From a virus, in the IMG/VR virus record IMGVR_UViG_3300035670_007084, positions 1-63,831 of that record: DNA of 63,831 nt; one strand, written 5' to 3'. The position numbers were made by a program, and so were the translations under genes. The notes under the pieces are model-generated. The model had not been told where the DNA came from. It was given only the letters and a program-made list of their open reading frames with translations, and did not search any database. This document shows, one piece after another, positions 1-63,831 of the stretch (within the stretch, counting starts at the first letter, position 1; the number at the start of each line of letters is the position of its first letter).

Positions 1-3000
1 CTTTAAGCGCAGTTGAAGCAAAAATCACAACCTTCTTACAGCCGAGTATACCAACATCTGAAGCAATAGGTGATCTTTGGATAGATACGGACGATGGAAA
101 CAAGTTATATAGAGCTGCCTCTATCGGAGCAGGTGATATAACATCTGGTGAATGGGTAGAAATACAAGACGATGGTATTGTTTCTGCAATGGAAGCAGCA
201 CAGGATGCTCAATCTACAGCCGATGGTAAGATTAAAACTTTCTATCAAGCGGGTATTCCAACTGCCGAGGGTATTGGGGATTTATGGTTAGATACTGATG
301 ATGGCAACAAGCTTTATCGTGCTGCATCTATTGGTGCTAATCAAATTATTTCTGGTGAATGGGTTGTTGTTCAAGATGCCGCAATAGCGTCTGCTATTAG
401 TGCTGCTTCTGATGCTCAATCTACTGCAGACGGTAAAGTAGTTACATTCTATCAAGCTAGTGTTCCTACATCAGAAGGTATTGGTGATTTGTGGATAGAC
501 ACCGATGATGGTAATAAACTATATAGAGCTTCTTCAATAGGTGCTAATCAGATAATATCGGGAGAATGGGTAGCAGTACAAGACCAAGCTATTCAAACAG
601 CGTTGGGTGCTGCTTCTGATGCACAAGAAACCGCAGATGGTAAGATAGTAACTTTTTATACTGACAATCCACCAATAGCAGAAGGTGTTGGAGATTTATG
701 GATTGACACAAATGACGGTAACAAGTTGTACAGGGCTGCATCAATTGGAGCGGATCAAATTGTGTCAGGTGAGTGGGTGGCAGTGCAGGATGCTGCAATC
801 GCATCAGCAATATCAGCTGCGTCAGGGGCGCAAACAACAGCTAATAATAAAATCACCACCTTCTTTCAAGCTGGTATACCAACATCAATTTCTATAGGCG
901 ATCTTTGGGTAGATACCGATGATGAAAATAAATTATACAGAGCAGCTATGGTTGGTGCCAACGAAATTAAAGCAGGGGAATGGGTAATTGTTAGAGATGA
1001 AGGAATTTCACAAGCCTTAGCTGATGCTTCAACGGCACAGGCTACCGCTGACGGAAAGATTCAATCTTTTTATCAGGCAACTGCTCCCTCTAGCGGAGAT
1101 GATTTGGGTGAAGGTGATATTTGGGTAGACACAGATGATGAAAATAAACTATACATATATCAATCTGGTAACTGGGTTTCTGCTCAATTTAGGGGTGTAA
1201 AAACTTTTTATCAAACTACTGCTCCAAGTGCAGGAATGTCAACAGGTGACTTGTGGGTAGATACCGATGACAGTAATAAAATATATAGTTATCAATCAAG
1301 CACTTGGGCATTACTACAATCTGCAAATGCTAGATCAACAACATATTTTCAAACTACTCAACCTAGTACGGGAATGTTTACTGGCGATTTATGGGTAGAT
1401 ACAGATGATGATAATAAATTATATTATTATAATGGGGCTAGTTGGGTTAGTGCGAGAGATGCAACTATTGCTCAAGCTATCAGTGCTGCTGGGAGTGCCC
1501 AAACAACTGCTAACAGTAAAGTAAATACATTTTATCAGGCTGCTGTTCCAACATCCATTGCTATAGGGGATTTTTGGGTAGATTCAGATGATGGTAATAA
1601 ATTATATCGGGCTGCTAGTATTGGAGCGAATGAAATCAAAGCTGGAGAATGGGAAGAAATACAAGATGATGGTATTGCTACGGCAATATCAACTGCAGGT
1701 TCAGCATTATCAACGGCTAATACAAAAGTTATTACATTTTATCAGGCGGGAATTCCTACCGCATTGGCTGCAGGAGATTTGTGGATTGATACTGACGATG
1801 GGAATAAATTGTATAGGGCATCAGCTATTGGAGCAAACGAAATCAAAGCGGGAGAATGGGTACTAGTACAAGATGCAGATATTGCGTCAGCTATTGGTGC
1901 TGCCCAAGATGCTCAAACCACAGCAGATGGAAAAATACAATCGTTTTATCAACCAACCGCACCGAGTAGTGGGGATAATCTTGGTGAGGGTGATTTATGG
2001 GTGGATACAGACGACAGTAATAAACTCTATATTTATAATTCTGATAATTGGGTAGCTGCTCAAACATTTGGTGCTAAAGTTTACTATCAAACATCTGCAC
2101 CTAGTAGTGGAATGCTTGCGGGTGACTTTTGGATTGATACAGATGATAGCAATAAACTCTATACTTATCAGAGTAGCACTTGGGTAGCAGCACAATTTAA
2201 TGGTATAAAAACTTTTTATCAAGATGGTATTCCTACAGCATTGGCGGTTGGAGATTTATGGGTAGATACTAATGACGAAAACAAACTATATAGAGCAGAG
2301 GCAATAGGGGCGAATGAAATAAAAGCAGGCGAGTGGGTATTGATAAGGGATGCAGGAATAACTACAGCGTTAGCTAATGCGTCCACTGCTATAACAAACG
2401 CTTCTAATGCACAAAATACAGCTAACAGTAAAATAACAACATTTTACCAAGCAGGAATTCCGACATCAATATCTGTGGGTGACTTATGGGTTGACACTGA
2501 CGATGGAAATAAACTCTATCGTGCAGAGATGATTGGAGCAAATGAGATTAAGGCAGGGGAGTGGGTTGAGATTCAGGACGATGCTATAGCTAACGCAATA
2601 GGGTTAGCTCAAGATGCACAATCTACTGCAGATGGAAAGATTCAATCCTTCTATCAAGCTACAGCACCAAGCAGTGGTGATGGAATAGCAGAGGGTGACA
2701 TTTGGGTTGATACTGATGATAGTAATAGGTTATATATTCTTCAAAGTGGTGTATGGGTTGATGCTCAATTTCGTGGGATAAAAACATATTATCAAGATAC
2801 CGAACCAGTTTCAGGAATGAGTGATGGTGATCTTTGGGTTGATACTAATGACAACAATACCCTATATGTATATAGCGATACTAGCCCTGTTGGATGGGCA
2901 GAAGTAACTGCTGGCACTGGCGTTGCGGTATTTAGACAAGACGACCAACCTACAGGTGTTGGTGAAAAAGAAGGTGACATTTGGATTGATTCTCTATATG

Positions 3001-6000
3001 ATTATAGTGCACCCGTAGCTCATTATAACTGTGATGAGAATGCTGCAAGCACAACGGTTGATGATGCTATGAATAATTATGAAGGAACTGCGTCTGTAAA
3101 TACATCGGTTATGCACGCTACCGGTAAATTAGGTAGTGGTTCTTTTCAATTACTTGGTGAAGATTCATCAAGTTATAAACACAGTTTAGAATTTCTTAAC
3201 CAAGCTAGACACTCTGTTGCTGATTATAAATTTGGTAATAGTTGCTTGTATTTTGACGGTGGTAATGATTATATTGCTATACCGGATAACGACTGTTTTA
3301 ATTTAGGTAGTGGTTCTTTTACTGTTGATGCTTGGGTATATTTTGTTGCTCTACCAGCTGCAGGTAGTAATATGTTTATAATTGGGCAGTGGTATGTAAC
3401 TGGCGGTTACAGTTGGGGTTGTAATGTTAATAACACTGGTGGAACATATTACTTGAGATTTAGCGGTTCAACAAATGGAACATCTGAAACTCAAACATTA
3501 AACTCAACTGCTATAAGTATTACTACAAGTACATTGTATCATATGACTTGGGTTCGTGATGGTAACACTATGAAATTCTTTTTAAATGGTGTTGCTAAAG
3601 GAACAGGTGATTTGACGGGTGTTACTCTTTATAATTCTACGGCAGATGTAACGATTGGGTGTACTGGTGCTTCAACATCAGATTTTAGCGGTAAGATGGA
3701 TGAGGTTAGAGTATCAAAAGGTGTTGCAAGATGGACAACAGATTTTTCTGTACCAACATCAGCATACACTTCAGACGCTAATACATCACTATTGCTACAT
3801 GGTAATTTACCTAATAGAGTAGAATGTGGAAACATTACGCAAATGACATCCGCCACTAATTTTTCTGTTTCGTGTTGGACAAAGTTTGATGTTATGGCAA
3901 GTGGTACAATATGGGATAAATATTTAGACACATCGAATTTTATGAAACTTTGTTACTCTGTTTACAATGGTAATGTTTTAAGATTTCAATTTAGAAAAAA
4001 CGCAGGAACAGCATTTAGTGGTTCTTTTGTTCCAAACTTTTCAACCGGAGTATTTTATCATATAACTGTTACAGTTGATTTAACTCAATCAACCGATGCT
4101 GAAAGATTAAAGATATATGTTAATAGTGTTTCTCAAACATTAACTTTTAGCGGAACAGCAGATACAACATCAGATGATACTACGACAAGTTTTATTATTG
4201 GTTCAACATATCTCGGTACTATTGAAGGTAAAGTAGATGATGTTAGAGTATATGGTCATACATTAACACAGCAAGCTATTAATGATATATACTATAAAGG
4301 CACTGGCACAATTAAATCAAGACCAGATGAAGTATTTAATACTTATGTTTATACTAGTGGTGTTTGGAAATTAACAAGCAACACAAAGAATATAACAGAA
4401 GATGGAACATTTACAGGTGTAGTAAAGCCAGTTGATAATGTTGGAACCCCAGATGGTTCTGGATTATATTTGGGTGCAGACTATTTGGGGTATTATGATA
4501 GCTCTTCTTGGAGAAGTTATATTGATAATACTGGTAAGTTTAAATTTTATGGTGATGCTAACAACTATGTTGAATGGAACGGATCTACTCTAACAATTAA
4601 AGGTATAGTAGTATTTCAATCAAGTAGTAGCGGGTATGCAAATTTAACTGACAAGCCAACATCGTTAAACAGTATTAATAGCACAGAGTATTCAAACTAT
4701 AATACCGCTTATGGGTGGAGGCATTCTGTTGGTACTACATTTATAGATGGTGCAAAGATTTATACTGGCACCGTTACTGCCACACAGATTGCTGCTAATA
4801 CAATTACTGCTAGTCAAATTGCTGCAGGAACAATTACCGCTACACAAATTGCTAGTGCCACAATAACATCAACACAAATAGCATCAAGTACAATTACAAC
4901 TAGCAACCTCAATTTTACTCCAGTTCAAACAGCAAATGTAATAGCATCTATTAATTCATCTGCTGAAGGAATAAGAATTGATGCTGATAATTTAACCATT
5001 AGCGCAAGCACAACATTTAGTAGTGGTTATGATCCATCAGTAAAGATAAAAACTTTTTCACAAGCAGCTATACCCACATCATTAGTAGCAGGTGACTTAT
5101 GGATAGACACAGATGATAACAATAAGCTATACAGAGCAGCTATAGCCGGAGCAGATGCAATAACGGCAGGCGAATGGGAAGCTGTTCCTGATAACAGCAG
5201 ACTTAGTATTTTGGGTGGTTCATATAATACTGCTGCATCAGGGGCTAGATTACAAATATTTCCTGATGCTAATACTGCTTTACGAGTTTATGATGATGCT
5301 GCCAATGAAGTATTTAAAATACTAGTAGGTGGCACCGATGTTGGTGATGTTATATTTGGTGGGGCATCAAACTATATGAAGTGGGATAAATCAGCTGGAA
5401 CTCTTTTAGCAGCTAATGTTCAAAGCCCCGATTATGTTGCGAGTACAACTGGATTTAAGTTAAGTTCTTCAACAGGATTAGAAATTAATACTGGTGCAGT
5501 TAAAGCAACTTCATTTACTTCTGGTACTGGTGACATTATTTTTGAATTTTTGGGGGTTTCAGTAACCGCTGATGGTGCTGCTGCATATCTTTTTGATACT
5601 GACACTGGTGCTAATACCGTTATTGATACTGGTAGTTACCGTTGGGCTGAAATAACCGATGGAGAAAACTATTTTTTAGAAAATAAAGGAATGGCTTGGC
5701 AGGATGCAACAAACTATAATCCTGGATGGATAAGTGCTATTAGTAAAGAAATAGTTGGGCTATGGTTTACAAAAAGACCAGGTTATAATTATGTTCAATG
5801 GATAGCAAGATCACAAGCTGACGATAATAATGTTGGGGCACAGAGAACTATATATATGAGGTTATCTATTTATGGTCAAAACTTGAGAAGTAATATAGAA
5901 ACCACATTATGTCGTACTCAATATCAAGCGGATTATCAAAAAGACCATATATGGACAATAGATATATCCACACTCACAGATAATGTTGCTTACTTTGTCG

Positions 6001-6089
6001 GTATGACATGTTATCCTTCTGGCACCGTTGGTACTGGAGGAAATGTAGGATTTAATAATTGGGTAATGCTTTTAAAACCAACTTTATAG
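1..6089 (+). CDS. Giant tail fibre / tip protein with GDLWVDTDD repeats and LamG-like domains (5' partial)
   Basis: The reading frame is open from the first full codon (position 3), so the true start lies outside the window; at least 2028 codons are visible. About 18 copies of a 45-65 residue repeat built on GDLW(V/I)DTDD..NKLYR fill the first half and recur once near the C-terminal third. The middle (about 3.2-4.3 kb) looks like two concanavalin/laminin-G-like sandwiches (SFTVDAWVYF, KMDEVRVSKGVARW, then a second SCWTKF...GKVDDVRVYG copy). Next come TIT(A/S)(T/S)QIA-type short repeats typical of central tail fibre (J-like) proteins. Family knowledge: such proteins are host-recognition parts of the distal tail. 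Receptor or glycan binding by the LamG-like part is inference. The following gene starts 9 bases later. Confidence 0.85.
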   Translation, partial: LSAVEAKITTFLQPSIPTSEAIGDLWIDTDDGNKLYRAASIGAGDITSGEWVEIQDDGIVSAMEAAQDAQSTADGKIKTFYQAGIPTAEGIGDLWLDTDDGNKLYRAASIGANQIISGEWVVVQDAAIASAISAASDAQSTADGKVVTFYQASVPTSEGIGDLWIDTDDGNKLYRASSIGANQIISGEWVAVQDQAIQTALGAASDAQETADGKIVTFYTDNPPIAEGVGDLWIDTNDGNKLYRAASIGADQIVSGEWVAVQDAAIASAISAASGAQTTANNKITTFFQAGIPTSISIGDLWVDTDDENKLYRAAMVGANEIKAGEWVIVRDEGISQALADASTAQATADGKIQSFYQATAPSSGDDLGEGDIWVDTDDENKLYIYQSGNWVSAQFRGVKTFYQTTAPSAGMSTGDLWVDTDDSNKIYSYQSSTWALLQSANARSTTYFQTTQPSTGMFTGDLWVDTDDDNKLYYYNGASWVSARDATIAQAISAAGSAQTTANSKVNTFYQAAVPTSIAIGDFWVDSDDGNKLYRAASIGANEIKAGEWEEIQDDGIATAISTAGSALSTANTKVITFYQAGIPTALAAGDLWIDTDDGNKLYRASAIGANEIKAGEWVLVQDADIASAIGAAQDAQTTADGKIQSFYQPTAPSSGDNLGEGDLWVDTDDSNKLYIYNSDNWVAAQTFGAKVYYQTSAPSSGMLAGDFWIDTDDSNKLYTYQSSTWVAAQFNGIKTFYQDGIPTALAVGDLWVDTNDENKLYRAEAIGANEIKAGEWVLIRDAGITTALANASTAITNASNAQNTANSKITTFYQAGIPTSISVGDLWVDTDDGNKLYRAEMIGANEIKAGEWVEIQDDAIANAIGLAQDAQSTADGKIQSFYQATAPSSGDGIAEGDIWVDTDDSNRLYILQSGVWVDAQFRGIKTYYQDTEPVSGMSDGDLWVDTNDNNTLYVYSDTSPVGWAEVTAGTGVAVFRQDDQPTGVGEKEGDIWIDSLYDYSAPVAHYNCDENAASTTVDDAMNNYEGTASVNTSVMHATGKLGSGSFQLLGEDSSSYKHSLEFLNQARHSVADYKFGNSCLYFDGGNDYIAIPDNDCFNLGSGSFTVDAWVYFVALPAAGSNMFIIGQWYVTGGYSWGCNVNNTGGTYYLRFSGSTNGTSETQTLNSTAISITTSTLYHMTWVRDGNTMKFFLNGVAKGTGDLTGVTLYNSTADVTIGCTGASTSDFSGKMDEVRVSKGVARWTTDFSVPTSAYTSDANTSLLLHGNLPNRVECGNITQMTSATNFSVSCWTKFDVMASGTIWDKYLDTSNFMKLCYSVYNGNVLRFQFRKNAGTAFSGSFVPNFSTGVFYHITVTVDLTQSTDAERLKIYVNSVSQTLTFSGTADTTSDDTTTSFIIGSTYLGTIEGKVDDVRVYGHTLTQQAINDIYYKGTGTIKSRPDEVFNTYVYTSGVWKLTSNTKNITEDGTFTGVVKPVDNVGTPDGSGLYLGADYLGYYDSSSWRSYIDNTGKFKFYGDANNYVEWNGSTLTIKGIVVFQSSSSGYANLTDKPTSLNSINSTEYSNYNTAYGWRHSVGTTFIDGAKIYTGTVTATQIAANTITASQIAAGTITATQIASATITSTQIASSTITTSNLNFTPVQTANVIASINSSAEGIRIDADNLTISASTTFSSGYDPSVKIKTFSQAAIPTSLVAGDLWIDTDDNNKLYRAAIAGADAITAGEWEAVPDNSRLSILGGSYNTAASGARLQIFPDANTALRVYDDAANEVFKILVGGTDVGDVIFGGASNYMKWDKSAGTLLAANVQSPDYVASTTGFKLSSSTGLEINTGAVKATSFTSGTGDIIFEFLGVSVTADGAAAYLFDTDTGANTVIDTGSYRWAEITDGENYFLENKGMAWQDATNYNPGWISAISKEIVGLWFTKRPGYNYVQWIARSQADDNNVGAQRTIYMRLSIYGQNLRSNIETTLCRTQYQADYQKDHIWTIDISTLTDNVAYFVGMTCYPSGTVGTGGNVGFNNWVMLLKPTL

Positions 6090-6097
6090 GGGGAAGT

Positions 6098-6307
6098 ATG
6101 ATTGAAATTAATATTTTAATCCCAGATGAATTACAAGAAACAGCCGAATTTAACTGCGGTAATAATGTTGAAAAGTATTTTAGTGATATGATTTTATCTA
6201 TGTTATATAGATTTAAGGAACAAAATGAGAAAAGTTTTCTAGATACTATACCGAGAGAAGAATTAAAAAATATTGTAAAAATAGTAAAAGAAGGAAAAGG
6301 AGAGTAA
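6098..6307 (+). CDS. Small unknown protein after the tail fibre
   Basis: A 69-residue protein starting at the ATG at 6098, which sits behind a strong AGGGGGAAGT ribosome site; an earlier in-frame ATG at 6059 lies inside the fibre gene and is less likely. The protein is acidic and helical, with no signal peptide or recognisable domain. It is sandwiched between the fibre and a secreted coiled-coil protein, so a virion, chaperone or lysis-associated role is possible but unproven. Confidence 0.6.
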   Translation: MIEINILIPDELQETAEFNCGNNVEKYFSDMILSMLYRFKEQNEKSFLDTIPREELKNIVKIVKEGKGE

Positions 6308-6310
6308 GTT

Positions 6311-6622
6311 ATGAAAATTTTATTAAGTATGTTAATAGTAGTATTATTTTTATTAAGCGGCATATCCTATTCACAAGCCCCAGATTATTTTGCTCGTAAT
6401 GAAATGTATCGAGCACAGATTAATGGTGAGATTCAAAGAGCACACGAACTTGAAATGGAAATAGCAAAAGCAGAAACTTACGCAAAAGAACTTGAATTAC
6501 AACGAGATGATATTCAAATTAATTCCTATAATAGAGCAGCCAATTACAACAAAATAGATAACGATAATAGTGCATCGAGTTCTATCCGAAACGATAGAAA
6601 ACATAAACGTCACTCAAATTAA
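6311..6622 (+). CDS. Secreted or membrane-anchored coiled-coil protein
   Basis: A 103-residue protein with a clear N-terminal hydrophobic segment (residues 1-20, ending near SYSQA, a plausible signal-peptidase I site). It continues into a charged heptad-rich helix (about 35-75) and a hydrophilic Arg/Lys/His-rich tail. No enzyme motif is visible. This layout resembles small spanin-like or periplasmic phage proteins, but no spanin lipobox or partner is recognised, so the function is open. It starts 3 bases after the preceding gene. Confidence 0.55.
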   Translation: MKILLSMLIVVLFLLSGISYSQAPDYFARNEMYRAQINGEIQRAHELEMEIAKAETYAKELELQRDDIQINSYNRAANYNKIDNDNSASSSIRNDRKHKRHSN

Positions 6623-6633
6623 AGGACTAAATT

Positions 6634-7620
6634 ATGTCAGGAGATTTTTATAGAGTAGATCCAAGTTTACCGTTAGGAACTCAGATTAAATATATTAATG
6701 AGATGATCCTAAAACTTGCAGGAAAGTATGAACAAGCTTCTTTCGATGAGAAAGAACTAACAGCGTTGTATAGCGCACTTGGCTCTGGTTATCCTCGATC
6801 CTATTTGAGAAACCAAGCCATTGGTTCTGCAATAGGAACCTATTCTAACTGGGCACATTACAAAGCTGAAGATGCTTATTCAATATGGAAAATTCAACCA
6901 ACAAATTATGCATACAGTGTCAATAATGTTTTACTTATGAATAATAAAGTGGTTGAAAATGTTGGAGAGGCAAACGCATTAACCACACAGTTTGATAATG
7001 TATTTACCTATGACCAAACTAGCGGGGTTGGATATACAGATGTAACATCTGACATTTCAACAGAAGGTTCCAATGAAGTTACCGCTATTGAAGCAATAGG
7101 TGACTACTTATATGTTGGTGATGCTGCAACTTTTAACGGAATAGCATTTGAATTTTTAACGGTTGGAAGTAATTACACATTAGTAGTTGAATATTGGGAT
7201 GGTGATTCGTGGGAAGCATTAGGTGAGGCAGAGTCTTTAGTTGATAACACCAACGACTTTGCATCTAATGGTGCAATTACCTTTACTGCCCCAGGTGATT
7301 GGGCAACTACGGCAGTTAATTCAACCACAAAATATTGGATAAGAATTTCAACTACTACTACTCCAGTAACAGCAGTTGAAATATATTACTGCACATCCGG
7401 TGATTCAGTAGAGGGATTATTATCAATGTCCTCTTCTGAATTACTCAATCAGGAATGGAAGTTCTGCACATACAGCGGATATATTTATGTTACCATACCC
7501 AACGCTGGTGCAACGGCTTATGAAGGTATTGATTTTATTACTTCATCAAGCTCTGCAACAAACAAGCAGAACTTTTTTATATATAACCAACCGTTCCAAA
7601 TGGATTACTTATCCTCGTAA
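6634..7620 (+). CDS. Putative virion adhesion / fibre protein, last gene of the rightward unit
   Basis: A 328-residue protein. The N-terminal 90 residues are mixed helical. The rest is Gly/Ser/Thr-rich and beta-like, including a segment (about 185-255) of the type YTLVVEYWDGDSWEAL...FTAPGDWATTAVNSTTKYWIRI that resembles a carbohydrate-binding or virion-surface beta sandwich. No catalytic residues are seen. Its position after the fibre gene and directly before a strong terminator suggests a tail-fibre accessory or receptor-binding protein (inference). Confidence 0.6.
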   Translation: MSGDFYRVDPSLPLGTQIKYINEMILKLAGKYEQASFDEKELTALYSALGSGYPRSYLRNQAIGSAIGTYSNWAHYKAEDAYSIWKIQPTNYAYSVNNVLLMNNKVVENVGEANALTTQFDNVFTYDQTSGVGYTDVTSDISTEGSNEVTAIEAIGDYLYVGDAATFNGIAFEFLTVGSNYTLVVEYWDGDSWEALGEAESLVDNTNDFASNGAITFTAPGDWATTAVNSTTKYWIRISTTTTPVTAVEIYYCTSGDSVEGLLSMSSSELLNQEWKFCTYSGYIYVTIPNAGATAYEGIDFITSSSSATNKQNFFIYNQPFQMDYLSS

Positions 7621-7641
7621 CAAAAACCCCTAGACACAAAA

Positions 7642-7682
7642 AACCCCCAGTAGTTGCAATGACTATTGGGGGTTATTTTTTT
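7642..7682. terminator. Bidirectional intrinsic terminator between convergent units
   Basis: An inverted repeat AACCCCCA-n-TAGT...ACTA-n-TGGGGGTT (7642-7674) is followed by ATTTTTTT on the plus strand and preceded by an A-run that gives TTTTTT on the minus strand. It lies exactly between the rightward virion unit (stop at 7620) and the leftward unit (stop at 7681), so it can end transcription from both sides. Confidence 0.9.
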
Positions 7683-7986
7683 ATAATCTGTTATAATCTT
7701 TAACTACAGCCTCACACAAATCAACATCTAAAAATATTTTTGCCATTCTTAATATTGCTTGCGATAATTTAACTTTGTCAATTGGTACTGTTTTTTCAAT
7801 TACCTTAACTTCTTTTATTTTTATATCGCTCGTAAAATCTTTTTTGTTCAATTCCCCCTGTAGTAAAACTGATTGCGCTTGATGGGTGAGCAACTCATCT
7901 CTTAGTTTTGCATAATATTCCTCGTTTGATTTTAATAGTTCTTTTAATCTTTTGTTTTCTTTTTTCAATTCAGTTAAAGTCATCAT
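7681..7986 (-). CDS. Small coiled-coil protein at the end of the leftward unit
   Basis: A 101-residue protein starting MMTLTELKKENKRLKELL; residues 3-50 form a strong heptad coiled coil, and the C-terminal part is a charged helix-strand mix. Two adjacent ATGs are possible; the second (7983) is better spaced from the GGAG. No known domain is recognised. It follows the radical-SAM gene by 15 bases and is the last gene before the bidirectional terminator. Confidence 0.6.
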   Translation of the reverse strand: MMTLTELKKENKRLKELLKSNEEYYAKLRDELLTHQAQSVLLQGELNKKDFTSDIKIKEVKVIEKTVPIDKVKLSQAILRMAKIFLDVDLCEAVVKDYNRL

Positions 7987-8001
7987 ACACTCCTTATGTT
8001 A

Positions 8002-8844
8002 TTAACAGTTTTTACAGAATGATAATTCATCTGTAAAGTCTTTATTTTGCATTTTAGTTCTTAGCAAATTAAACTTATCCGAATTAAACACGGTGTTTAA
8101 ATTATCAGTGTTAATATTGCCAAGGACATAATCAGAATCAAAGCAACGGCAACAAAACACAATATCTCCATTGCATTGAACACCGATTGAATTAAATAAT
8201 TTAGGGCAAGAAAACCTTCTTGGAGTAATTCCATTCGGAGATATATCCTCAACATTACCAGCGAAAGTTGAAAATTCTTTAATACGGAGTTTACCCCATG
8301 TGGTATTATCAAGCCACCCATAAGCAGATTTAAAATTTGGAATCTCATTTACATTGTCCTTTGTAACTATAACTTGCAGTTCGACTTTACAATTACTCTT
8401 GGCTCCAATTATAGTTCTTAATTTCAAACAGTTATCTATATTAGTTTTAACCCTATCAAAATCCCCACCAACTCTTAACTTATTATATACCTTTTTATCT
8501 AAAGAGTCAAGTGCTAATGTTAACTCAGATAAACTAGAATTAAATAAAGCACCCGCTTTCTGTGATGTTAAAAGCATAGCATTAGTTGATATACTTGTTT
8601 TTATAATATACTGTGAAATCATATTTATTCGTTCTACTATCTTAGGATCGCACAGTGGCTCACCAATTTGATGGCAATATACTGACTTAATGTTTAAATA
8701 CTTTACTTGTTTTAAAACATTATTGAATGTGTCATTAGTCATTACTTCTTGTTTGCGTTTCATACTTTTATGTGGACAAAAAGTACACGACAACATACAA
8801 CAATTAGTTGTTTCTAACTCAAGATGAGATATATTATAAATCAT
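8002..8844 (-). CDS. Radical SAM enzyme with SPASM-like C-terminal cysteines
   Basis: A 280-residue protein. Residues 16-23 carry the radical-SAM CxxxCxxC motif (C16, C20, C23) for the 4Fe-4S cluster that cleaves S-adenosylmethionine, followed by the usual HQIGEPL (GGEP-like) segment near residue 60. The C-terminus has extra cysteines (CPKL..., VFCCRCF, a terminal CKNC) in a SPASM/twitch-like arrangement, which in known families binds auxiliary Fe-S clusters. Substrate unknown. It overlaps the next upstream gene by 4 bases within a sugar/methyl-modifying cassette, so glycan, lipid-linked sugar or peptide modification is plausible (inference). Confidence 0.8.
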   Translation of the reverse strand: MIYNISHLELETTNCCMLSCTFCPHKSMKRKQEVMTNDTFNNVLKQVKYLNIKSVYCHQIGEPLCDPKIVERINMISQYIIKTSISTNAMLLTSQKAGALFNSSLSELTLALDSLDKKVYNKLRVGGDFDRVKTNIDNCLKLRTIIGAKSNCKVELQVIVTKDNVNEIPNFKSAYGWLDNTTWGKLRIKEFSTFAGNVEDISPNGITPRRFSCPKLFNSIGVQCNGDIVFCCRCFDSDYVLGNINTDNLNTVFNSDKFNLLRTKMQNKDFTDELSFCKNC

Positions 8845-9617
8845 ATATATTCCTTTAGTAATTTAGCTATTCTTTTAGTTGCTTGATTATCGGTTACTGA
8901 CCATTCTATGAAGAATGGTTTATTCCAATACTTATAGTTATCATAGTTTCCAAACACTTTACAATCCTTTTTTAAAATCAACGCCCAAATACCGGGTCCA
9001 GTATCAGTAAAATAAATTTGTTTAGAATCTCTTATTATAGATAGAGTATCTACTGTTAGTTTATGATGTAGTTCACCAGGATTAAATCTTGGGTGAACAA
9101 TAGCATTATATTTTGGGTTTTCCACATAAGTTAACAGTTCTTTATTTTTTTCTGGTATTCCAGATAATAGAACAGTTGGTGCATTTTTTGCACAGGTTGG
9201 CATTCCAAACATTTTATCGTGTCTGGGGCATCCTGTAACTATTGCTTTATCGTTATCTAATCCGCAATAATCAACCCACGCTGTTTTGGTTTGTCTACCC
9301 CAAGTAAAAATAACATCAAAGTTAAAAGTTCCTTCTTTATTTGTTTCGGTGTAGTAAGGGCTTTGCTGTAATGCAATAATAGTTTTCTTTGACAGTGTTC
9401 TTATATTAGAAAACATTTGATACCAGTCAGCAGAAAATGGTTCACAGGTAATAAACAAATCAGTTGTTGGTATTAGTTGCAACAAATTTTGGTCGTGGGA
9501 TGTATATATTCTTTTAAAATTAAATTCTGACAATTCTTTGATTACAGGTAATATATTTTCATAAGACCAATCTCTCAATGCAAAAACTAAAACATTAGGT
9601 TTTTTGCTAGTGCCCAA
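8841..9617 (-). CDS. GT-B-like glycosyl/glycerophosphotransferase
   Basis: A 258-residue protein using a TTG start preceded by AAAGGA at good spacing. The fold pattern looks like a GT-B or CDP-glycerol-glycerophosphotransferase-type enzyme: an N-terminal Rossmann-like beta-alpha series (PNVLVFALRDW), a VTGCPRHDKMF segment mid-protein, VHPRFNPGE, and a later DTGPGIWALIL that resembles the donor-binding Ser/Thr-rich loop of these families. It overlaps the upstream methyltransferase gene by about 30 bases. Donor and acceptor unknown. Confidence 0.6.
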   Translation of the reverse strand: MGTSKKPNVLVFALRDWSYENILPVIKELSEFNFKRIYTSHDQNLLQLIPTTDLFITCEPFSADWYQMFSNIRTLSKKTIIALQQSPYYTETNKEGTFNFDVIFTWGRQTKTAWVDYCGLDNDKAIVTGCPRHDKMFGMPTCAKNAPTVLLSGIPEKNKELLTYVENPKYNAIVHPRFNPGELHHKLTVDTLSIIRDSKQIYFTDTGPGIWALILKKDCKVFGNYDNYKYWNKPFFIEWSVTDNQATKRIAKLLKEYI

Positions 9618-10132
9618 TTGTGTTGTTCCTTTATTATTTCATTAGTTATAGTTTGTTTAAATATATCCCACGATCTCTCCCCATTTTTATTATGTGCTCC
9701 TGGGTGGTCAGTATCGTGGCTACCAATATACTTACAATTTTTGCTCGCCCACAGATATTCTTGTAGTTGATAATCAAACAAATGTTCACCATCGTGCCAA
9801 AACATATCGAATGGTTTTGAGAATGCAAAAGTTGGTAGTATGATATTTGAGTATCCCTTTAATATAATCCAATTTTTCTTTAGTTTTTCTGGCACAATAA
9901 TATCTTCTCTAACAAACGGTTCTATTGAAATAAGTAAACCATCAGAACCCATAGCATCTAGAAACACGGTACTTGAAAATCCACGATATACTCCAGTTTC
10001 AATAATAGTTTTAATATTATTTTCTTTAATAAAATTATATAAATATTCCCTAATATGAGGTTCAATTCCCAATGATTTTGTTAGTCCTAAACTTTTAATA
10101 TATTCTAAACTGTTGGTGTAGTTTCCAAACAT
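9587..10132 (-). CDS. Class I SAM-dependent methyltransferase
   Basis: A 181-residue protein with the class I motif I region IIETGVYRGFSSTVFLDA (about 41-58) and an acidic strand-2 end (LISIEPF), followed by FDMFWHDGEH, matching small-molecule methyltransferases of the Methyltransf_24 type (CmcI-like). It sits between a radical-SAM gene (2-base gap) and a glycosyltransferase-like gene (overlap), which suggests O-methylation of a sugar or similar small acceptor. Assignment to fold is good; substrate is inference only. Confidence 0.7.
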   Translation of the reverse strand: MFGNYTNSLEYIKSLGLTKSLGIEPHIREYLYNFIKENNIKTIIETGVYRGFSSTVFLDAMGSDGLLISIEPFVREDIIVPEKLKKNWIILKGYSNIILPTFAFSKPFDMFWHDGEHLFDYQLQEYLWASKNCKYIGSHDTDHPGAHNKNGERSWDIFKQTITNEIIKEQHNWALAKNLMF

Positions 10133-10134
10133 AG

Positions 10135-11049
10135 TTATCCTCCCAATTTTTCATACATAGTTGATGTTACATTAATTCTTTTATTAATATCATATCTTGA
10201 GTTGTAAAGCATTATTCCATCTTTACTTGTGTTTCTTTGATCGCAAGTATTACAGAGAATATCTTTATAACATCCTGTATAATGTTGTTGTAGTATTTCT
10301 TTAAACTTTTGAGATTCAAATATTTCAGACAAAGATTGTGTTCCAAGATTACCCACAATTAATTCACCATTTATATCAAAACAACATAATTGAACTGACA
10401 TATCTACATTTATTTGCAATGGTCCAGTAAAAGGTCTACCACATGTAGCTACCTTATTAGATTGCAACTCTCTGAAACATTTAGAGTTAGCCCAATTATG
10501 TGGTTTCCAAACCTCAAGCAAATCAACTTTGTTTTCCCATTGCTTAATCCACTGTTTGTAATCATCATTAATTCCATCCATAACTATATAGTTAAGAATA
10601 AGCTCACAATGCTTGTTAGAAACCGCATTTAATAGGTTACGCCTGACACGCTGATAAGCCCCCAGTGAACGATTGTGGGCGTTGGAGTATGTTTCCTCAT
10701 TGTACCCATAGAAACTCGTTCTAATCGAATCTATAGCGTTTTTTAGTTCGGCATAAACCTCAGGTAATAGGTTGTAACCGTTGGTTAATAATAATGTTTT
10801 TAACCCTAAAGATTTAGCATACTTAATCATCTTAACGCAATCACTATTTAATAGTGGTTCACCAAAACCACTAAAGGTGCAAGTGTTATATTGATAAGAT
10901 TCTTTTAACACCTTATCTAATAATAACTTAAAGCTATCAAAAGACATATCTTGTAGTTCTCTTTTTAATGAACTCCTTGCACACATAACACAATCATAGT
11001 TACATCGTGTTGTTATCTCAAATCTAACTTCACTTGATATTGGAATCAT
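10135..11049 (-). CDS. Radical SAM / SPASM enzyme
   Basis: A 304-residue protein with CxxxCxxC at residues 16-23 (CNYDCVMC), FSGFGEPLLN (GGEP-like SAM-binding) near 60-70, and a C-terminal SPASM-like cysteine set (CGRPF..., LCCFD, CYKDILCNTCD). Domain order is that of SPASM proteins such as sugar- or peptide-modifying radical enzymes. It is distinct in sequence from the second radical-SAM protein at 8.0-8.8 kb. It is 1 base from the upstream methyltransferase gene, so co-translation is likely. Confidence 0.85.
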   Translation of the reverse strand: MIPISSEVRFEITTRCNYDCVMCARSSLKRELQDMSFDSFKLLLDKVLKESYQYNTCTFSGFGEPLLNSDCVKMIKYAKSLGLKTLLLTNGYNLLPEVYAELKNAIDSIRTSFYGYNEETYSNAHNRSLGAYQRVRRNLLNAVSNKHCELILNYIVMDGINDDYKQWIKQWENKVDLLEVWKPHNWANSKCFRELQSNKVATCGRPFTGPLQINVDMSVQLCCFDINGELIVGNLGTQSLSEIFESQKFKEILQQHYTGCYKDILCNTCDQRNTSKDGIMLYNSRYDINKRINVTSTMYEKLGG

Positions 11050-11050
11050 T

Positions 11051-11692
11051 TTATTTTCCCTTTAATTTTATTATAAATATCCCAAAGAAAACTTCGGGGG
11101 CAAATGTTGGATACAAATTATCTGCTAGTGCGTGTACCACTTCACCATTTCGATTTAATCCTGCGGGTTCCATAGTAGAAAAGTTACTATAATATTTGAC
11201 CAAATCATACATATCTCTATAAGTAAAAAATCTTTTATGGTCGGGATCATTCTTCATACCTGCTTCGCTTACAGGGGAAGTAACAATAATTCTTTTCTTT
11301 GCTACCCTAAAGAATTCATTTAGAACTTTTCTTGGTTCTTCAACATGTTCCATTATTTCTGCTGCGAGAACAGTATCAAAGGTATGACTCTCAAAAGGTA
11401 TTTCCTCAGCGAAAGCTTTAACTTTTGGTATATGTGGATATAGTTTTTCTGCCTCTTGAAACCCCCAATCAGTTGGTTCTAGTCCTGTAAACTTACATTC
11501 GGGGAATGTTTGCTGTAAAAGGTTTGTTGAAAACCCATTAGCCATACCAACCTCTAGAGTTTTACCAATACAAAAACTACCAACAAATTTAATTCTGTTC
11601 TGATGCCGTTGTTGATGTAGATTGTTATTATATTGCCAATGGTTTTTCATATAATTATTCATATTTACAATATAGTTTGTCGTTGGTTTCAT
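11051..11692 (-). CDS. Class I SAM methyltransferase (Methyltransf_11 type)
   Basis: A 213-residue protein with the SAM-binding motif TLEVGMANGFS (about 45-55), an acidic loop LEPTDWG, and the post-motif FDTVLAAEIMEHVEEP (about 110-125) characteristic of UbiE/Methyltransf_11 enzymes. No DNA-methyltransferase PPC or NPPY motif is present, so a small-molecule or sugar acceptor is more likely than DNA. The 4-base overlap with the glycosyltransferase upstream supports a shared pathway. Confidence 0.75.
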   Translation of the reverse strand: MKPTTNYIVNMNNYMKNHWQYNNNLHQQRHQNRIKFVGSFCIGKTLEVGMANGFSTNLLQQTFPECKFTGLEPTDWGFQEAEKLYPHIPKVKAFAEEIPFESHTFDTVLAAEIMEHVEEPRKVLNEFFRVAKKRIIVTSPVSEAGMKNDPDHKRFFTYRDMYDLVKYYSNFSTMEPAGLNRNGEVVHALADNLYPTFAPEVFFGIFIIKLKGK

Positions 11693-12522
11693 ACACCACC
11701 CCTTACTTTATAATCTAATCTTTTTGCCACTTGCACAGGGTGAGGGTTACTAAAGGTAATTACTTTATCTGTTCTATTACCAACCACACCACAGCAAAAC
11801 AAACCACCAGTTCCATATCTAGGATGAGTAAATTCATTACTGAAAAACGGATGTTTGTTTGTATATTCTTTAATTAACCTTTCATCAATACTACCATCAG
11901 CCCTTCTACAATTTGGATTATCTCTTCTCATATAGTAAGCAATTTTGTTATAAACTTGTTCTTCTGGTTTCATATAACCGTAATGATGTACTCTTAACTT
12001 ATCCCTATAAGCAAAAGCCATATTTTTTATTTGAGCAAATTTAAAATAATTAAGACTATCAATAGAAACAGAGTGGTGTAAGGCATAGTATCCTGTGTTT
12101 TTTAGTTTTTTAAACCCCCGTTGCATAAACTGATCCCATACTTCACCGACTATAATTGTATTATACTTTTTCCAAAAGTTTAAATGTTGAATTGCAATAG
12201 TTAAGTAATCACCTGATGCTATTGTTTGTTCTACAAGTTTTAAATTATCAACAGTAAAAACTTCATCACTATCAGGACATAAAATAAAATCACCTATGTT
12301 AGCTTCATCAACATATACCTGTCTTTGTTTTGCTTTATCTCTTTTAAAATTACCTTGTATTATCTTAACCTTTTTACCAAATGACGCAACAACATCAAGG
12401 GTGCCATCAACAGAACCATCATCAACCACAATTAATTTATCTACCAAGTCAATATATGACTCAATAGATTCTTTTAAAAACCATTCAGCATTTTTCGTTA
12501 TTATCCCACCTACTATTTTCAT
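11689..12522 (-). CDS. Family 2 glycosyltransferase
   Basis: A 277-residue GT-A fold protein. The N-terminus KIVGGIITKNAEWFLKESIES and VVDDGSVDGTLDV (about 33-46) are GT2 nucleotide-sugar motifs, and CPDSDEVF supplies the DxD-like metal site (about residues 88-95). The C-terminal half, with HHYGYMKPEEQVYNKI and HPFFSNEF, is strikingly like the C-terminal half of the rightward glycosyltransferase at 54.6-55.4 kb, indicating paralogues. Donor and acceptor unknown. Confidence 0.8.
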   Translation of the reverse strand: MKIVGGIITKNAEWFLKESIESYIDLVDKLIVVDDGSVDGTLDVVASFGKKVKIIQGNFKRDKAKQRQVYVDEANIGDFILCPDSDEVFTVDNLKLVEQTIASGDYLTIAIQHLNFWKKYNTIIVGEVWDQFMQRGFKKLKNTGYYALHHSVSIDSLNYFKFAQIKNMAFAYRDKLRVHHYGYMKPEEQVYNKIAYYMRRDNPNCRRADGSIDERLIKEYTNKHPFFSNEFTHPRYGTGGLFCCGVVGNRTDKVITFSNPHPVQVAKRLDYKVRGGV

Positions 12523-12695
12523 TAGTTATATTCTTCACTTTCTCTCTCAAGACTTCTGAGGTGTGATCCTGTGTCAAATTCATCCAAATCATCAATGCGA
12601 CTAAGCTCATAGTAAGGACAAGATTCTGAACATTCTTCTGCGTTTGAAAACAAACACGATCCATAATGCATACAATCCTTTCTACTTTTACTCAT
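12522..12695 (-). CDS. Small Cys-rich protein
   Basis: A 57-residue protein with four cysteines in C-x5-C-x7-C-x3-C spacing (KDCMHYGSC...EECSESCPYY) and an acidic tail, suggesting a small metal-binding unit. The ATG at 12695 follows GAGGGGG, and the upstream in-frame start is less likely. It abuts the glycosyltransferase start and follows a GT-B-like gene. Confidence 0.5.
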   Translation of the reverse strand: MSKSRKDCMHYGSCLFSNAEECSESCPYYELSRIDDLDEFDTGSHLRSLERESEEYN

Positions 12696-12708
12696 TAATC
12701 CCCCTCTG

Positions 12709-13593
12709 TTATTCAATTACTTCTTGACAAAACGATAGTATATCAGATAAACATTCTCTCTCATTAAAGTTTTGGTAATCTTCTTTAGTTCCAACATTGT
12801 AAAAACCTGTTTTAGTTTTCATTGGGTTCTCTTCTGAGGTGAAGCGTTCCTGTTCGTGACCTATGATGTATGATGGAACGCCTTGTTTGAGGGCAATCTT
12901 TGGTGGTGCCGATGTTCCGCCAACGGTAAGATATGATTCCATTATTAAATCTAACATCTTTGATAATGTCATATCTTCTTTAACCATATCTTCAAACTTT
13001 ATATCAGGGAAAACATAATCACTAAATTCGTATGCACCGCTAGGTACACCAACCGTTGTTATAATACAATCGGGGTAATGTGTACCAAGCTGTAATATAA
13101 GTTTGCAATAGAATTTTTTACTAAGATTTCTGAATGCATGCATTTCTTTATTTGAATGAATATGAATACAAGGTTTCCTGTATCGTGGGAATATAAGTAT
13201 TCTATTTTTTATTCTTTGTGCAATAGTAAAAATATATGGTTTAAATATATAGAATGGTTCTAATACTTTTCTGTCCTGATAACCCAAGTTAAACTTCGGT
13301 GCAATTTCCCACTCATCACCCATTAGTTCTTTAGTGCGAACATCAAAATAATTTTTTAATTCACTTGATAACACACCGTGTCTGCCAAAACAATCGGCAG
13401 AATAAGAACCGTATTTCATAAAGAAATCATCTTCAATCCAAAGTGTTTTTATTTCTGGTTGAATTAAATCACCCCATTCTTCCTGAACCCACACTACAAC
13501 ATCGTGCCCATTATTATGTAAATAATTTGCATAGGCAGAAACATATTCAGCCCAACCCAATTCACCACAACAAGCTAACCAATAATTACCCAT
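12709..13593 (-). CDS. GT-B-like glycosyltransferase, first gene of the sugar cassette
   Basis: A 294-residue protein. The N-terminal segment (GELGWAEYVSAYANYLHNNGHDVVVWV) resembles the acceptor half of GT-B enzymes. The second half has a strand-turn series and VGGTSAPPKIALKQGVPSYIIG (about 226-247), like the donor-site loop of heptosyl/GT9-type transferases. The AAGGAAAATT site precedes its ATG, and the sigma-70 promoter at 13622-13650 lies just upstream, so it starts the leftward cassette. Exact sugar unknown. Confidence 0.6.
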   Translation of the reverse strand: MGNYWLACCGELGWAEYVSAYANYLHNNGHDVVVWVQEEWGDLIQPEIKTLWIEDDFFMKYGSYSADCFGRHGVLSSELKNYFDVRTKELMGDEWEIAPKFNLGYQDRKVLEPFYIFKPYIFTIAQRIKNRILIFPRYRKPCIHIHSNKEMHAFRNLSKKFYCKLILQLGTHYPDCIITTVGVPSGAYEFSDYVFPDIKFEDMVKEDMTLSKMLDLIMESYLTVGGTSAPPKIALKQGVPSYIIGHEQERFTSEENPMKTKTGFYNVGTKEDYQNFNERECLSDILSFCQEVIE

Positions 13594-13621
13594 AATTTTC
13601 CTTTTCAGTTAATAGTTTTGT

Positions 13622-13650
13622 ATTATACCATATGAATTAATATATGTCAA
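13622..13650 (-). promoter_or_regulatory. Consensus sigma-70 promoter
   Basis: On the minus strand, TTGACA (13650-13645) is followed after 17 bases by TATAAT (13627-13622), both perfect consensus. It lies in the 66-base gap upstream of the 13593 start, so host RNA polymerase should transcribe the glycosyltransferase/radical-SAM cassette from about 13614 leftward, independently of the upstream genes. Confidence 0.9.
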
Positions 13651-13659
13651 TATTTATTT

Positions 13660-14343
13660 TTAACTATTTAATCCCCATATTAAACCATTACGCATTCTTT
13701 CTTCTCTGATGATAGTATCTCTTTCCTTATGAATACGACCAAGTTTGTGGGTATCATCTATTTCTGCTAGTTTAAAGGCGGGGTGATAATGATTAACACT
13801 CTGATTTGACATCTTAAAGGCATCTACAGCGTTAGCATACCAATGTAGTTCTTGACAAGCAAACAACCAATACTGTGGATTAAGAAACTGTTTATTATGG
13901 TATCGTTGTAAAAACTTCTGCCCTATTAATGCAACGCCTGTTGGATGAAAGTCGGGTAAGGTTTGTTGAATACCAAGAACACCATCATCGTTGGGGAAAC
14001 ATACATTAAATTCTTCGATTAAACTGTTGATATTAAATTTATCGTTAGGTAGCTCCATATCATCACATAAAAATAACAACCCATCATTAACATCTCTTGC
14101 CATCATATTTCTGCAATAAACAGAACCCATATTGTGATCCGTTAAATATAACTCCATATTGGCTAGTTTATTATTTAGTTCTTTACCTTCTTTTATTATA
14201 TGTTCAAGATGTTTCTTTCCGTTTGAATCATTATCAAAACAAACTCTAACCTTTATATTAGATTGGTTTGGTATAGAGTGTAATAATCTTATTAGTGGAT
14301 AGAACCTATTTCTTGTAGGAATTATTATATCAATATCTTTCAC
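13660..14343 (-). CDS. Family 2 glycosyltransferase
   Basis: A 227-residue GT-A protein: IDIIIPTRNRFYPLIRLLHSI at residues 4-24 is the GT2 entry motif, and LLFLCDDMELP (about 90-100) gives the DxD-like metal site. The C-terminal HYHPAFK and following His residues may be acceptor-side. It overlaps the next gene upstream by 4 bases. Its likely role is a phage-encoded sugar transfer to DNA, virion or host surface; which one is not visible. Confidence 0.75.
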   Translation of the reverse strand: MKDIDIIIPTRNRFYPLIRLLHSIPNQSNIKVRVCFDNDSNGKKHLEHIIKEGKELNNKLANMELYLTDHNMGSVYCRNMMARDVNDGLLFLCDDMELPNDKFNINSLIEEFNVCFPNDDGVLGIQQTLPDFHPTGVALIGQKFLQRYHNKQFLNPQYWLFACQELHWYANAVDAFKMSNQSVNHYHPAFKLAEIDDTHKLGRIHKERDTIIREERMRNGLIWGLNS

Positions 14344-14930
14344 TTTAAACCTCGTTTCATTGTTCGTGATGCCTGATAGTGTATTATTACAGGATTAGTA
14401 ATATAGGAAGGAACGACACCTTCTCTGTTTATGATAGCGCAATACTCCGATGGTAATCGAAAGAAGTCAACATTATTACTTCTTATATATTTCTCTAACG
14501 CTTGTTGTTCAAGCGCAAAATTCTTTGCATTCTCTTTCCAATATTCGACTATTGGTAAAGCACCTTTAGTAAGAAAGATGGTGCCACTAAGTATTTCTTT
14601 TGTGTTGCTTTTATTTTTGTAGTGAATATTCCAATCTAATTCGTGAACCGCTATTGCTTTATCAATTTGTTCAAATAATACTGGTTCCTGTACAATTTCG
14701 GAATCACAATCTGTCCATACTATTCTATCATATTTTTGTAGAAAAGTGTGGATTATTTCTGGTTTCATATTAACATTAGCAAACCAACTTCCCTTATTCT
14801 CTGTTGGTAAAACAATATAATTTAAATCAAACTTCTTTAAGGATGGTATTAACCGTTGATGTGCCATCTGTTCATACTGTGTATTCTTTGTATAATAACT
14901 TAGAAACAGAACATTATGCAGGTTGTTCAT
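14340..14930 (-). CDS. Nucleotide-diphospho-sugar transferase-like protein
   Basis: A 196-residue protein with a WTDCDSEI segment (about 72-79), a DxD-type motif after a hydrophobic strand as in GT8/GT77-like sugar transferases, then LSGTIFLTKG and a C-terminal VIIHYQASRTMKRG. It is shorter than full-length GT8 enzymes. It lies between a GT2 gene (overlap) and a small gene, supporting a sugar-transfer role. Confidence 0.6.
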   Translation of the reverse strand: MNNLHNVLFLSYYTKNTQYEQMAHQRLIPSLKKFDLNYIVLPTENKGSWFANVNMKPEIIHTFLQKYDRIVWTDCDSEIVQEPVLFEQIDKAIAVHELDWNIHYKNKSNTKEILSGTIFLTKGALPIVEYWKENAKNFALEQQALEKYIRSNNVDFFRLPSEYCAIINREGVVPSYITNPVIIHYQASRTMKRGLK

Positions 14931-15189
14931 TCTTTTCAGCTTTCTGTTTCTGATTAATAGCTCTTCTTAATAATATTAGGTGAGCATAAACTTGGGTGCA
15001 ATATGTGCGTAATCTAGATGATAGTTTACTTTGTTTCGCAATTATTTCATTACATACCTTATCTAAATCAAACGCTTTTACTTCTTCTTCACTTGGTAGT
15101 TCCCCGTTAATTTTAAACAACAAAGCTTTCTTTAAATAAGTTTCTTCTCTAAGATAGGTTTCCTCATCACATACAATTGTTTTAGTCAT
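14914..15189 (-). CDS. Small helical protein of unknown function
   Basis: A 91-residue, mostly helical, charged protein beginning MTKTIVCDEE. This start at 15189 avoids a long overlap with the upstream gene (stop at 15182). One Cys pair (KVCNEI and RTYCTQ), no known domain. It overlaps both neighbours slightly, so it belongs to the same transcript. Confidence 0.5.
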   Translation of the reverse strand: MTKTIVCDEETYLREETYLKKALLFKINGELPSEEEVKAFDLDKVCNEIIAKQSKLSSRLRTYCTQVYAHLILLRRAINQKQKAEKNEQPA

Positions 15190-16231
15190 TTGGGTTAATA
15201 CTCCATCGTAATAGATCCGTATTTCTTGGTAAATTGATTGCTGTTGCATTAGGATTAGGATGCCCGACATCAAAACAAGTTAATAATGTTATAGCTGAAT
15301 CGGGTAAATCACCTATAACTCTGTGATACTTAATGTTTAATTCTTTTAATAAACCAAATAGTTCCTCTCTTTCCGGTCTGTTTGTGATAATAATTATATA
15401 CCAATATCCTTTATCATATAATTCGTTTAGTGTTCTAACATTTTTATGTATTGTAACTTCTTCACGATACCATCTGCTATAGTAGTGTTTGTTCTTTTTC
15501 TTTACAAGAACACCATCTAATGAAACAAATAATATCTGAAACTTTCTCATATACTGTTTTAATTTGCTACTCGTTGATATATCATAACAATACTTAACTT
15601 CTAGTTTTTGAAACGGTGATGTAGCAGATAATACATTCACTAATTTTGATAACGAAAAGTCATTAAAGGAAAAAGCTTTTCTATGATGTTCTCTATATTC
15701 ATAGGCATCTTTAAAGAAAAAGGCAAGCACAATATAGTTACCATTGATATTGTTTTCACATAGCGTAGTTGTGTTATTATCAAAGTTTGCAAACCTTTTG
15801 TTAGCTGCCGATAGTTCGGGAAATTTTCTTAGGTCAGCAACAACCATAGTATTATCTGTGGGAATAGTATAATTACCCAAAGTGAATATGTGTTCGCAAT
15901 CAACATAAAGCAACCCACCCGTTAGTTTAAACAGTTTAATACAATTTTTTATTACGGTTGGTAATCTAAAACTAGAACCATATATAGCATAAAAGTCGGG
16001 CTCAATATTAAACTCATCAAATATTTCCTGTTTTATTTCTTCTAATAAGCCAGAGTTATTCATAAACTTTTTATCCACAAGAATAACTATTCTATCAAAC
16101 TCTTGGGCATCAAAAGCTCTGATTATTTCTGTTATAAGAAAGGTTCCTTTCGGATGCTGTAATACAAAAACAGAATAAGCGTGAAAGAAATCAATATATT
16201 TTTTATCAGCATGTAGTATGAGATTGTTCAT
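15182..16231 (-). CDS. Two-part protein: nucleotidyltransferase-like N-terminus and HAD-like C-terminus
   Basis: A 349-residue protein. The first roughly 200 residues look like a sugar-nucleotidyltransferase-type alpha/beta domain (ILHADKKYIDFFHAYSVFV, YVDCEHIF). The last 140 resemble a HAD phosphatase: a hydrophobic strand FVSLDGVLV where motif I is expected, then YIIIITNRPERE as a motif-II-like Thr/Asn strand. The first motif-I aspartate appears to be replaced by Ser, so phosphatase activity is doubtful unless another Asp substitutes. Such fusions occur in capsule or glycan precursor synthesis (inference). Confidence 0.5.
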   Translation of the reverse strand: MNNLILHADKKYIDFFHAYSVFVLQHPKGTFLITEIIRAFDAQEFDRIVILVDKKFMNNSGLLEEIKQEIFDEFNIEPDFYAIYGSSFRLPTVIKNCIKLFKLTGGLLYVDCEHIFTLGNYTIPTDNTMVVADLRKFPELSAANKRFANFDNNTTTLCENNINGNYIVLAFFFKDAYEYREHHRKAFSFNDFSLSKLVNVLSATSPFQKLEVKYCYDISTSSKLKQYMRKFQILFVSLDGVLVKKKNKHYYSRWYREEVTIHKNVRTLNELYDKGYWYIIIITNRPEREELFGLLKELNIKYHRVIGDLPDSAITLLTCFDVGHPNPNATAINLPRNTDLLRWSINPND

Positions 16232-16649
16232 TGTTTCCTTTTATCTTATATAGTTTAAATTCGCTAATAGGAATATTATAAAAATATTCGCTATCTGTCT
16301 TATCTCTTCTTTTAACTTCTTCAATTTTATATTTTGTTATTGTAGAAGAATGAACCGATAAGAAATAACTCATATCTTTGTTTACAATAAAATAGTATAG
16401 TTTAAACTTAAAGAATTTTGATTTCCTTGCAGGTATATGTATGGTCTTAAATGGGAAAGTGTTACCTTCCCAAATAGTTCTTTGCTCTAACTCAAACATA
16501 TTACAGGATAAGTCTATACCATAAGTGTCGGGGTTTTCATAAACATCATACCCTTCATTACGGAGAAAAGGTATTATTACTTTTTTAACTTCGGTGTCGC
16601 TTGCGGTATATGCGTCCTTATTAAAAGGTCTATCCTTTCCTAATGCCAT
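16206..16649 (-). CDS. Putative PD-(D/E)XK-like phage protein
   Basis: A 147-residue protein with DTYGIDLSC followed about 8 residues later by MFELEQRTIW, then IHIPARKSKFF. The spacing D-x(n)-ExE plus basic residues resembles the PD-(D/E)XK nuclease-like core found in small phage proteins, but the canonical ExK is ExE here, so activity is uncertain. It lies between dUTPase and the HAD-like gene. Confidence 0.4.
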   Translation of the reverse strand: MALGKDRPFNKDAYTASDTEVKKVIIPFLRNEGYDVYENPDTYGIDLSCNMFELEQRTIWEGNTFPFKTIHIPARKSKFFKFKLYYFIVNKDMSYFLSVHSSTITKYKIEEVKRRDKTDSEYFYNIPISEFKLYKIKGNNEQSHTTC

Positions 16650-16651
16650 TT

Positions 16652-17083
16652 TTATTTTACCCCCGTAGAACCGTGACCACCTCTGTCGGGGTTATTGAGA
16701 GAATCAACTTGTATTATTTTAATAGGTTCCATAACTTTATTTAATCTAAACTGACATATCCTAGCACCGTTTGGAATATAGGTAGCCATAGTTGCATAGG
16801 CAGGAAAAAACAATTCATCGTTGTCACCGCAATATGAATTATCAATTACCCCAAAATGATTACCTTGTAATATACCAAAGTTTTTAAGAGTAGAGGATCG
16901 AGGAACAATATTCATTTCATATCCTTCGGGAATCTGAACCGCAATACCAAGCGGGATTAATTTAAACTCATCTTTAGCCAAGAAACATTCTTCGGCTGCC
17001 CTCAAATCAATCCAATTACCGATTTCAATAGCTTTTGGTAGGTCAACTTTTCTAAGTTTTTTAACCTTTAACTCTAATGTCAT
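16652..17083 (-). CDS. dut: dUTPase (deoxyuridine 5'-triphosphate nucleotidohydrolase)
   Basis: A 143-residue trimeric-type dUTPase hydrolysing dUTP to dUMP and pyrophosphate, which keeps uracil out of phage DNA and feeds thymidylate synthesis. The motifs are in order: an N-terminal D-x-R-A segment (about 26-29), PRSSTLKNFGI (61-71), GVIDNSYCGDNDEL (78-91), GARICQFRL, and the C-terminal RGGHGSTGV arm that closes over the active site. Length fits the family. It overlaps the next gene by 4 bases in the nucleotide-metabolism cluster. Confidence 0.93.
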   Translation of the reverse strand: MTLELKVKKLRKVDLPKAIEIGNWIDLRAAEECFLAKDEFKLIPLGIAVQIPEGYEMNIVPRSSTLKNFGILQGNHFGVIDNSYCGDNDELFFPAYATMATYIPNGARICQFRLNKVMEPIKIIQVDSLNNPDRGGHGSTGVK

Positions 17084-17304
17084 TTTATTTCGTCCCTATC
17101 TATAAAAGGTTTTTTTCTGTCTGATGAACCAATGCCTATTACACTACCATTATCATATATTAATTCTGCATCTTCAACCTTTGTTTCTGACCGCATTAGT
17201 ATTTCAACTAAATCCATTCCGGCATAGTATGCTTGTTCAATTGACTTAATCATATTTAAATATTTTTTTAATTTATTTTTTGGAATCCAAAATTTACTTT
17301 TCAT
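17080..17304 (-). CDS. Small unknown protein
   Basis: A 74-residue protein starting MKSKFWIPKNKLKKYLNMI at 17304. The start 12 bases earlier is possible but overlaps more. It has a basic N-terminus, a helical middle and a mixed C-terminus, with no recognised domain. It is tightly coupled between the dNTP diphosphohydrolase-like gene and dUTPase. Confidence 0.5.
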   Translation of the reverse strand: MKSKFWIPKNKLKKYLNMIKSIEQAYYAGMDLVEILMRSETKVEDAELIYDNGSVIGIGSSDRKKPFIDRDEIK

Positions 17305-17863
17305 TAAATACCTCAACCGCTTTAAATGGAAAATCGTCTAGGGTTTCAGATAATAATCCCACTCTAACATCATTCTTTGTTTGAAGCATACCAATTAAAT
17401 TCCACAATAAAGCTGCTGCGTGATCCTCATCTTTACATCCATCTATTTCTTTACACATATGTCTGAAAGCAGAATCATAATATCTACTTACTGGTTGTCC
17501 TTTACGCCAATTATTCTTACTATATTTCTTTGCACCATTTTCATAATGTATAGCAAGTCTATTAAGTGCCCCTGCTATACCTTCACAATCAACTGATATA
17601 ATGTAGTTAAGGGTTAAATCTATAAGATTATAAAGCGGTGTCCAAGATTCTTCTCCTTCGGTGTATAAATGGTTATACTTACATAGATGATAAAACAAGT
17701 CGGTTAACTTTTCGCTTTCAAATCCACGATGTAATACTGACATAGCTAAAGCTTCACCGCCTATAAGATGTGGCATCCCCTTTCCTTCTGCGGTGTCCCT
17801 AACAGAACCTGTGTTAAATTCCTGCCGCTTACCTGAATCAACTACTTTAGTAAACATATTCAT
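17294..17863 (-). CDS. dATP/dGTP diphosphohydrolase-like (DUF5664/MazG-type) protein
   Basis: A 189-residue protein matching the signature of the phage family annotated as dATP/dGTP diphosphohydrolase N-terminal domain: FNTGSVRDTAEGKGMPHLI at the N-terminus, then a C-terminal helical core with ALNRLAIHYENGAKKYSKNNW (metal-binding E and Y/K pattern), R-x-x-DSAFRHM, and DEDHAAALLWNLIGML. Family knowledge: MazG-like pyrophosphatase activity on purine dNTPs. An insertion of about 60 residues separates the two halves. It is neighbour to class II RNR and dUTPase, so dNTP pool control fits. Confidence 0.75.
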   Translation of the reverse strand: MNMFTKVVDSGKRQEFNTGSVRDTAEGKGMPHLIGGEALAMSVLHRGFESEKLTDLFYHLCKYNHLYTEGEESWTPLYNLIDLTLNYIISVDCEGIAGALNRLAIHYENGAKKYSKNNWRKGQPVSRYYDSAFRHMCKEIDGCKDEDHAAALLWNLIGMLQTKNDVRVGLLSETLDDFPFKAVEVFNEK

Positions 17864-17886
17864 TTCTTACACTCCTTATTTGGTTA

Positions 17887-19806
17887 TTATTTTATTGGAC
17901 AAGAATTACCTGTGCATTCTTTGATGTCCATATCACCACCACTAATTTGTAAAGAACTAATGGGTTTTAATACTGATGTTAAAACCTCGTAGGTATCTTT
18001 ATCAATTTCCTCATAGGGTGCTTGTTTAAAACCATGTTCTGAATGTAATAAAAAGCTTACACTCTTAATATTATTTTCATAGTTTTCAGCTAACCAATTC
18101 TTAATTGATTCTAGTTCATTAAGTTTATAATAAACGGTGCAACTAACAGAGTTATCTGCCCATATAGTTTGCAATTTTTTGAGTAATTCTAATTGTTGAA
18201 CTGCCGTCATTTCCTTTGCTGTAACAACCTGTTCACCAACATAGCAAGGAAATTCAACTATAACAGTATTATGATTTATTGTTTCGTCAAAGTTAAGAGC
18301 AAACTCAACTCTATACCCTAAGTTCTTACATACCTCTACTAATGGATCATCGGACATCATACGAACCCTACGGATATAGTATTTGCTAAATGGGGCATGC
18401 ACACCTGGTGAAGAACCTGCGAGTAAAGAAATACTTCCGCTAGGTTTTACTGTAGTAAGCTTTATACTTTCATTTATGTTTTTTAGTTTACTCCATTCTT
18501 TATCAAGCTTTCGTAGCTCCTTATAACATCTGTCTAGCCACTCTAATTTTTCTTCTGATTGACAAATGCCTGAAACACTAATACCAATACGCATATTTTT
18601 AGCAACAACTTCGTTTGTTTTATCGTGTAAGAATGTTATACAGTTTACTGCCTTTTGAGTTTTGTATAACAACTTAGCACAATCAATTAGTTCTTCTTTT
18701 GATTCTATATTATTTAAAAACAATTCACTTAAATTACAACACTCGTAACTTTCAAGATTAATTTCACCACATGGGTTTAGACCAATACACTTATCTTTTA
18801 TCTTATCGTCTTTAAGTCTACCATACTTTTGAGCTAATGGAAGATTAAAGAATCCATATGGTTCCCCATTACCCTCAAAACCCTTCCATATATCATTACT
18901 AATATGGGTATAATTATCGGCATAGATAGTGTTGTTTGACATAGCTCTATAGTTTGGTATGTTTCCTAAGTCCCATCTCTTTGCTCTAACAAATAAATAA
19001 TCGTCAGGATCACCTATTGCTATTTGGGCACTTCTACGAACATTACCACTAACAACTATACCACCAATAATATTACATATGTCTAACACATCAATTGATC
19101 GTAATTTTTTTCCTTCCCTTGATTGAAATATTTTAACTATCTTTTGAATACCATCTATTAGAATAGTAGCTCCCGATGCAACACCACCAAATCCTTTAAT
19201 CAGTTCTCCTTTACCCCTAACAAGAATTGTTGAGTAAGTGAATGATTTACCTTTAATATAAAAAGCTTTCAGAACATTTCGTAAAAGCATTACCCAACCT
19301 TCTCTACTATCTGGAACTATAAAATCAGCATCTTTGGTTGCTTTATGTTCAATAAGCACCCCTTCTTTTACCTTAGGTAATTCGTGTATATCCTCTCTTC
19401 TCACACTAAAACCAACACCACCACCAAGCATAAGGTTTTCAAATAAGAAACAAAAAGCCTCATACTCATTTATTTGAACAAACCAACAATTAAGCATAGC
19501 GTTACCACGATATCTTTCGACACCGTTTGTTCCTAATTGCCATAACATTCTTCCAGCAAATAAACATTTAAGATTAAACATATAATCAAATAATCTTTCG
19601 GCTTCTTCTCTTGTATAGTCGGCTCCTATCTTTTGTGCACCGTTAATACATCTTTCAATGGTATCAACCCACTCTTCGTTTAGTCCATTTTCCATAACTC
19701 TACTGTAGGTTCTTTTAAAAACAATATAACCTAATCCTGAGAATCCCCAATTCGGTTGTTTATTTCTATATTTGTTCAGGAATTTTTGAGTAAGAATTGT
19801 TTCCAT
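17887..19806 (-). CDS. nrdJ: Class II (adenosylcobalamin-dependent) ribonucleotide reductase
   Basis: A 639-residue single-chain enzyme of the Lactobacillus RTPR type. It carries NPCGEI at 344-349 with the thiyl-radical Cys346 and Glu348, the two redox cysteines at Cys107 (AMLNCWF) and 356/357 (SYECCNL), and the C-terminal shuttle pair Cys631/Cys636 in CTGNSCPIK. The reaction is conversion of ribonucleotides to deoxyribonucleotides using B12, with no oxygen requirement and no separate small subunit. That fits a host living with little or no oxygen, though this is only suggestive. It is followed downstream by dNTP-cleaning enzymes and preceded by dCMP deaminase. Confidence 0.92.
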   Translation of the reverse strand: METILTQKFLNKYRNKQPNWGFSGLGYIVFKRTYSRVMENGLNEEWVDTIERCINGAQKIGADYTREEAERLFDYMFNLKCLFAGRMLWQLGTNGVERYRGNAMLNCWFVQINEYEAFCFLFENLMLGGGVGFSVRREDIHELPKVKEGVLIEHKATKDADFIVPDSREGWVMLLRNVLKAFYIKGKSFTYSTILVRGKGELIKGFGGVASGATILIDGIQKIVKIFQSREGKKLRSIDVLDICNIIGGIVVSGNVRRSAQIAIGDPDDYLFVRAKRWDLGNIPNYRAMSNNTIYADNYTHISNDIWKGFEGNGEPYGFFNLPLAQKYGRLKDDKIKDKCIGLNPCGEINLESYECCNLSELFLNNIESKEELIDCAKLLYKTQKAVNCITFLHDKTNEVVAKNMRIGISVSGICQSEEKLEWLDRCYKELRKLDKEWSKLKNINESIKLTTVKPSGSISLLAGSSPGVHAPFSKYYIRRVRMMSDDPLVEVCKNLGYRVEFALNFDETINHNTVIVEFPCYVGEQVVTAKEMTAVQQLELLKKLQTIWADNSVSCTVYYKLNELESIKNWLAENYENNIKSVSFLLHSEHGFKQAPYEEIDKDTYEVLTSVLKPISSLQISGGDMDIKECTGNSCPIK

Positions 19807-19816
19807 TATAACTCCT

Positions 19817-20344
19817 TTAATTGTTTAAATCACTTTCGGAATACTCTTGAAATTTCATATTAGATTCTCTCAGTAATACTCTACTATATGAATCGTAATC
19901 ATTACCAGAAAAATAAACTAATCTACTAATACCACTATTGATTATTTCAATCATACAATCTTTACAGGGAATAGGACAATTACAGTATAGTGTTGCCCCT
20001 TTCGTTGATATACCTTCTCTCGCACATTGTATTAATGCATTTCTTTCAGCGTGTCCGGCTTGACAAAGATGTAATCCTTTACCCGATTGATATCCAAAAT
20101 TTCTACGGGGGCAAATTGTTTTATCAAACATCCTATCTGAATAAACACCATCTAATTGAGAATAGAAAACCTCAGTTCTTTCTTCGCAGTGCAACACACC
20201 TCTAGGTGCACCATTATATCCTGCTCCAATAATTGATTTATCTCTTACTACGATTGAACCTATCTGTCTAGACAAGCATTTACTATTCTTTGAAACTTCT
20301 TTTGCTAGTCTGAGAAAATATAAATCCCAATCTTTTTCTGTCAT
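19817..20344 (-). CDS. dCMP deaminase
   Basis: A 175-residue zinc-dependent cytidine/deoxycytidylate deaminase: HAE at 98-100 (zinc ligand and proton shuttle Glu100) and PCKDC (C127, C130) as the remaining zinc ligands. It converts dCMP to dUMP for thymidylate supply. An insertion between residues 55 and 90 carries additional cysteines (including ICPRR), as in T4-like dCMP deaminases with a second zinc site. It overlaps the upstream gene by 4 bases. Confidence 0.9.
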   Translation of the reverse strand: MTEKDWDLYFLRLAKEVSKNSKCLSRQIGSIVVRDKSIIGAGYNGAPRGVLHCEERTEVFYSQLDGVYSDRMFDKTICPRRNFGYQSGKGLHLCQAGHAERNALIQCAREGISTKGATLYCNCPIPCKDCMIEIINSGISRLVYFSGNDYDSYSRVLLRESNMKFQEYSESDLNN

Positions 20345-21090
20345 TTTTTATTCTCCTCAAGTTCTAACATTTTATACATTACTTCATAACTTATTTTTGG
20401 GAAAGCAGTAATATTACTATCAAGACTAACATTAAAAATATTGGGATGTAGTGTAGCATAATGTTCGTAATATGTCAAGTCTTTTTTTAATTTAATTTCT
20501 TGAGCAGATATTGGCTTGGTTTTATTAACTTGAAAATATACGCTTGGCTGCCCTACCCCTGTTGAAAATAACTTCTTACCGTTGTTCCACCAAGTATGCC
20601 TATCAACTTTCTCGTCATTCTTAAACCCATACTGATACCAATGGGTGTCTTTATCATTAACAGACTTCGTTCCAAAATCAAAACCACATAAAAATATTCT
20701 TTCATATCCTTTTATTATAGCAAGACTTATAGCAAATTCACCCGACATACCCATATTAGAAACACATAAAGTATTTGATTGGATCATTTCAGCAACGGAT
20801 AATTTATTACCCACTGATTTAGCATACATTGTACATGGTGATAGTCCTTTTTTTACTTCACAAGAACAATAGGTATATATAGGTATTTGTTTGGCAAGTT
20901 TGTCCATCTCTTCTTTGTTCTTATTATAGAATGCCCCATCAATAAATACCTGTGCTGTTGGAAGATAAGGCATAAACTTATAAGCATAGTTAATACCATA
21001 AATATCTTTCCCCTTTATTTTATCCCATAACCCAGTTTCAATACCTTGTCTTACACTCTTTCCACCACCTATTATAAAACATTCTTTCAT
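20341..21090 (-). CDS. DUF115/MptE-like Rossmann protein
   Basis: A 249-residue protein with IIGGGKSVRQG at residues 6-16, a GINYAYKFMPYLPTAQVFID segment, and MGMSGEFAISLAIIKGYERIFLCGFDFG (about 112-140), the pattern of DUF115-type proteins related to 6-hydroxymethylpterin pyrophosphokinase MptE and some motility-accessory or sialyltransferase-like proteins. The enzymatic role in phages is not established. It is within the nucleotide and modification cluster. Confidence 0.55.
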   Translation of the reverse strand: MKECFIIGGGKSVRQGIETGLWDKIKGKDIYGINYAYKFMPYLPTAQVFIDGAFYNKNKEEMDKLAKQIPIYTYCSCEVKKGLSPCTMYAKSVGNKLSVAEMIQSNTLCVSNMGMSGEFAISLAIIKGYERIFLCGFDFGTKSVNDKDTHWYQYGFKNDEKVDRHTWWNNGKKLFSTGVGQPSVYFQVNKTKPISAQEIKLKKDLTYYEHYATLHPNIFNVSLDSNITAFPKISYEVMYKMLELEENKK

Positions 21091-21266
21091 TCGTCTTTAA
21101 CCTCTATGTTTTTATATGTGTTTAGTTTTGATATAAAATTATTCATATCACTTTCTGCTAGTTCTCTAGTATGGAAACACCCCCTTGCCTCAATAAAAGC
21201 CTCGCTATTATATAACATCCAATAGTAACCTGTAAAACCTTTTTTTATATCACACTTAAATTCCAT
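21087..21266 (-). CDS. YegP/DUF1508-like small protein
   Basis: A 59-residue protein, MEFKCDIKKGFTGYYWMLY..., with a YYWMLYNSEAF-x-EARGCFHTRELAESDM pattern similar to single-repeat DUF1508 (YegP) proteins. The ATG at 21266 follows a GGTGAATAA ribosome site. The stop overlaps the next start (ATGA). Function unknown. Confidence 0.5.
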   Translation of the reverse strand: MEFKCDIKKGFTGYYWMLYNSEAFIEARGCFHTRELAESDMNNFISKLNTYKNIEVKDE

Positions 21267-21275
21267 TTATTCACC

Positions 21276-21551
21276 TCATTTTTTCCTTGAATAAAAATCT
21301 CTGATGGTTTTCTTTGCTTTCTTTCTTCGTTCTATTCTTTCATCTTTTGTTGCTTCTTTATAAGTCTTTTTTTTTCCGTAATCATTACAATGAAATCCTT
21401 CTCCTCTGAATATTATATTGTCACCGCCCGTAATCAATCGTTTAATTTGATTACCACATCTAGGGCAAAGAATTTCTGGCTCTGCTTTTATGGATTGAAA
21501 GATTTCAAACAACCCACATTTAGGACATTCATAATCATACGTTGGACACAT
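21276..21551 (-). CDS. FmdB-type zinc-ribbon protein
   Basis: A 91-residue protein starting MCPTYDYECPKCG. Two CxxC knuckles (YECPKCG and ILCPRCG, about 25 residues apart) followed by KRLITGGDNIIFRGEGFH match the FmdB putative regulatory zinc-ribbon family; the tail is Lys/Arg-rich. AAGGA overlapping the upstream TAA selects the 21551 ATG. A DNA/RNA or protein contact role is likely, but no target is known. Confidence 0.7.
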   Translation of the reverse strand: MCPTYDYECPKCGLFEIFQSIKAEPEILCPRCGNQIKRLITGGDNIIFRGEGFHCNDYGKKKTYKEATKDERIERRKKAKKTIRDFYSRKK

Positions 21552-21555
21552 AACA

Positions 21556-22161
21556 TTATCCTTCCTCAATTTCGTAATGTTGTGAAAGAGTTTCTAATAC
21601 ACGACAAGACCACATATCTGCATAATGTAATAACAATGTTAATGGGAATTCTTTCTGAGCAAACTCTTTATTAGCATAAACATATTGACCATCGTGTAAA
21701 GCGATTGCTTGCATTTCTTCTGGTGTTAAATTAACAAACTTTGATACAATTATAACAGATTGATATGCCCCAATTATAGGTAAAATTCTATCGTTCTTTA
21801 CATATGGTTTCTTACTGCTTATTACTAATGGTTCGTCTTTTGTTTTACCCTTAATCATATTAGGTAAATAACAGCTATTACCGAAAGGATCACATACCTT
21901 ATGACAATCGTGAAACAACGCTGTAATAACACAGGATTCCACACTAACATCGGGTGCTATTACTTCCCTTAGTTTAAGTAATGTTTCACATACATTGATA
22001 CTATGCTCAACTAACCCACCCTCTTTATTTAAATGATACACAGAAGATGCGGGTGCTTGCTGTAAACCACATCCATCTAGGTAAGTTAATAACTTAGTAA
22101 CTTGTTTCTTTCTTTTATTACATAACTCTATATACTTACTAAACTTATGAACATTCTCCAT
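21556..22161 (-). CDS. HD-domain phosphohydrolase
   Basis: A 201-residue protein with the HD superfamily metal ligands: EHS (about 52-54), ALFHDCHKV (HD about 88-89), and later LHDGQY and HYADMW. Families with this layout cleave nucleotides or cyclic nucleotides. It sits with RNR, deaminase and diphosphohydrolase genes, so a dNTP or nucleotide monophosphate phosphohydrolase is likely; assignment to a defined type (e.g. DatZ) is not supported. Confidence 0.7.
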   Translation of the reverse strand: MENVHKFSKYIELCNKRKKQVTKLLTYLDGCGLQQAPASSVYHLNKEGGLVEHSINVCETLLKLREVIAPDVSVESCVITALFHDCHKVCDPFGNSCYLPNMIKGKTKDEPLVISSKKPYVKNDRILPIIGAYQSVIIVSKFVNLTPEEMQAIALHDGQYVYANKEFAQKEFPLTLLLHYADMWSCRVLETLSQHYEIEEG

Positions 22162-22300
22162 ACATTTCCTCCAAATAATCGTTGTAATTAAATTTTTCTC
22201 GTTGTCTTTTATATGCTTTGTTGGATTTTTTTACCTTAGTTTCGGGATTTTTGTCCCAAGTTCTTCTTATTTTTTTGTAAATATCAATTTGTTTTATCAT
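22145..22300 (-). CDS. Small basic protein
   Basis: A 51-residue, Lys/Arg-rich, helical protein (MIKQIDIYKKIRRTWDKNPE...) overlapping the HD-domain start by 17 bases and lying 2 bases after the exonuclease stop. It could bind nucleic acid; no family recognised. Confidence 0.45.
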   Translation of the reverse strand: MIKQIDIYKKIRRTWDKNPETKVKKSNKAYKRQREKFNYNDYLEEMYGECS

Positions 22301-22302
22301 GG

Positions 22303-23103
22303 CTACTTAGCATTTAGTATTATGTTTTCTCGTTTCTCTTTTGGTAGTGCTTGGATACGAGTACGACTCCAACCACCACAGTCTTTACAAGTTATTCGCT
22401 TGTAAGCAGTGACATTACAGTAATATATGCCTCTGTATATCCAATTTTTACTACCACATTTGGGACATACAGTATCTTTTGCTTCAGAATACACATTAAA
22501 ATTGGGATGATTAACAATATAGGGTAATATTTTATGATAAACCTTCTCTAAAAGCACAACATCACCCTTATTATAGCATTTCATCTTACGCCAAGCAGAC
22601 GATTTGTTAGCAAGAACATCACGCCATAGTTCAAATCCCCCGGTTTTAACCTTCTGTCCAACATTAAACATTTTACCTAAGTCATTGAGTCTATTAGATG
22701 TAAACTTAAAATGTTTCTTTGCTTCTCTTAAAGTATCAATAACTTTATAGGGTGACGGTGGTGGCATCCCGTGAAACACAAATCGAGCATTTAATCTTCT
22801 GAGATCAAACTTCAATCCGTTATGTGCTATTACTATGTCAGCATCATCTAGTAACTTCCACATATCTTTTAATAGTTCTTTATCATTCTCTTGTTCCTTC
22901 TTATATAAAGGATAGTCACACAACGCTTTACAATAAACCTTATTGTTATTAAGATACTTGGCAGCCCAACTAAGAACATACCAATCATTAATAACAAAGT
23001 CGGTATTAATGCTATCTTGATACAAAGACCATATGTATGAAATCATTGGTGCTGTTTCTATGTCAAGTAATAAAATCTTTGGCTGTTTAAAATTAATCAT
23101 CAT
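22303..23103 (-). CDS. DnaQ/YprB-like 3'-5' exonuclease with zinc ribbon
   Basis: A 266-residue protein with the RNase-H-like exonuclease triad: ILLLDIETAP (exo I D, E), IVIAHNGLKFDLRRL (exo II, N/D), and CYNKGDVVLLEKVY (exo III D). The C-terminal 60 residues hold a four-Cys zinc ribbon (VCPKCG, then ITCKDCG). It is a stand-alone proofreading-type or repair nuclease; the nearby DNA polymerase has its own exonuclease domain, so the two are probably not redundant. It overlaps the next upstream gene by 11 bases. Confidence 0.8.
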   Translation of the reverse strand: MMINFKQPKILLLDIETAPMISYIWSLYQDSINTDFVINDWYVLSWAAKYLNNNKVYCKALCDYPLYKKEQENDKELLKDMWKLLDDADIVIAHNGLKFDLRRLNARFVFHGMPPPSPYKVIDTLREAKKHFKFTSNRLNDLGKMFNVGQKVKTGGFELWRDVLANKSSAWRKMKCYNKGDVVLLEKVYHKILPYIVNHPNFNVYSEAKDTVCPKCGSKNWIYRGIYYCNVTAYKRITCKDCGGWSRTRIQALPKEKRENIILNAK

Positions 23104-23302
23104 TAGTTACCTCTTTAGTTACTTTCTTTAGGGAGAGTTTTGCATCAAGTTGGATAGCGGTTGTGTCGTTAAGTGCTATTTCTAACACAAGCACAGGCTC
23201 CTGTTGCATTTGGTTTGCTTTCTTAATAACTCGATGCAAATATTTACTTGAAAGATTGTAGGTTTTTTTGGTGGATTTATTATAAACTGTGTATTTATTC
23301 AT
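23093..23302 (-). CDS. Small unknown protein of the replication cluster
   Basis: A 69-residue protein starting MNKYTVYNKSTKKTYNLSSKYLHRVI at 23302, a start preceded by GGTAAGA. It has a helix-strand pattern (KANQMQQEPVLVLEIAL) and no catalytic signature. It is coupled by overlap to both neighbours. Confidence 0.5.
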   Translation of the reverse strand: MNKYTVYNKSTKKTYNLSSKYLHRVIKKANQMQQEPVLVLEIALNDTTAIQLDAKLSLKKVTKEVTNDD

Positions 23303-23501
23303 TCTTACCTTCAACCAAATCGGGATTGTTTGGTTTAAAAAATTCCTTTGGCTCTCTGAGTTCAACATCAATAAGTTCTGTTGCCAACAGGGTATACTTA
23401 TTATCTAAACACATTAATAAATTTATATACTCAATAAAAGTTTCACATCTTGTTTCGTTTACTTGATCCGTTTCTTCATTTAACAATATAACTTTGTACA
23501 T
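23295..23501 (-). CDS. Small acidic protein after DNA polymerase
   Basis: A 68-residue, acidic, mostly helical protein (MYKVILLNEETDQ...) 9 bases downstream of the DNA polymerase stop. No domain recognised. The GGAGCAAAC site before its ATG supports translation. Confidence 0.5.
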   Translation of the reverse strand: MYKVILLNEETDQVNETRCETFIEYINLLMCLDNKYTLLATELIDVELREPKEFFKPNNPDLVEGKNE

Positions 23502-23510
23502 GTTTGCTCC

Positions 23511-25772
23511 TTAATTAAATACTAATTCTTTCTGACCACTAACATCATAATCCCATTTTAATATTTCAAAAATCCTTTCAACTTTGTTGTCAATATTAAG
23601 CTCAATAACCTTATCCCAATCAATAAGACTCCTATCTATCTTATGTTCGTTATTTTTAAATCCTAAATGAGTGGCAGGGTGCCCAGTATTTTCTTCTCCA
23701 AACGGTAGCATATTAATAAGATAAAACCTTTCACCAAATTTTATTTCCTCTATGTTATATTTGGTTGCATTTTCTAATGCCCTCACTTGTGGTGGTGGTG
23801 GCATATTAACCACCTTGTTGTTTTGTAACTTTTCTGTTTTATATTCTTTATCATGTACCTTAACTGGTTTTGAAACTCTATATAAAGGTTCCTTTGTTAT
23901 ATCCTTACGGCATTTTATTACCCAAGCCATAATGTCACTTCTAGATTTACAATCTAGTATTTTATTAAACAAGTTAACTTGAAATTCTTTTGTGTATTCA
24001 CTAGCATCATTCCGTAAAGCTTCAATCCCACACTTATCTTCTTGAATTTCACCGCTTTTCTCTAACCTACCATAGTATCTACACTTAGCTAAGATGAATA
24101 TTGATTTGTATGTACCTTCAAAGTCAAGCTTATCAGTAACATTAATACTATATTTATCCCCCCATTCTTTTAATGATTGATTTAACACCTTAACTATGTT
24201 TGCACTACCTTGAATCATAAGACCATCCGTATCAACATATAAAAGTTTGCATTTGTTTTCTTCTATCTTACTTTTAAGAAAGTAAAGTAAATCTCTAGCA
24301 AGAAATGTAACTGATTCAGCCACCTTTAAGTCAAACAATCTAAAGAACTTATTACCTGTTGATCCATAACCAGAATTTAAAATAGCTTTGCTTGCTGCAT
24401 ACTTAATATTAACTTCATTCCATTCAGGACTATCGGGTTTGCAGTTCTTTTTCTCTTGTTTTATTTCAAGTTTCCAATCGAGTAAGTCTTTCATAACACT
24501 TGGTAAAATAGCATTGGGGTTTTTCTTAACATAATAGGAATATCTAAAGGCACCCGTTTCTCGATCCGATATATTAATGGTTGTACATCCTTCTTCAAAA
24601 GCCGTAAGAAAGTTTGTAGTATCAAGACAAAAATCCACCAGTTTTCTAGGATAATCGCTGTCCAAATCAACCTTATGCACATCAGTAAACACCCCGGTTT
24701 CAAAAGCATTACGTTCAGCACCATCATATTCAATATCAACATCACCTTTTGGCTTATTAGGTAGTATAACTGACATCTCTTTTGCTTTCTTTAATATGAG
24801 AGTATCAATAATACGAGTGTTGTTACTGTTCCACATTGGTTTGTTAAATTTACGAGTTGTTCTGCTAGGTAAATCTTCCCAATCACAGTGAATCTTTCGT
24901 CTAATAACATCAAAGTATTCAACTAAATGATATTTATCTTCAAGCTTTGCCATATCTTGAACATCTGCCATATTACGGAGCTTAACTTCTTCGCTAATCT
25001 TACTGAAATCAACATCATCATACTCTTTACCAACACCAAACTCTTGTGTTAATACAGAATCAAGTGAATAGGATATCCATTTATTAAGAGTATACTTTTT
25101 GAATAACTCCATATAGTCAAGAAAAGATGTACCGACAGGGAGATGTATATACTCACCATTATCTGTTCTATAAGCATACCTTGATTCATTAACTATACTT
25201 GCTTTATTAGCCCAATGCTTATCTCTACCTGTTAAATATGGTAAGTCAAAGTTTGTGCTGTTCCACATTAATATAACATCAAATTTAAGTTCTCTCATCT
25301 TAGCACAGAAACTATCAATAACAATAGATTCTTTTTGTGGCATAGTGCCACTTAAATCACCCACAAACCAACAATGTGTTTTCTTTGTATCATAATCAAA
25401 AAGTGATATAGCAGATATGGGTGCAGTATAAACTCCCGGTAGTGGGATAGTATCGGTCTTGACTTCAATATCAACAAACCCAATTTTAATATGTGTCTTA
25501 GTTAGATTTTTAATTTTATCCAACATATAGTTTTTAGTATATGGAATATCAACACCTAAAGCATACGGAGAAGCTTGTCGTCTAATATCTTTTGGCTCAG
25601 GGGCAAAAACCTTGCGATATGTTCCACTTATATAACCCCTATACCCACCTGTTTCATCAGGTTCAAAGTAATATGGGTAGTAAGAATTATCTACAATAAC
25701 TTTAAGCTCTGCTCCTTCTCTTAAAAATTTGTAGATAGCTCTACCATGATTGTGTAAATTAACTAGTTTCAT
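23511..25772 (-). CDS. Family B DNA polymerase
   Basis: A 753-residue replicative polymerase. 3'-5' exonuclease motifs: FVDIEVK (D101, E103), MWNSTNFD (N171-D176) and YHLVEYFD (about 281-288). Polymerase motif A is DLDSDYPR (369-376; the usual SLYP is SDYP), motif B KAILNSGYG (462-470), and motif C LYVDTDG (D514, D516). It should copy phage DNA with proofreading. No protein-priming TPR2-type insertion is obvious, and a separate primase-helicase is present, so RNA-primed replication is expected. It is part of a leftward replication operon. Confidence 0.92.
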   Translation of the reverse strand: MKLVNLHNHGRAIYKFLREGAELKVIVDNSYYPYYFEPDETGGYRGYISGTYRKVFAPEPKDIRRQASPYALGVDIPYTKNYMLDKIKNLTKTHIKIGFVDIEVKTDTIPLPGVYTAPISAISLFDYDTKKTHCWFVGDLSGTMPQKESIVIDSFCAKMRELKFDVILMWNSTNFDLPYLTGRDKHWANKASIVNESRYAYRTDNGEYIHLPVGTSFLDYMELFKKYTLNKWISYSLDSVLTQEFGVGKEYDDVDFSKISEEVKLRNMADVQDMAKLEDKYHLVEYFDVIRRKIHCDWEDLPSRTTRKFNKPMWNSNNTRIIDTLILKKAKEMSVILPNKPKGDVDIEYDGAERNAFETGVFTDVHKVDLDSDYPRKLVDFCLDTTNFLTAFEEGCTTINISDRETGAFRYSYYVKKNPNAILPSVMKDLLDWKLEIKQEKKNCKPDSPEWNEVNIKYAASKAILNSGYGSTGNKFFRLFDLKVAESVTFLARDLLYFLKSKIEENKCKLLYVDTDGLMIQGSANIVKVLNQSLKEWGDKYSINVTDKLDFEGTYKSIFILAKCRYYGRLEKSGEIQEDKCGIEALRNDASEYTKEFQVNLFNKILDCKSRSDIMAWVIKCRKDITKEPLYRVSKPVKVHDKEYKTEKLQNNKVVNMPPPPQVRALENATKYNIEEIKFGERFYLINMLPFGEENTGHPATHLGFKNNEHKIDRSLIDWDKVIELNIDNKVERIFEILKWDYDVSGQKELVFN

Positions 25773-25782
25773 ATATCCTTTA

Positions 25783-26103
25783 TTAATCCCAATAGGTTGG
25801 TTTGTTTAAGAACATTACATCAGCAAATCGTTCAACATCGTGTCTATACATCAGTGTTATATTTGATTTCTTCTTACAACTAGAGCAAGTTGTTTCAATG
25901 AGAGCGCAAGTATTAACACCAGCAACTTTATAAAATGCTTTCTTTAAATCGGGTATCTTAACTTTACCATTTGCCCTAACAAATAGATAATTACTTATCT
26001 CTTTATCAGTTAATCCTAGTCTAAAATTACCGTAATGATTTATATCGGGAACTCCTGTATTTTTAAAATTAAAATACAGTTTGAGTTCCTCAAGTTTATC
26101 CAT
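25783..26103 (-). CDS. Unknown protein with CxxC, between polymerase and helical protein
   Basis: A 106-residue protein starting MDKLEELKLYFNF at 26103 (GTGGGGTAAT site). The second half contains ETTCSSCKKKS, a lone CxxC, in a basic context. Residues 30-60 look like a small helix-turn-helix (LTDKEISNYLFVRANGKVKIPDLKKAF). DNA contact is possible; the family is not recognised. Confidence 0.5.
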   Translation of the reverse strand: MDKLEELKLYFNFKNTGVPDINHYGNFRLGLTDKEISNYLFVRANGKVKIPDLKKAFYKVAGVNTCALIETTCSSCKKKSNITLMYRHDVERFADVMFLNKPTYWD

Positions 26104-26104
26104 A

Positions 26105-26530
26105 TTACCCCACTTTCTTGATAGCTTGATATTCTTTTTCAATTGCTTTTAGCATTGATTGAAATGTTCCTATAAATTTTTCAGACATATCAACATATGC
26201 ACCAAACACATTCCTTGTTTTCCTTATTAAATCTGTGGTAACAGTGGCGGTATTTCTAGCTACTGTTATTTTTTCCGATTCACTTGCTATAATAGCCTTA
26301 CCACTAAGAGTTTCAATATGAGCATCGAGTAATACTGTTGGTAGAATTAAATCACCATAGTAACCTGAACAATAATTGAGAGCTTCCCTTATTGTATCAG
26401 CGTGAAAGTAATATCCGAGGCATAAATTATCTTTTATTTTTTCTACTTCATTGAATGTTTCTCTATATGAGAAAATTAAATCCTCATATTTTTCTCCCTC
26501 TAAAAATAATTTAATATCATTGTATCGCAT
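26105..26530 (-). CDS. Helical protein next to RecA
   Basis: A 141-residue, largely alpha-helical protein with charged heptads at both ends. Position directly after recA (6-base gap) is where some phages carry a recombination mediator, but no UvsY or RecO similarity can be seen by eye, so this is only positional inference. Its ATG is embedded in a TATAAT hexamer (see promoter at 26529-26557). Confidence 0.45.
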   Translation of the reverse strand: MRYNDIKLFLEGEKYEDLIFSYRETFNEVEKIKDNLCLGYYFHADTIREALNYCSGYYGDLILPTVLLDAHIETLSGKAIIASESEKITVARNTATVTTDLIRKTRNVFGAYVDMSEKFIGTFQSMLKAIEKEYQAIKKVG

Positions 26531-26557
26531 TATACATTACTCCGATTCTTCTGTCAA
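26529..26557 (-). promoter_or_regulatory. Consensus sigma-70 promoter overlapping a start codon
   Basis: Minus strand TTGACA (26557-26552), 17-base spacer, TATAAT (26534-26529). The last bases of the -10 box are the ATG of the 26105-26530 gene, so a transcript starting about 7 bases on would lack that ATG and serve genes further downstream such as the polymerase. The match is perfect but lies across the recA stop codon, so chance cannot be fully excluded. Confidence 0.6.
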
Positions 26558-27490
26558 GTTATCTTTTTCAGATGGTTGTGTGAATCCGCTTTCATAATAG
26601 AATAAGGTATGCCATTCTGTTCCTTCTGCTTTACACCCCGTAATCTTATGTTTTTCAATTTTAAATACTATATCAAATCCTATTGGTTTGTCAACTGTTT
26701 TTACTGATTCTTTTCCGTCTTTAATAGTATGCTCTTTAACCTTCTGTATTGGTGCATCTGTAGAAGAACCTTTACGGATATATAGGATGAGCATAGCAAA
26801 GTGTTTAAGCGCATTACCACCTGTTAATACAAGCTTATTGCCATATCCACCGATGTTTGCTCTACCTTGACCTATAAGAAACACAGCAACCTTACTTTTA
26901 AATATGTGATCCTTTGTTCCTCTTATAAACTTACCCATCTTTTTAGCAAGTAAAGCCATCTCATCTTCTTTTATTTCTCGATCCTGTGTCTTTGCTTTGG
27001 TGTTATACTGTTCTGAATGTGGACTCATTGCTTGAACGCTATCAACCACTATTAAATCAACAACATTTTCTTTTGCTAGTGTCTTACTGATTTCCATTGC
27101 CTCTTCTGCAGTTTCACATTCTTCAATAAGAACTAGTTCATCGGTATTGACACCAAATAGCTTTGCTCTTTCAGTATCCCAAGTGTGTTCTAGGTCAATT
27201 AAAGCACATATTTTTCCATTCTTCTGACTGGTAGCTATAAGACTAAGCGCACTAGCTGACTTACCACAACCAACCTCACCATAGATAACACTAAAGTTAC
27301 CCATTAAGATACCGTTGCCTATGTTTGTATCAATCGCTTCTATACCAAAGGATAATCTTTCTTTTACTTCGTGATCAGATGCGAATTTAATTACATTATC
27401 TTTATTGTTCCTATTAAACTCACCAATAATCTTAGAAAGTTTTTCTCTTCTTTTATTATTTTCTGCCTGTTCTTTAGTTTTTCTAGCCAT
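26537..27490 (-). CDS. recA: RecA/UvsX-like recombinase
   Basis: A 317-residue RecA-fold ATPase: Walker A GEVGCGKS (71-78), catalytic-Glu region EHTWD (about 101-105), Walker B DLIVVDSVQAM (D150), and a GQGRANIGGYGNKLVLTGGNALKHF segment (about 206-230) matching the L2 loop and its surroundings. It forms filaments on single-stranded DNA for strand exchange and recombination-dependent replication. It is shorter than bacterial RecA at the C-terminus and begins with a basic 30-residue extension. It is in a cluster with RuvC and an Hjc-like nuclease. Confidence 0.88.
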   Translation of the reverse strand: MARKTKEQAENNKRREKLSKIIGEFNRNNKDNVIKFASDHEVKERLSFGIEAIDTNIGNGILMGNFSVIYGEVGCGKSASALSLIATSQKNGKICALIDLEHTWDTERAKLFGVNTDELVLIEECETAEEAMEISKTLAKENVVDLIVVDSVQAMSPHSEQYNTKAKTQDREIKEDEMALLAKKMGKFIRGTKDHIFKSKVAVFLIGQGRANIGGYGNKLVLTGGNALKHFAMLILYIRKGSSTDAPIQKVKEHTIKDGKESVKTVDKPIGFDIVFKIEKHKITGCKAEGTEWHTLFYYESGFTQPSEKDNLTEESE

Positions 27491-27712
27491 TTATTTTCCT
27501 TTCCGGATGTGTGCTATTTCATTTTCATAAAAATAAACTGTTTGAATTTTTGCTTCATCAAAGTATCTTACTTCATATTTAATACCACATTCCGTAATCC
27601 AAATAGAAATAACCCTTCCTCTTCTCTGTAATTCTTCTATAAAAACTTCATCACATATTTTAAACTTAAAACAATTTATAATATTTAAATCTAAATTATT
27701 GTTGGCAGTCAT
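27491..27712 (-). CDS. Small unknown protein
   Basis: A 73-residue, beta-rich protein (FIEELQRRGRVISIWITECGIKYEVRYFDEAKIQTVYFYENEI) reminiscent of a small SH3/Tudor-like barrel. It is immediately upstream of recA with no gap and overlaps the nuclease gene stop by 1 base, so it is co-transcribed. Function unknown. Confidence 0.5.
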   Translation of the reverse strand: MTANNNLDLNIINCFKFKICDEVFIEELQRRGRVISIWITECGIKYEVRYFDEAKIQTVYFYENEIAHIRKGK

Positions 27713-28050
27713 TATTTTTCCTCCACATTATTTGCTTTATATACTATTTCAAAAAAATCATCAAGGTTTAATACGGCAAATCTATTACCGCTATTATTTT
27801 CCAATACATATAGAGGAATCTTTAATGAATAGATTGATAATGATGATGCTAATTTATTCCAAATATCTTGCTTAAAGGTTACATCTTTTGTGTTTCGTTT
27901 CTTACATTCAACTTGAAATAGTTTATTAACTACATCACTCTTAACACCCTTCGCACCTGAGGTAGAGCTACGTTTAGCATACTTATCTAATGGTAACAGT
28001 TTACTGACAACATAATCTTCTAATACATTTCCTACTTCTCGTTTGTTCAT
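27712..28050 (-). CDS. Hjc-like Holliday junction resolvase (PD-(D/E)XK)
   Basis: A 112-residue nuclease-like protein: N-terminal E (KREVGNVLED), RSSTSGAKGVKSDVV (the SD at about 38-39) and, ten residues later, FQVECKKRN (E-x-K), which is the catalytic arrangement of archaeal Hjc and related phage nucleases. Junction resolution or structure-specific nicking is expected. It overlaps the RuvC-like gene by 4 bases, so the phage appears to make two unrelated resolvases from adjacent genes. Confidence 0.7.
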   Translation of the reverse strand: MNKREVGNVLEDYVVSKLLPLDKYAKRSSTSGAKGVKSDVVNKLFQVECKKRNTKDVTFKQDIWNKLASSLSIYSLKIPLYVLENNSGNRFAVLNLDDFFEIVYKANNVEEK

Positions 28051-28559
28051 TTTAACACCCCTACAATACCTAGAATAACAGCATCAATAACATTGTTATC
28101 GGCAAAATTTATTCCGGTTGTGTTAGAAAATTCTTCTTGAACTTCTTCTTTCTTTGCTTTAGATGGTAGATTTAATTTACATCTAGCTTGTGATGCAAGA
28201 ATAAATTGTGATGGTATATTTAGTTGCCGACATAAGGCATAAACAATCATCCCTATCCTTGTCATAAAGATAAGAGCTTTAACATTACGACCAAAGAATA
28301 CATCCTCAACTACTGCAAAATCAACCTTATTGTTTTTAAGTATCTCACTAAAATAACCGTATGCTATATCAAAGCGTTCCTGTTGGCTTTTAATCTTACT
28401 CATATCAAGCAAGTCGGGTGTAATATGCACATCAGTATCATCTGTTCTAACTAGTGCTATACCACTTATCGTAGCAGTATCCACACCAAAAGCACTACAG
28501 TTCTTTTTTATTCGTATATCGAGTATGTGTTCAAGTTTTTTTATACTAATTTTTATCAT
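28047..28559 (-). CDS. RuvC-like Holliday junction endonuclease
   Basis: A 170-residue RNase-H-fold protein from the ATG at 28559. Motifs: SAFGVDTATISG (first catalytic Asp), FAVVEDVFFGRN (Glu), and DNNVIDAVILGI (C-terminal D-x-x-D pair). It has the standard RuvC order and length. It should cleave four-way junctions during recombination and before packaging. It overlaps the HAD-like gene end. Confidence 0.82.
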   Translation of the reverse strand: MIKISIKKLEHILDIRIKKNCSAFGVDTATISGIALVRTDDTDVHITPDLLDMSKIKSQQERFDIAYGYFSEILKNNKVDFAVVEDVFFGRNVKALIFMTRIGMIVYALCRQLNIPSQFILASQARCKLNLPSKAKKEEVQEEFSNTTGINFADNNVIDAVILGIVGVLK

Positions 28560-29055
28560 GATATACACCCATTATAATACTAGCCAATTGCTTTTCTTTT
28601 GTTATGCGATAAGCAGAATCAATACGTCTATTATAGTGTTTATCTACCAACACTATCCTACTATATTCGGGAAACTGATCGCTGTCCTCTATTAATAAAT
28701 AGTTCTTATTTGATTTCAGATGATGATATTTCTCTTCTAAGCTATTAAAGAATTTAATCTTATAACCATCAAAGTGTTTGTCTAACCATCTAACGGTTTG
28801 TTCACGATATGGTTTTCTTTGAAAAGACCAAAACTCTGGCTTACTTAATAGTTCCTTAACTACTTTATAATACTTTGTTGTTGGTGCTATTTCAAAAAGG
28901 TCGGGGGTTTCTGAAAGCATAGCCCAAAAGTCTTTTCCATTATGCTTTTGGTTATAAGACTTACATCTAAAGTGATACTTATCTTCTAACACACGATATA
29001 TATCTCTTATTACACCATCAATATCGAATGCTATCCTGTTTATTTGTGTCATCAT
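28546..29055 (-). CDS. HAD-like 5'(3')-deoxyribonucleotidase / phosphatase
   Basis: A 169-residue protein; the ATG pair at 29055/29052 is preceded by AGGA. IAFDIDGVIRD (motif I, both Asp present), KIKFFNSLEEKYHHLK (motif II-III region) and LLIEDSDQFPEY (motif IV acidic pair) match phage HAD nucleotidases that dephosphorylate dNMPs. A polynucleotide phosphatase is an alternative. It sits between primase-helicase and RuvC. Confidence 0.65.
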   Translation of the reverse strand: MMTQINRIAFDIDGVIRDIYRVLEDKYHFRCKSYNQKHNGKDFWAMLSETPDLFEIAPTTKYYKVVKELLSKPEFWSFQRKPYREQTVRWLDKHFDGYKIKFFNSLEEKYHHLKSNKNYLLIEDSDQFPEYSRIVLVDKHYNRRIDSAYRITKEKQLASIIMGVYHDKN

Positions 29056-30928
29056 ATCCATTCCTAATTTCATTTGGTGTTATCTCCACTAACTCTTTTG
29101 TTTCAAAATCATATCTGCATGGAATCTTATATCCGTCTGATACATTTACTTTTCTTTCTCTCATTTTATCAATAACCCAGTAACCAAACTCTCTACTGTT
29201 CTCCTCGTAGAAATATCTAGCTGCTAGAGTTGCAAAGAATTTAACCATCTCTTTACTATACCACCCACCATCATCTTTAAGTTGCATAAATACAATGAGG
29301 AACCCACCCTTATCTAACAATTGTCTATTATAAGCTTTAAATAACTTGTCTGTTTGTGCATAGTCGGTAGGTAATAACCAATCAATAATAGATATTCTAT
29401 CTCTTTCAATAACAACTTCTTCAGGATCGCAGAACTCACCGTATCTAAAGTCCCCTTCTTTAATACCCAAGTTAAGAAGAATCTTAGCAAAGCGACCACC
29501 CGGCTCATTACAGAAATAGTCAACTGATTTACCTTGATCAACAAAATCTCTTATTAAATTAGCTGCAATAGTTGTTTTACCGTGTCCTGTTTTTAAACCG
29601 AGTATAACCATATCACCAAAGTTAAATATGTTAAGTTTACTAAAGAATTTAATTTCAAAATCCAATTGTTTCCCTAGATTAAGTAAGTCTGTTTTCCAAA
29701 CCATCTTAGGAATTAACGCATAGTTTCTACCCCTCTTATAAACACACTCGTTGTTAATAAGATATGCCAATGCCTTTTCAATAAGTTCTTTCTTTTCGTG
29801 TAGTGATTCTGCTAAATCTTTTGAACTACCAAACTCAACTAATCGTAGGTGATTAATAAGTTTAATTGCTAAATCTTTTTCATCATACTTAATATACTTA
29901 TTAAGACTACCTTTAAGAGCTTTCAGTTCTGTTTCATTAAGTGGTGGGGAAAAAAACTTTTGATTAATTAAATCAATTGTAAATTCAATCTGTTTGAATG
30001 ATAGCTCTTTCTTTAATATACCACCAAGATGAACAAGAAAGTTATTACGACCATCACCTTCTTTAAGTGTAGCAATATTGTTTGGGGTATCAACTTCGGT
30101 AGATGGTTGGTTAACTATATCTTGTGTTATTGGTTCGTCTTTTGTTTTTCTATAACACTTGAGTAACCATTCTTTTAACTCTTTTGGTATTTCACTTATG
30201 TTGTTGTCATTAATATGTTTACGAGTAAATCCACCTGTTGCAGAAGGTGCAACAACTACAAACTTCTTGTTAGAAAAAACCTCAATTGGATCACCTGTAG
30301 TGATTCTAAAATCTTTATTAGTTAGTTCTTCATCATACTTAAAAAAGAAATGAAATCCTCTTCTTGTTTCTTCTATAAGTGTAGGTATATTTTTAAATAT
30401 GTCAGGTAATTCTTTGGTATCTAATTCAACAACTGTTAGATTACTTTTTATACCACACTTTACTGCAATATTTAAACCCTTAGTATCAATCCATTCCTTC
30501 CATTCATTAATATCCTTATGAACTATTTCTTGATAACCTGTTTCGATTGGTTTCTTATCGTTCTTAATAAGCGGTATTAAATCAAAGCCGTAGTTTTTAT
30601 AGAGTTCTAAATAATAATCAGCTAAACTTTCAGATACAACATTAACATCGAGAAGATTAGAAAGATAATCTACTATCTGATTGTTTGTATAATCTACCTT
30701 ATCTTTTTCTATCTTCCTTACAAGTTGATATGGTGTGGCATAAGTAGCACAAGCAGGACAAAACATCTTGGCTGCAGAGTTAGGAATAAAATGCGCTGCC
30801 CTACCCTTTAAACACAAAGGGCATTGAAACATAGGTCGTTTAGTTCTGTTGTTTATAAAGATTTCTGGAAGGATTTTTTTAATATACCTTAAAATAACTT
30901 CTTCATTAAATAGCTTGTATAATTCCAT
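29018..30928 (-). CDS. Primase-polymerase / DnaB-like helicase fusion
   Basis: A 636-residue protein. It has an N-terminal zinc module (C36, C39, C57, C60), then a prim-pol (archaeo-eukaryotic primase-like) domain (about 105-235) with the acidic strand VVELD (167-170) and GFHFFFK basic/aromatic strand, a linker with winged-helix-like helices (about 290-405), and a RecA-fold helicase core with Walker A GLKTGHGKTT (444-453) and GGFLIVFMQLKDD. It should prime and unwind at the phage fork. The start overlaps nothing; the tRNA-like element lies directly upstream in the transcript. Confidence 0.85.
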   Translation of the reverse strand: MELYKLFNEEVILRYIKKILPEIFINNRTKRPMFQCPLCLKGRAAHFIPNSAAKMFCPACATYATPYQLVRKIEKDKVDYTNNQIVDYLSNLLDVNVVSESLADYYLELYKNYGFDLIPLIKNDKKPIETGYQEIVHKDINEWKEWIDTKGLNIAVKCGIKSNLTVVELDTKELPDIFKNIPTLIEETRRGFHFFFKYDEELTNKDFRITTGDPIEVFSNKKFVVVAPSATGGFTRKHINDNNISEIPKELKEWLLKCYRKTKDEPITQDIVNQPSTEVDTPNNIATLKEGDGRNNFLVHLGGILKKELSFKQIEFTIDLINQKFFSPPLNETELKALKGSLNKYIKYDEKDLAIKLINHLRLVEFGSSKDLAESLHEKKELIEKALAYLINNECVYKRGRNYALIPKMVWKTDLLNLGKQLDFEIKFFSKLNIFNFGDMVILGLKTGHGKTTIAANLIRDFVDQGKSVDYFCNEPGGRFAKILLNLGIKEGDFRYGEFCDPEEVVIERDRISIIDWLLPTDYAQTDKLFKAYNRQLLDKGGFLIVFMQLKDDGGWYSKEMVKFFATLAARYFYEENSREFGYWVIDKMRERKVNVSDGYKIPCRYDFETKELVEITPNEIRNGYDDTNKQDSIRY

Positions 30929-30945
30929 TGTTGTCCTTTGTTTAA

Positions 30946-31029
30946 TGGGAGCTAGGGTAGGACTTTAACCTACATCTCTACCATATAGTGAGGGGATATG
31001 GTAGTATTTTGTCTTTAAACTACCTAGCA
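30946..31029 (-). ncRNA. Degenerate tRNA-like cloverleaf with oversized anticodon loop
   Basis: Minus strand, between two operon genes. A 6-bp acceptor stem (GCTAGG/CCTAGC), U8-A9 linker, 4-bp D stem (GTTT/AAAT, closing G-U), 5-bp anticodon stem (CTACC/GGTAG), 4-nt variable region, 5-bp T stem (GTAGG/CCTAC) with a 7-nt loop TTAAAGT, and an encoded C-CCA 3' end. Oddities: the anticodon loop is 17 nt instead of 7 (with an internal ATAT/ATAT pairing), the D loop lacks the G18-G19 pair, and the T loop lacks C56. It is thus either a decayed tRNA, a tRNA with an inserted segment, or a tRNA-mimicking RNA. Confidence 0.55.
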
Positions 31030-31037
31030 AGGCACGA

Positions 31038-31496
31038 TTATTTTACTGTAATTATTTTACTAGCAACAACATCAAACACTTCACAGAACAATGTTCCAAT
31101 TTCAGCCGGGGTAACTTGTCCTTGTAACGCTTTAAGTATCTCTGCTGATATATATCCTGTAGTTTGTCTTTCAATTGATGCTATTTCATCTGCTGTTTTA
31201 GTATTGTAAGTTCTACCTGCCACCTTCGGTTGTTGTTGCTGTGCAGTTGGCTCAGCATTAGCTACCTTAGTAATACTAGATAATACATTTGCGGTATACT
31301 TTCCTTTAGTAATCTTTTCAAATTTAAAATCAACTTCATCACCAACATTAATAGTAGCTAATTGTGCGGTAACTTTTTGTGTTTCATAAAATTCTGAATG
31401 ATCGTTATCTTCTCCTATCCTACATATTTGTCCTGATGCTTTTGGGTTCTTTGGTTTCCAATCGGGTGTGGGTTTCCATGTTAGTTTTGGTGCCAT
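31038..31496 (-). CDS. Putative single-stranded-DNA-binding-like protein
   Basis: A 152-residue protein: N-terminal beta-rich part (about 20-75) of OB-like character (KVTAQLATINVGDEVDFKFEKITKGKYTANVLSSI), a Gln/Pro/Ala linker (EPTAQQQQPKVAG), and a C-terminal helical domain. The location between the flap nuclease and primase genes is where phages often encode an SSB. No acidic C-terminal tip typical of bacterial SSB is present, so this is a tentative call. Confidence 0.45.
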   Translation of the reverse strand: MAPKLTWKPTPDWKPKNPKASGQICRIGEDNDHSEFYETQKVTAQLATINVGDEVDFKFEKITKGKYTANVLSSITKVANAEPTAQQQQPKVAGRTYNTKTADEIASIERQTTGYISAEILKALQGQVTPAEIGTLFCEVFDVVASKIITVK

Positions 31497-31505
31497 ACAT
31501 TCTCC

Positions 31506-32375
31506 TTACAATTTAAGTTGTAGTTGTTTACGCTTTTGTTTTTGCTTTTTCTTTCGTTGTTCTTTTTTTTCAATTATACTTAGACTTTTTTCATAGGTGA
31601 TAATGTCCTCCTCACTGTAGTCGTTATTCAAAATTGTTTCAAGTTTGTGTAACATATTTCTGTATGGAAAAGAAGCAATATTATAGCATTTATTTTGTAT
31701 GGTGTCAAGATAAATCTTGATTGTTTCTTCAATTTGTTCGGGTAACTCTATTAAAGAAACCGCCATCTTTCTTAACTCATAATCAACTTCTGTGTTAACT
31801 ACTTCTTTTAGATTATCGCTAACCTCTTTACCTATAATCTTTTTCGATAATATTTCCAATGGATTAGTAACATTAATATATCTTTTCATATAAGGATTAT
31901 ATATTTTAACATTGGGGAAATGATATAATTGTTGTAGATCAGAATCCCTAGATATAATAACTATTTCGTGTTCACTATAATACCTACATACAACACTTAT
32001 TATATCATCTGCCTCTAGAGCAACGGTTTGATTATTAAAATCTGACCGTAAACTTATAAAATAAAATGGGGTTGATTCATCTAGTTGTTCTCGTAACCTA
32101 TTCATATTAGAATATTCTGTTTCAAAATCAATACCGGATTTTAATCTTAGTTCTGCTCTATTAGCTTTATAGTGCGGTGATATTGTCTTACGCCAATTTG
32201 TTGCAGTATGGTTATCTACACATACATATATTATATCGTTAAGACTTGCACCTATATTCTTTAAATCAGACAATAACATATTACAACATAACCAAGCAGA
32301 ACTAATACTAGATTTAGCATAGATAGCTGTATGTATATAGTAACCCCAATCAACACATATTATTCTTTCTTTCAT
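31506..32375 (-). CDS. 5'-3' exonuclease / flap endonuclease (T4 RNase H-like)
   Basis: A 289-residue FEN-family nuclease: CVDWGYY (D9), VCVDNHTATNWRKTISPHYKANR (about 51-73, the helical-arch substrate clamp), ALEADDIISVV (acidic cluster) and IISRDSDLQQLY (second acidic cluster). It would remove RNA primers and flaps on the lagging strand. The C-terminus is an unusually Lys/Gln-rich tail (last 25 residues). The stop of the upstream micro-gene overlaps its ATG. Confidence 0.82.
   Translation of the reverse strand: MKERIICVDWGYYIHTAIYAKSSISSAWLCCNMLLSDLKNIGASLNDIIYVCVDNHTATNWRKTISPHYKANRAELRLKSGIDFETEYSNMNRLREQLDESTPFYFISLRSDFNNQTVALEADDIISVVCRYYSEHEIVIISRDSDLQQLYHFPNVKIYNPYMKRYINVTNPLEILSKKIIGKEVSDNLKEVVNTEVDYELRKMAVSLIELPEQIEETIKIYLDTIQNKCYNIASFPYRNMLHKLETILNNDYSEEDIITYEKSLSIIEKKEQRKKKQKQKRKQLQLKL
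31680..31708 (-). promoter_or_regulatory. Consensus sigma-70 promoter inside the flap-nuclease gene
   Basis: Minus strand TTGACA (31708-31703), 17-base spacer, TATAAT (31685-31680), a perfect match inside codons of the nuclease C-terminal part. It would give an independent transcript for the SSB-like, tRNA-like and primase-helicase genes. Confidence 0.7.
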
Positions 32376-32464
32376 ATCTGATCCGTTTCATCCAACGAAA
32401 ATACAAATATTAAAACAACGCCAAGTAAAATACCTAATAATATTAAAAAAATAATTTCAATCAT
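32372..32464 (-). CDS. 30-residue single-span membrane peptide
   Basis: MIEIIFLILLGILLGVVLI... is nearly all hydrophobic for 23 residues with an acidic tail. The start lies inside the upstream gene end and the stop overlaps the flap-nuclease start (ATGA), a layout typical of real coupled genes. Function unknown. Confidence 0.5.
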   Translation of the reverse strand: MIEIIFLILLGILLGVVLIFVFSLDETDQI

Positions 32465-32603
32465 CTTGTTGCTCCGATAGTAATTTAATATCACTATTTA
32501 GTTCTTGTATTTCTTTTTCTAAATTTTCAATTATTTCTTTTAATTCACAACACGGACAATCTCTTAAATCAAATACAATATTACACTCATCACATATTTT
32601 CAT
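32457..32603 (-). CDS. 48-residue Cys-rich coiled-coil protein
   Basis: MKICDECNIVFDLRDCPCC provides CxxC and CPCC, then a charged coiled coil (ELKEIIENLEKEIQELNSDIK). A small metal-binding adaptor is likely. Overlaps the next micro-gene by 8 bases. Confidence 0.5.
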   Translation of the reverse strand: MKICDECNIVFDLRDCPCCELKEIIENLEKEIQELNSDIKLLSEQQDD

Positions 32604-32621
32604 AACATTTTATTCCTTTCA

Positions 32622-32768
32622 TTACCATCGGTCATAGTAATCTTTTTTATCTATACCATAAAAATATCCGTTGTCTGGTTTATTAATAACACACATAACA
32701 AAACCAATAAAAATAAAGACTGTAGTAATTATTCCAATAATTGAAAACATAAACAGTATGATATTCAT
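32622..32768 (-). CDS. 48-residue membrane peptide with charged C-terminal tail
   Basis: The first 28 residues are hydrophobic (MNIILFMFSIIGIITTVFIF...), followed by a polar tail rich in Asp, Lys and Tyr. Single-span topology is expected. The AAAGAAT site and coupling to the next micro-gene start support translation. Confidence 0.5.
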   Translation of the reverse strand: MNIILFMFSIIGIITTVFIFIGFVMCVINKPDNGYFYGIDKKDYYDRW

Positions 32769-32872
32769 TCTTTATATTCCTCTTTATTTCTTAATAATAT
32801 TAGTACTAGTTGTAGTGATACTAGTCCAATTGTTATACCGTTTAATAAACCAAGTAAATATATTGTTGTCAT
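32765..32872 (-). CDS. 35-residue membrane peptide
   Basis: MTTIYLLGLLNGITIGLVSL... is hydrophobic for 28 residues with a charged KEEYKE end. Its stop overlaps the start of the following micro-gene. GGGAAGAA lies before the ATG. Confidence 0.5.
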   Translation of the reverse strand: MTTIYLLGLLNGITIGLVSLQLVLILLRNKEEYKE

Positions 32873-32888
32873 TTCTTCCCTTCCGTTC

Positions 32889-32981
32889 TTAATATTTCCA
32901 TAGATAAATAAATGCAAATATAATAAAAACTTGTCCAAGTAACAAAAGATTAGACAATGCTATTTTAAGCAAAATTTCCAT
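32889..32981 (-). CDS. 30-residue membrane peptide
   Basis: MEILLKIALSNLLLLGQVFI... forms one predicted membrane helix. It sits 2 bases after the stop of the 89-residue gene, with the GGAGATA site inside that gene's end. Confidence 0.5.
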   Translation of the reverse strand: MEILLKIALSNLLLLGQVFIIFAFIYLWKY

Positions 32982-32983
32982 AT

Positions 32984-33253
32984 CTATTTATCTCCTTCCG
33001 TTAGGATTTTCTTTAAGCCAAATATATTTGATTCTTCAGTTTCATTATCATTTAGTAAAATATTATCAATATACTCCACCGCCCTGTCGATACGGGATTG
33101 TTTCTCAGATAGCTGTTGTTCGTAATAGGTGGAGAGTTCGTTAAGCATATCAGCAATAGAACATTTAAAATGCTCCCAACCTCTATTACTTTCCCATTGT
33201 TTGTATATTGTATCCTCATATTTATTCTTTATTTCCTCAACATTATCGCTCAT
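32984..33253 (-). CDS. 89-residue coiled-coil protein
   Basis: A helical, charged protein (MSDNVEEIKNKYEDTIYKQWESNRGW...; ELSTYYEQQLSEKQSRIDRAVEYI). The ATGA overlap with the upstream gene indicates coupling. No recognised family. Confidence 0.5.
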   Translation of the reverse strand: MSDNVEEIKNKYEDTIYKQWESNRGWEHFKCSIADMLNELSTYYEQQLSEKQSRIDRAVEYIDNILLNDNETEESNIFGLKKILTEGDK

Positions 33254-33423
33254 CGTCCACCCACTTTCGCTTCTCTAATCTTAATAAGTTTCTCAAGATT
33301 TTTCGCTGTTTGGTCGCTGTATACTGATGCACTGCTAACAATATCAAGTAAAACATCTAGCAGTAATGCCCAACTCTTTTCATCACGCACCTCGTTACAT
33401 TTTTTTACAAATCTGTCGCTCAT
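33250..33423 (-). CDS. 57-residue helical protein
   Basis: MSDRFVKKCNEVRDEKSW... with a hydrophobic helix LLLDVLLDIVSSA and a basic end. It starts inside the zinc-knuckle gene, behind AAGGAGAGCC, and ends in an ATGA overlap. Unknown function. Confidence 0.5.
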   Translation of the reverse strand: MSDRFVKKCNEVRDEKSWALLLDVLLDIVSSASVYSDQTAKNLEKLIKIREAKVGGR

Positions 33424-33553
33424 CGTGGCTCTCCTTTATCTTGCCGCACTTTTCACATTTATAGTATGAGAACCTCCCAGAAAAGGCTTGTTCTACGGAA
33501 TGAAATATTTTAACCCATTTATGCTTACACCGTTTCACCTTACGCTTGGTCAT
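33395..33553 (-). CDS. 52-residue zinc-knuckle protein
   Basis: MTKRKVKRCKHKW...SYYKCEKCGK: C-x-H and CxxC about 27 residues apart, in a very basic context, suggest a small zinc ribbon for nucleic-acid contact. Stop and start overlaps with both neighbours (28 and 4 bases). Not tied to a named family. Confidence 0.5.
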   Translation of the reverse strand: MTKRKVKRCKHKWVKIFHSVEQAFSGRFSYYKCEKCGKIKESHDERQICKKM

Positions 33554-33696
33554 GGGTTCTCCTTAACGTCTGGGAATACTTCCACAAATTGTTCACATTC
33601 TTCCATATCGCCCAACTTATACTCGCAACAGTATGCTTTAAAATGTTCGCACCATTGAGTCATAGTGTTTGTTCTATGCTTACATATCAGTATCAT
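33550..33696 (-). CDS. 48-residue Cys/His-rich protein
   Basis: MILICKHRTNTMTQWCEHF then AYCCEY and ECEQFVEVFP: several Cys/His residues that could bind a metal, with an acidic C-terminus. AAAAGGAGATGGGGAC precedes the ATG. Coupled to the next gene by ATGA. Confidence 0.45.
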   Translation of the reverse strand: MILICKHRTNTMTQWCEHFKAYCCEYKLGDMEECEQFVEVFPDVKENP

Positions 33697-33748
33697 GTCC
33701 CCATCTCCTTTTCTATACGCTCCTTGATGTAAGTCATACGCTACTCCT

Positions 33749-33880
33749 TTAATTATTTATAAAGTCTAAAACAAAATTCCCATAACAACAAAAGTAACCA
33801 ACTAACCAAGGGAGTGATAGTAAAATTATAACCACAGCTACAAACGCAATTAATCCACCTAACCAATCATCTCTATTCAT
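33749..33880 (-). CDS. 43-residue single-span membrane protein
   Basis: MNRDDWLGGLIAFVAVVIIL... has a charged N-terminus and one long membrane helix ending near Leu-Val-Gly-Tyr, then a short polar tail. It follows the structured element at 33.90-34.02 kb in the transcript. Confidence 0.5.
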   Translation of the reverse strand: MNRDDWLGGLIAFVAVVIILLSLPWLVGYFCCYGNFVLDFINN

Positions 33881-33900
33881 ATTCCAATCCTTTATTGTAA

Positions 33901-34020
33901 GAGCCAAGCATAACTAATTCGCCACCCTCTTATCACTATAACCACTTCGATTACAATGTAGGTGTTAATGACTTAGCTATTGTCAATACAGGTGTTACCC
34001 GAAGGCGTTATGCTACACCG
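33901..34020 (-). ncRNA. Operon-internal structured element downstream of the homing endonuclease
   Basis: The 120-base gap between two leftward genes is closed by AGCATAA(C).../...TTATGCT with an inner GCC/GGC pair. It also contains CTTCG/CGAAG and a TTAT-AGTG-ATAA hairpin, plus two near-identical 15-mers (TAACACCT-n-ATTG cores). No ORF with a ribosome site fits. Its function could be RNA processing, a small RNA or a remnant; cloverleaf folding was tried by eye and does not fit a tRNA. Confidence 0.4.
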
Positions 34021-34021
34021 A

Positions 34022-34555
34022 TTATAATTTGTCGCCCGTGTTAATTCTCCAAATATAACCACCAGATGATTTTCTTTTACCCATCAAACAATTTGATATA
34101 TTAGATATATCAGCACCACTACAAACCGATGCTGTTGAAATGCTTTCAAATGAATCTATATATTTACCATCAAGAGAAAATCTTTTTACTGATTTTTTCA
34201 AAAATCCACATTTCTTACCATGTTTTAAATTATGTAATTGATTTTCATAGCTAGAACACCACTCTAAATTTTTAATATTATTATTTGTTTTATTAAAATC
34301 AATGTGATTTACTTCTTTTTTATTTGATTTATTTTCTAAAAAGTGTTCTGCAACTAACCTATGAACATAAAATTGATGTCTTTTCCCAGATTTCATCAAA
34401 GTAACTTTGTGATAACCTTTTTTGTTAATATAACCAGTCATAAATCTTATACCGTATCTACAATTATGTTCTGTTATTACCTTCTTGATTCTTCCAAAGT
34501 TGCTAATTAAATATATCCCATTAAAATTATTTATGTTTTTCCAAATTTCGTTCAT
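34022..34555 (-). CDS. NUMOD4/HNH homing endonuclease
   Basis: A 177-residue free-standing homing endonuclease: NUMOD4-like WKNINNFNGIYLISNFGRIK at the N-terminus, an HNH_3-type core with HRLVAEHF, VNHIDFNKTNNNIKNLEW (catalytic His and Asn), and a NUMOD1-like VKRFSLDGKYIDSFESI DNA-binding repeat. It should cut a specific site and spread by recombination. Its ATG shares bases with the stop of the upstream gene (TAATG), so it has become embedded in the operon. Confidence 0.88.
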   Translation of the reverse strand: MNEIWKNINNFNGIYLISNFGRIKKVITEHNCRYGIRFMTGYINKKGYHKVTLMKSGKRHQFYVHRLVAEHFLENKSNKKEVNHIDFNKTNNNIKNLEWCSSYENQLHNLKHGKKCGFLKKSVKRFSLDGKYIDSFESISTASVCSGADISNISNCLMGKRKSSGGYIWRINTGDKL

Positions 34556-34821
34556 TATTTACTCCTTGACTTCCTACGTATAAATCCTTGAGAACCTTTT
34601 ATAAATAAATATATATCCATCTTAAAGCCCAACCCCTCTAACGATGAATCTCCTTCTATAATTTCATTACCGTCAAGATAAACATATTCCTTCAACCCGT
34701 CATTGCCTTCAAATAAAAATGTGGACAGACCTTTATAATCGTTGGTCGCCAAGGTCTTATAAAACTTCCCCTTGTCATTCTCAAAAATAAGTTTTTTATG
34801 CGCGTTAATATCAAATGCCAT
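34555..34821 (-). CDS. 88-residue unknown protein
   Basis: Begins MAFDINAHKKLIFENDKGKFYKTL, mixed alpha/beta, with a GDSSLEGLGFKMDIYLFIKGSQGFIRRKSRSK end that is strongly basic. The GGGAAAGTACTT site precedes the ATG, and a small GCGTT/AACGC hairpin (34848-34865) sits in the leader. Unknown function. Confidence 0.5.
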   Translation of the reverse strand: MAFDINAHKKLIFENDKGKFYKTLATNDYKGLSTFLFEGNDGLKEYVYLDGNEIIEGDSSLEGLGFKMDIYLFIKGSQGFIRRKSRSK

Positions 34822-34880
34822 AAGTACTTTCCCTAACTTGCCTCAATGCGTTTACAGTAGAACGCCACTACCACTTGCTA

Positions 34881-34961
34881 TCATTTAACAATAAAAATAT
34901 AAGCCAAAGATATTATGAAACCTAAAGTCATAGCTAATGTAATTGCATCGGGTAATTTCAT
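34881..34961 (-). CDS. 26-residue membrane peptide
   Basis: MKLPDAITLAMTLGFIISLA... forms one hydrophobic helix. It follows the long-stem RNA at 34.99-35.10 kb, with an AAAAGG site before the ATG. Very short, so moderately uncertain as a gene. Confidence 0.35.
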   Translation of the reverse strand: MKLPDAITLAMTLGFIISLAYIFIVK

Positions 34962-34986
34962 ATATAATTTTAACCTTTTTAATATA

Positions 34987-35100
34987 AGTGGTGGATAAGT
35001 ATCCTTGGACATAAACTCCGACTACCTTATCTAGACTTTTACAAATCTATCCTCTTGGGATTTTTCAATAAAGTAGAACCTTTTCAACTTACCCACCACT
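34987..35100 (-). ncRNA. Long-stem multibranched RNA
   Basis: On the minus strand a 14-bp closing stem (AGTGGTGGGTAAGT with ACTTATCCACCACT, one G-U) encloses a 9-bp helix (CTACTTTAT/ATAAGGTAG), which in turn holds two hairpins: ATCC-loop-GGAT and TAGATTT-GTAA-AAGTCTA. All coding alternatives here are broken. The architecture is too regular for chance and unlike a terminator, since no U-run follows. Candidate small RNA or RNase III processing element; no known family assigned. Confidence 0.6.
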
Positions 35101-35105
35101 TAATT

Positions 35106-35300
35106 TTATTTATTTCTTAGTGCTGTTAATTCATAAATAACTTGATCTAAAAATGAAACATCAAACGCAACTCCTTTCTTTGTTGGCAACCAAGTATTGC
35201 TTTCGGACAAATAGTATTCCCGGATGTGTACATAATCTTTTCCTTTATAATTAGATACTGAAACTTGAATCTGCGCTTTGTCATTCTTTTGAATTACCAT
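35106..35300 (-). CDS. 64-residue beta-rich protein
   Basis: MVIQKNDKAQIQVSVSNYKGKDYVHIREYY... resembles small transcriptional-coactivator-p15-like or SH3-type beta proteins that bind nucleic acid, based only on the alternating strand pattern. AAAGGAGAATGT lies before the ATG. Family unproven. Confidence 0.5.
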   Translation of the reverse strand: MVIQKNDKAQIQVSVSNYKGKDYVHIREYYLSESNTWLPTKKGVAFDVSFLDQVIYELTALRNK

Positions 35301-35313
35301 ACATTCTCCTTTG

Positions 35314-35928
35314 TTATTTATTTTTAGTTAAACACATACAATTTACTACATCAAATACTTCTTGACATAATTGTTCTGGAATTACTGATCTAAATTTTGC
35401 ACCATTAATACCTTGTGTTCCTGTTCTACTCCCTCGTGGTGCTGATTCGTGACAACTATCACCGTTGTAACAAGCAGGTTTTGGATTCCAAGCATTACAG
35501 TTAGTCCATATATCAGTTGGTTTCATTCTAATATCACCATACTGACAATATGTTACTGTCTTTTTTGGTAACGATTTCATTATCGGTAGCGTTCTCATCA
35601 TTCCTCGTGGATTTTCTATGAACCAATATGTTGGTCTAACCAAGTTTATTATCTCTAGTGTCTTACCTAATATTTTGTTGCCAACAACCGCCTCTTTAGA
35701 TGGGTTCCCTTCTTTCCAATGTTTACCTACACTTGCAACACTAAATGTTGTGCAAGGTGGTGATGCCCATACGACATCAAAGAACTCAGTAAAATCCAAC
35801 AGTAATATATCAGCGCATATATCGGGGTTAAATTGTTTATCAAAGTCAACTGTAACTACATCCCAACCATTTGCTTTAAAAATTTTCGATACTGATTTTG
35901 TCCCACAAAATAATTCTAATAGTTTCAA
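35314..35928 (-). CDS. Short C5-cytosine-methyltransferase-like protein
   Basis: A 204-residue protein with motif I LLELFCGTKSVSKIFK (4-19), the acidic VDFD after strand 2, motif IV WASPPCTTFS with catalytic Cys59, and FIENPRGM (Glu105; ENP rather than ENV). It lacks the long target-recognition domain and the classical motif VIII-X block, so it is much shorter than Dcm-type enzymes. A C-terminal region with several Cys/His residues may serve DNA contact. It probably protects phage DNA; site specificity is not visible. Confidence 0.75.
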   Translation of the reverse strand: MKLLELFCGTKSVSKIFKANGWDVVTVDFDKQFNPDICADILLLDFTEFFDVVWASPPCTTFSVASVGKHWKEGNPSKEAVVGNKILGKTLEIINLVRPTYWFIENPRGMMRTLPIMKSLPKKTVTYCQYGDIRMKPTDIWTNCNAWNPKPACYNGDSCHESAPRGSRTGTQGINGAKFRSVIPEQLCQEVFDVVNCMCLTKNK

Positions 35929-35943
35929 AGTTCCCTCACTTTG

Positions 35944-36375
35944 TTATGCTGCATAATAAAATTGTTTATCAATAAACTTTTTGTATCTAATATTGTGACT
36001 TGCTTTTTTTCTTATACTTGTAATGTTTAAATAATTTTCATATAATAATCTGTTTCTCCTTCCTGTAAATCTTTCTTTACCAAGCATTCGTTTTACTTTT
36101 AATAGCTCTAACTTTAATTCTAGTATCGCATTCTTTAATTCAGAATCAATAACCCTAATATTTAAACTATCACAATATGTTAACATTAAACCTAAACTTA
36201 TTTTGCTTTCTGTTCTTATAAAATAAGTTAATTCTTTTCCAATCTCAGATATGACTAGCTTTTCATACTGCGGATTATATTCTTGTTTAAGTTTTTCTTT
36301 ATAGTCAAATTCTTTATAAGTTGTTGTAATACTTGATGATATGAATACTGCTAAACAAAAATAAACTAATCTCAT
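35944..36375 (-). CDS. Secreted or membrane-anchored helical protein
   Basis: A 143-residue protein with an N-terminal hydrophobic stretch (MRLVYFCLAVFISSSITTTY) resembling a signal peptide, then long charged helices (YKEKLKQEYNPQYEKLV; ILELKLELLKVKRML). No lipobox or enzyme motif. It lies between a methyltransferase and the sigma-like gene; exported coiled-coil function unknown. Confidence 0.5.
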   Translation of the reverse strand: MRLVYFCLAVFISSSITTTYKEFDYKEKLKQEYNPQYEKLVISEIGKELTYFIRTESKISLGLMLTYCDSLNIRVIDSELKNAILELKLELLKVKRMLGKERFTGRRNRLLYENYLNITSIRKKASHNIRYKKFIDKQFYYAA

Positions 36376-36382
36376 ATTATAA

Positions 36383-36868
36383 TCATACCATATTTTTTAG
36401 TTTTAATAATGCTTGCCTATAATGATAGAACACATTTTGTTTAGAACAGGCAAGACCATCTGCTATTTCTTCAAAAGTATTATTGTCAAATACTTTATTA
36501 ATAACTATAAAGGCTTGTCTGAATGTAAGATTATCCATAAGAAAATCTTTCAAAGAGTTAAGAGAATCTATTCCACTTTTCCAAAAGTTTTCAATACTTG
36601 TAGCATTTAAATCATCCTTATTAATTTCTTTCTTTTTTATTTTATCTAATATTGTTTTCATCTTGGAATAGATACACAATAAAAGAAAACCCTGTGAATA
36701 TAAATCTTCATCAATATTAATGGGTAATAGTTTTAAATAAACTTCTTGTTGAAAATCTTCATACTCATATCCTTCATTATGAAAGATGTATCTATGCTTT
36801 CTATAAAACTTATTAGTATAAATATTTATTTTTTTTAAAAGAGATTCGTCTGCTAAATTAAACTTCAT
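36383..36868 (-). CDS. Sigma-70/ECF-like transcription factor
   Basis: A 161-residue protein from the ATG at 36868 (AAGGAT site; the preceding recombinase stop is 1 base away). Region-2-like YEYEDFQQEVYLKLL (about 41-55) and, after a linker, region-4-like LTFRQAFIVINKVFDNNTFEEIADGLACSKQNVFYHYRQALLKLK with a helix-turn-helix. The layout and length are those of minimal ECF-type sigma factors, so a role in switching phage transcription is plausible. It might instead be a DNA-binding regulator only. Confidence 0.65.
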   Translation of the reverse strand: MKFNLADESLLKKINIYTNKFYRKHRYIFHNEGYEYEDFQQEVYLKLLPINIDEDLYSQGFLLLCIYSKMKTILDKIKKKEINKDDLNATSIENFWKSGIDSLNSLKDFLMDNLTFRQAFIVINKVFDNNTFEEIADGLACSKQNVFYHYRQALLKLKNMV

Positions 36869-36869
36869 A

Positions 36870-37766
36870 TTAATCCTTCGGCTTTCTTCTCCTTGTAGGT
36901 TTAATCGAAATAGCTCCTTCAACTTTCTTGTCGTACTCTGCAAAGGATGCTTCTTGGTCAGGATCGACATATAACATTGTTGTTGCTAAACTTCGATGTC
37001 CTAATAGTTTTTGAATATGTCTTATGCTAACTCCTTGTCTATGTAAGTTATTAGCATATGAATATCGGAGTAGGTGGGGGTTAAATTTGTTGAGTGGAGA
37101 ACCTTCCTTTAAGCTTTTAAAGAAATGATTCATTTCTCCTATTGTCATATTGAAAGCATTCTCTTTTTCGATGGGATCTTTTTCAAAATATTCTTTTAAT
37201 AAATCAGCAACTGTCTTAGGAAACTTAAAGAACTTTGTTTCTTTAACTCGTCTAACTGCCTTGGGTTCTAGAATAGTTACAACTCTGTTAGTTAAATCAA
37301 TTTCCTTTCTTTTAAGGTTTAGAAATTCATCTTTTCGTATTCCGGTATAGAACATAAACCATACAATAGCTTTAGATTTTTCGGGTATTATCCAATCAAA
37401 GCAAATAGTTGCTGTATCAACTATTCGGGACAACTCTTCAATTGAATAATACCCAGGGTGTTTTCTGTTTACCTTCAATAAACTAAATGACTTAACCATA
37501 TTTAAAGTTGATTCGGGAATTTTATTTAGTTTAAATAGGAAATTTGCTAGATGTTTTATAGCTTTGATATAGTTATTAACTGTTCCTGTTTGATGTGTTT
37601 GCTTCAAGCTGTTTAAATATTCCATAAGAATGTTGTATGTAATGTCAGTGTATGATAGTTCTTTTTGTTCTAAAAACAGTAGGAAATTTTTGGTACGGAC
37701 ATAATAGTTCTTATCATACCCCGTAAATTCTAACTCAATCTGATATAGTTTTAAAATATCTTCCAT
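36870..37766 (-). CDS. int: Tyrosine recombinase (XerC/D-like integrase)
   Basis: A 298-residue protein: an N-terminal SAM-like core-binding domain (about 1-90), and a catalytic domain with R144 (YTGIRKDEF), HLLR (H231, R234), GHRSLATT (H257) and nucleophile Y266 (TTMLYVDP). All catalytic residues are present. It could integrate the genome or resolve multimers. No attachment site or tRNA gene could be recognised nearby, so lysogeny is unproven. It is driven by the promoter at 37778-37806. Confidence 0.87.
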   Translation of the reverse strand: MEDILKLYQIELEFTGYDKNYYVRTKNFLLFLEQKELSYTDITYNILMEYLNSLKQTHQTGTVNNYIKAIKHLANFLFKLNKIPESTLNMVKSFSLLKVNRKHPGYYSIEELSRIVDTATICFDWIIPEKSKAIVWFMFYTGIRKDEFLNLKRKEIDLTNRVVTILEPKAVRRVKETKFFKFPKTVADLLKEYFEKDPIEKENAFNMTIGEMNHFFKSLKEGSPLNKFNPHLLRYSYANNLHRQGVSIRHIQKLLGHRSLATTMLYVDPDQEASFAEYDKKVEGAISIKPTRRRKPKD

Positions 37767-37777
37767 AATAAACCCCC

Positions 37778-37806
37778 ATTATACCACAGTTAATTTGAAA
37801 TGTCAA
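37778..37806 (-). promoter_or_regulatory. Consensus sigma-70 promoter upstream of the recombinase
   Basis: Minus strand TTGACA (37806-37801), 17-base spacer, TATAAT (37783-37778), across the last codons of the RuvB-like gene and the gap before the 37766 ATG. The ribosome site is the purine-rich GGGGG just after the -10, so the leader would be very short. Confidence 0.85.
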
Positions 37807-38845
37807 TCGGAATTTTCTCTTTGAGTTTATTAAGCATTGCCCTGCCCTCATCAGTTAATGTTCTTCCTCTTGGTGTTCTTGATATTAATCCATTCTTAAA
37901 TAAGAATGCTTCCTTGTTTAGATAGTTCTTGTTTGATGTTCCTAAGAAAGAACAGATAGCTTGTATACCAACAATATTTGATTTACTAATACACTCCAAT
38001 ATTTTTAAATCATCTTTGGTATATCCATTGTCTAATACATTCTGATTATATAACGCTGATTGCACATTACCATCAAGATAATATGTTGATCTTAAATAAG
38101 ATATAGCAGTTCTTGGAGTGTTTCGTGCATTCCTAGAAATGATTTTATAAATAGATTCACAATCACCTGTCAAGTCATTAAATTCGTGGGCTTTAAGCTG
38201 CCTTAAAATCTTTATTATATCATCTTCTGTATAACCATCTAGCTGAACTTGTAATGGAAACCTTTGAACAAAGGGTTCACATTTCTCAATCATTTCTCCA
38301 TACTCAGTAGTGCATCCTATTAATGTGAACGGTGTTAAAGCCTGCCCATTAAAACTAAAGTCTGTTAATATTGTATACATTTTTTCAACAACCATTCTTT
38401 CTAATGCGTGGCATTCATCTAACACAAATATACCACCGTCTAACTGACGAATAGCATTAACAAAGAACTCAATCGTTGGAATGGTAGTAGCAATACACTC
38501 ATAGTAGTGTGTGTTTACTCTTCTAGCATTAGCAAACTCTTTAGCAAATATTCTTGCTAAAGTTGTTTTGCCACATCCTGGCAACCCCGATATTAATAAA
38601 TGTGGTGGTTGTTTTTTTCTTGCTATCACTCCTTTAATATAGCTCTGTAATAAAGTCTTTGCTTTATGTTGACCTATATATTCATCAAAAGATTGTGGAG
38701 TATAGTGAGTTGATTTTTTATCAACATCATTATATTCTATAGAAGGAAAACAATCATCAGATAAATTAAAAATATCAGTTGGTTGTTTTTTTAACCATTT
38801 GCCAACCAACCAAGCAAAAAATATAACAAATAATACAACTTCCAT
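37790..38845 (-). CDS. RuvB-like branch-migration ATPase with N-terminal membrane helix
   Basis: A 351-residue AAA+ protein: SFDEYIGQHKAK (RuvB entry motif, about 52-63), Walker A GLPGCGKTT (87-95), Walker B GGIFVLDECH (D143, E144), sensor-1 LIGCTTEYG, the FVQRFPLQ arginine-finger-like segment, and a C-terminal winged helix with SRTPRGRTLTDEGR. Unusually, residues 3-18 (VVLFVIFFAWLVGKWL) form a hydrophobic helix before the ATPase domain, which bacterial RuvB lacks. No RuvA is seen. It moves Holliday junctions, perhaps at the membrane (inference). Confidence 0.85.
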   Translation of the reverse strand: MEVVLFVIFFAWLVGKWLKKQPTDIFNLSDDCFPSIEYNDVDKKSTHYTPQSFDEYIGQHKAKTLLQSYIKGVIARKKQPPHLLISGLPGCGKTTLARIFAKEFANARRVNTHYYECIATTIPTIEFFVNAIRQLDGGIFVLDECHALERMVVEKMYTILTDFSFNGQALTPFTLIGCTTEYGEMIEKCEPFVQRFPLQVQLDGYTEDDIIKILRQLKAHEFNDLTGDCESIYKIISRNARNTPRTAISYLRSTYYLDGNVQSALYNQNVLDNGYTKDDLKILECISKSNIVGIQAICSFLGTSNKNYLNKEAFLFKNGLISRTPRGRTLTDEGRAMLNKLKEKIPIDISN

Positions 38846-38854
38846 AGTAACTCC

Positions 38855-39103
38855 TTATAAACTAAAGGGTTCTAAATCTCCACTAGATAATGGTCGTTCC
38901 ATATTTGGTAGTTCAACTACCAAATCTGTTGCTAACGAATCCTTAATTAGAGTATCAAAATCTTTGATAGAACAATTATCATCGTTAATTACTGCATTAG
39001 TAATCTTATCGAGAACATATTCTATCCCATATGTTTTTAATGCTAACTTAATTATTGAAAAAAATTTATGTGGATTTATTTTGTTTGGATATTGAAACGG
39101 CAT
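38855..39103 (-). CDS. 82-residue acidic helical protein
   Basis: Starts MPFQYPNKINPHKFFSIIK at the ATG at 39103, which has an AAGGAAAAAATAAT site; an upstream in-frame ATG lacks one. The C-terminal half is acidic (DDNCSIKDFDTLIKD). It lies between the methyltransferase and RuvB-like genes. Unknown function. Confidence 0.5.
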   Translation of the reverse strand: MPFQYPNKINPHKFFSIIKLALKTYGIEYVLDKITNAVINDDNCSIKDFDTLIKDSLATDLVVELPNMERPLSSGDLEPFSL

Positions 39104-39117
39104 ATTATTTTTTCCTT

Positions 39118-40218
39118 TCATTTAAAAAGTACATTATACATCCTTCTTATTAAATAGTCAATAACATTTACAGTAACCGCATTACCAAGACACTTGTATC
39201 TCTGTGTATCACTTACCTTCCCATTAATTCCATAAGCTGTCCAACCATCAGGAAAACCTTGTAGTCTTTCGCATTCGGTTGGTGTTAATCTTCTTACTCT
39301 AAAGTCCAGTTGTCCTTCGCTTTTTGTTGCAACACCGTGAATATCTTGCCCCGTTAATGTAAACATATCATCACCATCTTCTTTGAACCTTCTACCATTC
39401 TGCCGTTTTTCTAATCTATCGGGTGTAATACAAGGGATAGCATAAAGCCCTGTCTTTGCTCCGTGTCCACCACCCAAACCTTTAAGAGTAGATGAACACC
39501 CATCAGTTGTTCTTACTCTTTGGGCATCTGCAAGTCTTTGTGACTCTTCAATAAATCGTTGGCTCCCATCCCCCCAACCTTTAGCGCACTCATTGTTTCC
39601 GTTGGTTCGTGGAACTTCGCTTGGAATCCGTTGCCCTTCTCCTTGTTCCTCTGTGTGTATTCCATCAACCGTTTCACATTCTGTTCCGATAGGAAATACC
39701 GTTCTTCCACAGAACTCTCCAAGATATCCGACAATGAACACTCTTTCCCTATTTTGTGGAACCCCGAAATTTTTGCTGTTAAGCACTTGCCACTCCACGC
39801 AATACCCCAATTCTGTAAGCGTAGTGATGATTGTTTTGAAAGTGTTTCCACTGTCGTGAGATAACAATCCTTTAACATTTTCAAGTAGAAAATATCTTGG
39901 TCGCTTTTCTTTAAGACACCGAGCGATTTCAAAGAAGAGTGTGCCTCTTGTGTCGTCAAATCCACCTCGTTTACCTGCGATACTAAATGCTTGACAGGGG
40001 AATCCACCGACAAGCAGGTCAAATTCGGCAACATTTCCCCATTCGATTTTTGAACAATTTCCATAACTTTTATGCCCCCCAAAATGTTTTTGGTAGATTT
40101 GGATTGCATACTTATCAATCTCAGAAAATCCCACACATTCCATATCTACATTTGATTTTTTTATCCCTAGTTCAAACCCACCTATCCCACTAAACATTGA
40201 AAAGTATTTCATAACCAT
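39118..40218 (-). CDS. Full-length C5-cytosine DNA methyltransferase
   Basis: A 366-residue Dcm-type enzyme: motif I FSGIGGFELG, motif IV GGFPCQAFSIAG with the catalytic Cys near residue 75, motif VI LLENVKGLL, motif VIII QNRERVFIVGY, a roughly 110-residue variable target-recognition region, then motif IX-X RLTPTECERLQGFPDGW and RYKCLGNAVTVNVIDYLI. It methylates cytosine at C5 in a short DNA site and probably protects the phage from restriction. No partner endonuclease is adjacent. Start is ambiguous among 40218 and 40212. Confidence 0.9.
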   Translation of the reverse strand: MVMKYFSMFSGIGGFELGIKKSNVDMECVGFSEIDKYAIQIYQKHFGGHKSYGNCSKIEWGNVAEFDLLVGGFPCQAFSIAGKRGGFDDTRGTLFFEIARCLKEKRPRYFLLENVKGLLSHDSGNTFKTIITTLTELGYCVEWQVLNSKNFGVPQNRERVFIVGYLGEFCGRTVFPIGTECETVDGIHTEEQGEGQRIPSEVPRTNGNNECAKGWGDGSQRFIEESQRLADAQRVRTTDGCSSTLKGLGGGHGAKTGLYAIPCITPDRLEKRQNGRRFKEDGDDMFTLTGQDIHGVATKSEGQLDFRVRRLTPTECERLQGFPDGWTAYGINGKVSDTQRYKCLGNAVTVNVIDYLIRRMYNVLFK

Positions 40219-40224
40219 CACTTT

Positions 40225-40392
40225 CTACTGATACCAAAACATTATAAGCTCAATCAGTTTGCGTTTTGTTTTTGGTTTATAACAGTTGCTCCCACCTTGT
40301 TTGTTGTAATAGATTGCATACAGTTGATCCTTACCCATCTTTGAAAAATTTCTCCTATGCTGTTGAGTTGATATAATAGCTTCAATACTCAT
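40225..40392 (-). CDS. 55-residue basic protein
   Basis: MSIEAIISTQQHRRNFSKMGKDQL... and KPKTKRKLIELIMFW: a helical, basic protein 6 bases before the methyltransferase start, likely co-translated. No family recognised. Confidence 0.45.
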   Translation of the reverse strand: MSIEAIISTQQHRRNFSKMGKDQLYAIYYNKQGGSNCYKPKTKRKLIELIMFWYQ

Positions 40393-40413
40393 ATTATTTT
40401 CTCTTTTTTAATT

Positions 40414-40644
40414 TTAATGATGATAAATTTTTCGTTCTGCGATTATATGCGGTTCTACATATGCAACATCTGCAATACCTTTCAGCATATCCTTGGCGAT
40501 TGCAAGTGCTTTCTCTTCGGTTAATGCCTTGACCACAATCGGGTGAGTTATGACGAGATAAGAATTTTCTTTAGGCTCTAAACTTTTTAGTATTTCTTCA
40601 AGTGCTACTATCACTACAGTTAATCTACTTTTTAAATCATCCAT
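40414..40644 (-). CDS. 76-residue protein
   Basis: Helix-strand mix (MDDLKSRLTVVIVALEEILKSLEPKENSYLVITHPIVVKALTEEKALAIAKDMLKG) with a ferredoxin-like half pattern. The AAAAGGAGAATG site is strong. Function unknown; part of the small accessory gene array. Confidence 0.5.
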   Translation of the reverse strand: MDDLKSRLTVVIVALEEILKSLEPKENSYLVITHPIVVKALTEEKALAIAKDMLKGIADVAYVEPHIIAERKIYHH

Positions 40645-40656
40645 TACATTCTCCTT

Positions 40657-40896
40657 TTAAGTTCCTATTAGTTTAGCTATTCCACAATTTATTTCTTCAA
40701 TGTTACCACCATAATATTCAAACCGTTCTTTAAAACTGTAGCCATCTTGCTTTGGAGTACGACCTTCATTATAACTTTTATATGTTTCTATATAACAACC
40801 CATAACAAGATTGTATGCTCTACTTTTTGTACTATCGTAGGCAACAATACCATATCCAAAAACTTCGGGTAACTCACACTTATATAGTTTGCCCAT
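40657..40896 (-). CDS. 79-residue protein
   Basis: MGKLYKCELPEVFGYGIVAYDSTKSRAYNLVMGCYIETY..., aromatic-rich alpha/beta, with an AGGAGAAAAT site. It resembles other small conserved phage accessory proteins in style, but no family is recognised. Confidence 0.5.
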   Translation of the reverse strand: MGKLYKCELPEVFGYGIVAYDSTKSRAYNLVMGCYIETYKSYNEGRTPKQDGYSFKERFEYYGGNIEEINCGIAKLIGT

Positions 40897-40909
40897 ATTT
40901 TCTCCTAGT

Positions 40910-41092
40910 TTATTTTAAAGTTACTCCAACAGATGGATGTTCTATTACTTTATTCTTTATATAGTTTCCTATATGTAATTCTAAATTATCTAAAAAATCT
41001 TTTGATACCCTTGTGAATCTCATATTGCGTTGGGCTTTTGATATTTCAAGGGCATAAGTTTTACAGTTCTTTTTATTTATTAACATACTCAT
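40910..41092 (-). CDS. 60-residue conserved-type phage accessory protein
   Basis: Basic helical protein with the pattern KNCKTYALEISKAQR..FTRVSKDFLDNLE..HPSVGVTLK, a layout I recognise from uncharacterised small phage proteins; probably nucleic-acid or host-protein binding. It is 3 bases from the upstream gene. Confidence 0.5.
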   Translation of the reverse strand: MSMLINKKNCKTYALEISKAQRNMRFTRVSKDFLDNLELHIGNYIKNKVIEHPSVGVTLK

Positions 41093-41095
41093 CCC

Positions 41096-41296
41096 CTAAT
41101 CAATTAGTATAAAACTGTTTGATAAGTTTATTTCATCGTTGTTACAACCATCTTGAAAATCTTCTAACGAATAAACAGTGTCAAGTCTTTTAGCCTCTTC
41201 TTTTATTTCTCTATATTTACCTAGATGTTCTAATATTCTAAAATCAATATCAGATGCTGAGCAATTAATAATATAAACCTTTGTTTCTTTTTTCAT
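41096..41296 (-). CDS. 66-residue acidic protein
   Basis: MKKETKVYIINCSASDIDFRILEHLGKYREIKEEAKRL... with alternating strand and helix and an acidic end. The GGGGGTAT site precedes the ATG. Unknown function. Confidence 0.5.
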   Translation of the reverse strand: MKKETKVYIINCSASDIDFRILEHLGKYREIKEEAKRLDTVYSLEDFQDGCNNDEINLSNSFILID

Positions 41297-41305
41297 ATAC
41301 CCCCC

Positions 41306-41704
41306 TTAGTTTCCACGAAAAGCAACATTAATTGCATCGGGTTTAAAACAAAACAACGCATTATCAACTATGTGTCTTGCTAGAACAGGAAACTTTTTCT
41401 TTCGTGGTTTTAATCCCGTAAGAATATACCTCCGACCACCAAAACTAAATTCTTTATCGAGATATTCTTTCTTGAGATTATATAAGTCACACAAATCTAA
41501 ATAGTTTCTTCGTTCATTTGTTTCTACAATACCGCTCTCGTTGATAACATTAATTGAAATCTTAGGCTTGTAATAACTAACATCAAAACTTCCACCATTA
41601 AAATTTACTTTAACACCATACTCTGACTCTAACGGTTTTAAAAGTTCTTCCACACGATTCATTAATTTGTTAGCGATAGCACGATTAACACTTGTTATTT
41701 TCAT
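41306..41704 (-). CDS. 132-residue accessory protein
   Basis: From the ATG at 41704 (AAAGGAAACAAG site): MKITSVNRAIANKLMNRVEELLKPLESEYGVKVNFNGG... The pattern is an N-terminal helix, a beta segment and a basic C-terminus (RRYILTGLKPRKKKFPVLARHI). Similar-style proteins recur in phage accessory regions; function unknown. Confidence 0.5.
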   Translation of the reverse strand: MKITSVNRAIANKLMNRVEELLKPLESEYGVKVNFNGGSFDVSYYKPKISINVINESGIVETNERRNYLDLCDLYNLKKEYLDKEFSFGGRRYILTGLKPRKKKFPVLARHIVDNALFCFKPDAINVAFRGN

Positions 41705-41732
41705 CTTGTTTCCTTTCTTTTGGTTTATGATA

Positions 41733-41837
41733 TTAAAAAGCAATATATACTACAAATAAACAAACTAGTAACGAAATTATAATAGCTAATCTATTAAATT
41801 CGTTTTCATATTCTCTACTGTGTTTTATTTTACCCAT
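41733..41837 (-). CDS. 34-residue membrane peptide
   Basis: MGKIKHSREYENEFNRL then a hydrophobic helix AIIISLLVCLFVVYIAF. Single membrane span with a basic cytoplasmic N-terminus. Its ATG overlaps the stop of the upstream gene. Confidence 0.45.
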   Translation of the reverse strand: MGKIKHSREYENEFNRLAIIISLLVCLFVVYIAF

Positions 41838-42046
41838 CAATCCTCACTTTCTATTCTGTTTCTGTGATAAATTATTTCTATTCCGGCACACTCAAGTAAA
41901 GATTCAAATGTCATATCGTAAGGTAATGCACAATCATCATCTTCTAAAAGATAATCAACTGCTGCCTCAATACACTTTTCTTTTGTTGGTGAATTTCTAC
42001 CTGTGTTTAAATATCTGTTGCATTGCTTGTCATATGCACTATACAT
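41837..42046 (-). CDS. 69-residue acidic protein
   Basis: Starts MYSAYDKQCNRYLNTGRNSP at 42046 behind an exact AGGAGG site, which decides against an upstream TTG. The rest is acidic and helical (EAAVDYLLEDDDCALPYD). Unknown function. Confidence 0.5.
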   Translation of the reverse strand: MYSAYDKQCNRYLNTGRNSPTKEKCIEAAVDYLLEDDDCALPYDMTFESLLECAGIEIIYHRNRIESED

Positions 42047-42054
42047 TTTTCCTC

Positions 42055-42594
42055 CTACCAACTTGATTGATAATATAACGAATAACTTTCGGGTAAAGTT
42101 AAACAGTATTCACATATTTCTATGGTTTTATTTACTGCCTCTAAATAATATTCATCATAGTCACCACACCCAAAAAAGAATCCTGTTGTTGTGGGTAATA
42201 ATTCCTCTGCTACTGACGAATTTTTTATTACTTTCCCATCTACTAAGTTTGGTATTTGTTTACCTTTACTAATGGTATAAGATGAAAGAACCTGCCCTTT
42301 AACAAGTTTACAATTTCTTGCTACAGACTTACACACATTTAAAAGATTTTCAATATCTTTTTTACTAACATAATATTCCTCACAATCATCTTTACCGTTT
42401 TGAACATTATCAACAAACCACTTATGAATGTGGTTTGCTTTGCGCCAATACCCAACCTCAAATTTTACTTCAACACTCGACAAAGAATCGGTTTGTCTTA
42501 GTTCGGGAAATAAAATTCTAACCTGCTTAACTAATTCGGGATTGCTAAATGATCCACAATATCTTGAAGCTTTTAAATACATATCTAAACCCAT
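42055..42594 (-). CDS. MGLDMYL-type conserved phage protein
   Basis: A 179-residue protein with N-terminal MGLDMYLKASRY, a central FEVGYWRKANHIHKWFVDNVQ (about 45-65) and C-terminal GDYDEYYLEAVNKTIEI. This is the pattern of a widespread uncharacterised family in phages and mobile elements. Conserved aromatic/His/Trp residues in the centre might form an active or binding site, but no reaction is known. Confidence 0.7.
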   Translation of the reverse strand: MGLDMYLKASRYCGSFSNPELVKQVRILFPELRQTDSLSSVEVKFEVGYWRKANHIHKWFVDNVQNGKDDCEEYYVSKKDIENLLNVCKSVARNCKLVKGQVLSSYTISKGKQIPNLVDGKVIKNSSVAEELLPTTTGFFFGCGDYDEYYLEAVNKTIEICEYCLTLPESYSLYYQSSW

Positions 42595-42606
42595 ACTAAC
42601 TCCTTT

Positions 42607-42903
42607 CTATTTATTTTTTTCTTTCTCTAGCATATTACAACAAGCACCACAATGTTCATTCACACTATCATTATCACAAGTGTGTATTGCATAGTTATCT
42701 TCTTTGTAACCGCAGTGTTTACAGGTTAATACATTTGTCATTTTATCCCTATGTTTTTTGCACATAGAATCACCGTTAATAATATCGGGGCATCCACAAT
42801 CAATACAGATATGAACACCACATCTAGTGCATACATCAAACTCAGGGTGCTTATCAAAATATAATACTTTGTTACAATATTTGCAGTGTATTTTCTTACC
42901 CAT
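42607..42903 (-). CDS. Multi-zinc-knuckle protein
   Basis: A 98-residue protein with repeated Cys pairs: IHCKYC, VCTRCG, ICIDCGC, MCKKH, LTCKHCG, a His-Thr-Cys and CGACC. At least three zinc sites are likely, in an order reminiscent of zf-AN1/B-box-like small ribbons. It probably mediates protein or nucleic-acid binding; partner unknown. Confidence 0.6.
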   Translation of the reverse strand: MGKKIHCKYCNKVLYFDKHPEFDVCTRCGVHICIDCGCPDIINGDSMCKKHRDKMTNVLTCKHCGYKEDNYAIHTCDNDSVNEHCGACCNMLEKEKNK

Positions 42904-43291
42904 ATATCACATACCCTGCTCTTCTAATCTCTATACCACTATCCAATAGTTTTCTTGCTTCGGGTGTTACATCAAAGACACCCACAACATCAAAGAATAC
43001 CCCTTCAACATCATCATACCTATCCCCCTCTTCAGAATCGTGATACATTATTTCTAATTCTAACTTTGTTTTTTCTTCAAAGTCATCACGCATTCTATTA
43101 TAGAGAATAAGTGTTTGTTCTGTTTTATCTGATTGCATAAAATCAATATCATAAACCATAAATTTTGCAAAGTTTTCTAATTCATCTTCGGTAAGAGAAT
43201 TAAAAAAATCTTCTGCTGTTTTTCCTACAACCTTGATAATATCTTCTTTAGAAATTACATCTGCCCAACAAGCATTCGCACCATACCCCAT
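42896..43291 (-). CDS. 131-residue accessory protein
   Basis: MGYGANACWADVISKEDIIKVVGKTAEDFF... helical and acidic in the first half, a beta-rich second half (YDDVEGVFFDVVGVFDVTPEARKLLDSGIEIRRAGYVIYG). It overlaps the zinc-knuckle gene by 8 bases. Unknown function. Confidence 0.5.
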   Translation of the reverse strand: MGYGANACWADVISKEDIIKVVGKTAEDFFNSLTEDELENFAKFMVYDIDFMQSDKTEQTLILYNRMRDDFEEKTKLELEIMYHDSEEGDRYDDVEGVFFDVVGVFDVTPEARKLLDSGIEIRRAGYVIYG

Positions 43292-43305
43292 TTTAATTTA
43301 CCCCC

Positions 43306-43446
43306 TTATTCATCATTAGTTAATACTACTTCGGCTATTTCATCAGACGGTGCGACATCTTCTACAAGATAGAAAGCATCTGATAAATCATCTTCTTCTA
43401 AGTTGTAGATTCTGTCGTCTTTTAAAGTAACTCTAATCTTCCACAT
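43306..43446 (-). CDS. 46-residue acidic protein
   Basis: MWKIRVTLKDDRIYNLEEDDLSDAF...: the start at 43446 has an AAAGGAGAGAAAA site, and the longer in-frame extension would lie inside the neighbouring gene. Beta-strand N-terminus, acidic tail. Unknown function. Confidence 0.5.
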   Translation of the reverse strand: MWKIRVTLKDDRIYNLEEDDLSDAFYLVEDVAPSDEIAEVVLTNDE

Positions 43447-43624
43447 TTTTCTCTCCTTTGTTTTGGTTGTTGTTTGAAAACTCTTTCTTAATAAATTCCC
43501 AAAATTCTTTTCTAACAAAATTAGCAAACTCTTCTTCTTCAACTACTAAAAAATCTTTAACTAATTTTTCTCTGTGAGTTTTAGAAAATAAATCTAACAT
43601 CTCATTATAATTTTTTCTATTCAT
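43433..43624 (-). CDS. 63-residue charged helical protein
   Basis: MNRKNYNEMLDLFSKTHREKLVKDFLVVEEEEF... is highly charged and helical with an Asn-rich end. It overlaps the next gene by 14 bases, which carries that gene's ribosome site. Unknown. Confidence 0.45.
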   Translation of the reverse strand: MNRKNYNEMLDLFSKTHREKLVKDFLVVEEEEFANFVRKEFWEFIKKEFSNNNQNKGEKNVED

Positions 43625-43626
43625 TG

Positions 43627-43845
43627 TTAAGCATCACCCCCATTGTTTATATGTTCGTGATATATTTTTTGTAGATGAGATATTACTACAGGAATATCTC
43701 GATATTTTAAATAAAACTTTTGGTCGGTTGGTATTATGGTTTTAATGATAGCAAAGATGTCTGTAGTTTCAATGCAACATTGATTATAATTACCAAACTC
43801 GTATTGATACTTTGGTTTATAATTTTTACATTCATTACAATTCAT
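43627..43845 (-). CDS. 72-residue Cys-containing protein
   Basis: MNCNECKNYKPKYQYEFGNYNQCCIE: an N-terminal CxxC and CC pair suggests metal binding. The rest is helical. GAGGAAAACAAAAA precedes the ATG. Confidence 0.5.
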   Translation of the reverse strand: MNCNECKNYKPKYQYEFGNYNQCCIETTDIFAIIKTIIPTDQKFYLKYRDIPVVISHLQKIYHEHINNGGDA

Positions 43846-43991
43846 TTTTTGTTTTCCTCCTCTTTAGATAAACAATTTTCACATACTAGCATTTTTATTT
43901 TATCTCCGTTTAGTTTGTTAATTACATATTTTCCGTTGCAGAATAATTCTCCCCATATACTAAAATCTTTTCCACAAGAATCACATTTCAT
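43842..43991 (-). CDS. 49-residue zinc-ribbon protein
   Basis: MKCDSCGKDFSIWGELFCNG...LVCENCLSKEEENKK: CxxC / CxxC spacing of about 32 residues typical of a small zinc ribbon. It overlaps the following ATG (ATGA). Confidence 0.55.
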   Translation of the reverse strand: MKCDSCGKDFSIWGELFCNGKYVINKLNGDKIKMLVCENCLSKEEENKK

Positions 43992-44004
43992 AACTACCTT
44001 TCAT

Positions 44005-44856
44005 TTAAACAGTTAATAATTGGTATGCTTTTTCCCTAAGAACTGCACCACTACCCAACAATGATGCATACTCTCTATTAGATTCTTCACCTTTAGTTGA
44101 ACGATAATGATCCACATATTCAGTAACAGCATTAAATATTTTCCATCTAGTATCTTTTAATTCTCTATGACCAATACCATCACTCACTAATCTTGCTATA
44201 GATTCCTTTGCGTTTAGAGTTCGTGTTGTTGTTTCCTCAATATCAACCACATTCAATAAGCTATTTAAAAAACTATCAAGCTCTAAACTGTTAAACTGTT
44301 TAGATGCCATATACTCAAAGGCTTCTTTTTGCGCTTGAAATACTGCTCTATAGTGAGCAAAAACTTGTTTTGCCTCATCAATTTTAATGCGATAATTTTT
44401 AGTATGTTTAAACTTACACCAAATATTTTTCTTACTGTTAAGCACATTCTGACATAACACCCTTTGATTTGTTCCAATGATAAAGGTGCTATGAGTTCCA
44501 TTGTGTGATGTTAATACATGTAGATGTGTAGAAATTTCTTCACCTGCAATTCTATAATCCATAGGAACATCAGCTAATATCTGCACAATAGCACCATTCT
44601 TATATGACCTTGCACCCGAATATTTCGCCATACCACTACCAACAATCTCATCAAGCAATGATAAACTCTCGTGGTTTTGCACAATCTCATAACCTTTTTT
44701 TGCTACTTGAAAAACATTCCTGTTATCCTGTCGTAAGATTGCCTTATAATCTTTTAATTCAGCACCCTCATTGTCATAGATTGGCTCACCTATAACAGTA
44801 AAGTTTAGTCCGTGCTTTAACAGCACCTCACTCGCAGTTAATAATTCAGTTGTCAT
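44005..44856 (-). CDS. DUF932 / TIGR03299-type phage-plasmid protein
   Basis: A 283-residue protein with the family pattern: AILRQDNRNVFQVAKKGYEIVQN (about 38-60), GARSYKNGAIVQILADVP, ILADVPMDYRIAGEEISTHLHVLTSHNGT, TNQRVLCQNVL. Widespread in phages and conjugative elements and often near replication or accessory genes; biochemical role unknown. It is the largest gene of this accessory array and starts after an AAAGGAGAAAAAA site. Confidence 0.8.
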   Translation of the reverse strand: MTTELLTASEVLLKHGLNFTVIGEPIYDNEGAELKDYKAILRQDNRNVFQVAKKGYEIVQNHESLSLLDEIVGSGMAKYSGARSYKNGAIVQILADVPMDYRIAGEEISTHLHVLTSHNGTHSTFIIGTNQRVLCQNVLNSKKNIWCKFKHTKNYRIKIDEAKQVFAHYRAVFQAQKEAFEYMASKQFNSLELDSFLNSLLNVVDIEETTTRTLNAKESIARLVSDGIGHRELKDTRWKIFNAVTEYVDHYRSTKGEESNREYASLLGSGAVLREKAYQLLTV

Positions 44857-44870
44857 TTTTTTCTCCTTTC

Positions 44871-45194
44871 TTAAAAGTTTTTACATAACATTTGTTTGAA
44901 TTTGTTCGCATTAAATTTTGGTAAGTGCCTTAAAAATTTTTCGTTAACCCATTCCTTGTTTGAAAGTGTTCCAACATTAGTATTGTATCCGATAAAAGGT
45001 TTTAAATCTTCATCTTTTAATCTTTCATCACTAATATTTAAGAGTCTTTCCCTTGCAATTATAATTGGAATTGATTCTTCGGTAATTGCTTGAACACCAC
45101 AACTCATTAATATAAAGGGAATAAAATTGTAAGCAACTTTTTTTTCTTCTGCTGATAAATTTTTACATCTTGAAAAATCATAATGTAAAGCCAT
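44871..45194 (-). CDS. 107-residue helical protein
   Basis: MALHYDFSRCKNLSAEEKKVAYNFIPFILMSCGVQAI... alternates amphipathic helices, with a basic C-terminal KFNANKFKQMLCKNF. AGGAGAACAA site. This type of small phage protein is common, but its role is not known. Confidence 0.5.
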   Translation of the reverse strand: MALHYDFSRCKNLSAEEKKVAYNFIPFILMSCGVQAITEESIPIIIARERLLNISDERLKDEDLKPFIGYNTNVGTLSNKEWVNEKFLRHLPKFNANKFKQMLCKNF

Positions 45195-45206
45195 TTGTTC
45201 TCCTTT

Positions 45207-45395
45207 CTAAATTTTAGGTATATAACCACACCCCTCATATTGACGGGCATCATTTAACTTTGCTTTTATACTATCTTCTATTCTCGAACAATCCATACAT
45301 ATGGTTTCATTTGTAAACCAACTCATAGTTCTAATGTATAAATCTTTTCCACATCTATCACATTTAGTTTGTGTAAAAAATGTATCAGGTTTCAT
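45207..45395 (-). CDS. 62-residue zinc-ribbon protein
   Basis: TKCDRCGKDLYIRTMSWFTNETICMDCSRIE gives CxxC and CxxC about 20 residues apart, with acidic flanks and a C-terminal GCGY. Likely structural zinc; no known partner. Confidence 0.55.
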   Translation of the reverse strand: MKPDTFFTQTKCDRCGKDLYIRTMSWFTNETICMDCSRIEDSIKAKLNDARQYEGCGYIPKI

Positions 45396-45420
45396 TGCTT
45401 TTTATCCCTTTGTTTAAGAA

Positions 45421-45696
45421 TCATATAACATCATACTCCGTTTTGTCAACAACAATTTTCGTTAGAGTATTAAGGTTAATCATCTTGTAAGATTTGCTTG
45501 ACATTTCAAATACACCAAGCAACATTTTGTCAAGTGGTTTGTATTTTAATTCACCACCTTTTAAATATTTCTTTACCCCCAATCTACAATTCATTTTTCG
45601 TAATGAGTTGTCTTTCTTAAAGAAAAAAGCAGTAAAGATTTTTCCTTTAGTCTTAATTAGTTTTACATAAGCTTCTAGTCTGTTAATTGTTTTCAT
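45421..45696 (-). CDS. SH3-like beta-barrel phage protein
   Basis: A 91-residue protein with FTAFFFKKDNSLRKMNCRLGVKKYLKGGELKY and YKMINLNTLTKIVV, the strand pattern of a small SH3-fold family often found in phage accessory regions. Arg/Lys-rich; nucleic-acid contact possible. The stop overlaps nothing. Confidence 0.55.
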   Translation of the reverse strand: MKTINRLEAYVKLIKTKGKIFTAFFFKKDNSLRKMNCRLGVKKYLKGGELKYKPLDKMLLGVFEMSSKSYKMINLNTLTKIVVDKTEYDVI

Positions 45697-45866
45697 TTCT
45701 TCTCCTCTTTTATATTTAGTTCTTCGTTTTTATACATAAACATTAGCTCATTACTATTAAGATATTCCTCACAAAATATATTTCTTGCTTCTGCTGCAGA
45801 TTCTGCCTCGATATGCACACATTCATATACTCTTGTTTCGGAGTATTGTAAAATATAATTTTTCAT
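45693..45866 (-). CDS. 57-residue protein
   Basis: MKNYILQYSETRVYECVHIEAESAAEARNIFCEEYL...: a strand-helix pattern reminiscent of a small ferredoxin-like accessory protein. It overlaps the next start by ATGA. Unknown. Confidence 0.5.
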   Translation of the reverse strand: MKNYILQYSETRVYECVHIEAESAAEARNIFCEEYLNSNELMFMYKNEELNIKEEKK

Positions 45867-45873
45867 AAGACAC

Positions 45874-46050
45874 CTATACCATAATACTGCTTACACTCAT
45901 ATCACATTTAACTGTGATGTCGTGTGCTACTTTATTTTTTGATAGTGGTTGACCTTTAACTGTATAAACAACTGTTTTGTTTTCAACCATTCTCCCACAT
46001 TCTTTTGTTTTAATATGGGATAAAACATTAGATAAAATTTTGTTCATCAT
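45874..46050 (-). CDS. 58-residue protein
   Basis: Starts at the ATG at 46050 behind AAAAGGAG (which lies inside the upstream gene): MMNKILSNVLSHIKTKECGR..., then a beta-type YTVKGQPLSKNKVAHDITVKCDMS. Unknown function. Confidence 0.45.
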   Translation of the reverse strand: MMNKILSNVLSHIKTKECGRMVENKTVVYTVKGQPLSKNKVAHDITVKCDMSVSSIMV

Positions 46051-46192
46051 TTTCATCTCCTTTTTTTTCATCATCATCTATGAACGGTTCAGTTAATTCA
46101 ATATACTTTAATTCTTCAGGATAATGTTCGCACTCTAAACAATTAGATGGATCACACATCTCACCCGTAAACGGACACTTAACTAATGCCAT
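46028..46192 (-). CDS. 54-residue Cys-rich protein
   Basis: MALVKCPFTGEMCDPSNCLECEHY carries four cysteines in tight spacing, so a small metal site is likely, followed by an acidic tail. It overlaps the next gene by 23 bases. Confidence 0.5.
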   Translation of the reverse strand: MALVKCPFTGEMCDPSNCLECEHYPEELKYIELTEPFIDDDEKKGDENDEQNFI

Positions 46193-46212
46193 AGTTTTTT
46201 CTCCCCCTTCTT

Positions 46213-46413
46213 TTAGATACTATTTTCTAAGTTTTCTTGTGCTAAATAAATACATTCAGCTAAATTATCAACAGAGTTTTCTATATCGTTTTCCCACCAA
46301 GAACAATATATAAAGTTTCTATTATAAAGATAACCTTTATTAACTAAATTTTTTGTAAGATCATCTCTTATAGTTAATGCAACTATTTCTCTAACCTCTT
46401 CTCTCGTTAGCAT
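46213..46413 (-). CDS. 66-residue acidic helical protein
   Basis: MLTREEVREIVALTIRDDLTKNLV... helical N-terminus, aromatic middle (NFIYCSWWENDI), acidic helix at the end. GGGGGTAACTT site. Unknown. Confidence 0.5.
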   Translation of the reverse strand: MLTREEVREIVALTIRDDLTKNLVNKGYLYNRNFIYCSWWENDIENSVDNLAECIYLAQENLENSI

Positions 46414-46424
46414 AAGTTACCCCC

Positions 46425-46595
46425 TTAATTATCTATATGTTCTTTCCAATTAAAGTAAAATCTTGGCATATGAGTAAACTCAAAGCTACCTTTTTGTCCA
46501 TCTGATTTCCTTCTTACTACTACAAACGGAGCTTGAAATCCCAACACATAATAATCCCTCGTTAATTCTTCTGTTGTTAATTTTTCTTTTTCCAT
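46425..46595 (-). CDS. 56-residue protein
   Basis: MEKEKLTTEELTRDYYVLGFQAPFVVVRRKSDGQKGSFEFTHMPRFYF...: a beta-strand centre with basic residues, an acidic start, and aromatic strand. AAAAGGATAGTTACT site. The family is not known. Confidence 0.5.
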   Translation of the reverse strand: MEKEKLTTEELTRDYYVLGFQAPFVVVRRKSDGQKGSFEFTHMPRFYFNWKEHIDN

Positions 46596-46600
46596 AGTAA

Positions 46601-47188
46601 CTATCCTTTTAGTGTTTGTATTGTTATTGGTTTAGTTCTTTTTATTTTACATAAGCTACATATCCTACAGTTTTTCTTACAGTATGGTTTTGATTTATCA
46701 ATCTTCTTAACTACTTTAAAAGCACTCATACCTTTTCTTTTAAAATTACTTGTTAGTATGTTAAGATTTTTTGGTGTGCTTTTTAAGTTTAAATCTTTGC
46801 GGTGTGTGTATGTATAAAAGCTTATTGATGGATTTTTTCGTGCAATATCTTTTACTTTACTAACACACTCTCTACTGTGAAAATCACCCGACTCATTAAA
46901 CCTAAAAAACTTTATAGGTTTCCTTAATCTTTTTAGAATAGCTTTTAACTTATCTGAAAATTCATTAGCACTAATATTGATCCAAAGTTTTTCTTGTGTT
47001 GTTCTATAATTTATACATATATCTTTATACTGTAGTTCAGGTTGTCTAGCATAACAAGCTTCATTCAATTTACATAATCCTAATTTTCTACTAGGACAGT
47101 TAGTATAGCTACCCATATTAAATATGAAAGTATCTTTACCAATTTTTTTATTGCCCCTTTTGAGTAAACTCTTAAAGCTTCTCTCCAT
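46601..47188 (-). CDS. gp88-like phage protein
   Basis: A 195-residue protein from the ATG at 47188. Patterns FNMGSYTNCPSRKLGLCKLNEACYARQPE (about 23-50) and FFRFNESGDFHSREC (about 95-110), with further Cys/His (YCKKNCRICSLCK) near the C-terminus, match the gp88-type protein family of phages. The many cysteines suggest an Fe-S or zinc site, and the SGDF segment is the family signature. The molecular activity is unknown. Confidence 0.65.
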   Translation of the reverse strand: MERSFKSLLKRGNKKIGKDTFIFNMGSYTNCPSRKLGLCKLNEACYARQPELQYKDICINYRTTQEKLWINISANEFSDKLKAILKRLRKPIKFFRFNESGDFHSRECVSKVKDIARKNPSISFYTYTHRKDLNLKSTPKNLNILTSNFKRKGMSAFKVVKKIDKSKPYCKKNCRICSLCKIKRTKPITIQTLKG

Positions 47189-47206
47189 ATTTTTACCCCC
47201 CAATTA

Positions 47207-47677
47207 TTACATTTCTTTGTATACAACTACCGCTTGTCTAACTGAAACTGCGTTATTATTCACAACAATTACACCCCCATCATTTCTATCTTCCCCATAC
47301 CATTCTACTCTACCATTAACTATATATCCTCTAGGCTTTAAAATTCTGTTGATTATATATTTAATCCACTCTACATAGTTGTAGAATTTTTCACCACCAT
47401 CCCACTCTATTGTTTGTTTATCTTTTTGTATTAACCATTGACACCATAATCCCGGCTGAGTAGATGGTGGTGTATTATAATCAATAATATCGGGAGTATG
47501 TTTCTGTCCAAAATCCTCCAAATCTTCTACATAAAATTCTCCATCAACTCCATACTTACTATCTACTCTTCGTTTCATTCGTCTTGTTGTTGCTAATCCT
47601 CTTAATAGTTTATATGTTTCATCATCAACAGGTTTATCAATAGTAAATTTTCCCTCAAAATCTGTAGAGTATCCCAT
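47207..47677 (-). CDS. Conserved-type 156-residue phage protein
   Basis: MGYSTDFEGKFTIDKPVDDETYKLL... with LWCQWLIQKDKQTIEWDGGEKFYNYVEWIKYII and RGYIVNGRVEWYGEDRNDGGVIVVNNN. This pattern is that of a common uncharacterised family in phages (start YSTDF, later EWxGED...G.I.V.NN). It likely binds a small ligand or protein; role unknown. Confidence 0.6.
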   Translation of the reverse strand: MGYSTDFEGKFTIDKPVDDETYKLLRGLATTRRMKRRVDSKYGVDGEFYVEDLEDFGQKHTPDIIDYNTPPSTQPGLWCQWLIQKDKQTIEWDGGEKFYNYVEWIKYIINRILKPRGYIVNGRVEWYGEDRNDGGVIVVNNNAVSVRQAVVVYKEM

Positions 47678-47844
47678 TACTTTTTCCCCTTTCCAATTCT
47701 TTTAATTCTTAAATTATCTTCTATGAATGTTGCCTCATCTTGTTGCGTATCATATACATGTTCAGCAAAAAATTTATCTACAATATTTTCATCATCATCT
47801 ACATCTATTGTTGCCTCATAGTTTAAAATAACATTATACTTCAT
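47677..47844 (-). CDS. 55-residue acidic protein
   Basis: Starts MKYNVILNYEATIDVDDDENIVDK at 47844; the longer in-frame extension upstream is weakly supported. Beta-strand with acidic loops and a basic end (RIKRIGKGKK). Stop overlaps the next gene's ATG by one base. Unknown. Confidence 0.5.
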   Translation of the reverse strand: MKYNVILNYEATIDVDDDENIVDKFFAEHVYDTQQDEATFIEDNLRIKRIGKGKK

Positions 47845-47845
47845 A

Positions 47846-48025
47846 TCAATTCTCCAACTGTGGTGTTGATAAATAATAACCAACGATTAAATTTTTTCCC
47901 ATTTTTATTGATGCTTTATATAAATCCTCAAATCCTTTTCCAAAAAACTCATCTGTTAATTGTTGTTTATCTAATTCCTCTGCATATATAGGACAAGCAG
48001 AGATTTGAAGCTCCCTATTTCGCAT
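47846..48025 (-). CDS. 59-residue protein
   Basis: MRNRELQISACPIYAEELDKQQLTDEF..., a helical middle and a hydrophobic end (LIVGYYLSTPQLEN). Its ribosome site (GGGGGTGAATTTTT) lies within the end of the upstream gene. Confidence 0.45.
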   Translation of the reverse strand: MRNRELQISACPIYAEELDKQQLTDEFFGKGFEDLYKASIKMGKNLIVGYYLSTPQLEN

Positions 48026-48194
48026 AAAAATTCACCCCCTTTTGTTCACTATTACATCCCTCATCACAATAATGTATATCAGCAATACCGTGATAAAAAT
48101 TACCGTGTTGGTCAGTAAATGTTACTGCTATTTCAATAGTATCTTCAACTACTGCATTTAATTCCCAATGTTCAAGGTTTAATTGTATGCTCAT
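48015..48194 (-). CDS. 59-residue protein
   Basis: MSIQLNLEHWELNAVVEDTIEIAVTFTDQHGNFYHGIADIHYCDEGC...: strand-rich, acidic, with a CDEGC pair. Overlaps both neighbours by 11-23 bases. Unknown. Confidence 0.45.
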   Translation of the reverse strand: MSIQLNLEHWELNAVVEDTIEIAVTFTDQHGNFYHGIADIHYCDEGCNSEQKGVNFYAK

Positions 48195-48459
48195 TTCCCC
48201 CCCTATTTAATTTTTCTAATGCTTTATAAAAACATTGATAACATAAAGCCACATATTTACTGTCTTTTGAAACTATTAAATAATCCTCTAATGTAAGGAA
48301 TTGAGTTTCAAATTCTAGCCAATGTAATTCCCAAGTCAAATCAATTATTCCGCACTCGTCACAGCAATTAAGTTCAGCATTTCCTAGTTGATTAATTACA
48401 TCATCAGAAAGTTCGCTAATATTTTTTCCAATTAGATTATGCAGTTCATGTTTTTCCAT
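48172..48459 (-). CDS. 95-residue Cys-rich protein
   Basis: Starts MEKHELHNLIGKNISELSDDVINQL at 48459. The centre NCCDECGIIDL and the later LCYQCF give a two-pair Cys layout (about 40 residues apart) suited to zinc. Overlaps the next gene by 23 bases. Confidence 0.5.
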   Translation of the reverse strand: MEKHELHNLIGKNISELSDDVINQLGNAELNCCDECGIIDLTWELHWLEFETQFLTLEDYLIVSKDSKYVALCYQCFYKALEKLNRGGNEHTIKP

Positions 48460-48460
48460 A

Positions 48461-48811
48461 TTATAATTCCCCCTCAAATTCACAATCGCCTGTTTGTCTA
48501 ATACATTTTCTTATTTTATTTCCTAACTCTAATCTAGCACATAATTTAAATAATATCTTGCCTTTCTCTTGTAACGGCAAGGGAATATTTCCCGATTTAA
48601 TAATCTCTTTATAGTTACCGCCTAATCTTTTTAAATCTTGCCAAGTATCTGTTATGGTTGCATTTATATCCACCAAATCACTCCCATCAAAATACCAATT
48701 AACTTTTGATTGATTTTCTCTGCCGCCAAAAGATGTAACATCCATACTATTTTGAACAGCAAACCAATATTTTCCCTCATCGCCATTACTTAAATAATAA
48801 TATCTACCCAT
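48461..48811 (-). CDS. 116-residue protein
   Basis: MGRYYYLSNGDEGKYWFAVQNSMDVTSFGG...: aromatic-rich N-terminal half, helical second half (LPLQEKGKILFKLCARLEL), ending acidic. Similar short phage proteins start MGRYYYT/S; the function is unknown. Confidence 0.5.
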   Translation of the reverse strand: MGRYYYLSNGDEGKYWFAVQNSMDVTSFGGRENQSKVNWYFDGSDLVDINATITDTWQDLKRLGGNYKEIIKSGNIPLPLQEKGKILFKLCARLELGNKIRKCIRQTGDCEFEGEL

Positions 48812-48959
48812 TTTTATTACCTCTTTTTTTATTTAAGAATTTTAAAATATTTTGATAAACACATTCGCTACAATTTGAACCATAAAAATATACTTCGGTT
48901 TCAGATAAATTTCTACTACATCTACAACAAATATTAACGGTTTTTTTACATGTATGCAT
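48804..48959 (-). CDS. 51-residue zinc-knuckle protein
   Basis: MHTCKKTVNICCRCSRNL then NCSECVYQN: CC-x-C and CxxC, basic tail. It overlaps the next start by 8 bases. Likely a small zinc ribbon. Confidence 0.5.
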   Translation of the reverse strand: MHTCKKTVNICCRCSRNLSETEVYFYGSNCSECVYQNILKFLNKKRGNKNG

Positions 48960-48964
48960 AATAA

Positions 48965-49180
48965 TTATACACTCCTTTTTATTTTAAAAAACTTATTAAA
49001 TACTCTAACCCCACAGGTTTCATAATACTCCAAACCTAAATAAATTTTATAGTATTTTTTCCCATCATTTAATATTTTTTTAAATATATATTCGTCACCT
49101 CTTTGGTATCCTTCTAACCCATTAGAGCAACGAGGTTCATATACACATTCACAAATTCCCGCATCCAATAGTGTTCTCAT
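48965..49180 (-). CDS. 71-residue basic protein
   Basis: MRTLLDAGICECVYEPRCSNGLEGYQRGDEYIFKKIL... with a CEC and further Cys, then a basic strand-rich end (VFNKFFKIKRSV). Its ATG is 4 bases after the upstream stop, so it depends on re-initiation. Unknown function. Confidence 0.5.
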   Translation of the reverse strand: MRTLLDAGICECVYEPRCSNGLEGYQRGDEYIFKKILNDGKKYYKIYLGLEYYETCGVRVFNKFFKIKRSV

Positions 49181-49184
49181 ATTT

Positions 49185-49412
49185 TTAAAACCTTATTTCG
49201 TTGTATAATTTATCTAGTAATCTTTGCCCATCACAATCAGAACGCAGATATTCCTCACCATTTTTAAATCTTTCTGCCCACTCTAAAGCATACCCACTTT
49301 TACATTGCGTTGTTTCTCCAATTTCTCCTCCCCATCTTGCTCTCATATAAGCAACATATAAGTTAAACAATCTACCTCTTAATCCCGCTTGATATGCAAC
49401 ATCTTCATACAT
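49185..49412 (-). CDS. 75-residue protein
   Basis: MYEDVAYQAGLRGRLFNLYVAYMRARWGGE... with an Arg-rich helical N-terminus and acidic second half (DCDGQRLLDKLYNEI). GGAGAAAAATT site. Unknown. Confidence 0.5.
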   Translation of the reverse strand: MYEDVAYQAGLRGRLFNLYVAYMRARWGGEIGETTQCKSGYALEWAERFKNGEEYLRSDCDGQRLLDKLYNEIRF

Positions 49413-49422
49413 AATTTTTCTC

Positions 49423-49620
49423 CTATTGGTTTAGTTTTTCTAATTTATCTAATGCCTCTTTCAAATCTTCAAGAATAATTTTTCCTTCGGGTAATTCAAA
49501 CCAATAGCCACTACCCTCATACTCATATAGTTTGTCCTCAAGAAAATCATCATCTTTTAAAATCTTAAATGAAACCCCACACGAACTATCAACTATCATA
49601 AACAGTTTAAATTTTTCCAT
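49423..49620 (-). CDS. 65-residue acidic protein
   Basis: MEKFKLFMIVDSSCGVSFKILKDDDFLEDKLYEYEGSGYWFELPE...: beta-rich N-terminus, acidic helix C-terminus (DLKEALDKLEKLNQ). Overlaps the upstream gene end by 14 bases. Unknown. Confidence 0.45.
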   Translation of the reverse strand: MEKFKLFMIVDSSCGVSFKILKDDDFLEDKLYEYEGSGYWFELPEGKIILEDLKEALDKLEKLNQ

Positions 49621-49789
49621 GTTCTCTTACCCTTTCATAATAACCATCATTAGTAATTTCTATTCCAAACTGTTCAAAGTCTGCGCTATCCATATAGTAT
49701 AGCATTTCAATTAACAAATCTTTTTCAACAATACTTAAATCCATCCACCAATTAACTACTTTGTCCTCAAGATTTTTGTTTATAGACAT
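49607..49789 (-). CDS. 60-residue acidic helical protein
   Basis: MSINKNLEDKVVNWWMDLSIVEKDLLIEMLYYMDSADFEQFGIEI...; hydrophobic and acidic. Overlaps the DUF2958-like gene by 10 bases and the next gene by 14. Unknown. Confidence 0.45.
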   Translation of the reverse strand: MSINKNLEDKVVNWWMDLSIVEKDLLIEMLYYMDSADFEQFGIEITNDGYYERVREHGKI

Positions 49790-50124
49790 AATGTTTCACC
49801 CCAATTCTGTGCCTCACAAATTTTATCTACATTCATTGCCGATATTGGTTTCCAAAATTTATCTCGTTCAACTTCAAAACATTTAATCCTTAATTTTTCT
49901 AACTCATCAAAGCTTATATATCCCCACTCTGCCATAGCATAATCGCCATTTAATATAGCAAATCCAAAGAACAATTTTTCTTCGGGAGAATATTCACACA
50001 CATACCAATCGCAACCCATAAGAAAGAAATGCATATGTATTATTTTATTTTTTGGATCGATCTTTTCCGTTTCATATAGCTTAGGAATTTTTGCTAATTG
50101 TTTTTCAGTTGGTTTCCCCCACAT
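49780..50124 (-). CDS. DUF2958-family protein
   Basis: A 114-residue protein from the ATG at 50124 behind GGGAGTTGAAT. It carries the DUF2958 pattern: TEKQLAKIPKLYETEKIDPKNKIIHMHFFLMGCDWYVCEYSPEE (about 5-48), FFGFAILNGDYAMAEWGYISFDELEKLR, and VERDKFWKP. The family is spread by plasmids and phages, often near replication or anti-restriction genes; role unknown. Confidence 0.75.
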   Translation of the reverse strand: MWGKPTEKQLAKIPKLYETEKIDPKNKIIHMHFFLMGCDWYVCEYSPEEKLFFGFAILNGDYAMAEWGYISFDELEKLRIKCFEVERDKFWKPISAMNVDKICEAQNWGETLCL

Positions 50125-50326
50125 ATTCAACTCCCTTTGTTTTATATCCATATTTTTTTGCATCTTGTTTGATTAGTTTATAGCAATAATCACAGAGCAA
50201 TAACTTTTCATACTCAAACTTGTTGTATTTAATTGTTAATTCATAGCTAATTTCCCCATTATAACAACCACCATTAGCCAATCTTCCATTATTATTTTCA
50301 CACTTATTCTTATTGTTGTAACGCAT
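50105..50326 (-). CDS. 73-residue Asn-rich protein
   Basis: MRYNNKNKCENNNGRLANGGCYNGEISYELTIKYNKFEYEKLLLCDYCYKL: CDYC plus two earlier cysteines suggests a metal knuckle. Overlaps the DUF2958-like gene by 20 bases and supplies its ribosome site. Confidence 0.5.
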   Translation of the reverse strand: MRYNNKNKCENNNGRLANGGCYNGEISYELTIKYNKFEYEKLLLCDYCYKLIKQDAKKYGYKTKGVEYVGETN

Positions 50327-50335
50327 ACATACCCC

Positions 50336-50710
50336 TTACATATTAGTTAAGTAATGGATTAACTCTTGCTTTTTATCTTCCATATAAAGCTCATATATTT
50401 TTTCTTTGTTTGCGTGTAATTTATCTAACACATAAAACTCTTCTTTGGCAGATTTTCTATTCAATTTTTTCACCAATATTTTAAATGTCTTATCGCCAAA
50501 CAATGAGTAGCTTTCCATAACATACCCACCTCTATCTTGTTTTTCTACGATAGCAAAGTGAATATAAATTCCCCTACCTTCTGCGCCACCTGTAAAATAA
50601 TTAATTCCACCCTTATGATAACACACTTTAATCTTTGCATATTTACCATCAGAATTTTTTACATAGTATCCATCTTTAAACAATTCAATTTCTAACTCTG
50701 TTGTTTGCAT
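50336..50710 (-). CDS. 124-residue protein
   Basis: MQTTELEIELFKDGYYVKNSDGKYAKIKVCYHKGGINYFTGGAEGRGIYIHFAIVEKQDRGGYVMESYSLFG...: beta-rich first 80 residues and a helical C-terminus. Pattern YFTGGxExRGIYIHxxxVEKxxxG is a recurring accessory phage family, as far as I recognise it. Function unknown. Confidence 0.55.
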   Translation of the reverse strand: MQTTELEIELFKDGYYVKNSDGKYAKIKVCYHKGGINYFTGGAEGRGIYIHFAIVEKQDRGGYVMESYSLFGDKTFKILVKKLNRKSAKEEFYVLDKLHANKEKIYELYMEDKKQELIHYLTNM

Positions 50711-50723
50711 AGTATTCTCCTTA

Positions 50724-50861
50724 TTAAGTTGTTGGATATACTGTTGGGAAATTTTCCTTGAATTTTTTTCGACACTTTAAACACATCTGTCTAGTAAAAA
50801 ACTTACAAGCTTTTTTAATTGGTTTAAATGTAGCATTACATATGCAGCATTTTTTTTCCAT
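50724..50861 (-). CDS. 45-residue zinc-knuckle protein
   Basis: MEKKCCICNATFKPIKKACKFFTRQMCLKCRKKF: CCxxC and CxxC 21 residues apart in a Lys/Arg-rich context. A DNA/RNA-binding zinc ribbon is likely. AGGGAGAAAGTAT site, directly after the hairpin RNA at 50886-50958. Confidence 0.55.
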   Translation of the reverse strand: MEKKCCICNATFKPIKKACKFFTRQMCLKCRKKFKENFPTVYPTT

Positions 50862-50885
50862 ATACTTTCTCCCTTAATAGATAGG

Positions 50886-50958
50886 GTTGAGTGATGTAGT
50901 GTTTATTGCAAGGTTTAATACTCAAATGTATTTTTTAACCCAAACTACACCACTCAAC
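50886..50958 (-). ncRNA. Long hairpin RNA in an operon gap
   Basis: A 15-position stem (14 paired) of GTTGAGTGATGTAGT with ACTACACCACTCAAC encloses a second stem GGTT-n-TAATAC/GTATT-n-AACC on the minus strand. No ORF uses this gap (50862-50969). The left flank has no U-run, so termination is unlikely; RNA processing, stability or a small RNA is more probable. Confidence 0.5.
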
Positions 50959-50969
50959 TATTTTCTATA

Positions 50970-51515
50970 TCAATCAAGCCTTGAGCTTGAGTAGCATTTA
51001 ATGTTATATTTTCCCAACACTTTCGCAAAGGCAGAAGCCCAAGCTTCTTTTCTAGTTATGCTTTGATTAAATAAACTGCACCATATAGAATATCCACCGC
51101 CATAACTTTTTCCCTCAACAATGCCATTCTTTTTTAACCATCTTGCAAATGGTTGTGTTGCAGGGGAAACTACAACCCACGCAAACCCACAAGCACCTTC
51201 GTCTACATACCATTGTTTTCCCCCAACAATTCCCTCGCTAACTATCATTGGTGTTGGTATAGCATTTTTTCCTGCCTCAATTCCTGCATTCATAGCCTCA
51301 TCATATATCGCTTTATAATCAACGGTTTCAGTTTTAACTTTTTTCACCTGCCTAATTCCCTCATATAATTTAGGATCAAATTCTTTTCCTGCTTTTAAAT
51401 CCCCAATTAATTTTGATGCATCATCACACGATAGATTACAATTTCTCACATCCCAACCTGTCATACAGAATATTGCCCAAGTCTGTCTTGATGTTGCCTT
51501 ATTTAATGTTAACAT
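50970..51515 (-). CDS. 181-residue conserved-type phage accessory protein
   Basis: Starts MLTLNKATSRQTWAIFCMTGWDVRN (helix with hydrophobic face), then a segment with Lys-rich helix, and a beta-rich C-terminal part from about residue 85 (PMIVSEGIVGGKQWYVDEGACGFAWVVVSPATQPFARWLKKNGIVEGKSYGGGYSIW). The domain order N-helix bundle plus C-terminal beta region resembles an uncharacterised phage family. Unknown function. Confidence 0.55.
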   Translation of the reverse strand: MLTLNKATSRQTWAIFCMTGWDVRNCNLSCDDASKLIGDLKAGKEFDPKLYEGIRQVKKVKTETVDYKAIYDEAMNAGIEAGKNAIPTPMIVSEGIVGGKQWYVDEGACGFAWVVVSPATQPFARWLKKNGIVEGKSYGGGYSIWCSLFNQSITRKEAWASAFAKVLGKYNIKCYSSSRLD

Positions 51516-51687
51516 TTTTTTCCCCTTCCTTTGTGGTTATTAGTTTTTCTTTCTTAACTAATCCGGAACCTTTACACATATTACATACAGAATTTTTCTC
51601 ATATAAACTAGAACCATACCCATTACAATTAGGACATTCCACATACCCATACTTTTCAGGATTACACATTACTTCAAAGTCCAACAT
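51499..51687 (-). CDS. DnaJ-type zinc-finger protein
   Basis: A 62-residue protein with two CxxCxGxG-like units, VECPNCNGYGSSLYEKNSVCNMCKGSG, exactly as in the DnaJ central zinc domain but with a single zinc unit. Such stand-alone versions could act as redox or protein-binding modules. It overlaps the upstream gene by 17 bases. Confidence 0.65.
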   Translation of the reverse strand: MLDFEVMCNPEKYGYVECPNCNGYGSSLYEKNSVCNMCKGSGLVKKEKLITTKEGEKNVNIK

Positions 51688-51701
51688 TTTTCCCCCTTCT
51701 T

Positions 51702-52082
51702 TTAATTGTTAATAATGGTAACACTCATATATTTTTTTCCCCACTTTAAAGCTTCATTATGACTTGGCATATATATATCAATATGCTTTATATGATTATT
51801 TTTGTCGCCAAATAAACTTTTCGCACCTCTATCCTCAACGGTATAAATTTTTCCCCCAATCAAAAGCTTTGTTTTAAATGGCAACCAATTACAAGCAACC
51901 GCACCATCATACACTTTTTTTCCACTTGCCATCAATCCATATGCAGGATTATTAGGTTTTTTCCCACAGCATTTTTCACAAGCACAATATGCAGTTAAAA
52001 GCCACTTTTCGTTCAATTTTTCTGCAAAACAATTCCCACTAATAAAAACAAACAACAGCATCCCTGCAATAATTTTTCTCAT
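51702..52082 (-). CDS. Secreted 3D-domain (RlpA/MltA-like) protein
   Basis: A 126-residue protein with signal peptide MRKIIAGMLLFVFISGNCFA, then a 3D domain: LLTAYCACEKCCG, MASGKKVYDG, VACNWLPFKTKLLIGGKIYTVEDRGAK (Asp84) and HIDIYMPSHNEALKWG (Asp102). Family knowledge: 3D domains are the double-psi-barrel part of murein-active enzymes such as MltA/YocH. It could act on the cell wall during lysis or entry, though it lacks a clear extra catalytic domain. It is an odd companion for the accessory genes. Confidence 0.75.
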   Translation of the reverse strand: MRKIIAGMLLFVFISGNCFAEKLNEKWLLTAYCACEKCCGKKPNNPAYGLMASGKKVYDGAVACNWLPFKTKLLIGGKIYTVEDRGAKSLFGDKNNHIKHIDIYMPSHNEALKWGKKYMSVTIINN

Positions 52083-52093
52083 AACAAACTCCT

Positions 52094-52270
52094 TTAAAAT
52101 GAGAATGTTATTAATTTTTCTAGTATTTCTTGTTTTTTATATTCTTTGTTTTTTTTCTTATCAAAAATTCCCTCATATTTAGGATCGATCATATGATGTT
52201 TTTTTCCACAACCCATTTTTGAGTAAATATAGCAACAAAACAGAAAAGGAATAGCAAATAATGCGCCCAT
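52094..52270 (-). CDS. 58-residue membrane-anchored basic protein
   Basis: MGALFAIPFLFCCYIYSK forms a membrane segment, then a Lys-rich tail (KKKNKEYKKQEILEKLI). Start behind AAGGGGGAAAAAAT. With the secreted 3D-domain protein next door it could belong to a lysis or envelope set, but this is only positional. Confidence 0.45.
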   Translation of the reverse strand: MGALFAIPFLFCCYIYSKMGCGKKHHMIDPKYEGIFDKKKNKEYKKQEILEKLITFSF

Positions 52271-52285
52271 TTTTTCCCCCTTAAT

Positions 52286-52405
52286 TTACTGCTTAATTGT
52301 TCTATTGATGCAGGTTAAATAAAAAGCTATATCTGCAAATTTTCCCTCAATAATATGAACTAATAAACAAATCGCATACATATACAATTTTTTATATTTA
52401 CTCAT
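52286..52405 (-). CDS. 39-residue membrane peptide, first gene of the leftward array
   Basis: MSKYKKLYMYAICLLVHIIEG... starts at 52405 behind GAGGGGAAAAAA; the in-frame extension upstream is not preferred. One hydrophobic helix. It begins the small-gene operon, so the promoter should lie in the repeat-rich region 52406-52754. Confidence 0.4.
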   Translation of the reverse strand: MSKYKKLYMYAICLLVHIIEGKFADIAFYLTCINRTIKQ

Positions 52406-52754
52406 TTTTTTTCCCCTCACTTCTGCCTTATAATTAAGGCAAATTTTTTTCCCCACAAAAAGTCCCACTAATAGCTTTTCTCACACCCCCGCCCACCCGC
52501 ACACGATAGTAAATATATAATAGCTAGTATAGACTATACATAGTAGTTAATAGATAGTATTTATTTAAGTAAATAATATTTATGATATTATTATGAATTG
52601 AACGCACACACGCACACACGCACACGCACGAATATATACTATAAATATATTATAATATAATATAGGTATACTATACACTTATTATAGACGCAAAAGCAAT
52701 GCCAAACCTTGCAATATGTAAAAAAATCATATTGAAAAGTGGCATTGTTATTGC
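52406..52754. repeat. AT-rich, repeat-containing intergenic region
   Basis: This 349-base gap has no credible gene. It contains alternating AT tracts (TATA/ATAATA runs), a (CACACG)-type tandem microrepeat at about 52601-52629, and a hairpin pair: CAATGCCA (52697-52704) with TGGCATTG (52740-52747) enclosing CAATATG/CATATTG (52712-52718, 52728-52734). It lies between the leftward operon start and the 52755-53369 gene end. Several TATAAT boxes occur on the minus strand but no clean -35 was found. Confidence 0.55.
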
Positions 52755-53369
52755 TTAGTCTTTTGCCTTTTCAATTAACTTGAATGCCTCTAAACTCGCA
52801 TTTATATCGTCAATCTCTGTCATCTCTATTGAGTGAGCAATCGCTTTTGAAAGCGCCTCTCTGTAGACTTTATAGCACCCTCTAACCACTTGATATGACA
52901 GCGAGTCATTCTCTCGCTTGGTTATACCCTCGCAGAGTGCGAGATACACTTCACTCACAAAATCGTCAAGTGTTAATGCGTTAGCGAGTGTATACCCTCG
53001 TTTATTCGTGAAGGTTTCCTCTCTCTGCGCCTCTATATACTTTCGTATTGACGGCTTTTCATTCTCTCTTGCGAGTGTTACTCTTGCACTCTTGCCCCCA
53101 CGATTACAAAGCTTGAAATACATACCTGTTGCAATACTCTTGAAGGTTGCGAGATGTTCATTTGTCAATCGAATTTTAACCTCTTGCACCTCTTGCACCT
53201 CTTGCAATGTTCTTTTGCTTTTCGATACGGCATCATTGACAAGCTGAAAAAAAAGCTCTCTGCCTTTCGTTAATCTTTTCATTCTCGCAAGGTGCAATAG
53301 TTCTTTTAAATTGCATTGACTCATTAACTCGCTAAACTCTCTTGCCTCTCGCTCTCTTGTGTTATTCAT
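52755..53369 (-). CDS. Unknown protein with sigma-region-2-like segment, atypical composition
   Basis: A 204-residue, helical, Arg/Glu-rich protein. The segment LTLDDFVSEVYLALCEG (about 132-148) resembles region 2 of ECF sigma factors and the equivalent part of the sigma-like protein at 36.4 kb, but no convincing region 4 follows. It also has a short tandem EVQ repeat (about 57-63). Codon use differs from neighbours: GCGAG/CTCGC words are frequent, suggesting transfer or different selection. Start supported by a GGGAGCAGGCA site. Preceded by tandem terminators of the upstream gene. Function open: regulator, replication protein or anti-host factor. Confidence 0.45.
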   Translation of the reverse strand: MNNTREREAREFSELMSQCNLKELLHLARMKRLTKGRELFFQLVNDAVSKSKRTLQEVQEVQEVKIRLTNEHLATFKSIATGMYFKLCNRGGKSARVTLARENEKPSIRKYIEAQREETFTNKRGYTLANALTLDDFVSEVYLALCEGITKRENDSLSYQVVRGCYKVYREALSKAIAHSIEMTEIDDINASLEAFKLIEKAKD

Positions 53370-53388
53370 TGCCTGCTCCCTTCATTTT

Positions 53389-53417
53389 AAAAAACCGTTA
53401 TTGTAAAAGAACAACGG
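53389..53417 (-). terminator. Intrinsic terminator 2
   Basis: Minus strand hairpin CCGTTGTT-n-AATAACGG followed by TTTTTT (53394-53389). It stands between the leader of the 52755-53369 gene and the first terminator, so transcription from upstream is stopped twice. Confidence 0.75.
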
Positions 53418-53447
53418 CATTTTATAAAAAAACCTTTAGCGAGTCAA

Positions 53448-53482
53448 TAAAAAAAGCGAGAGAGTAAAAAACACTCTCTCGC
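53448..53482 (-). terminator. Intrinsic terminator 1
   Basis: Minus strand perfect 10-bp hairpin GCGAGAGAGT...ACTCTCTCGC (53482-53456) followed directly by a T-run (53455-53449). It follows the 53499-53786 gene by 16 bases. The GCGAG words match the composition of the neighbouring gene. Confidence 0.9.
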
Positions 53483-53498
53483 TCTCTCTATTGTGAGC

Positions 53499-53786
53499 TT
53501 AAAAAACAAAATCATTCAAAGTTATTTCATCAAGAACAAGCTGTTCTTTTACACTCTTAACTCGCAACGCAACCTCAAATGTTTTACCATTGATTTCAAC
53601 ATAGCTTTTACTGCCACCACTCAACCATTGAATGCCACAAGCATCTATGAATGACTGACTCGGTTGCATCTCTGCAATTAACTTGCCGTTAACCACTTTC
53701 GCATTGATAGTGTTGATGTCATTCAATGCTTTGATTGCCTGATTGCGCTCTTGTTTTTCTCTCTCTGTCATTTCAGTTCTTTTCAT
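53499..53786 (-). CDS. 95-residue protein with atypical composition
   Basis: Starts MKRTEMTEREKQERNQAIKAL at 53786 (AAAGGCAAAAGACA site; the longer in-frame extension is doubtful). Helical charged N-terminus, then a beta-rich part (NAKVVNGKLIAEMQPSQSFIDACGIQW..., SKSYVEINGKTFEVALRVKSV). Codon style matches the 52755-53369 gene and not the main operon, suggesting the two arrived together. Function unknown. Confidence 0.5.
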   Translation of the reverse strand: MKRTEMTEREKQERNQAIKALNDINTINAKVVNGKLIAEMQPSQSFIDACGIQWLSGGSKSYVEINGKTFEVALRVKSVKEQLVLDEITLNDFVF

Positions 53787-54585
53787 TGTCTTTTGCCTTT
53801 CGTAAAGGTTGTTATTGTGAAGTGCTTTTGCACCTCTCACAATAGAACTGAACGCAGCTATCACCCACAAGCTCGAAAGGTGCTATAAAGTGTTGAGAAT
53901 AAAAGAGTTATAACAATATGCAGAAAATTTAAAATAATCAAAAAAGAGCTTAACTCATTGTAAATAAAAGAGTTATGAAAAGAGCAACATCTAAACTCAA
54001 TGGAAATTATTATAGCTTTTAATAAAATGCAAATGGTATGCCAAAAAAAGGTTGGCATAGAAATTGCAGTATCTTTACAATATGATATTTTACTCTATGG
54101 TATGATAGTCTACCTTAGACTATAATATCATATCACTAGTAATACCATACACTTACAATATAATATCATATGGTATGGTATTATTACGCATACTTGTATA
54201 TTATATAGATCACACTACCACACTAAAGACCTAACAACATACATATCAATCACTTACAACAACACAAACAATACTAGTAAGCTACTAGTAGTTGAATCTC
54301 ACTAGTAAACTTTCCGCTACTAATCAACTTAATTGATACATTAGAACTGTTGGCTAGTAAGCTAGGTTCACTCAGGAGCTATTATAATATAATAAGTGGG
54401 GCTTGGGTAGTTTTTAGCACGATAGTTAATCCTAGGGCATTATATGCTTAATAAATGGGTGGGTGGAATTTATCGGATAACTATTAATCTTTTTAAATAT
54501 AATTAAAAATAATGCTTGACAATTGTTAAAAAATAAGTATAATACATACTAATGATATTTAATAAATATTTTATGGAGTTAATGT
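53787..54585. other. Large intergenic control region, candidate replication origin
   Basis: A roughly 800-base gap between divergent transcription units. It holds a direct repeat AATAAAAGAGTTAT twice (53898-53911 and 53964-53977), a hairpin TATGCCA/TGGCATA (54037-54043, 54053-54059), an AGTCTA-loop-TAGACT hairpin, a 10-bp inverted repeat AATACCATAC/GTATGGTATT, and four or more (A)CTAGTAA copies between 54.13 and 54.36 kb that look like iterons. A short ORF in it (about 53.86-54.06 kb) is not credible. This pattern fits an origin or regulatory centre; no initiator binding is demonstrated. Confidence 0.6.
54516..54543 (+). promoter_or_regulatory. Consensus sigma-70 promoter
   Basis: TTGACA (54516-54521), 16-base spacer, TATAAT (54538-54543). 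Expected transcription start is about 54550, with the GTG start of the glycosyltransferase at 54586 behind TATGGAGTTAATGT. It is the entry to the rightward transcription unit. Confidence 0.9.
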
Positions 54586-55422
54586 GTGGGCGAAAAATTA
54601 ATAAGTGTATTATGTATTGTTAAGAATGGTGATACTTTTTTAGAGCAGGCTTTGGGTAGTGTTCGTCCTTATGTAGATCAGGTGGTTGTTGTGGATAATA
54701 ATTCAACGGATACTACTGCAAGTATTGCTCGTAAGTTTGCTGATGTTTTTATTTGTAAGGACTATACCTCTCTGTTTTATGAGAATAAGAAAGAAAAGAC
54801 TACTGAAGATAAAGTGCGTGTTAATCAGAAGAATGATGGTCTTAAGCAAGCAGTGGGTAAGTGGGTTTTAGTTTTAGATGATGATGAGGTTTATTCGGAA
54901 GAGGATATGCTTAGATTTAAATATCATGCTAAACATTATGATGGGGTTCAGCAGCGGATTTCTTTTATGCATTTTTGGAAAACCCCTTATCAACATATTA
55001 CCGGGTTTGTGTGGAAAAATTGTCCAGAAAGATTCTATCATAGAATTGATGGTATGTTCTATGATAAGAAAGAAGATGCTGTTCAGCGTAGTTGTGGTAA
55101 GTTTGATTGGGAGTTTGGTATTGATCAATTTCCTAAAGTTAAATGCTTACATTACTCTTATTTAAAACCATCTGAATTTATATTTAATAAAATTAAATCG
55201 TATATGATTAAAGGTAGCCCCTATACAACAGAAGAACAAATTGTTAGAGCAATTTTACGACACCCTTACTTTTCTAATAACTTTAATCATAATATGGAGG
55301 GTAAGGATGGGGTGTTTTTTGCCGGAAGTAAAAAGGGTTATAGAGATAAATTAGTTAATTGTGATTTAAGTGTTCATCCAGATTTTATGATTAAAAGATT
55401 TAAAGAACTTAAACTATTATGA
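54586..55422 (+). CDS. Family 2 glycosyltransferase (paralogue of the leftward one)
   Basis: A 278-residue GT-A protein with a GTG start behind GGAG. VLCIVKNGDTFLEQALGSV and VVVDNNSTDTTAS are the GT2 nucleotide-sugar motifs; LVLDDDEVY the metal site. The C-terminal half (CLHYSYLKPSEFIFNKIKSYM, HPYFSNNF) parallels that of the 11689-12522 protein, so duplication or repeated capture of the same enzyme type is likely. It overlaps the next gene by 4 bases, forming a two-gene sugar unit. Donor/acceptor unknown. Confidence 0.8.
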   Translation: MGEKLISVLCIVKNGDTFLEQALGSVRPYVDQVVVVDNNSTDTTASIARKFADVFICKDYTSLFYENKKEKTTEDKVRVNQKNDGLKQAVGKWVLVLDDDEVYSEEDMLRFKYHAKHYDGVQQRISFMHFWKTPYQHITGFVWKNCPERFYHRIDGMFYDKKEDAVQRSCGKFDWEFGIDQFPKVKCLHYSYLKPSEFIFNKIKSYMIKGSPYTTEEQIVRAILRHPYFSNNFNHNMEGKDGVFFAGSKKGYRDKLVNCDLSVHPDFMIKRFKELKLL

Positions 55423-55988
55423 AAACTATAGTTATAGATATTGATGATGTTCAGGATAAGTATATAGAGCAAATTGATAAGTTAGTTAAGTTAAATAAGT
55501 TAATTCATAATATTAAGTTTACTTTGTTTTATGTTCCTAATCTATTATCTCAAGAATCTAGAACTTATATAAACTTGTATAAAAACTTTTTAGAATTGGT
55601 TCCTCATGGGCTTAATCATACTCTTTATGAGTGTAAAGATTTAAATTATGACGATAGTTTTTATTTATTGGGGTTAGTTAAAAATAAAACTAATGGGTTT
55701 AAAGCACCTAACTGGTTGGTATCACAAGAGTTATTAGAATGTATTAAAGATTTAGATATGTGGATTGCTGTTCATCCTAAGCAAGAACAATTAGCTAAAG
55801 AAATTGGTTGTAAGTATTATTGTTATAATAGTTTAATTACGGCTCCTTTTGATAAAGAACTTACTAAAGCCACTGGGCATATTCATATTGATTGCTATCA
55901 CGATGATATTGATTCTGCATGGTATAATTTAATTAAGCTAGTTGATATGAAAAATGTTGAGTATAAGTTTGTTAGTGATTTTTTTTAA
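55419..55988 (+). CDS. Polysaccharide-deacetylase-like protein
   Basis: A 189-residue protein with NodB/DUF2334-style elements in order: IVIDIDDVQD (catalytic Asp pair near the N-terminus), FTLFYVPN strand, LVPHGLNHTL (metal His), GFKAPNWLVS, and ATGHIHIDCYHDD (second His). The order and spacing fit a small deacetylase acting on N-acetylated sugars. Coupled to the glycosyltransferase, it probably tailors the same glycan. Activity is inferred. Confidence 0.6.
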   Translation: MKTIVIDIDDVQDKYIEQIDKLVKLNKLIHNIKFTLFYVPNLLSQESRTYINLYKNFLELVPHGLNHTLYECKDLNYDDSFYLLGLVKNKTNGFKAPNWLVSQELLECIKDLDMWIAVHPKQEQLAKEIGCKYYCYNSLITAPFDKELTKATGHIHIDCYHDDIDSAWYNLIKLVDMKNVEYKFVSDFF

Positions 55989-56044
55989 GCGTATTAAGTA
56001 TATATAGTTATAAACAAGTATAAACAAAATGTACGGGAGAAATT

Positions 56045-56422
56045 ATGGGATGTGGATGTAAAGGTAATAAGAAAAATAGTAGGTTTGGTTATAATGTTTT
56101 AAAGGTTGCTTTAGTTTTATGTATTGTATGTTCTGTTGTCTTATGGTATAGGGCTACTAAAGAAATCAATCAAATCAATATTACTAATATTAAAAGAATA
56201 GTTGACCTTAATAATAATATAATTGAGGTAAACAATAGGTTAACTAAGTTATATGCTTACTTAGATGTTACTTATATTCCGGAACATAGTATTACTATTG
56301 ATCCAACTATTGTAGCTAAAAATAGTAGGTGGTTAATTAAAAGTGAGGGCGGTGATTTTTTTACTGAAGAAACAGTTAATGAAACAATAGACGCAATCAA
56401 CGCAATCGAGTGGGAGAAATAA
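56045..56422 (+). CDS. Membrane protein with cytoplasmic coiled coil
   Basis: A 125-residue protein: short basic N-terminus MGCGCKGNKKNSRFGYN, a membrane helix (VALVLCIVCSVVLWY, about 26-40), then a long helix with Asn/Ile heptads (QINITNIKRIVDLNNNIIEVNNRLTKLYAYL) and an acidic C-terminus. The layout resembles a small spanin inner-membrane part or a lysis regulator, but no partner is seen. GGGAGAAATT site. Confidence 0.5.
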   Translation: MGCGCKGNKKNSRFGYNVLKVALVLCIVCSVVLWYRATKEINQINITNIKRIVDLNNNIIEVNNRLTKLYAYLDVTYIPEHSITIDPTIVAKNSRWLIKSEGGDFFTEETVNETIDAINAIEWEK

Positions 56423-56424
56423 CA

Positions 56425-56652
56425 ATGATAAAGGGTGTTACTAAAAAAATATTTGCTGCTTTTGGAAAAGCTATATCAAATGTAACTAAACAAAAAGATG
56501 TGGTAGCTGTTTATTGCTTTGCTTGTGAATTAACCGATGATGAGAATGAAATTGTTGTTTCTATGCGTTCTTGTGTCAATCCTAGCTTTAAGTACCATTG
56601 CCACAATGCTTTACAAGAATATTTAAAGATAAGAGCTCCTGAGGATTTTTAG
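56425..56652 (+). CDS. 75-residue protein
   Basis: Starts MIKGVTKKIFAAFGKAISNVTKQKDVVAVYCFACELTDDENEIVV... at the ATG at 56425 (GGAGAAATAAC); the earlier GTG is less likely. An amphipathic basic N-terminal helix and a strand-rich part with Cys/His. Function unknown. Confidence 0.45.
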   Translation: MIKGVTKKIFAAFGKAISNVTKQKDVVAVYCFACELTDDENEIVVSMRSCVNPSFKYHCHNALQEYLKIRAPEDF

Positions 56653-56798
56653 TAAAAATATTTTATTCTATAACTTATTTATTATCAATATGTTATAGAA
56701 ATCTTTAAAATTATTTTAAATTATTTTTAATATTCTCTTTGACAAACTTAATATTTATGATGTATCCACGTAAGTGGATAATAAGAAGGAAAATAAAA
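56653..56798. other. Short intergenic region with two hairpins
   Basis: Contains CTATAAC (56669-56675)/GTTATAG (56692-56698) and TCCAC-GTAA-GTGGA (56765-56778). The first hairpin is followed by AT-rich sequence without a clean T-run; a weak terminator is possible. The second lies near the ribosome site of the endonuclease gene and could influence its translation. Confidence 0.4.
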
Positions 56799-57320
56799 AT
56801 GAATATTTACTTTGGTGAAAATGTAGCTATTTCAGATAATATAATAAAAACAAATAAAATTAAAATAAAACAAACTCTTGTCGAAAAACCATATTATTTA
56901 TTATTTAAATATAGAAAAAAACTACTTGCAAGAAAAACAAAATATGAAACTTTACTTGAAGAAGAGTTAATATATAATAAAATATTATATTTACCACAAA
57001 CTATAATACACCCATATATTGTAGATTTCTTATTACCAGATAAAAAAACAATAATTGAATTAGATGGGGAATATCATTCTAGTCAAGAAGCCGTTGCATA
57101 TGATAACAGAAGAACAAATTATCTAGAACAATATGGATTTTCATTATTAAGATATAAAAACGACTTGACAATTTCTAATATGAATGATATAATAACAGAC
57201 ATTATTAATATAAAAAGTGATTATAATAATTTTAATTATACTACTCGTATTCTTAATTTAATAGAGTGTGGAAAAAAAACAAAAGCATTAGAGCTTGCTA
57301 ATAGATTTATTACATTATAA
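56799..57320 (+). CDS. Vsr/DUF559-like endonuclease, candidate homing enzyme
   Basis: A 173-residue protein from the ATG at 56799 (AAGGAAAATAAAA site). The C-terminal part has the fold pattern of very-short-patch-repair-type nucleases: QTIIHPYIVDFLLPDKKTIIELDGEYH (catalytic Asp and Glu-x-Asp), YDNRRTNYLEQYGFSLLRY. Similar EDxHD-type enzymes are known as phage homing endonucleases. The gene contains the consensus promoter for the downstream RNA. Mobility or function with that RNA is inferred. Confidence 0.65.
   Translation: MNIYFGENVAISDNIIKTNKIKIKQTLVEKPYYLLFKYRKKLLARKTKYETLLEEELIYNKILYLPQTIIHPYIVDFLLPDKKTIIELDGEYHSSQEAVAYDNRRTNYLEQYGFSLLRYKNDLTISNMNDIITDIINIKSDYNNFNYTTRILNLIECGKKTKALELANRFITL
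57165..57193 (+). promoter_or_regulatory. Consensus sigma-70 promoter for the large RNA and late genes
   Basis: TTGACA (57165-57170), 17-base spacer, TATAAT (57188-57193), perfect, inside the 3' part of the endonuclease gene. Predicted transcription starts near 57200, about 150 bases upstream of the structured RNA and 680 bases upstream of the packaging genes. Confidence 0.88.
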
Positions 57321-57349
57321 TTTGTTCTTTATCAATTATATATAAAGGT

Positions 57350-57810
57350 CGTTAAGCAATGATGGAATTAGTTCTATGTTTGGGGCTAGTTCCATATCTT
57401 GACATGATATGGTAAAGTTGACCGCTTTACTGTCAGGAATGATGTTATACTGTAACTCCCTAACCCGGAGAAGGTCCTACTACAAACATAGAGGTTATCA
57501 TCAACCTCGTCTGCGATACGGACGCAAATGGGTATCAAAGAGGTTCTTACTAATGATAATGTTCTTATCTTAGTAACGGCTGATTAATGATGACTAGTAT
57601 TATAAATGATTAAAATCCCATATAAGTATATGGATGATGGGTTCGGTGTCTTTAAAGTGTTCGCTACACGAACACAAATCGTTTTTAGATTGTTAAGTTA
57701 GTAATTGTTTTGATGTCAGTAAAATAAAACAATTAGTAAGTTAACAATCGCTGATAAGTAAAACTTATCAGCATTCAGTTCTTTAGTATTTTTTAAAAAT
57801 CTCTATTTTT
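57350..57810 (+). ncRNA. Large structured RNA with pseudoknot, about 460 nt
   Basis: The 556-base gap before the packaging genes has no credible ORF but at least ten compatible helices. These include GGAATTAG/CTAGTTCC (57364-57371, 57386-57393), whose loop holds CTATGTTTG pairing with CAAACATAG (57483-57491) to give a 9-bp pseudoknot, and ATATC/GATAT, GTAAAG/CTTTAC and GAGGTT/AACCTC hairpins. Further ones are TTACTA-GATAA/TTATC-TAGTAA, CCATAT/ATATGG, GTGTTCG/CGAACAC (57657-57663, 57669-57675), a long hairpin with GATTGTTAA/TTAACAATC, and GCTGATAAGT/ACTTATCAGC (57750-57759, 57763-57772). A consensus promoter lies upstream. Size and complexity are reminiscent of GOLLD or ROOL RNAs, but no family match is claimed. 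Confidence 0.7.
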
Positions 57811-57876
57811 AAAGCTGCCTAGAAGTGTGTATGTATAGGAATTGATGTAAGAAATAAAAGAAAAGGATAAAAACCC

Positions 57877-58197
57877 TTGCCAGCAAGAAGCAAAAGAGAT
57901 AATTCATTCAAGAGAAAATATTGGCATCACAGAAAAAGAAAACCTATCTATGTATCATTTGATTCTAAAGAAATCATTGATAAATGGGAAGAGTTGACTA
58001 AACTACTAAAAGAACGAACAATTGATTATAAGATGATGGTGTTGTGGTTTGATAACTTTCTTTATAAGGAATTGAGGAATGATGAACGAGTACGATCTAC
58101 AAGTGCAGAAGCTGGTATCGCAATACAAAAAAGTTCCGAATATGGCGAGCAAGACAGATGCGGAACTAATGGTAATTGCGGAAAAAGCAATATCTAA
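57877..58197 (+). CDS. 106-residue basic protein upstream of terminase genes
   Basis: Probable TTG start behind AAGGATAAAAACCC; MPARSKRDNSFKRKYWHHRKRKPIYVSF... is strongly basic, with an acidic helix after it. The last 40 codons overlap the next gene in another frame by 119 bases, and the residues there (RSTSAEAGIAIQ...) look low-quality, so the true product may stop or shift near 58080. A small DNA-binding packaging accessory protein is possible. Confidence 0.45.
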   Translation: MPARSKRDNSFKRKYWHHRKRKPIYVSFDSKEIIDKWEELTKLLKERTIDYKMMVLWFDNFLYKELRNDERVRSTSAEAGIAIQKSSEYGEQDRCGTNGNCGKSNI

Positions 58198-58921
58198 GAG
58201 AAAAGCTAAAGAGTCTGCTCCTGACTTTGATTTTAAAGCAGTATTCAAAGACAAAGAGTATATTGATTTAGCTAACTCATTATTAAATAAATACTTAAGT
58301 GATTTTAATATAGAAACACAAGCTGACAGAAGTACGCTGATGCAGTTAATTCAGCTAGAAGTAATTCATAAAATGCTTTTTGAGAAGCTTGTAAGAACTG
58401 TAGATGGCACCTCTAAGGTGCAAAGTCAGAACCTTAAGTTGGTTCACGATAATATGGAGCAGCAACGCAAGCTCAAAACCGATTTAGGTGTTAGTGGATC
58501 ACAAGAAGGTTCTGTCTATAATTATATTCAACAGTTGATTAAGCGGGGAACTGTTTGGGCTGAAACCCTGAACAAAGCTGATAGGACATTTTTCTGTCAA
58601 CACTGTTCTCAGCCTAATCTTCTGTTGTTTAAAATAGATCAATACTTTCCAATTAAACACCCTTTCTTTCAGGGAAGATATATTACCAACCATAAACTTA
58701 TCGAATTATATCTTGAGAAAAAATTAACAGAAAAAGATATTGCTGAAATATTTGATGTAGCTAAAATTGATTATATGAAGTGGATTATATCTAAGTTCTA
58801 TACTAAAGAGCATTTAGATAAAATAAAAGAAACTCAAAGTAAGCATTATAATAGAAAGTTTTCTGATGGTAAAGAAGAGAATCCCGAAGAAGAAACTACT
58901 GAACCTAGTACGGAAGTATAA
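58079..58921 (+). CDS. Putative small terminase subunit / packaging accessory protein
   Basis: A 280-residue protein with charged helical N-terminal half (residues 3-60, coiled-coil-like), a middle with LQLIQLEVIHKMLFEKLV and repeated helices, then FFCQHCSQPNLLLFK (CxxC). After that comes a helix-turn-helix-like LTEKDIAEIFDVAKIDYMKWIISKF (about 224-248). Its location directly upstream of the large terminase and the helix-turn-helix are those of a small terminase-type DNA recogniser, but sequence similarity to a named family could not be judged. Confidence 0.5.
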   Translation: MMNEYDLQVQKLVSQYKKVPNMASKTDAELMVIAEKAISKRKAKESAPDFDFKAVFKDKEYIDLANSLLNKYLSDFNIETQADRSTLMQLIQLEVIHKMLFEKLVRTVDGTSKVQSQNLKLVHDNMEQQRKLKTDLGVSGSQEGSVYNYIQQLIKRGTVWAETLNKADRTFFCQHCSQPNLLLFKIDQYFPIKHPFFQGRYITNHKLIELYLEKKLTEKDIAEIFDVAKIDYMKWIISKFYTKEHLDKIKETQSKHYNRKFSDGKEENPEEETTEPSTEV

Positions 58922-59225
58922 GAAAAAACTAAAGCTCGATAATTACGAGATTGATATAATTTTTTCGGATTCCCCTAGGCATATAGTAACTAATAAAATT
59001 GTAGCTGATAACTCAGCTAGGGCAGATGTTGTTAGGTCTGATAGTGATGAAAATGAGTTTACGATAGTTTTCTATGATTTTTCAAATATTGAATCAGATG
59101 TAATTCACGAACTGCTACATATTAGATTTTGGGATGTGTGTAAAAAATATAAATATAAGAAACTAAACAACTTAGAGCACGATTTCATAGAGGCGTTAAT
59201 TCCTATTTGGTGTAATGTATGCTAA
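58866..59225 (+). CDS. Zincin-type metallopeptidase-like protein
   Basis: A 119-residue protein with HELLH (H81, E82, H85) in SDVIHELLHIRFWD, the HExxH zinc motif of SprT-like or gluzincin-type proteases, and a later E-H that may give the third ligand. The N-terminal 22 residues are Lys-rich. It overlaps the upstream gene by 56 bases and abuts the terminase, so it may act in head maturation or packaging, or on a host protein. The reading is clear; the role is inference. Confidence 0.6.
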   Translation: MVKKRIPKKKLLNLVRKYKKKLKLDNYEIDIIFSDSPRHIVTNKIVADNSARADVVRSDSDENEFTIVFYDFSNIESDVIHELLHIRFWDVCKKYKYKKLNNLEHDFIEALIPIWCNVC

Positions 59226-60823
59226 AAAAATTGAGTGAAGAAGAACAAATATTGTTTGAATGTCTTTGTATGTCTAGAAGTTTTGTTGAGATTATGTTTA
59301 GTAATCTTGATAATCTACTTGAGTTTGAAGATGAAAAATTTGCGTTCATTAGACCATATCAGGAAACGATGTTATCATATGAATACTCAGTTGCTACCGA
59401 TCCAGAACTTTCAGATAAAGAAAACTTTTTAAGAAAGAAAGGTGCTGGTGATAGTTATGCTATTGCTAGTCGAAGAATTGGTAAATCATTAGTATTTCTA
59501 ATATGTGATATGTTGCAATCAATTATGTTACTTGCTGGATGTGAAACAGCGTTTGGTTCATACGATGCAAACCATGTTAGAAAAATATTTTCAAGTATTA
59601 TTCCGGTTGTTGAATATCATCCTTGTTATAAAGGTATAAAGAAAGTTTATAATCAAACCCCACAATACTTATATATAGGTAAGAATGGAATGAAAATTAG
59701 TGGGGTTAATGAGAATGCTATAAACCAAAGAAAAGCTGGTGAAAACTGGATTGGGCTTCATCCTATGAAAACATGGTATGAAGAAATCAGCAGATGGTGT
59801 TCTGTTGCACAAGAGAAGCAAACAGAAGCTGTATCAGAGCTTGGTGTTATTTTTAGAGGAAGTGGTATGGCTGATTGCACAAAGAATTCCCCGGCTGGTG
59901 AAATAGTTTCCGATAGAAGAAATAAAAACATTATTATTAATTATAGTCAGTTTGTTAATCCAACCTGGGATGAGTATACACGCAAAGAATCTTTAAAGAA
60001 ATATAAAAGCGAGGCATCGTTTGGTTGGAAAGTATATGTTCTTGGTGAGTTAGTTGAAGATGGTTACTCGGCTTTAGATATGAAGCTTGTTAGTGAATGT
60101 TACAACGACACCACAGAAATAAAAAACATAGAAATAAACAAAACAACTTTTTCATATTATCAGGATTTGTTGATTGTTGATAAGCCAAAAGATGCAGAAT
60201 GTACTTATATAGCTACCGATATATCAGATATTGGAACGACAGAAACCGTTATAATATTTGATACATTGTCTGGTTTAAAGTATAGGTATAACATAACTAT
60301 GCTAGGGCTCACGGATGAGCAAATTTATTTAGTGTTAAAATTTCTTGGAGAGAAGCTTGGTGCCAATGTATTAGCATTGGATTGTGGTGAGGCAGCTGGG
60401 CGTGGAGTATCAAGGCGGTTATTAAAAGATTTCTCCGCTGAAAATATTTTTGAATATGCTGGTAATAAAAAAATAGTTGTTGAATTTGAAAGAACAAAAG
60501 ATAACTATTTAAAATATGATACCGCTGGCAAAGCAATTGTTAAAGAAGAGTTTATGTCAGAATGGGCAGTTCAAATAATAAAAGAAATTTTTTATAATAA
60601 AAGAATAGACATACCAATTGATCATAAATTAGATGAGCAACTAAGCAAGCTTGTTTCTACTAAGTCGGGTAACAGAGTATTGTATGCTATAAGTGGTGAA
60701 GATCATTTATTTGATGCCTTTAAAGTTTTTTGTTGTGCGTGGTGGCAGAATCACTTATCAATAATATCACCGATTAAAAAGAAAAAGTTTTGCAAAACCG
60801 GAGTTACTACTGTAAATAGATAG
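59219..60823 (+). CDS. terL: Terminase large subunit
   Basis: A 534-residue packaging motor and DNA-cutting enzyme. ATPase part: SRRIGKS (84-90, Walker A), hydrophobic strand and TWYEE (about 188-193, Walker B and catalytic Glu). The nuclease part (RNase-H-like) has CTYIATDISDIGTTET (first Asp), VLALDCGEAAGRGV (second acidic) and GEDHLFDAFKVF (third, near the end). It starts 6 bases inside the preceding gene end, coupling translation. The motif set is the strongest evidence that this window is a tailed phage. Confidence 0.92.
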   Translation: MLKKLSEEEQILFECLCMSRSFVEIMFSNLDNLLEFEDEKFAFIRPYQETMLSYEYSVATDPELSDKENFLRKKGAGDSYAIASRRIGKSLVFLICDMLQSIMLLAGCETAFGSYDANHVRKIFSSIIPVVEYHPCYKGIKKVYNQTPQYLYIGKNGMKISGVNENAINQRKAGENWIGLHPMKTWYEEISRWCSVAQEKQTEAVSELGVIFRGSGMADCTKNSPAGEIVSDRRNKNIIINYSQFVNPTWDEYTRKESLKKYKSEASFGWKVYVLGELVEDGYSALDMKLVSECYNDTTEIKNIEINKTTFSYYQDLLIVDKPKDAECTYIATDISDIGTTETVIIFDTLSGLKYRYNITMLGLTDEQIYLVLKFLGEKLGANVLALDCGEAAGRGVSRRLLKDFSAENIFEYAGNKKIVVEFERTKDNYLKYDTAGKAIVKEEFMSEWAVQIIKEIFYNKRIDIPIDHKLDEQLSKLVSTKSGNRVLYAISGEDHLFDAFKVFCCAWWQNHLSIISPIKKKKFCKTGVTTVNR

Positions 60824-60834
60824 ATGGAGAATAT

Positions 60835-62640
60835 ATGACAGATCCACAAGCAAGAGGTTCCGCACTAAGCAGTCAATACTATAAGATGTTGATTGACCTT
60901 ATGACATTTTCTGGTAAGGGTGCAATAAAAGTACCAACATCGTATCATCAACGAGTAAAAGAAGTTAAGAAACTTATCGAAGTTGATAATACAGGATTGG
61001 CTACCACTCTGACTAGTTTCCAAATAAATGCAGCTACAGTACCAATTAATATTGAAACCCAAAACAAACAACTAACAAAGATTCTTGATGCTTGGAGTCA
61101 AACTGTAAACTTTAAAATGAAGATGGTTGAAACTGGATTACAGGGTTTGATGGGGCAATATTATAAAGAAAGATGGCAGGGTTCTAGCTTTATAGTATTA
61201 AAGACAGTTTGGGAAAATGTTGGTGGATTTAATTTACCTGTTCAGATGTATCTATTAGACGGTGGTAGTATTTATAGTGTAAAAGAAAAGGGTGAACCAA
61301 TTATTGTTGGTAATCCAAAATACGAAATAAGATATGGTTCAAAAGAAACAGATAAAGAACCAATAGTTGATAACAAAAATATAAAATATTTCTTTCAAAA
61401 TCCTTTTGGAACATGGGGTGAGATATATCCATCACCTTATATTATTAATCGTGGTATTTATTATAATCAGCAGTTCTTAAATGAAATCAAAGAGAAGGGC
61501 GCAAGCGTAATTAAACGAGCGATTGAACATATCTTTGCTCTCAAAAAAGGTTTTAAAGAAGCCGTCCTTCAAGATAAAGATGCTAACATATATGATAAGA
61601 CAGACTTAGAAAGAACCGATAAAGATTTAAGAGATGTTTTAGATTCTAGAAAATATACTGAAGATATGACAACATATACTTCCAATTTTGATACTGAAAT
61701 GGAACACATTATTCCAGAGTATAAAAGGATATTGAATGCGGAAGTAATAGTTCCTGCTGAAAAAGGTTTATTATCTTCTCTTGGTTTTGTTGAAATGTAT
61801 AGTATGCAAACGAGGAAAGAAGAAGTATTTAATCCAAAACCTTTTATGGCGGAAGCACAAGATGGTATTAATGATTTTGTTTCTTTAATAGGTGATGTTG
61901 TTTATACTATTATAGAAGAAAACAGAGCAACGCATCCAAAATATAGCAATGTTGAACCAATTAAAATAAATACTGGACCAATGACCACATTTATTGACAG
62001 CGAGGCTAAAAAGATTCTTAGAAGTATTTATGATCGAGGTGGTATTTCTAAAAGAACGCTTACTGAAATTGGTGCAGGTTGTGATTTTGATATTGAACTT
62101 AATCGTATCACACAAGAGAAAAAAGATGGCGTTGATAAGGTTATGTCACCTAATCCAATTCAGGTATCTGATACCCTTCTTCTTAGTGATAGGACAAGCA
62201 CTACGGTTCAGAAAAAACAAAACGAGGAAGAAGATATTCCCGATGATAAACAAAGTATTGAAACCCGTAACTTTGAAGTTTCACAAAAAGAGAATGGTAA
62301 AATAAAAGAAGATTTAGTTACCGCACCATATGATGATATATCTGAGTTACCCGATACAGTAAAGGTTCTTCCTGATAAAGCAAAAAAAATGTGGATGGAA
62401 GTATTTAACTCTGTATATAAAAATAAAAAAGATGAAACTATAGCTATTAAGTCTGCTTGGTCTACAGTTAAGAAATATTTTAAGAAAAATAAAGATGGTT
62501 CTTGGGTTCAAAAAGAAAAAGCAAACTTAGATACAGTTGATTTTAATGAGCTATTAGATGTTCAAAAACTCACTATGCTTTCTAAACAAAACAAACTTTT
62601 AGATAAGATTTTGAAAGAGAACGAAAATGAAACTATTTAG
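60835..62640 (+). CDS. Portal-like protein fused to a C-terminal ChaB domain
   Basis: A 601-residue protein directly after the terminase, where phages encode the portal that connects head and tail. The first 350 residues (e.g. YHQRVKEVKKLIEVDNTGLATTLTSFQINAATV and GGFNLPVQMYLLDGGSIY) have the helix and beta pattern of portal proteins. Residues about 500-560 (LPDKAKKMWMEVFNSVYKN...AWSTVKKYFKKNKDGSW) match the ChaB family pattern. That fusion is unusual. An acidic linker of about 70 residues separates the two. Confidence 0.75.
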   Translation: MTDPQARGSALSSQYYKMLIDLMTFSGKGAIKVPTSYHQRVKEVKKLIEVDNTGLATTLTSFQINAATVPINIETQNKQLTKILDAWSQTVNFKMKMVETGLQGLMGQYYKERWQGSSFIVLKTVWENVGGFNLPVQMYLLDGGSIYSVKEKGEPIIVGNPKYEIRYGSKETDKEPIVDNKNIKYFFQNPFGTWGEIYPSPYIINRGIYYNQQFLNEIKEKGASVIKRAIEHIFALKKGFKEAVLQDKDANIYDKTDLERTDKDLRDVLDSRKYTEDMTTYTSNFDTEMEHIIPEYKRILNAEVIVPAEKGLLSSLGFVEMYSMQTRKEEVFNPKPFMAEAQDGINDFVSLIGDVVYTIIEENRATHPKYSNVEPIKINTGPMTTFIDSEAKKILRSIYDRGGISKRTLTEIGAGCDFDIELNRITQEKKDGVDKVMSPNPIQVSDTLLLSDRTSTTVQKKQNEEEDIPDDKQSIETRNFEVSQKENGKIKEDLVTAPYDDISELPDTVKVLPDKAKKMWMEVFNSVYKNKKDETIAIKSAWSTVKKYFKKNKDGSWVQKEKANLDTVDFNELLDVQKLTMLSKQNKLLDKILKENENETI

Positions 62641-62920
62641 TGATGTAGGTCTTAAAAAAGAAATTACCATTCTTGATTTTGGTATAGTTGATGCCGGAGA
62701 AAGTAAAACAGTATCATATTATTTATATAACGATACTGGAACTAAGATAGTTGATCTTAATTTAAAAGTTAATAATGGGGAAGTTTACATTGCTGATTAT
62801 CCTAAAGATTTAGAGAAGAACGCTGTTGCTGAAATTAAACTAACATGGAAATCTTCTTTAAATATTAAAGCCGGGTTAAAAGCAACTCTAGATATAAAAG
62901 CTGCTGAACTGTGGAGTTAA
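62627..62920 (+). CDS. 97-residue beta-sandwich virion-type protein
   Basis: MKLFSDVGLKKEITILDFGIVDAGESKTVSYYLYNDTG... reads as a small Ig-like sandwich (alternating hydrophobic strands, DF-G-I-V-DAG start). It overlaps the portal stop by 14 bases, so it is translationally coupled. A capsid decoration or head accessory role is plausible. Confidence 0.5.
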   Translation: MKLFSDVGLKKEITILDFGIVDAGESKTVSYYLYNDTGTKIVDLNLKVNNGEVYIADYPKDLEKNAVAEIKLTWKSSLNIKAGLKATLDIKAAELWS

Positions 62921-62926
62921 TAGCAT

Positions 62927-63322
62927 ATGAGTAAGTTAGTTAACGAAGGTGAGAATAGAATATCAAATATTTTATTTGGTGCTCAAGCTGTTGATGATGT
63001 GTTATATCTTGGTTTATTTTTAGATAATGAGGAGCCTGGTGAAACAGCGGGGCTTGCTGGCTTAACCGAACCAACAGGTAATGGTTATGAACGAGTTACC
63101 CTCAATCGTGGTTCTTGGGTAGTTACCGGAGATACAAGTGTTTATGCTGAACAAACTTTTACAGCATCTGGTGGTAATTGGGGAAATGTATATGGATATT
63201 TTATAGGAACATCCGAGGATAATTCGGGTAAATTATTATTTGTAGAATTATTTTCAGATGGACCATATAATGTTTTTAGTGGTGACAGTATTAAAATAAC
63301 TCCAACAATTATACTAGCATGA
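62927..63322 (+). CDS. 131-residue virion-type beta protein
   Basis: MSKLVNEGENRISNILFGAQAVDDVLYLGLFLDN...GGNWGNVYGYFIGTS...: a Gly/Thr/Ser-rich beta protein with the GxNWGxVxGYFIGTS pattern seen in several phage structural-region proteins. Follows the previous gene by 6 bases. Function unknown, probably virion. Confidence 0.55.
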   Translation: MSKLVNEGENRISNILFGAQAVDDVLYLGLFLDNEEPGETAGLAGLTEPTGNGYERVTLNRGSWVVTGDTSVYAEQTFTASGGNWGNVYGYFIGTSEDNSGKLLFVELFSDGPYNVFSGDSIKITPTIILA

Positions 63323-63337
63323 CGGTAAATATAATAT

Positions 63338-63831
63338 ATGAAAAAACTTTTACTTATACTTGGTTTACTAACTTCTATAGCTACTTGTGTATTTGCTGAT
63401 GATTGGAAAGAAGATCCCAACTCCCCCTCTTATACAGAAAATACATATACAACTAATGCTAATTTGTTTATCGCTCCATACGCATCACCTCGTTATGATT
63501 TGACACTTAATAGAAACCTTGTGATTCTTGATTCGATATTAGGCGATGTTGAGTATAACGCTGATTTGACGGACGATGTTACAAAATGGGTTGATGTTAC
63601 ATATCCGAATCTTGATACTGATGGGACGGACGATTTACTAAACAATGCAGACGATACAACGAGTGGTTCTTTATGGGCGGTGAATTATTACGCATCGGGT
63701 GATGTGGTTGTAACGGATGATATTTTCGCTGACCAAATAACTGCACAAGCAGGGAATGGTAGTATTATTGCTCTACCAGCCGCAGGGGCAATAATTGTTA
63801 AAGATGATGTCGGAACTGGTGGGTATATAAG
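63338..63831 (+). CDS. Signal-peptide-bearing virion-region protein (3' partial)
   Basis: Begins MKKLLLILGLLTSIATCVFADDW: a clear signal peptide (basic start, hydrophobic core, plausible cleavage after FA). The visible 164 codons continue as an acidic, Asp/Thr-rich beta-type region (DLTDDVTKWVDVTYPNLD, DTTSGSLWAVNYYASG) and run off the right end. A secreted or lipid-side phage protein in the head-gene area is unusual; it could be a fibre with an export sequence. Confidence 0.6.
   Translation, partial: MKKLLLILGLLTSIATCVFADDWKEDPNSPSYTENTYTTNANLFIAPYASPRYDLTLNRNLVILDSILGDVEYNADLTDDVTKWVDVTYPNLDTDGTDDLLNNADDTTSGSLWAVNYYASGDVVVTDDIFADQITAQAGNGSIIALPAAGAIIVKDDVGTGGYI

What the first reader, a model, noticed from the sequence alone, without database searches (positions are those of the whole stretch)
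57165..57876. Large structured RNA with its own perfect promoter in front of the packaging genes
Ten or more helices, including a 9-bp pseudoknot, fill the 556-base gap before the terminase genes, and a perfect TTGACA-17-TATAAT promoter sits about 150 bases upstream. No ORF explains the conservation of pairing. Size and position resemble the large phage RNAs GOLLD and ROOL, but I cannot match it to either. It may be a new member or a new class involved in packaging, assembly or late control.
Basis: partly seen in the sequence, partly recalled or inferred. Interest (0 to 1): 0.82.

Follow-up and report, generated by a model that had tools for sequence, protein, structure and literature searches.

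The report
Structured RNA leader before phage packaging genes
In an uncultivated, isolated phage lineage, the 556 bases just before the DNA-packaging genes very probably fold as RNA downstream of a strong promoter; no relative of this RNA was found anywhere, and comparison with 28 related contigs suggests it is a leader that controls the packaging genes rather than a ROOL or GOLLD RNA.

Summary
The 556-base gap (57321-57876), the perfect TTGACA-17-TATAAT promoter (57165-57193) and the long pseudoknot (10 Watson-Crick pairs) are all real. Folding exceeds chance (z -6.4), but the excess sits in two places: 57345-57437, on the + strand only, and a double palindrome at 57688-57772. About 240 bases between them are ordinary. 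Two of 53 random 556-base segments of the window fold nearly as well. "Conservation of pairing" is unsupported: no homologue turned up in GenBank phages, plasmids, 28 related contigs, 194 host-class genomes or, by one motif, IMG/VR. So covariation cannot be tested. Rfam gives no match to ROOL, GOLLD, group I or anything else. The gene after the gap belongs to a terminase operon (TerL fold confirmed). In relatives the same place carries tRNA islands, a manA-like RNA, other structured noncoding DNA or, in at least five genomes, a promoter, tiny leader ORF and intrinsic terminator directly before the small-terminase gene. I therefore favour a cis-acting structured leader of the late operon (0.42) over an independent RNA gene (0.27) or a non-functional or DNA-level element (0.24). 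Interest is moderate: an orphan candidate RNA, plus a testable late-operon leader cassette.

The parts
57165..57193 (+). perfect sigma-70-type promoter TTGACA-17-TATAAT with extended -10 TG; predicted transcript start about 57200; lies inside the DUF559 ORF
   Evidence: relatives carry a promoter of the same type before the small terminase
57321..57876 (+). 556-nt noncoding gap that folds better than shuffled sequence; candidate structured leader or noncoding RNA
   Evidence: fold z -6.4; no Rfam match
57345..57437 (+). 5' structured domain, the only part with a strand-specific folding signal
   Evidence: z -4.2 on + against -1.0 on -
57362..57395 (+). hairpin, 15 bp with G-U pairs when fully closed, 11 bp when its loop is free for the pseudoknot
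57373..57382 (+). 5' strand of the 10-bp pseudoknot (loop of the hairpin above)
   Evidence: about isoenergetic with the fully closed hairpin
57483..57492 (+). 3' strand of the 10-bp pseudoknot
57397..57438 (+). two-part hairpin (57397-57404 with 57431-57438, enclosing 57412-57418 with 57424-57430)
   Evidence: MFE fold
57657..57675 (+). 7-bp hairpin followed by a broken T tract; weak terminator-like site
   Evidence: not scored as a terminator by the stricter scan
57688..57749 (.). 24-bp inverted repeat (2 mismatches, 14-nt loop), the longest palindrome in the window; works on either strand
57750..57772 (.). perfect 10-bp hairpin directly after the long palindrome
56799..57320 (+). DUF559 (EDxHD/Vsr-like) endonuclease ORF, probable mobile gene, 21% GC; ORF can also start at 56739
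   Evidence: Pfam DUF559 E 3e-18; composition
57877..58197 (+). small basic ORF with TTG start and RBS aaaagga; no homologue found
58079..58921 (+). probable small terminase subunit, conserved before TerL in the clade (Zn-ribbon CxxC motif, weak terminase-small match)
59219..60823 (+). large terminase subunit
   Evidence: Foldseek of the model: T4 gp17 E 7.8e-10 and other TerL
60835..62640 (+). probable portal protein (by position) with C-terminal ChaB domain

Best explanation
57321-57876 is the structured 5' leader of the phage's packaging (late) operon, transcribed from the promoter at 57165-57193 and acting in cis. The nascent leader can fold into a hairpin whose loop pairs with 57483-57492 (pseudoknot), or into a longer closed hairpin of about equal energy, followed by the hairpins 57657-57675, 57688-57749 and 57750-57772. 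I infer that these decide whether transcription continues into, or intact mRNA reaches, the terminase genes: attenuation or antitermination, or processing at the long stem. Shown: the promoter match, the structure's excess over chance, the position, and in relatives a promoter, short leader and intrinsic terminator at the same place. Inferred: that the region is transcribed as one unit, that the structure controls expression, and by which mechanism.
For: The promoter is a 12/12 match with TG, and such sites are enriched about 15-fold in this window and mostly sit just before genes. The structured gap lies on the same strand between that promoter and the terminase operon; TerL is confirmed by fold and the small terminase by clade conservation. 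The 57345-57437 domain folds better than chance on the + strand only. The pseudoknot is found in 0.35% of shuffles and is isoenergetic with the closed hairpin (cost 10.4, gain 10.5 kcal/mol). In relatives, promoter-leader-terminator cassettes lie within 450 nt before the small terminase in 5 of 20, with only 10 in all 557,624 strand-bases scanned. Intrinsic terminators end within about 45 nt of, or at, that start codon in 7 of 20. The motif TATA[AC]TnnnnnTAGAGG occurs once per record in five records, each time at the terminase.
Against: The window itself lacks the clade's AGTAGAGG motif, mini-ORF and a good terminator, so the analogy is one of place and promoter type, not sequence. The promoter lies inside coding sequence of an AT-rich gene and could be a chance match there. 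No homologue, hence no covariation. Much of the gap (57438-57680) folds no better than chance. The strongest palindrome is symmetric and could be a DNA signal.
Confidence: 0.42

Rival explanations
1. An independent structured noncoding RNA gene (about 480-650 nt) made from the 57165 promoter, carried as cargo in an RNA-gene island before the terminase and acting in trans, as ROOL and GOLLD presumably do.
For: In relatives the place before the terminase holds tRNA islands (11 in L003, 23 in L004, also L017, L020, L026-L028, L035), a manA-like RNA (L005) and large structured noncoding stretches (L038 548 nt z -6.5; L031 741 nt z -5.6). ROOL and GOLLD lie near tRNA islands in phages (PMC12286853). 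Here the gap has a promoter and a pseudoknot and sits beside a homing-type endonuclease gene.
Against: No match to ROOL, GOLLD or any Rfam family; no homologue in any phage; no good terminator at the 3' end; the middle third does not fold better than chance; no tRNA in the window.
Confidence: 0.27
2. No RNA-level function: palindromic DNA (protein-binding or packaging site, or mobile-element debris left with the DUF559 gene) that happens to fold.
For: The largest folding signal, 57681-57790, is equally strong on both strands (z -9.1 and -9.0), and the 24-bp palindrome is the longest in the window. Two of 53 other 556-nt segments fold nearly as well. The neighbouring gene is probably mobile and of foreign composition.
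Against: The 57345-57437 domain folds well on the + strand only, and the pseudoknot is unlikely by chance.
Confidence: 0.24
3. A divergent self-splicing (group I-like) intron with its endonuclease gene.
For: An EDxHD-type (DUF559) endonuclease gene is directly upstream, and the RNA has a long pseudoknot.
Against: No Intron_gpI match (where the control genomes did ring). The following ORF has its own RBS, and a stop codon 9 nt upstream in frame, so no coding exon is interrupted. The pseudoknot strand sits in a hairpin loop, unlike P3. No plausible P7 with the conserved G-C pair was found by eye.
Confidence: 0.03

Closest known systems
Late-operon leaders of lambdoid phages (lambda pR'-6S RNA-tR', Q-dependent; HK022 put RNA)
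   Same: strong constitutive-type promoter, untranslated leader with RNA or terminator elements placed directly before late (terminase) genes; clearest in relatives L010, L026, L029, L031, L032
   Different: no Q-like factor or put element identified; the window has no good terminator and a much longer leader; comparison with lambda rests on general knowledge
ROOL RNA (RF03087)
   Same: phage-borne, about 550-600 nt, pseudoknotted, near what is a tRNA island in relatives
   Different: no covariance-model match; no homologues
GOLLD RNA (RF02032)
   Same: large phage RNA near tRNA islands
   Different: no match; shorter; no 3' conserved domain recognised
manA RNA (RF01745)
   Same: pseudoknotted RNA in phages; a sub-threshold match (34.6 bits) lies directly before the terminase in relative L005
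   Different: no match in the window

Membership tests
ROOL | match to Rfam RF03087 | tested here: not met
   cmscan with E up to 10 and cmsearch of the record gave none; note that no control genome rang, so the search had no positive control
ROOL | location near tRNA island in a phage or prophage | tested here: inconclusive
   no tRNA in the window, but tRNA islands at the same place in about nine relatives
ROOL | homo-oligomeric RNA cage | not testable with these tools
   needs cryo-EM or mass measurement
GOLLD | match to Rfam RF02032 (conserved 3' domain) | tested here: not met
Group I intron | match to Intron_gpI core | tested here: not met
   control genomes rang
Group I intron | interrupts an exon that is restored by splicing | tested here: not met
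   next ORF has its own RBS and an in-frame stop 9 nt upstream
manA RNA | match to Rfam RF01745 | tested here: not met
   no match in G000; match only in L005's record
Lambda-type late leader | strong promoter upstream of the late/terminase operon on the same strand | tested here: met
   promoter at 57165-57193
Lambda-type late leader | intrinsic terminator between promoter and first late gene | tested here: inconclusive
   met in 7 of 20 relatives; in the window only a weak site at 57657-57675, none by the stricter scan
Lambda-type late leader | antiterminator protein or RNA that lets polymerase read through | not testable with these tools
   needs transcription assays; no Q homologue was searched for
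New structured-RNA class | covariation among homologues | not testable with these tools
   no homologue found

The most novel reading that the evidence does not exclude
A new class of large pseudoknotted phage RNA that sits before the terminase operon in an uncharacterised phage clade and switches between a closed hairpin and a pseudoknot to gate late transcription, or acts in trans during packaging.
Probability: 0.13. Interest if true: 0.72.

Novelty: new variant of a known kind. Interest (0 to 1): 0.4.

Why it matters
How uncultivated phages time their packaging genes is almost unknown. The relatives show a recurring promoter, tiny leader ORF and terminator unit right before the terminase gene. 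The window shows the same place occupied by a much larger folded leader. If leader RNAs gate late transcription across this clade, that gives a simple, testable model of late control outside the lambda group. If the RNA is instead an independent gene, it adds an orphan to the small set of large phage RNAs.

Tried and rejected
Rfam at gathering and at E up to 10 found nothing usable in the window. Direct ROOL, GOLLD, group I and manA searches of the record were negative. Nucleotide searches of phages and plasmids gave only short AT-rich chance hits. Apparent shared words between window, L005 and L007 (GTCGTTAARCAA, GTTAAACAA, AAAGGCGAG) were rejected as chance, since BLAST E was about 0.8 or worse and the order was permuted. 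A covariance model of 57345-57530 found nothing in 335 kb of relatives, in 19 full records, or in 194 genomes of the host class suggested by L039. A core motif with a free stem had no hit in IMG/VR. A terminal closing helix (57321-57345 with 57830-57858) is only weakly above chance, with 3-6% of controls as good, and was not relied on. A loop-loop pairing 57399-57404 with 57713-57719 was noted but is short enough to be chance. Two promoter-motif searches used wrong spacing and were discarded.

Full report
What is there. The window is a 63,831-base virus record. The gap 57321-57876 is 556 bases long, between a DUF559 endonuclease ORF that ends at 57320 (Pfam E 3e-18) and a TTG-start ORF at 57877 with a plausible ribosome-binding site. 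The perfect TTGACA-17-TATAAT promoter at 57165-57193 exists and has a TG before the -10. It lies inside the endonuclease reading frame. That alone would make it suspect, but perfect sites are enriched in this window (6 against 0.38 expected). The others sit just before genes, three of them overlapping the 3' end of the upstream gene, as here.

Is the structure more than chance? The gap folds with z -6.4 on the + strand and -6.0 on the - strand. Dividing it shows that the signal has two sources. The first is 57345-57437: z -4.2 on +, only -1.0 on -, which points to an RNA of this strand. The second is 57681-57790, a 24-bp palindrome followed by a perfect 10-bp hairpin: z about -9 on both strands, so it could be RNA or DNA. 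The part between them gives z 0.06 (57438-57545) and -1.3 (57531-57680). Of 53 other 556-base segments, two reach -6.1 or lower. The pseudoknot is 57373-57382 with 57483-57492, ten Watson-Crick pairs. A hairpin of at least 7 bp whose loop pairs 10 bp elsewhere is seen in 0.35% of shuffles. Freeing the two strands costs 10.4 kcal/mol and pairing them gains 10.5, so by this rough estimate the closed hairpin and the pseudoknot are alternatives of similar stability. The long palindrome is the longest in the window.

Is it conserved? This cannot be shown. No homologue of the RNA was found in 50,697 phage records, 72,556 plasmids, by one motif in IMG/VR, in the upstream regions of relatives, by covariance model in relatives, or in 194 genomes of the class to which the contig L039 was assigned. 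The empty model searches had no positive control other than the window itself.

Rfam. There is no match at the gathering threshold for the whole window, and nothing but chance matches up to E 10. Direct searches with ROOL, group I and GOLLD were empty. The group I search rang in control genomes; the ROOL search rang in none, so its emptiness is weaker evidence.

The neighbourhood. The gene 59219-60823 has no Pfam or PDB sequence match, but its predicted structure matches T4 gp17 and other large terminases. Its alignment led to 28 related contigs in all, all at 42% identity or less. The ORF 58079-58921 is conserved before TerL in nearly all relatives and is the probable small terminase.

What relatives carry at the same place. 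About nine contigs have tRNA islands there (23 tRNAs in L004, 11 in L003). L005 has a manA-like RNA directly before TerL (34.6 bits, E 3.5e-9 in its record, below the curated cut-off). L038 and L031 have large noncoding stretches that fold far better than shuffles (z -6.5 and -5.6) without Rfam matches. L010, L026, L029, L031 and L032 have a sigma-70-type promoter followed by TATAGTAGAGG or a close variant, a mini-ORF of 10-30 codons, and an intrinsic terminator directly before the small-terminase start; L011, L020, L023 and L038 have parts of this unit. Cassettes of this kind occur in 5 of 20 relatives within 450 nt of that start, against 10 in all 557,624 strand-bases scanned. The motif TATA[AC]TnnnnnTAGAGG occurs exactly once in each of five records, each time at this place. 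In the window the promoter is at the right place and of the right type, but the AGAGG element, the mini-ORF and a good terminator are missing.

How it most likely works. The relatives indicate that the packaging operon in this clade commonly starts with its own promoter and a leader carrying a transcription stop, the logic of the lambda late promoter, its short leader RNA and terminator (general knowledge; Q-dependent antitermination of late genes, PMC7171158 abstract). I read the window's gap as a longer, folded version of that leader. Shown: promoter sequence, position, structure above chance, and the clade pattern. Inferred: transcription as one unit, the switch, and its effect on the terminase genes. 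The main rival is an independent RNA gene in an RNA-gene island; the second is palindromic DNA without RNA function. A group I intron is unlikely: no model match, no interrupted coding exon, and the pseudoknot is not of P3-P7 type.

Limits. All folding statements are single-sequence predictions. The portal assignment rests on position. The host is unknown; one relative was binned with a cyanobacterial metagenome-assembled genome, which may be a binning artefact.

Noticed in passing
L010:6765-6954, L026:3629-3806, L029:3189-3323, L031:3623-3746, L032:3716-3853; similar L023:2318 and L038:1386: Recurring unit before the small-terminase gene: strong promoter, TAGAGG at the transcript's 5' end, mini-ORF of 10-30 codons (mostly beginning Met-Ser), then an intrinsic terminator next to the terminase start codon; looks like a leader-peptide or lambda tR'-type attenuator.
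   Followed up: partly
L005:4786-5032: manA-like RNA (RF01745, 34.6 bits, below the curated cut-off, E 3.5e-9 in its record) directly before the large terminase gene, not before a sugar or nucleotide gene.
   Followed up: partly
L038:1203-1750 and L031:440-1180: Noncoding stretches of 548 and 741 nt, fold z -6.5 and -5.6, in the region before the terminase; no Rfam match and no sequence similarity to the window's RNA.
   Followed up: partly
L008:1415-1474 (-): Type-P5 twister ribozyme (43.9 bits, above cut-off) in a phage contig of this clade.
   Followed up: no
L004:4267-7155, L003:307-5023, L020, L026, L027, L017, L028, L035: tRNA islands (up to 23 tRNAs) directly before the terminase genes; the island in L003 also holds a DUF559 endonuclease gene like the window's.
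   Followed up: partly
window 54059-54585: Divergent noncoding region between the - strand and + strand gene blocks, with an 18-bp palindrome (54080-54133) and a perfect promoter at 54516; probable control region of the rightward operon.
   Followed up: no
window 53453-53485: Strong hairpin (lowest fold z in the window, -8.6 on the - strand) between two leftward genes; probable terminator.
   Followed up: no
window 57877-58197: Small basic TTG-start ORF overlapping the small terminase out of frame; no homologue in relatives.
   Followed up: no
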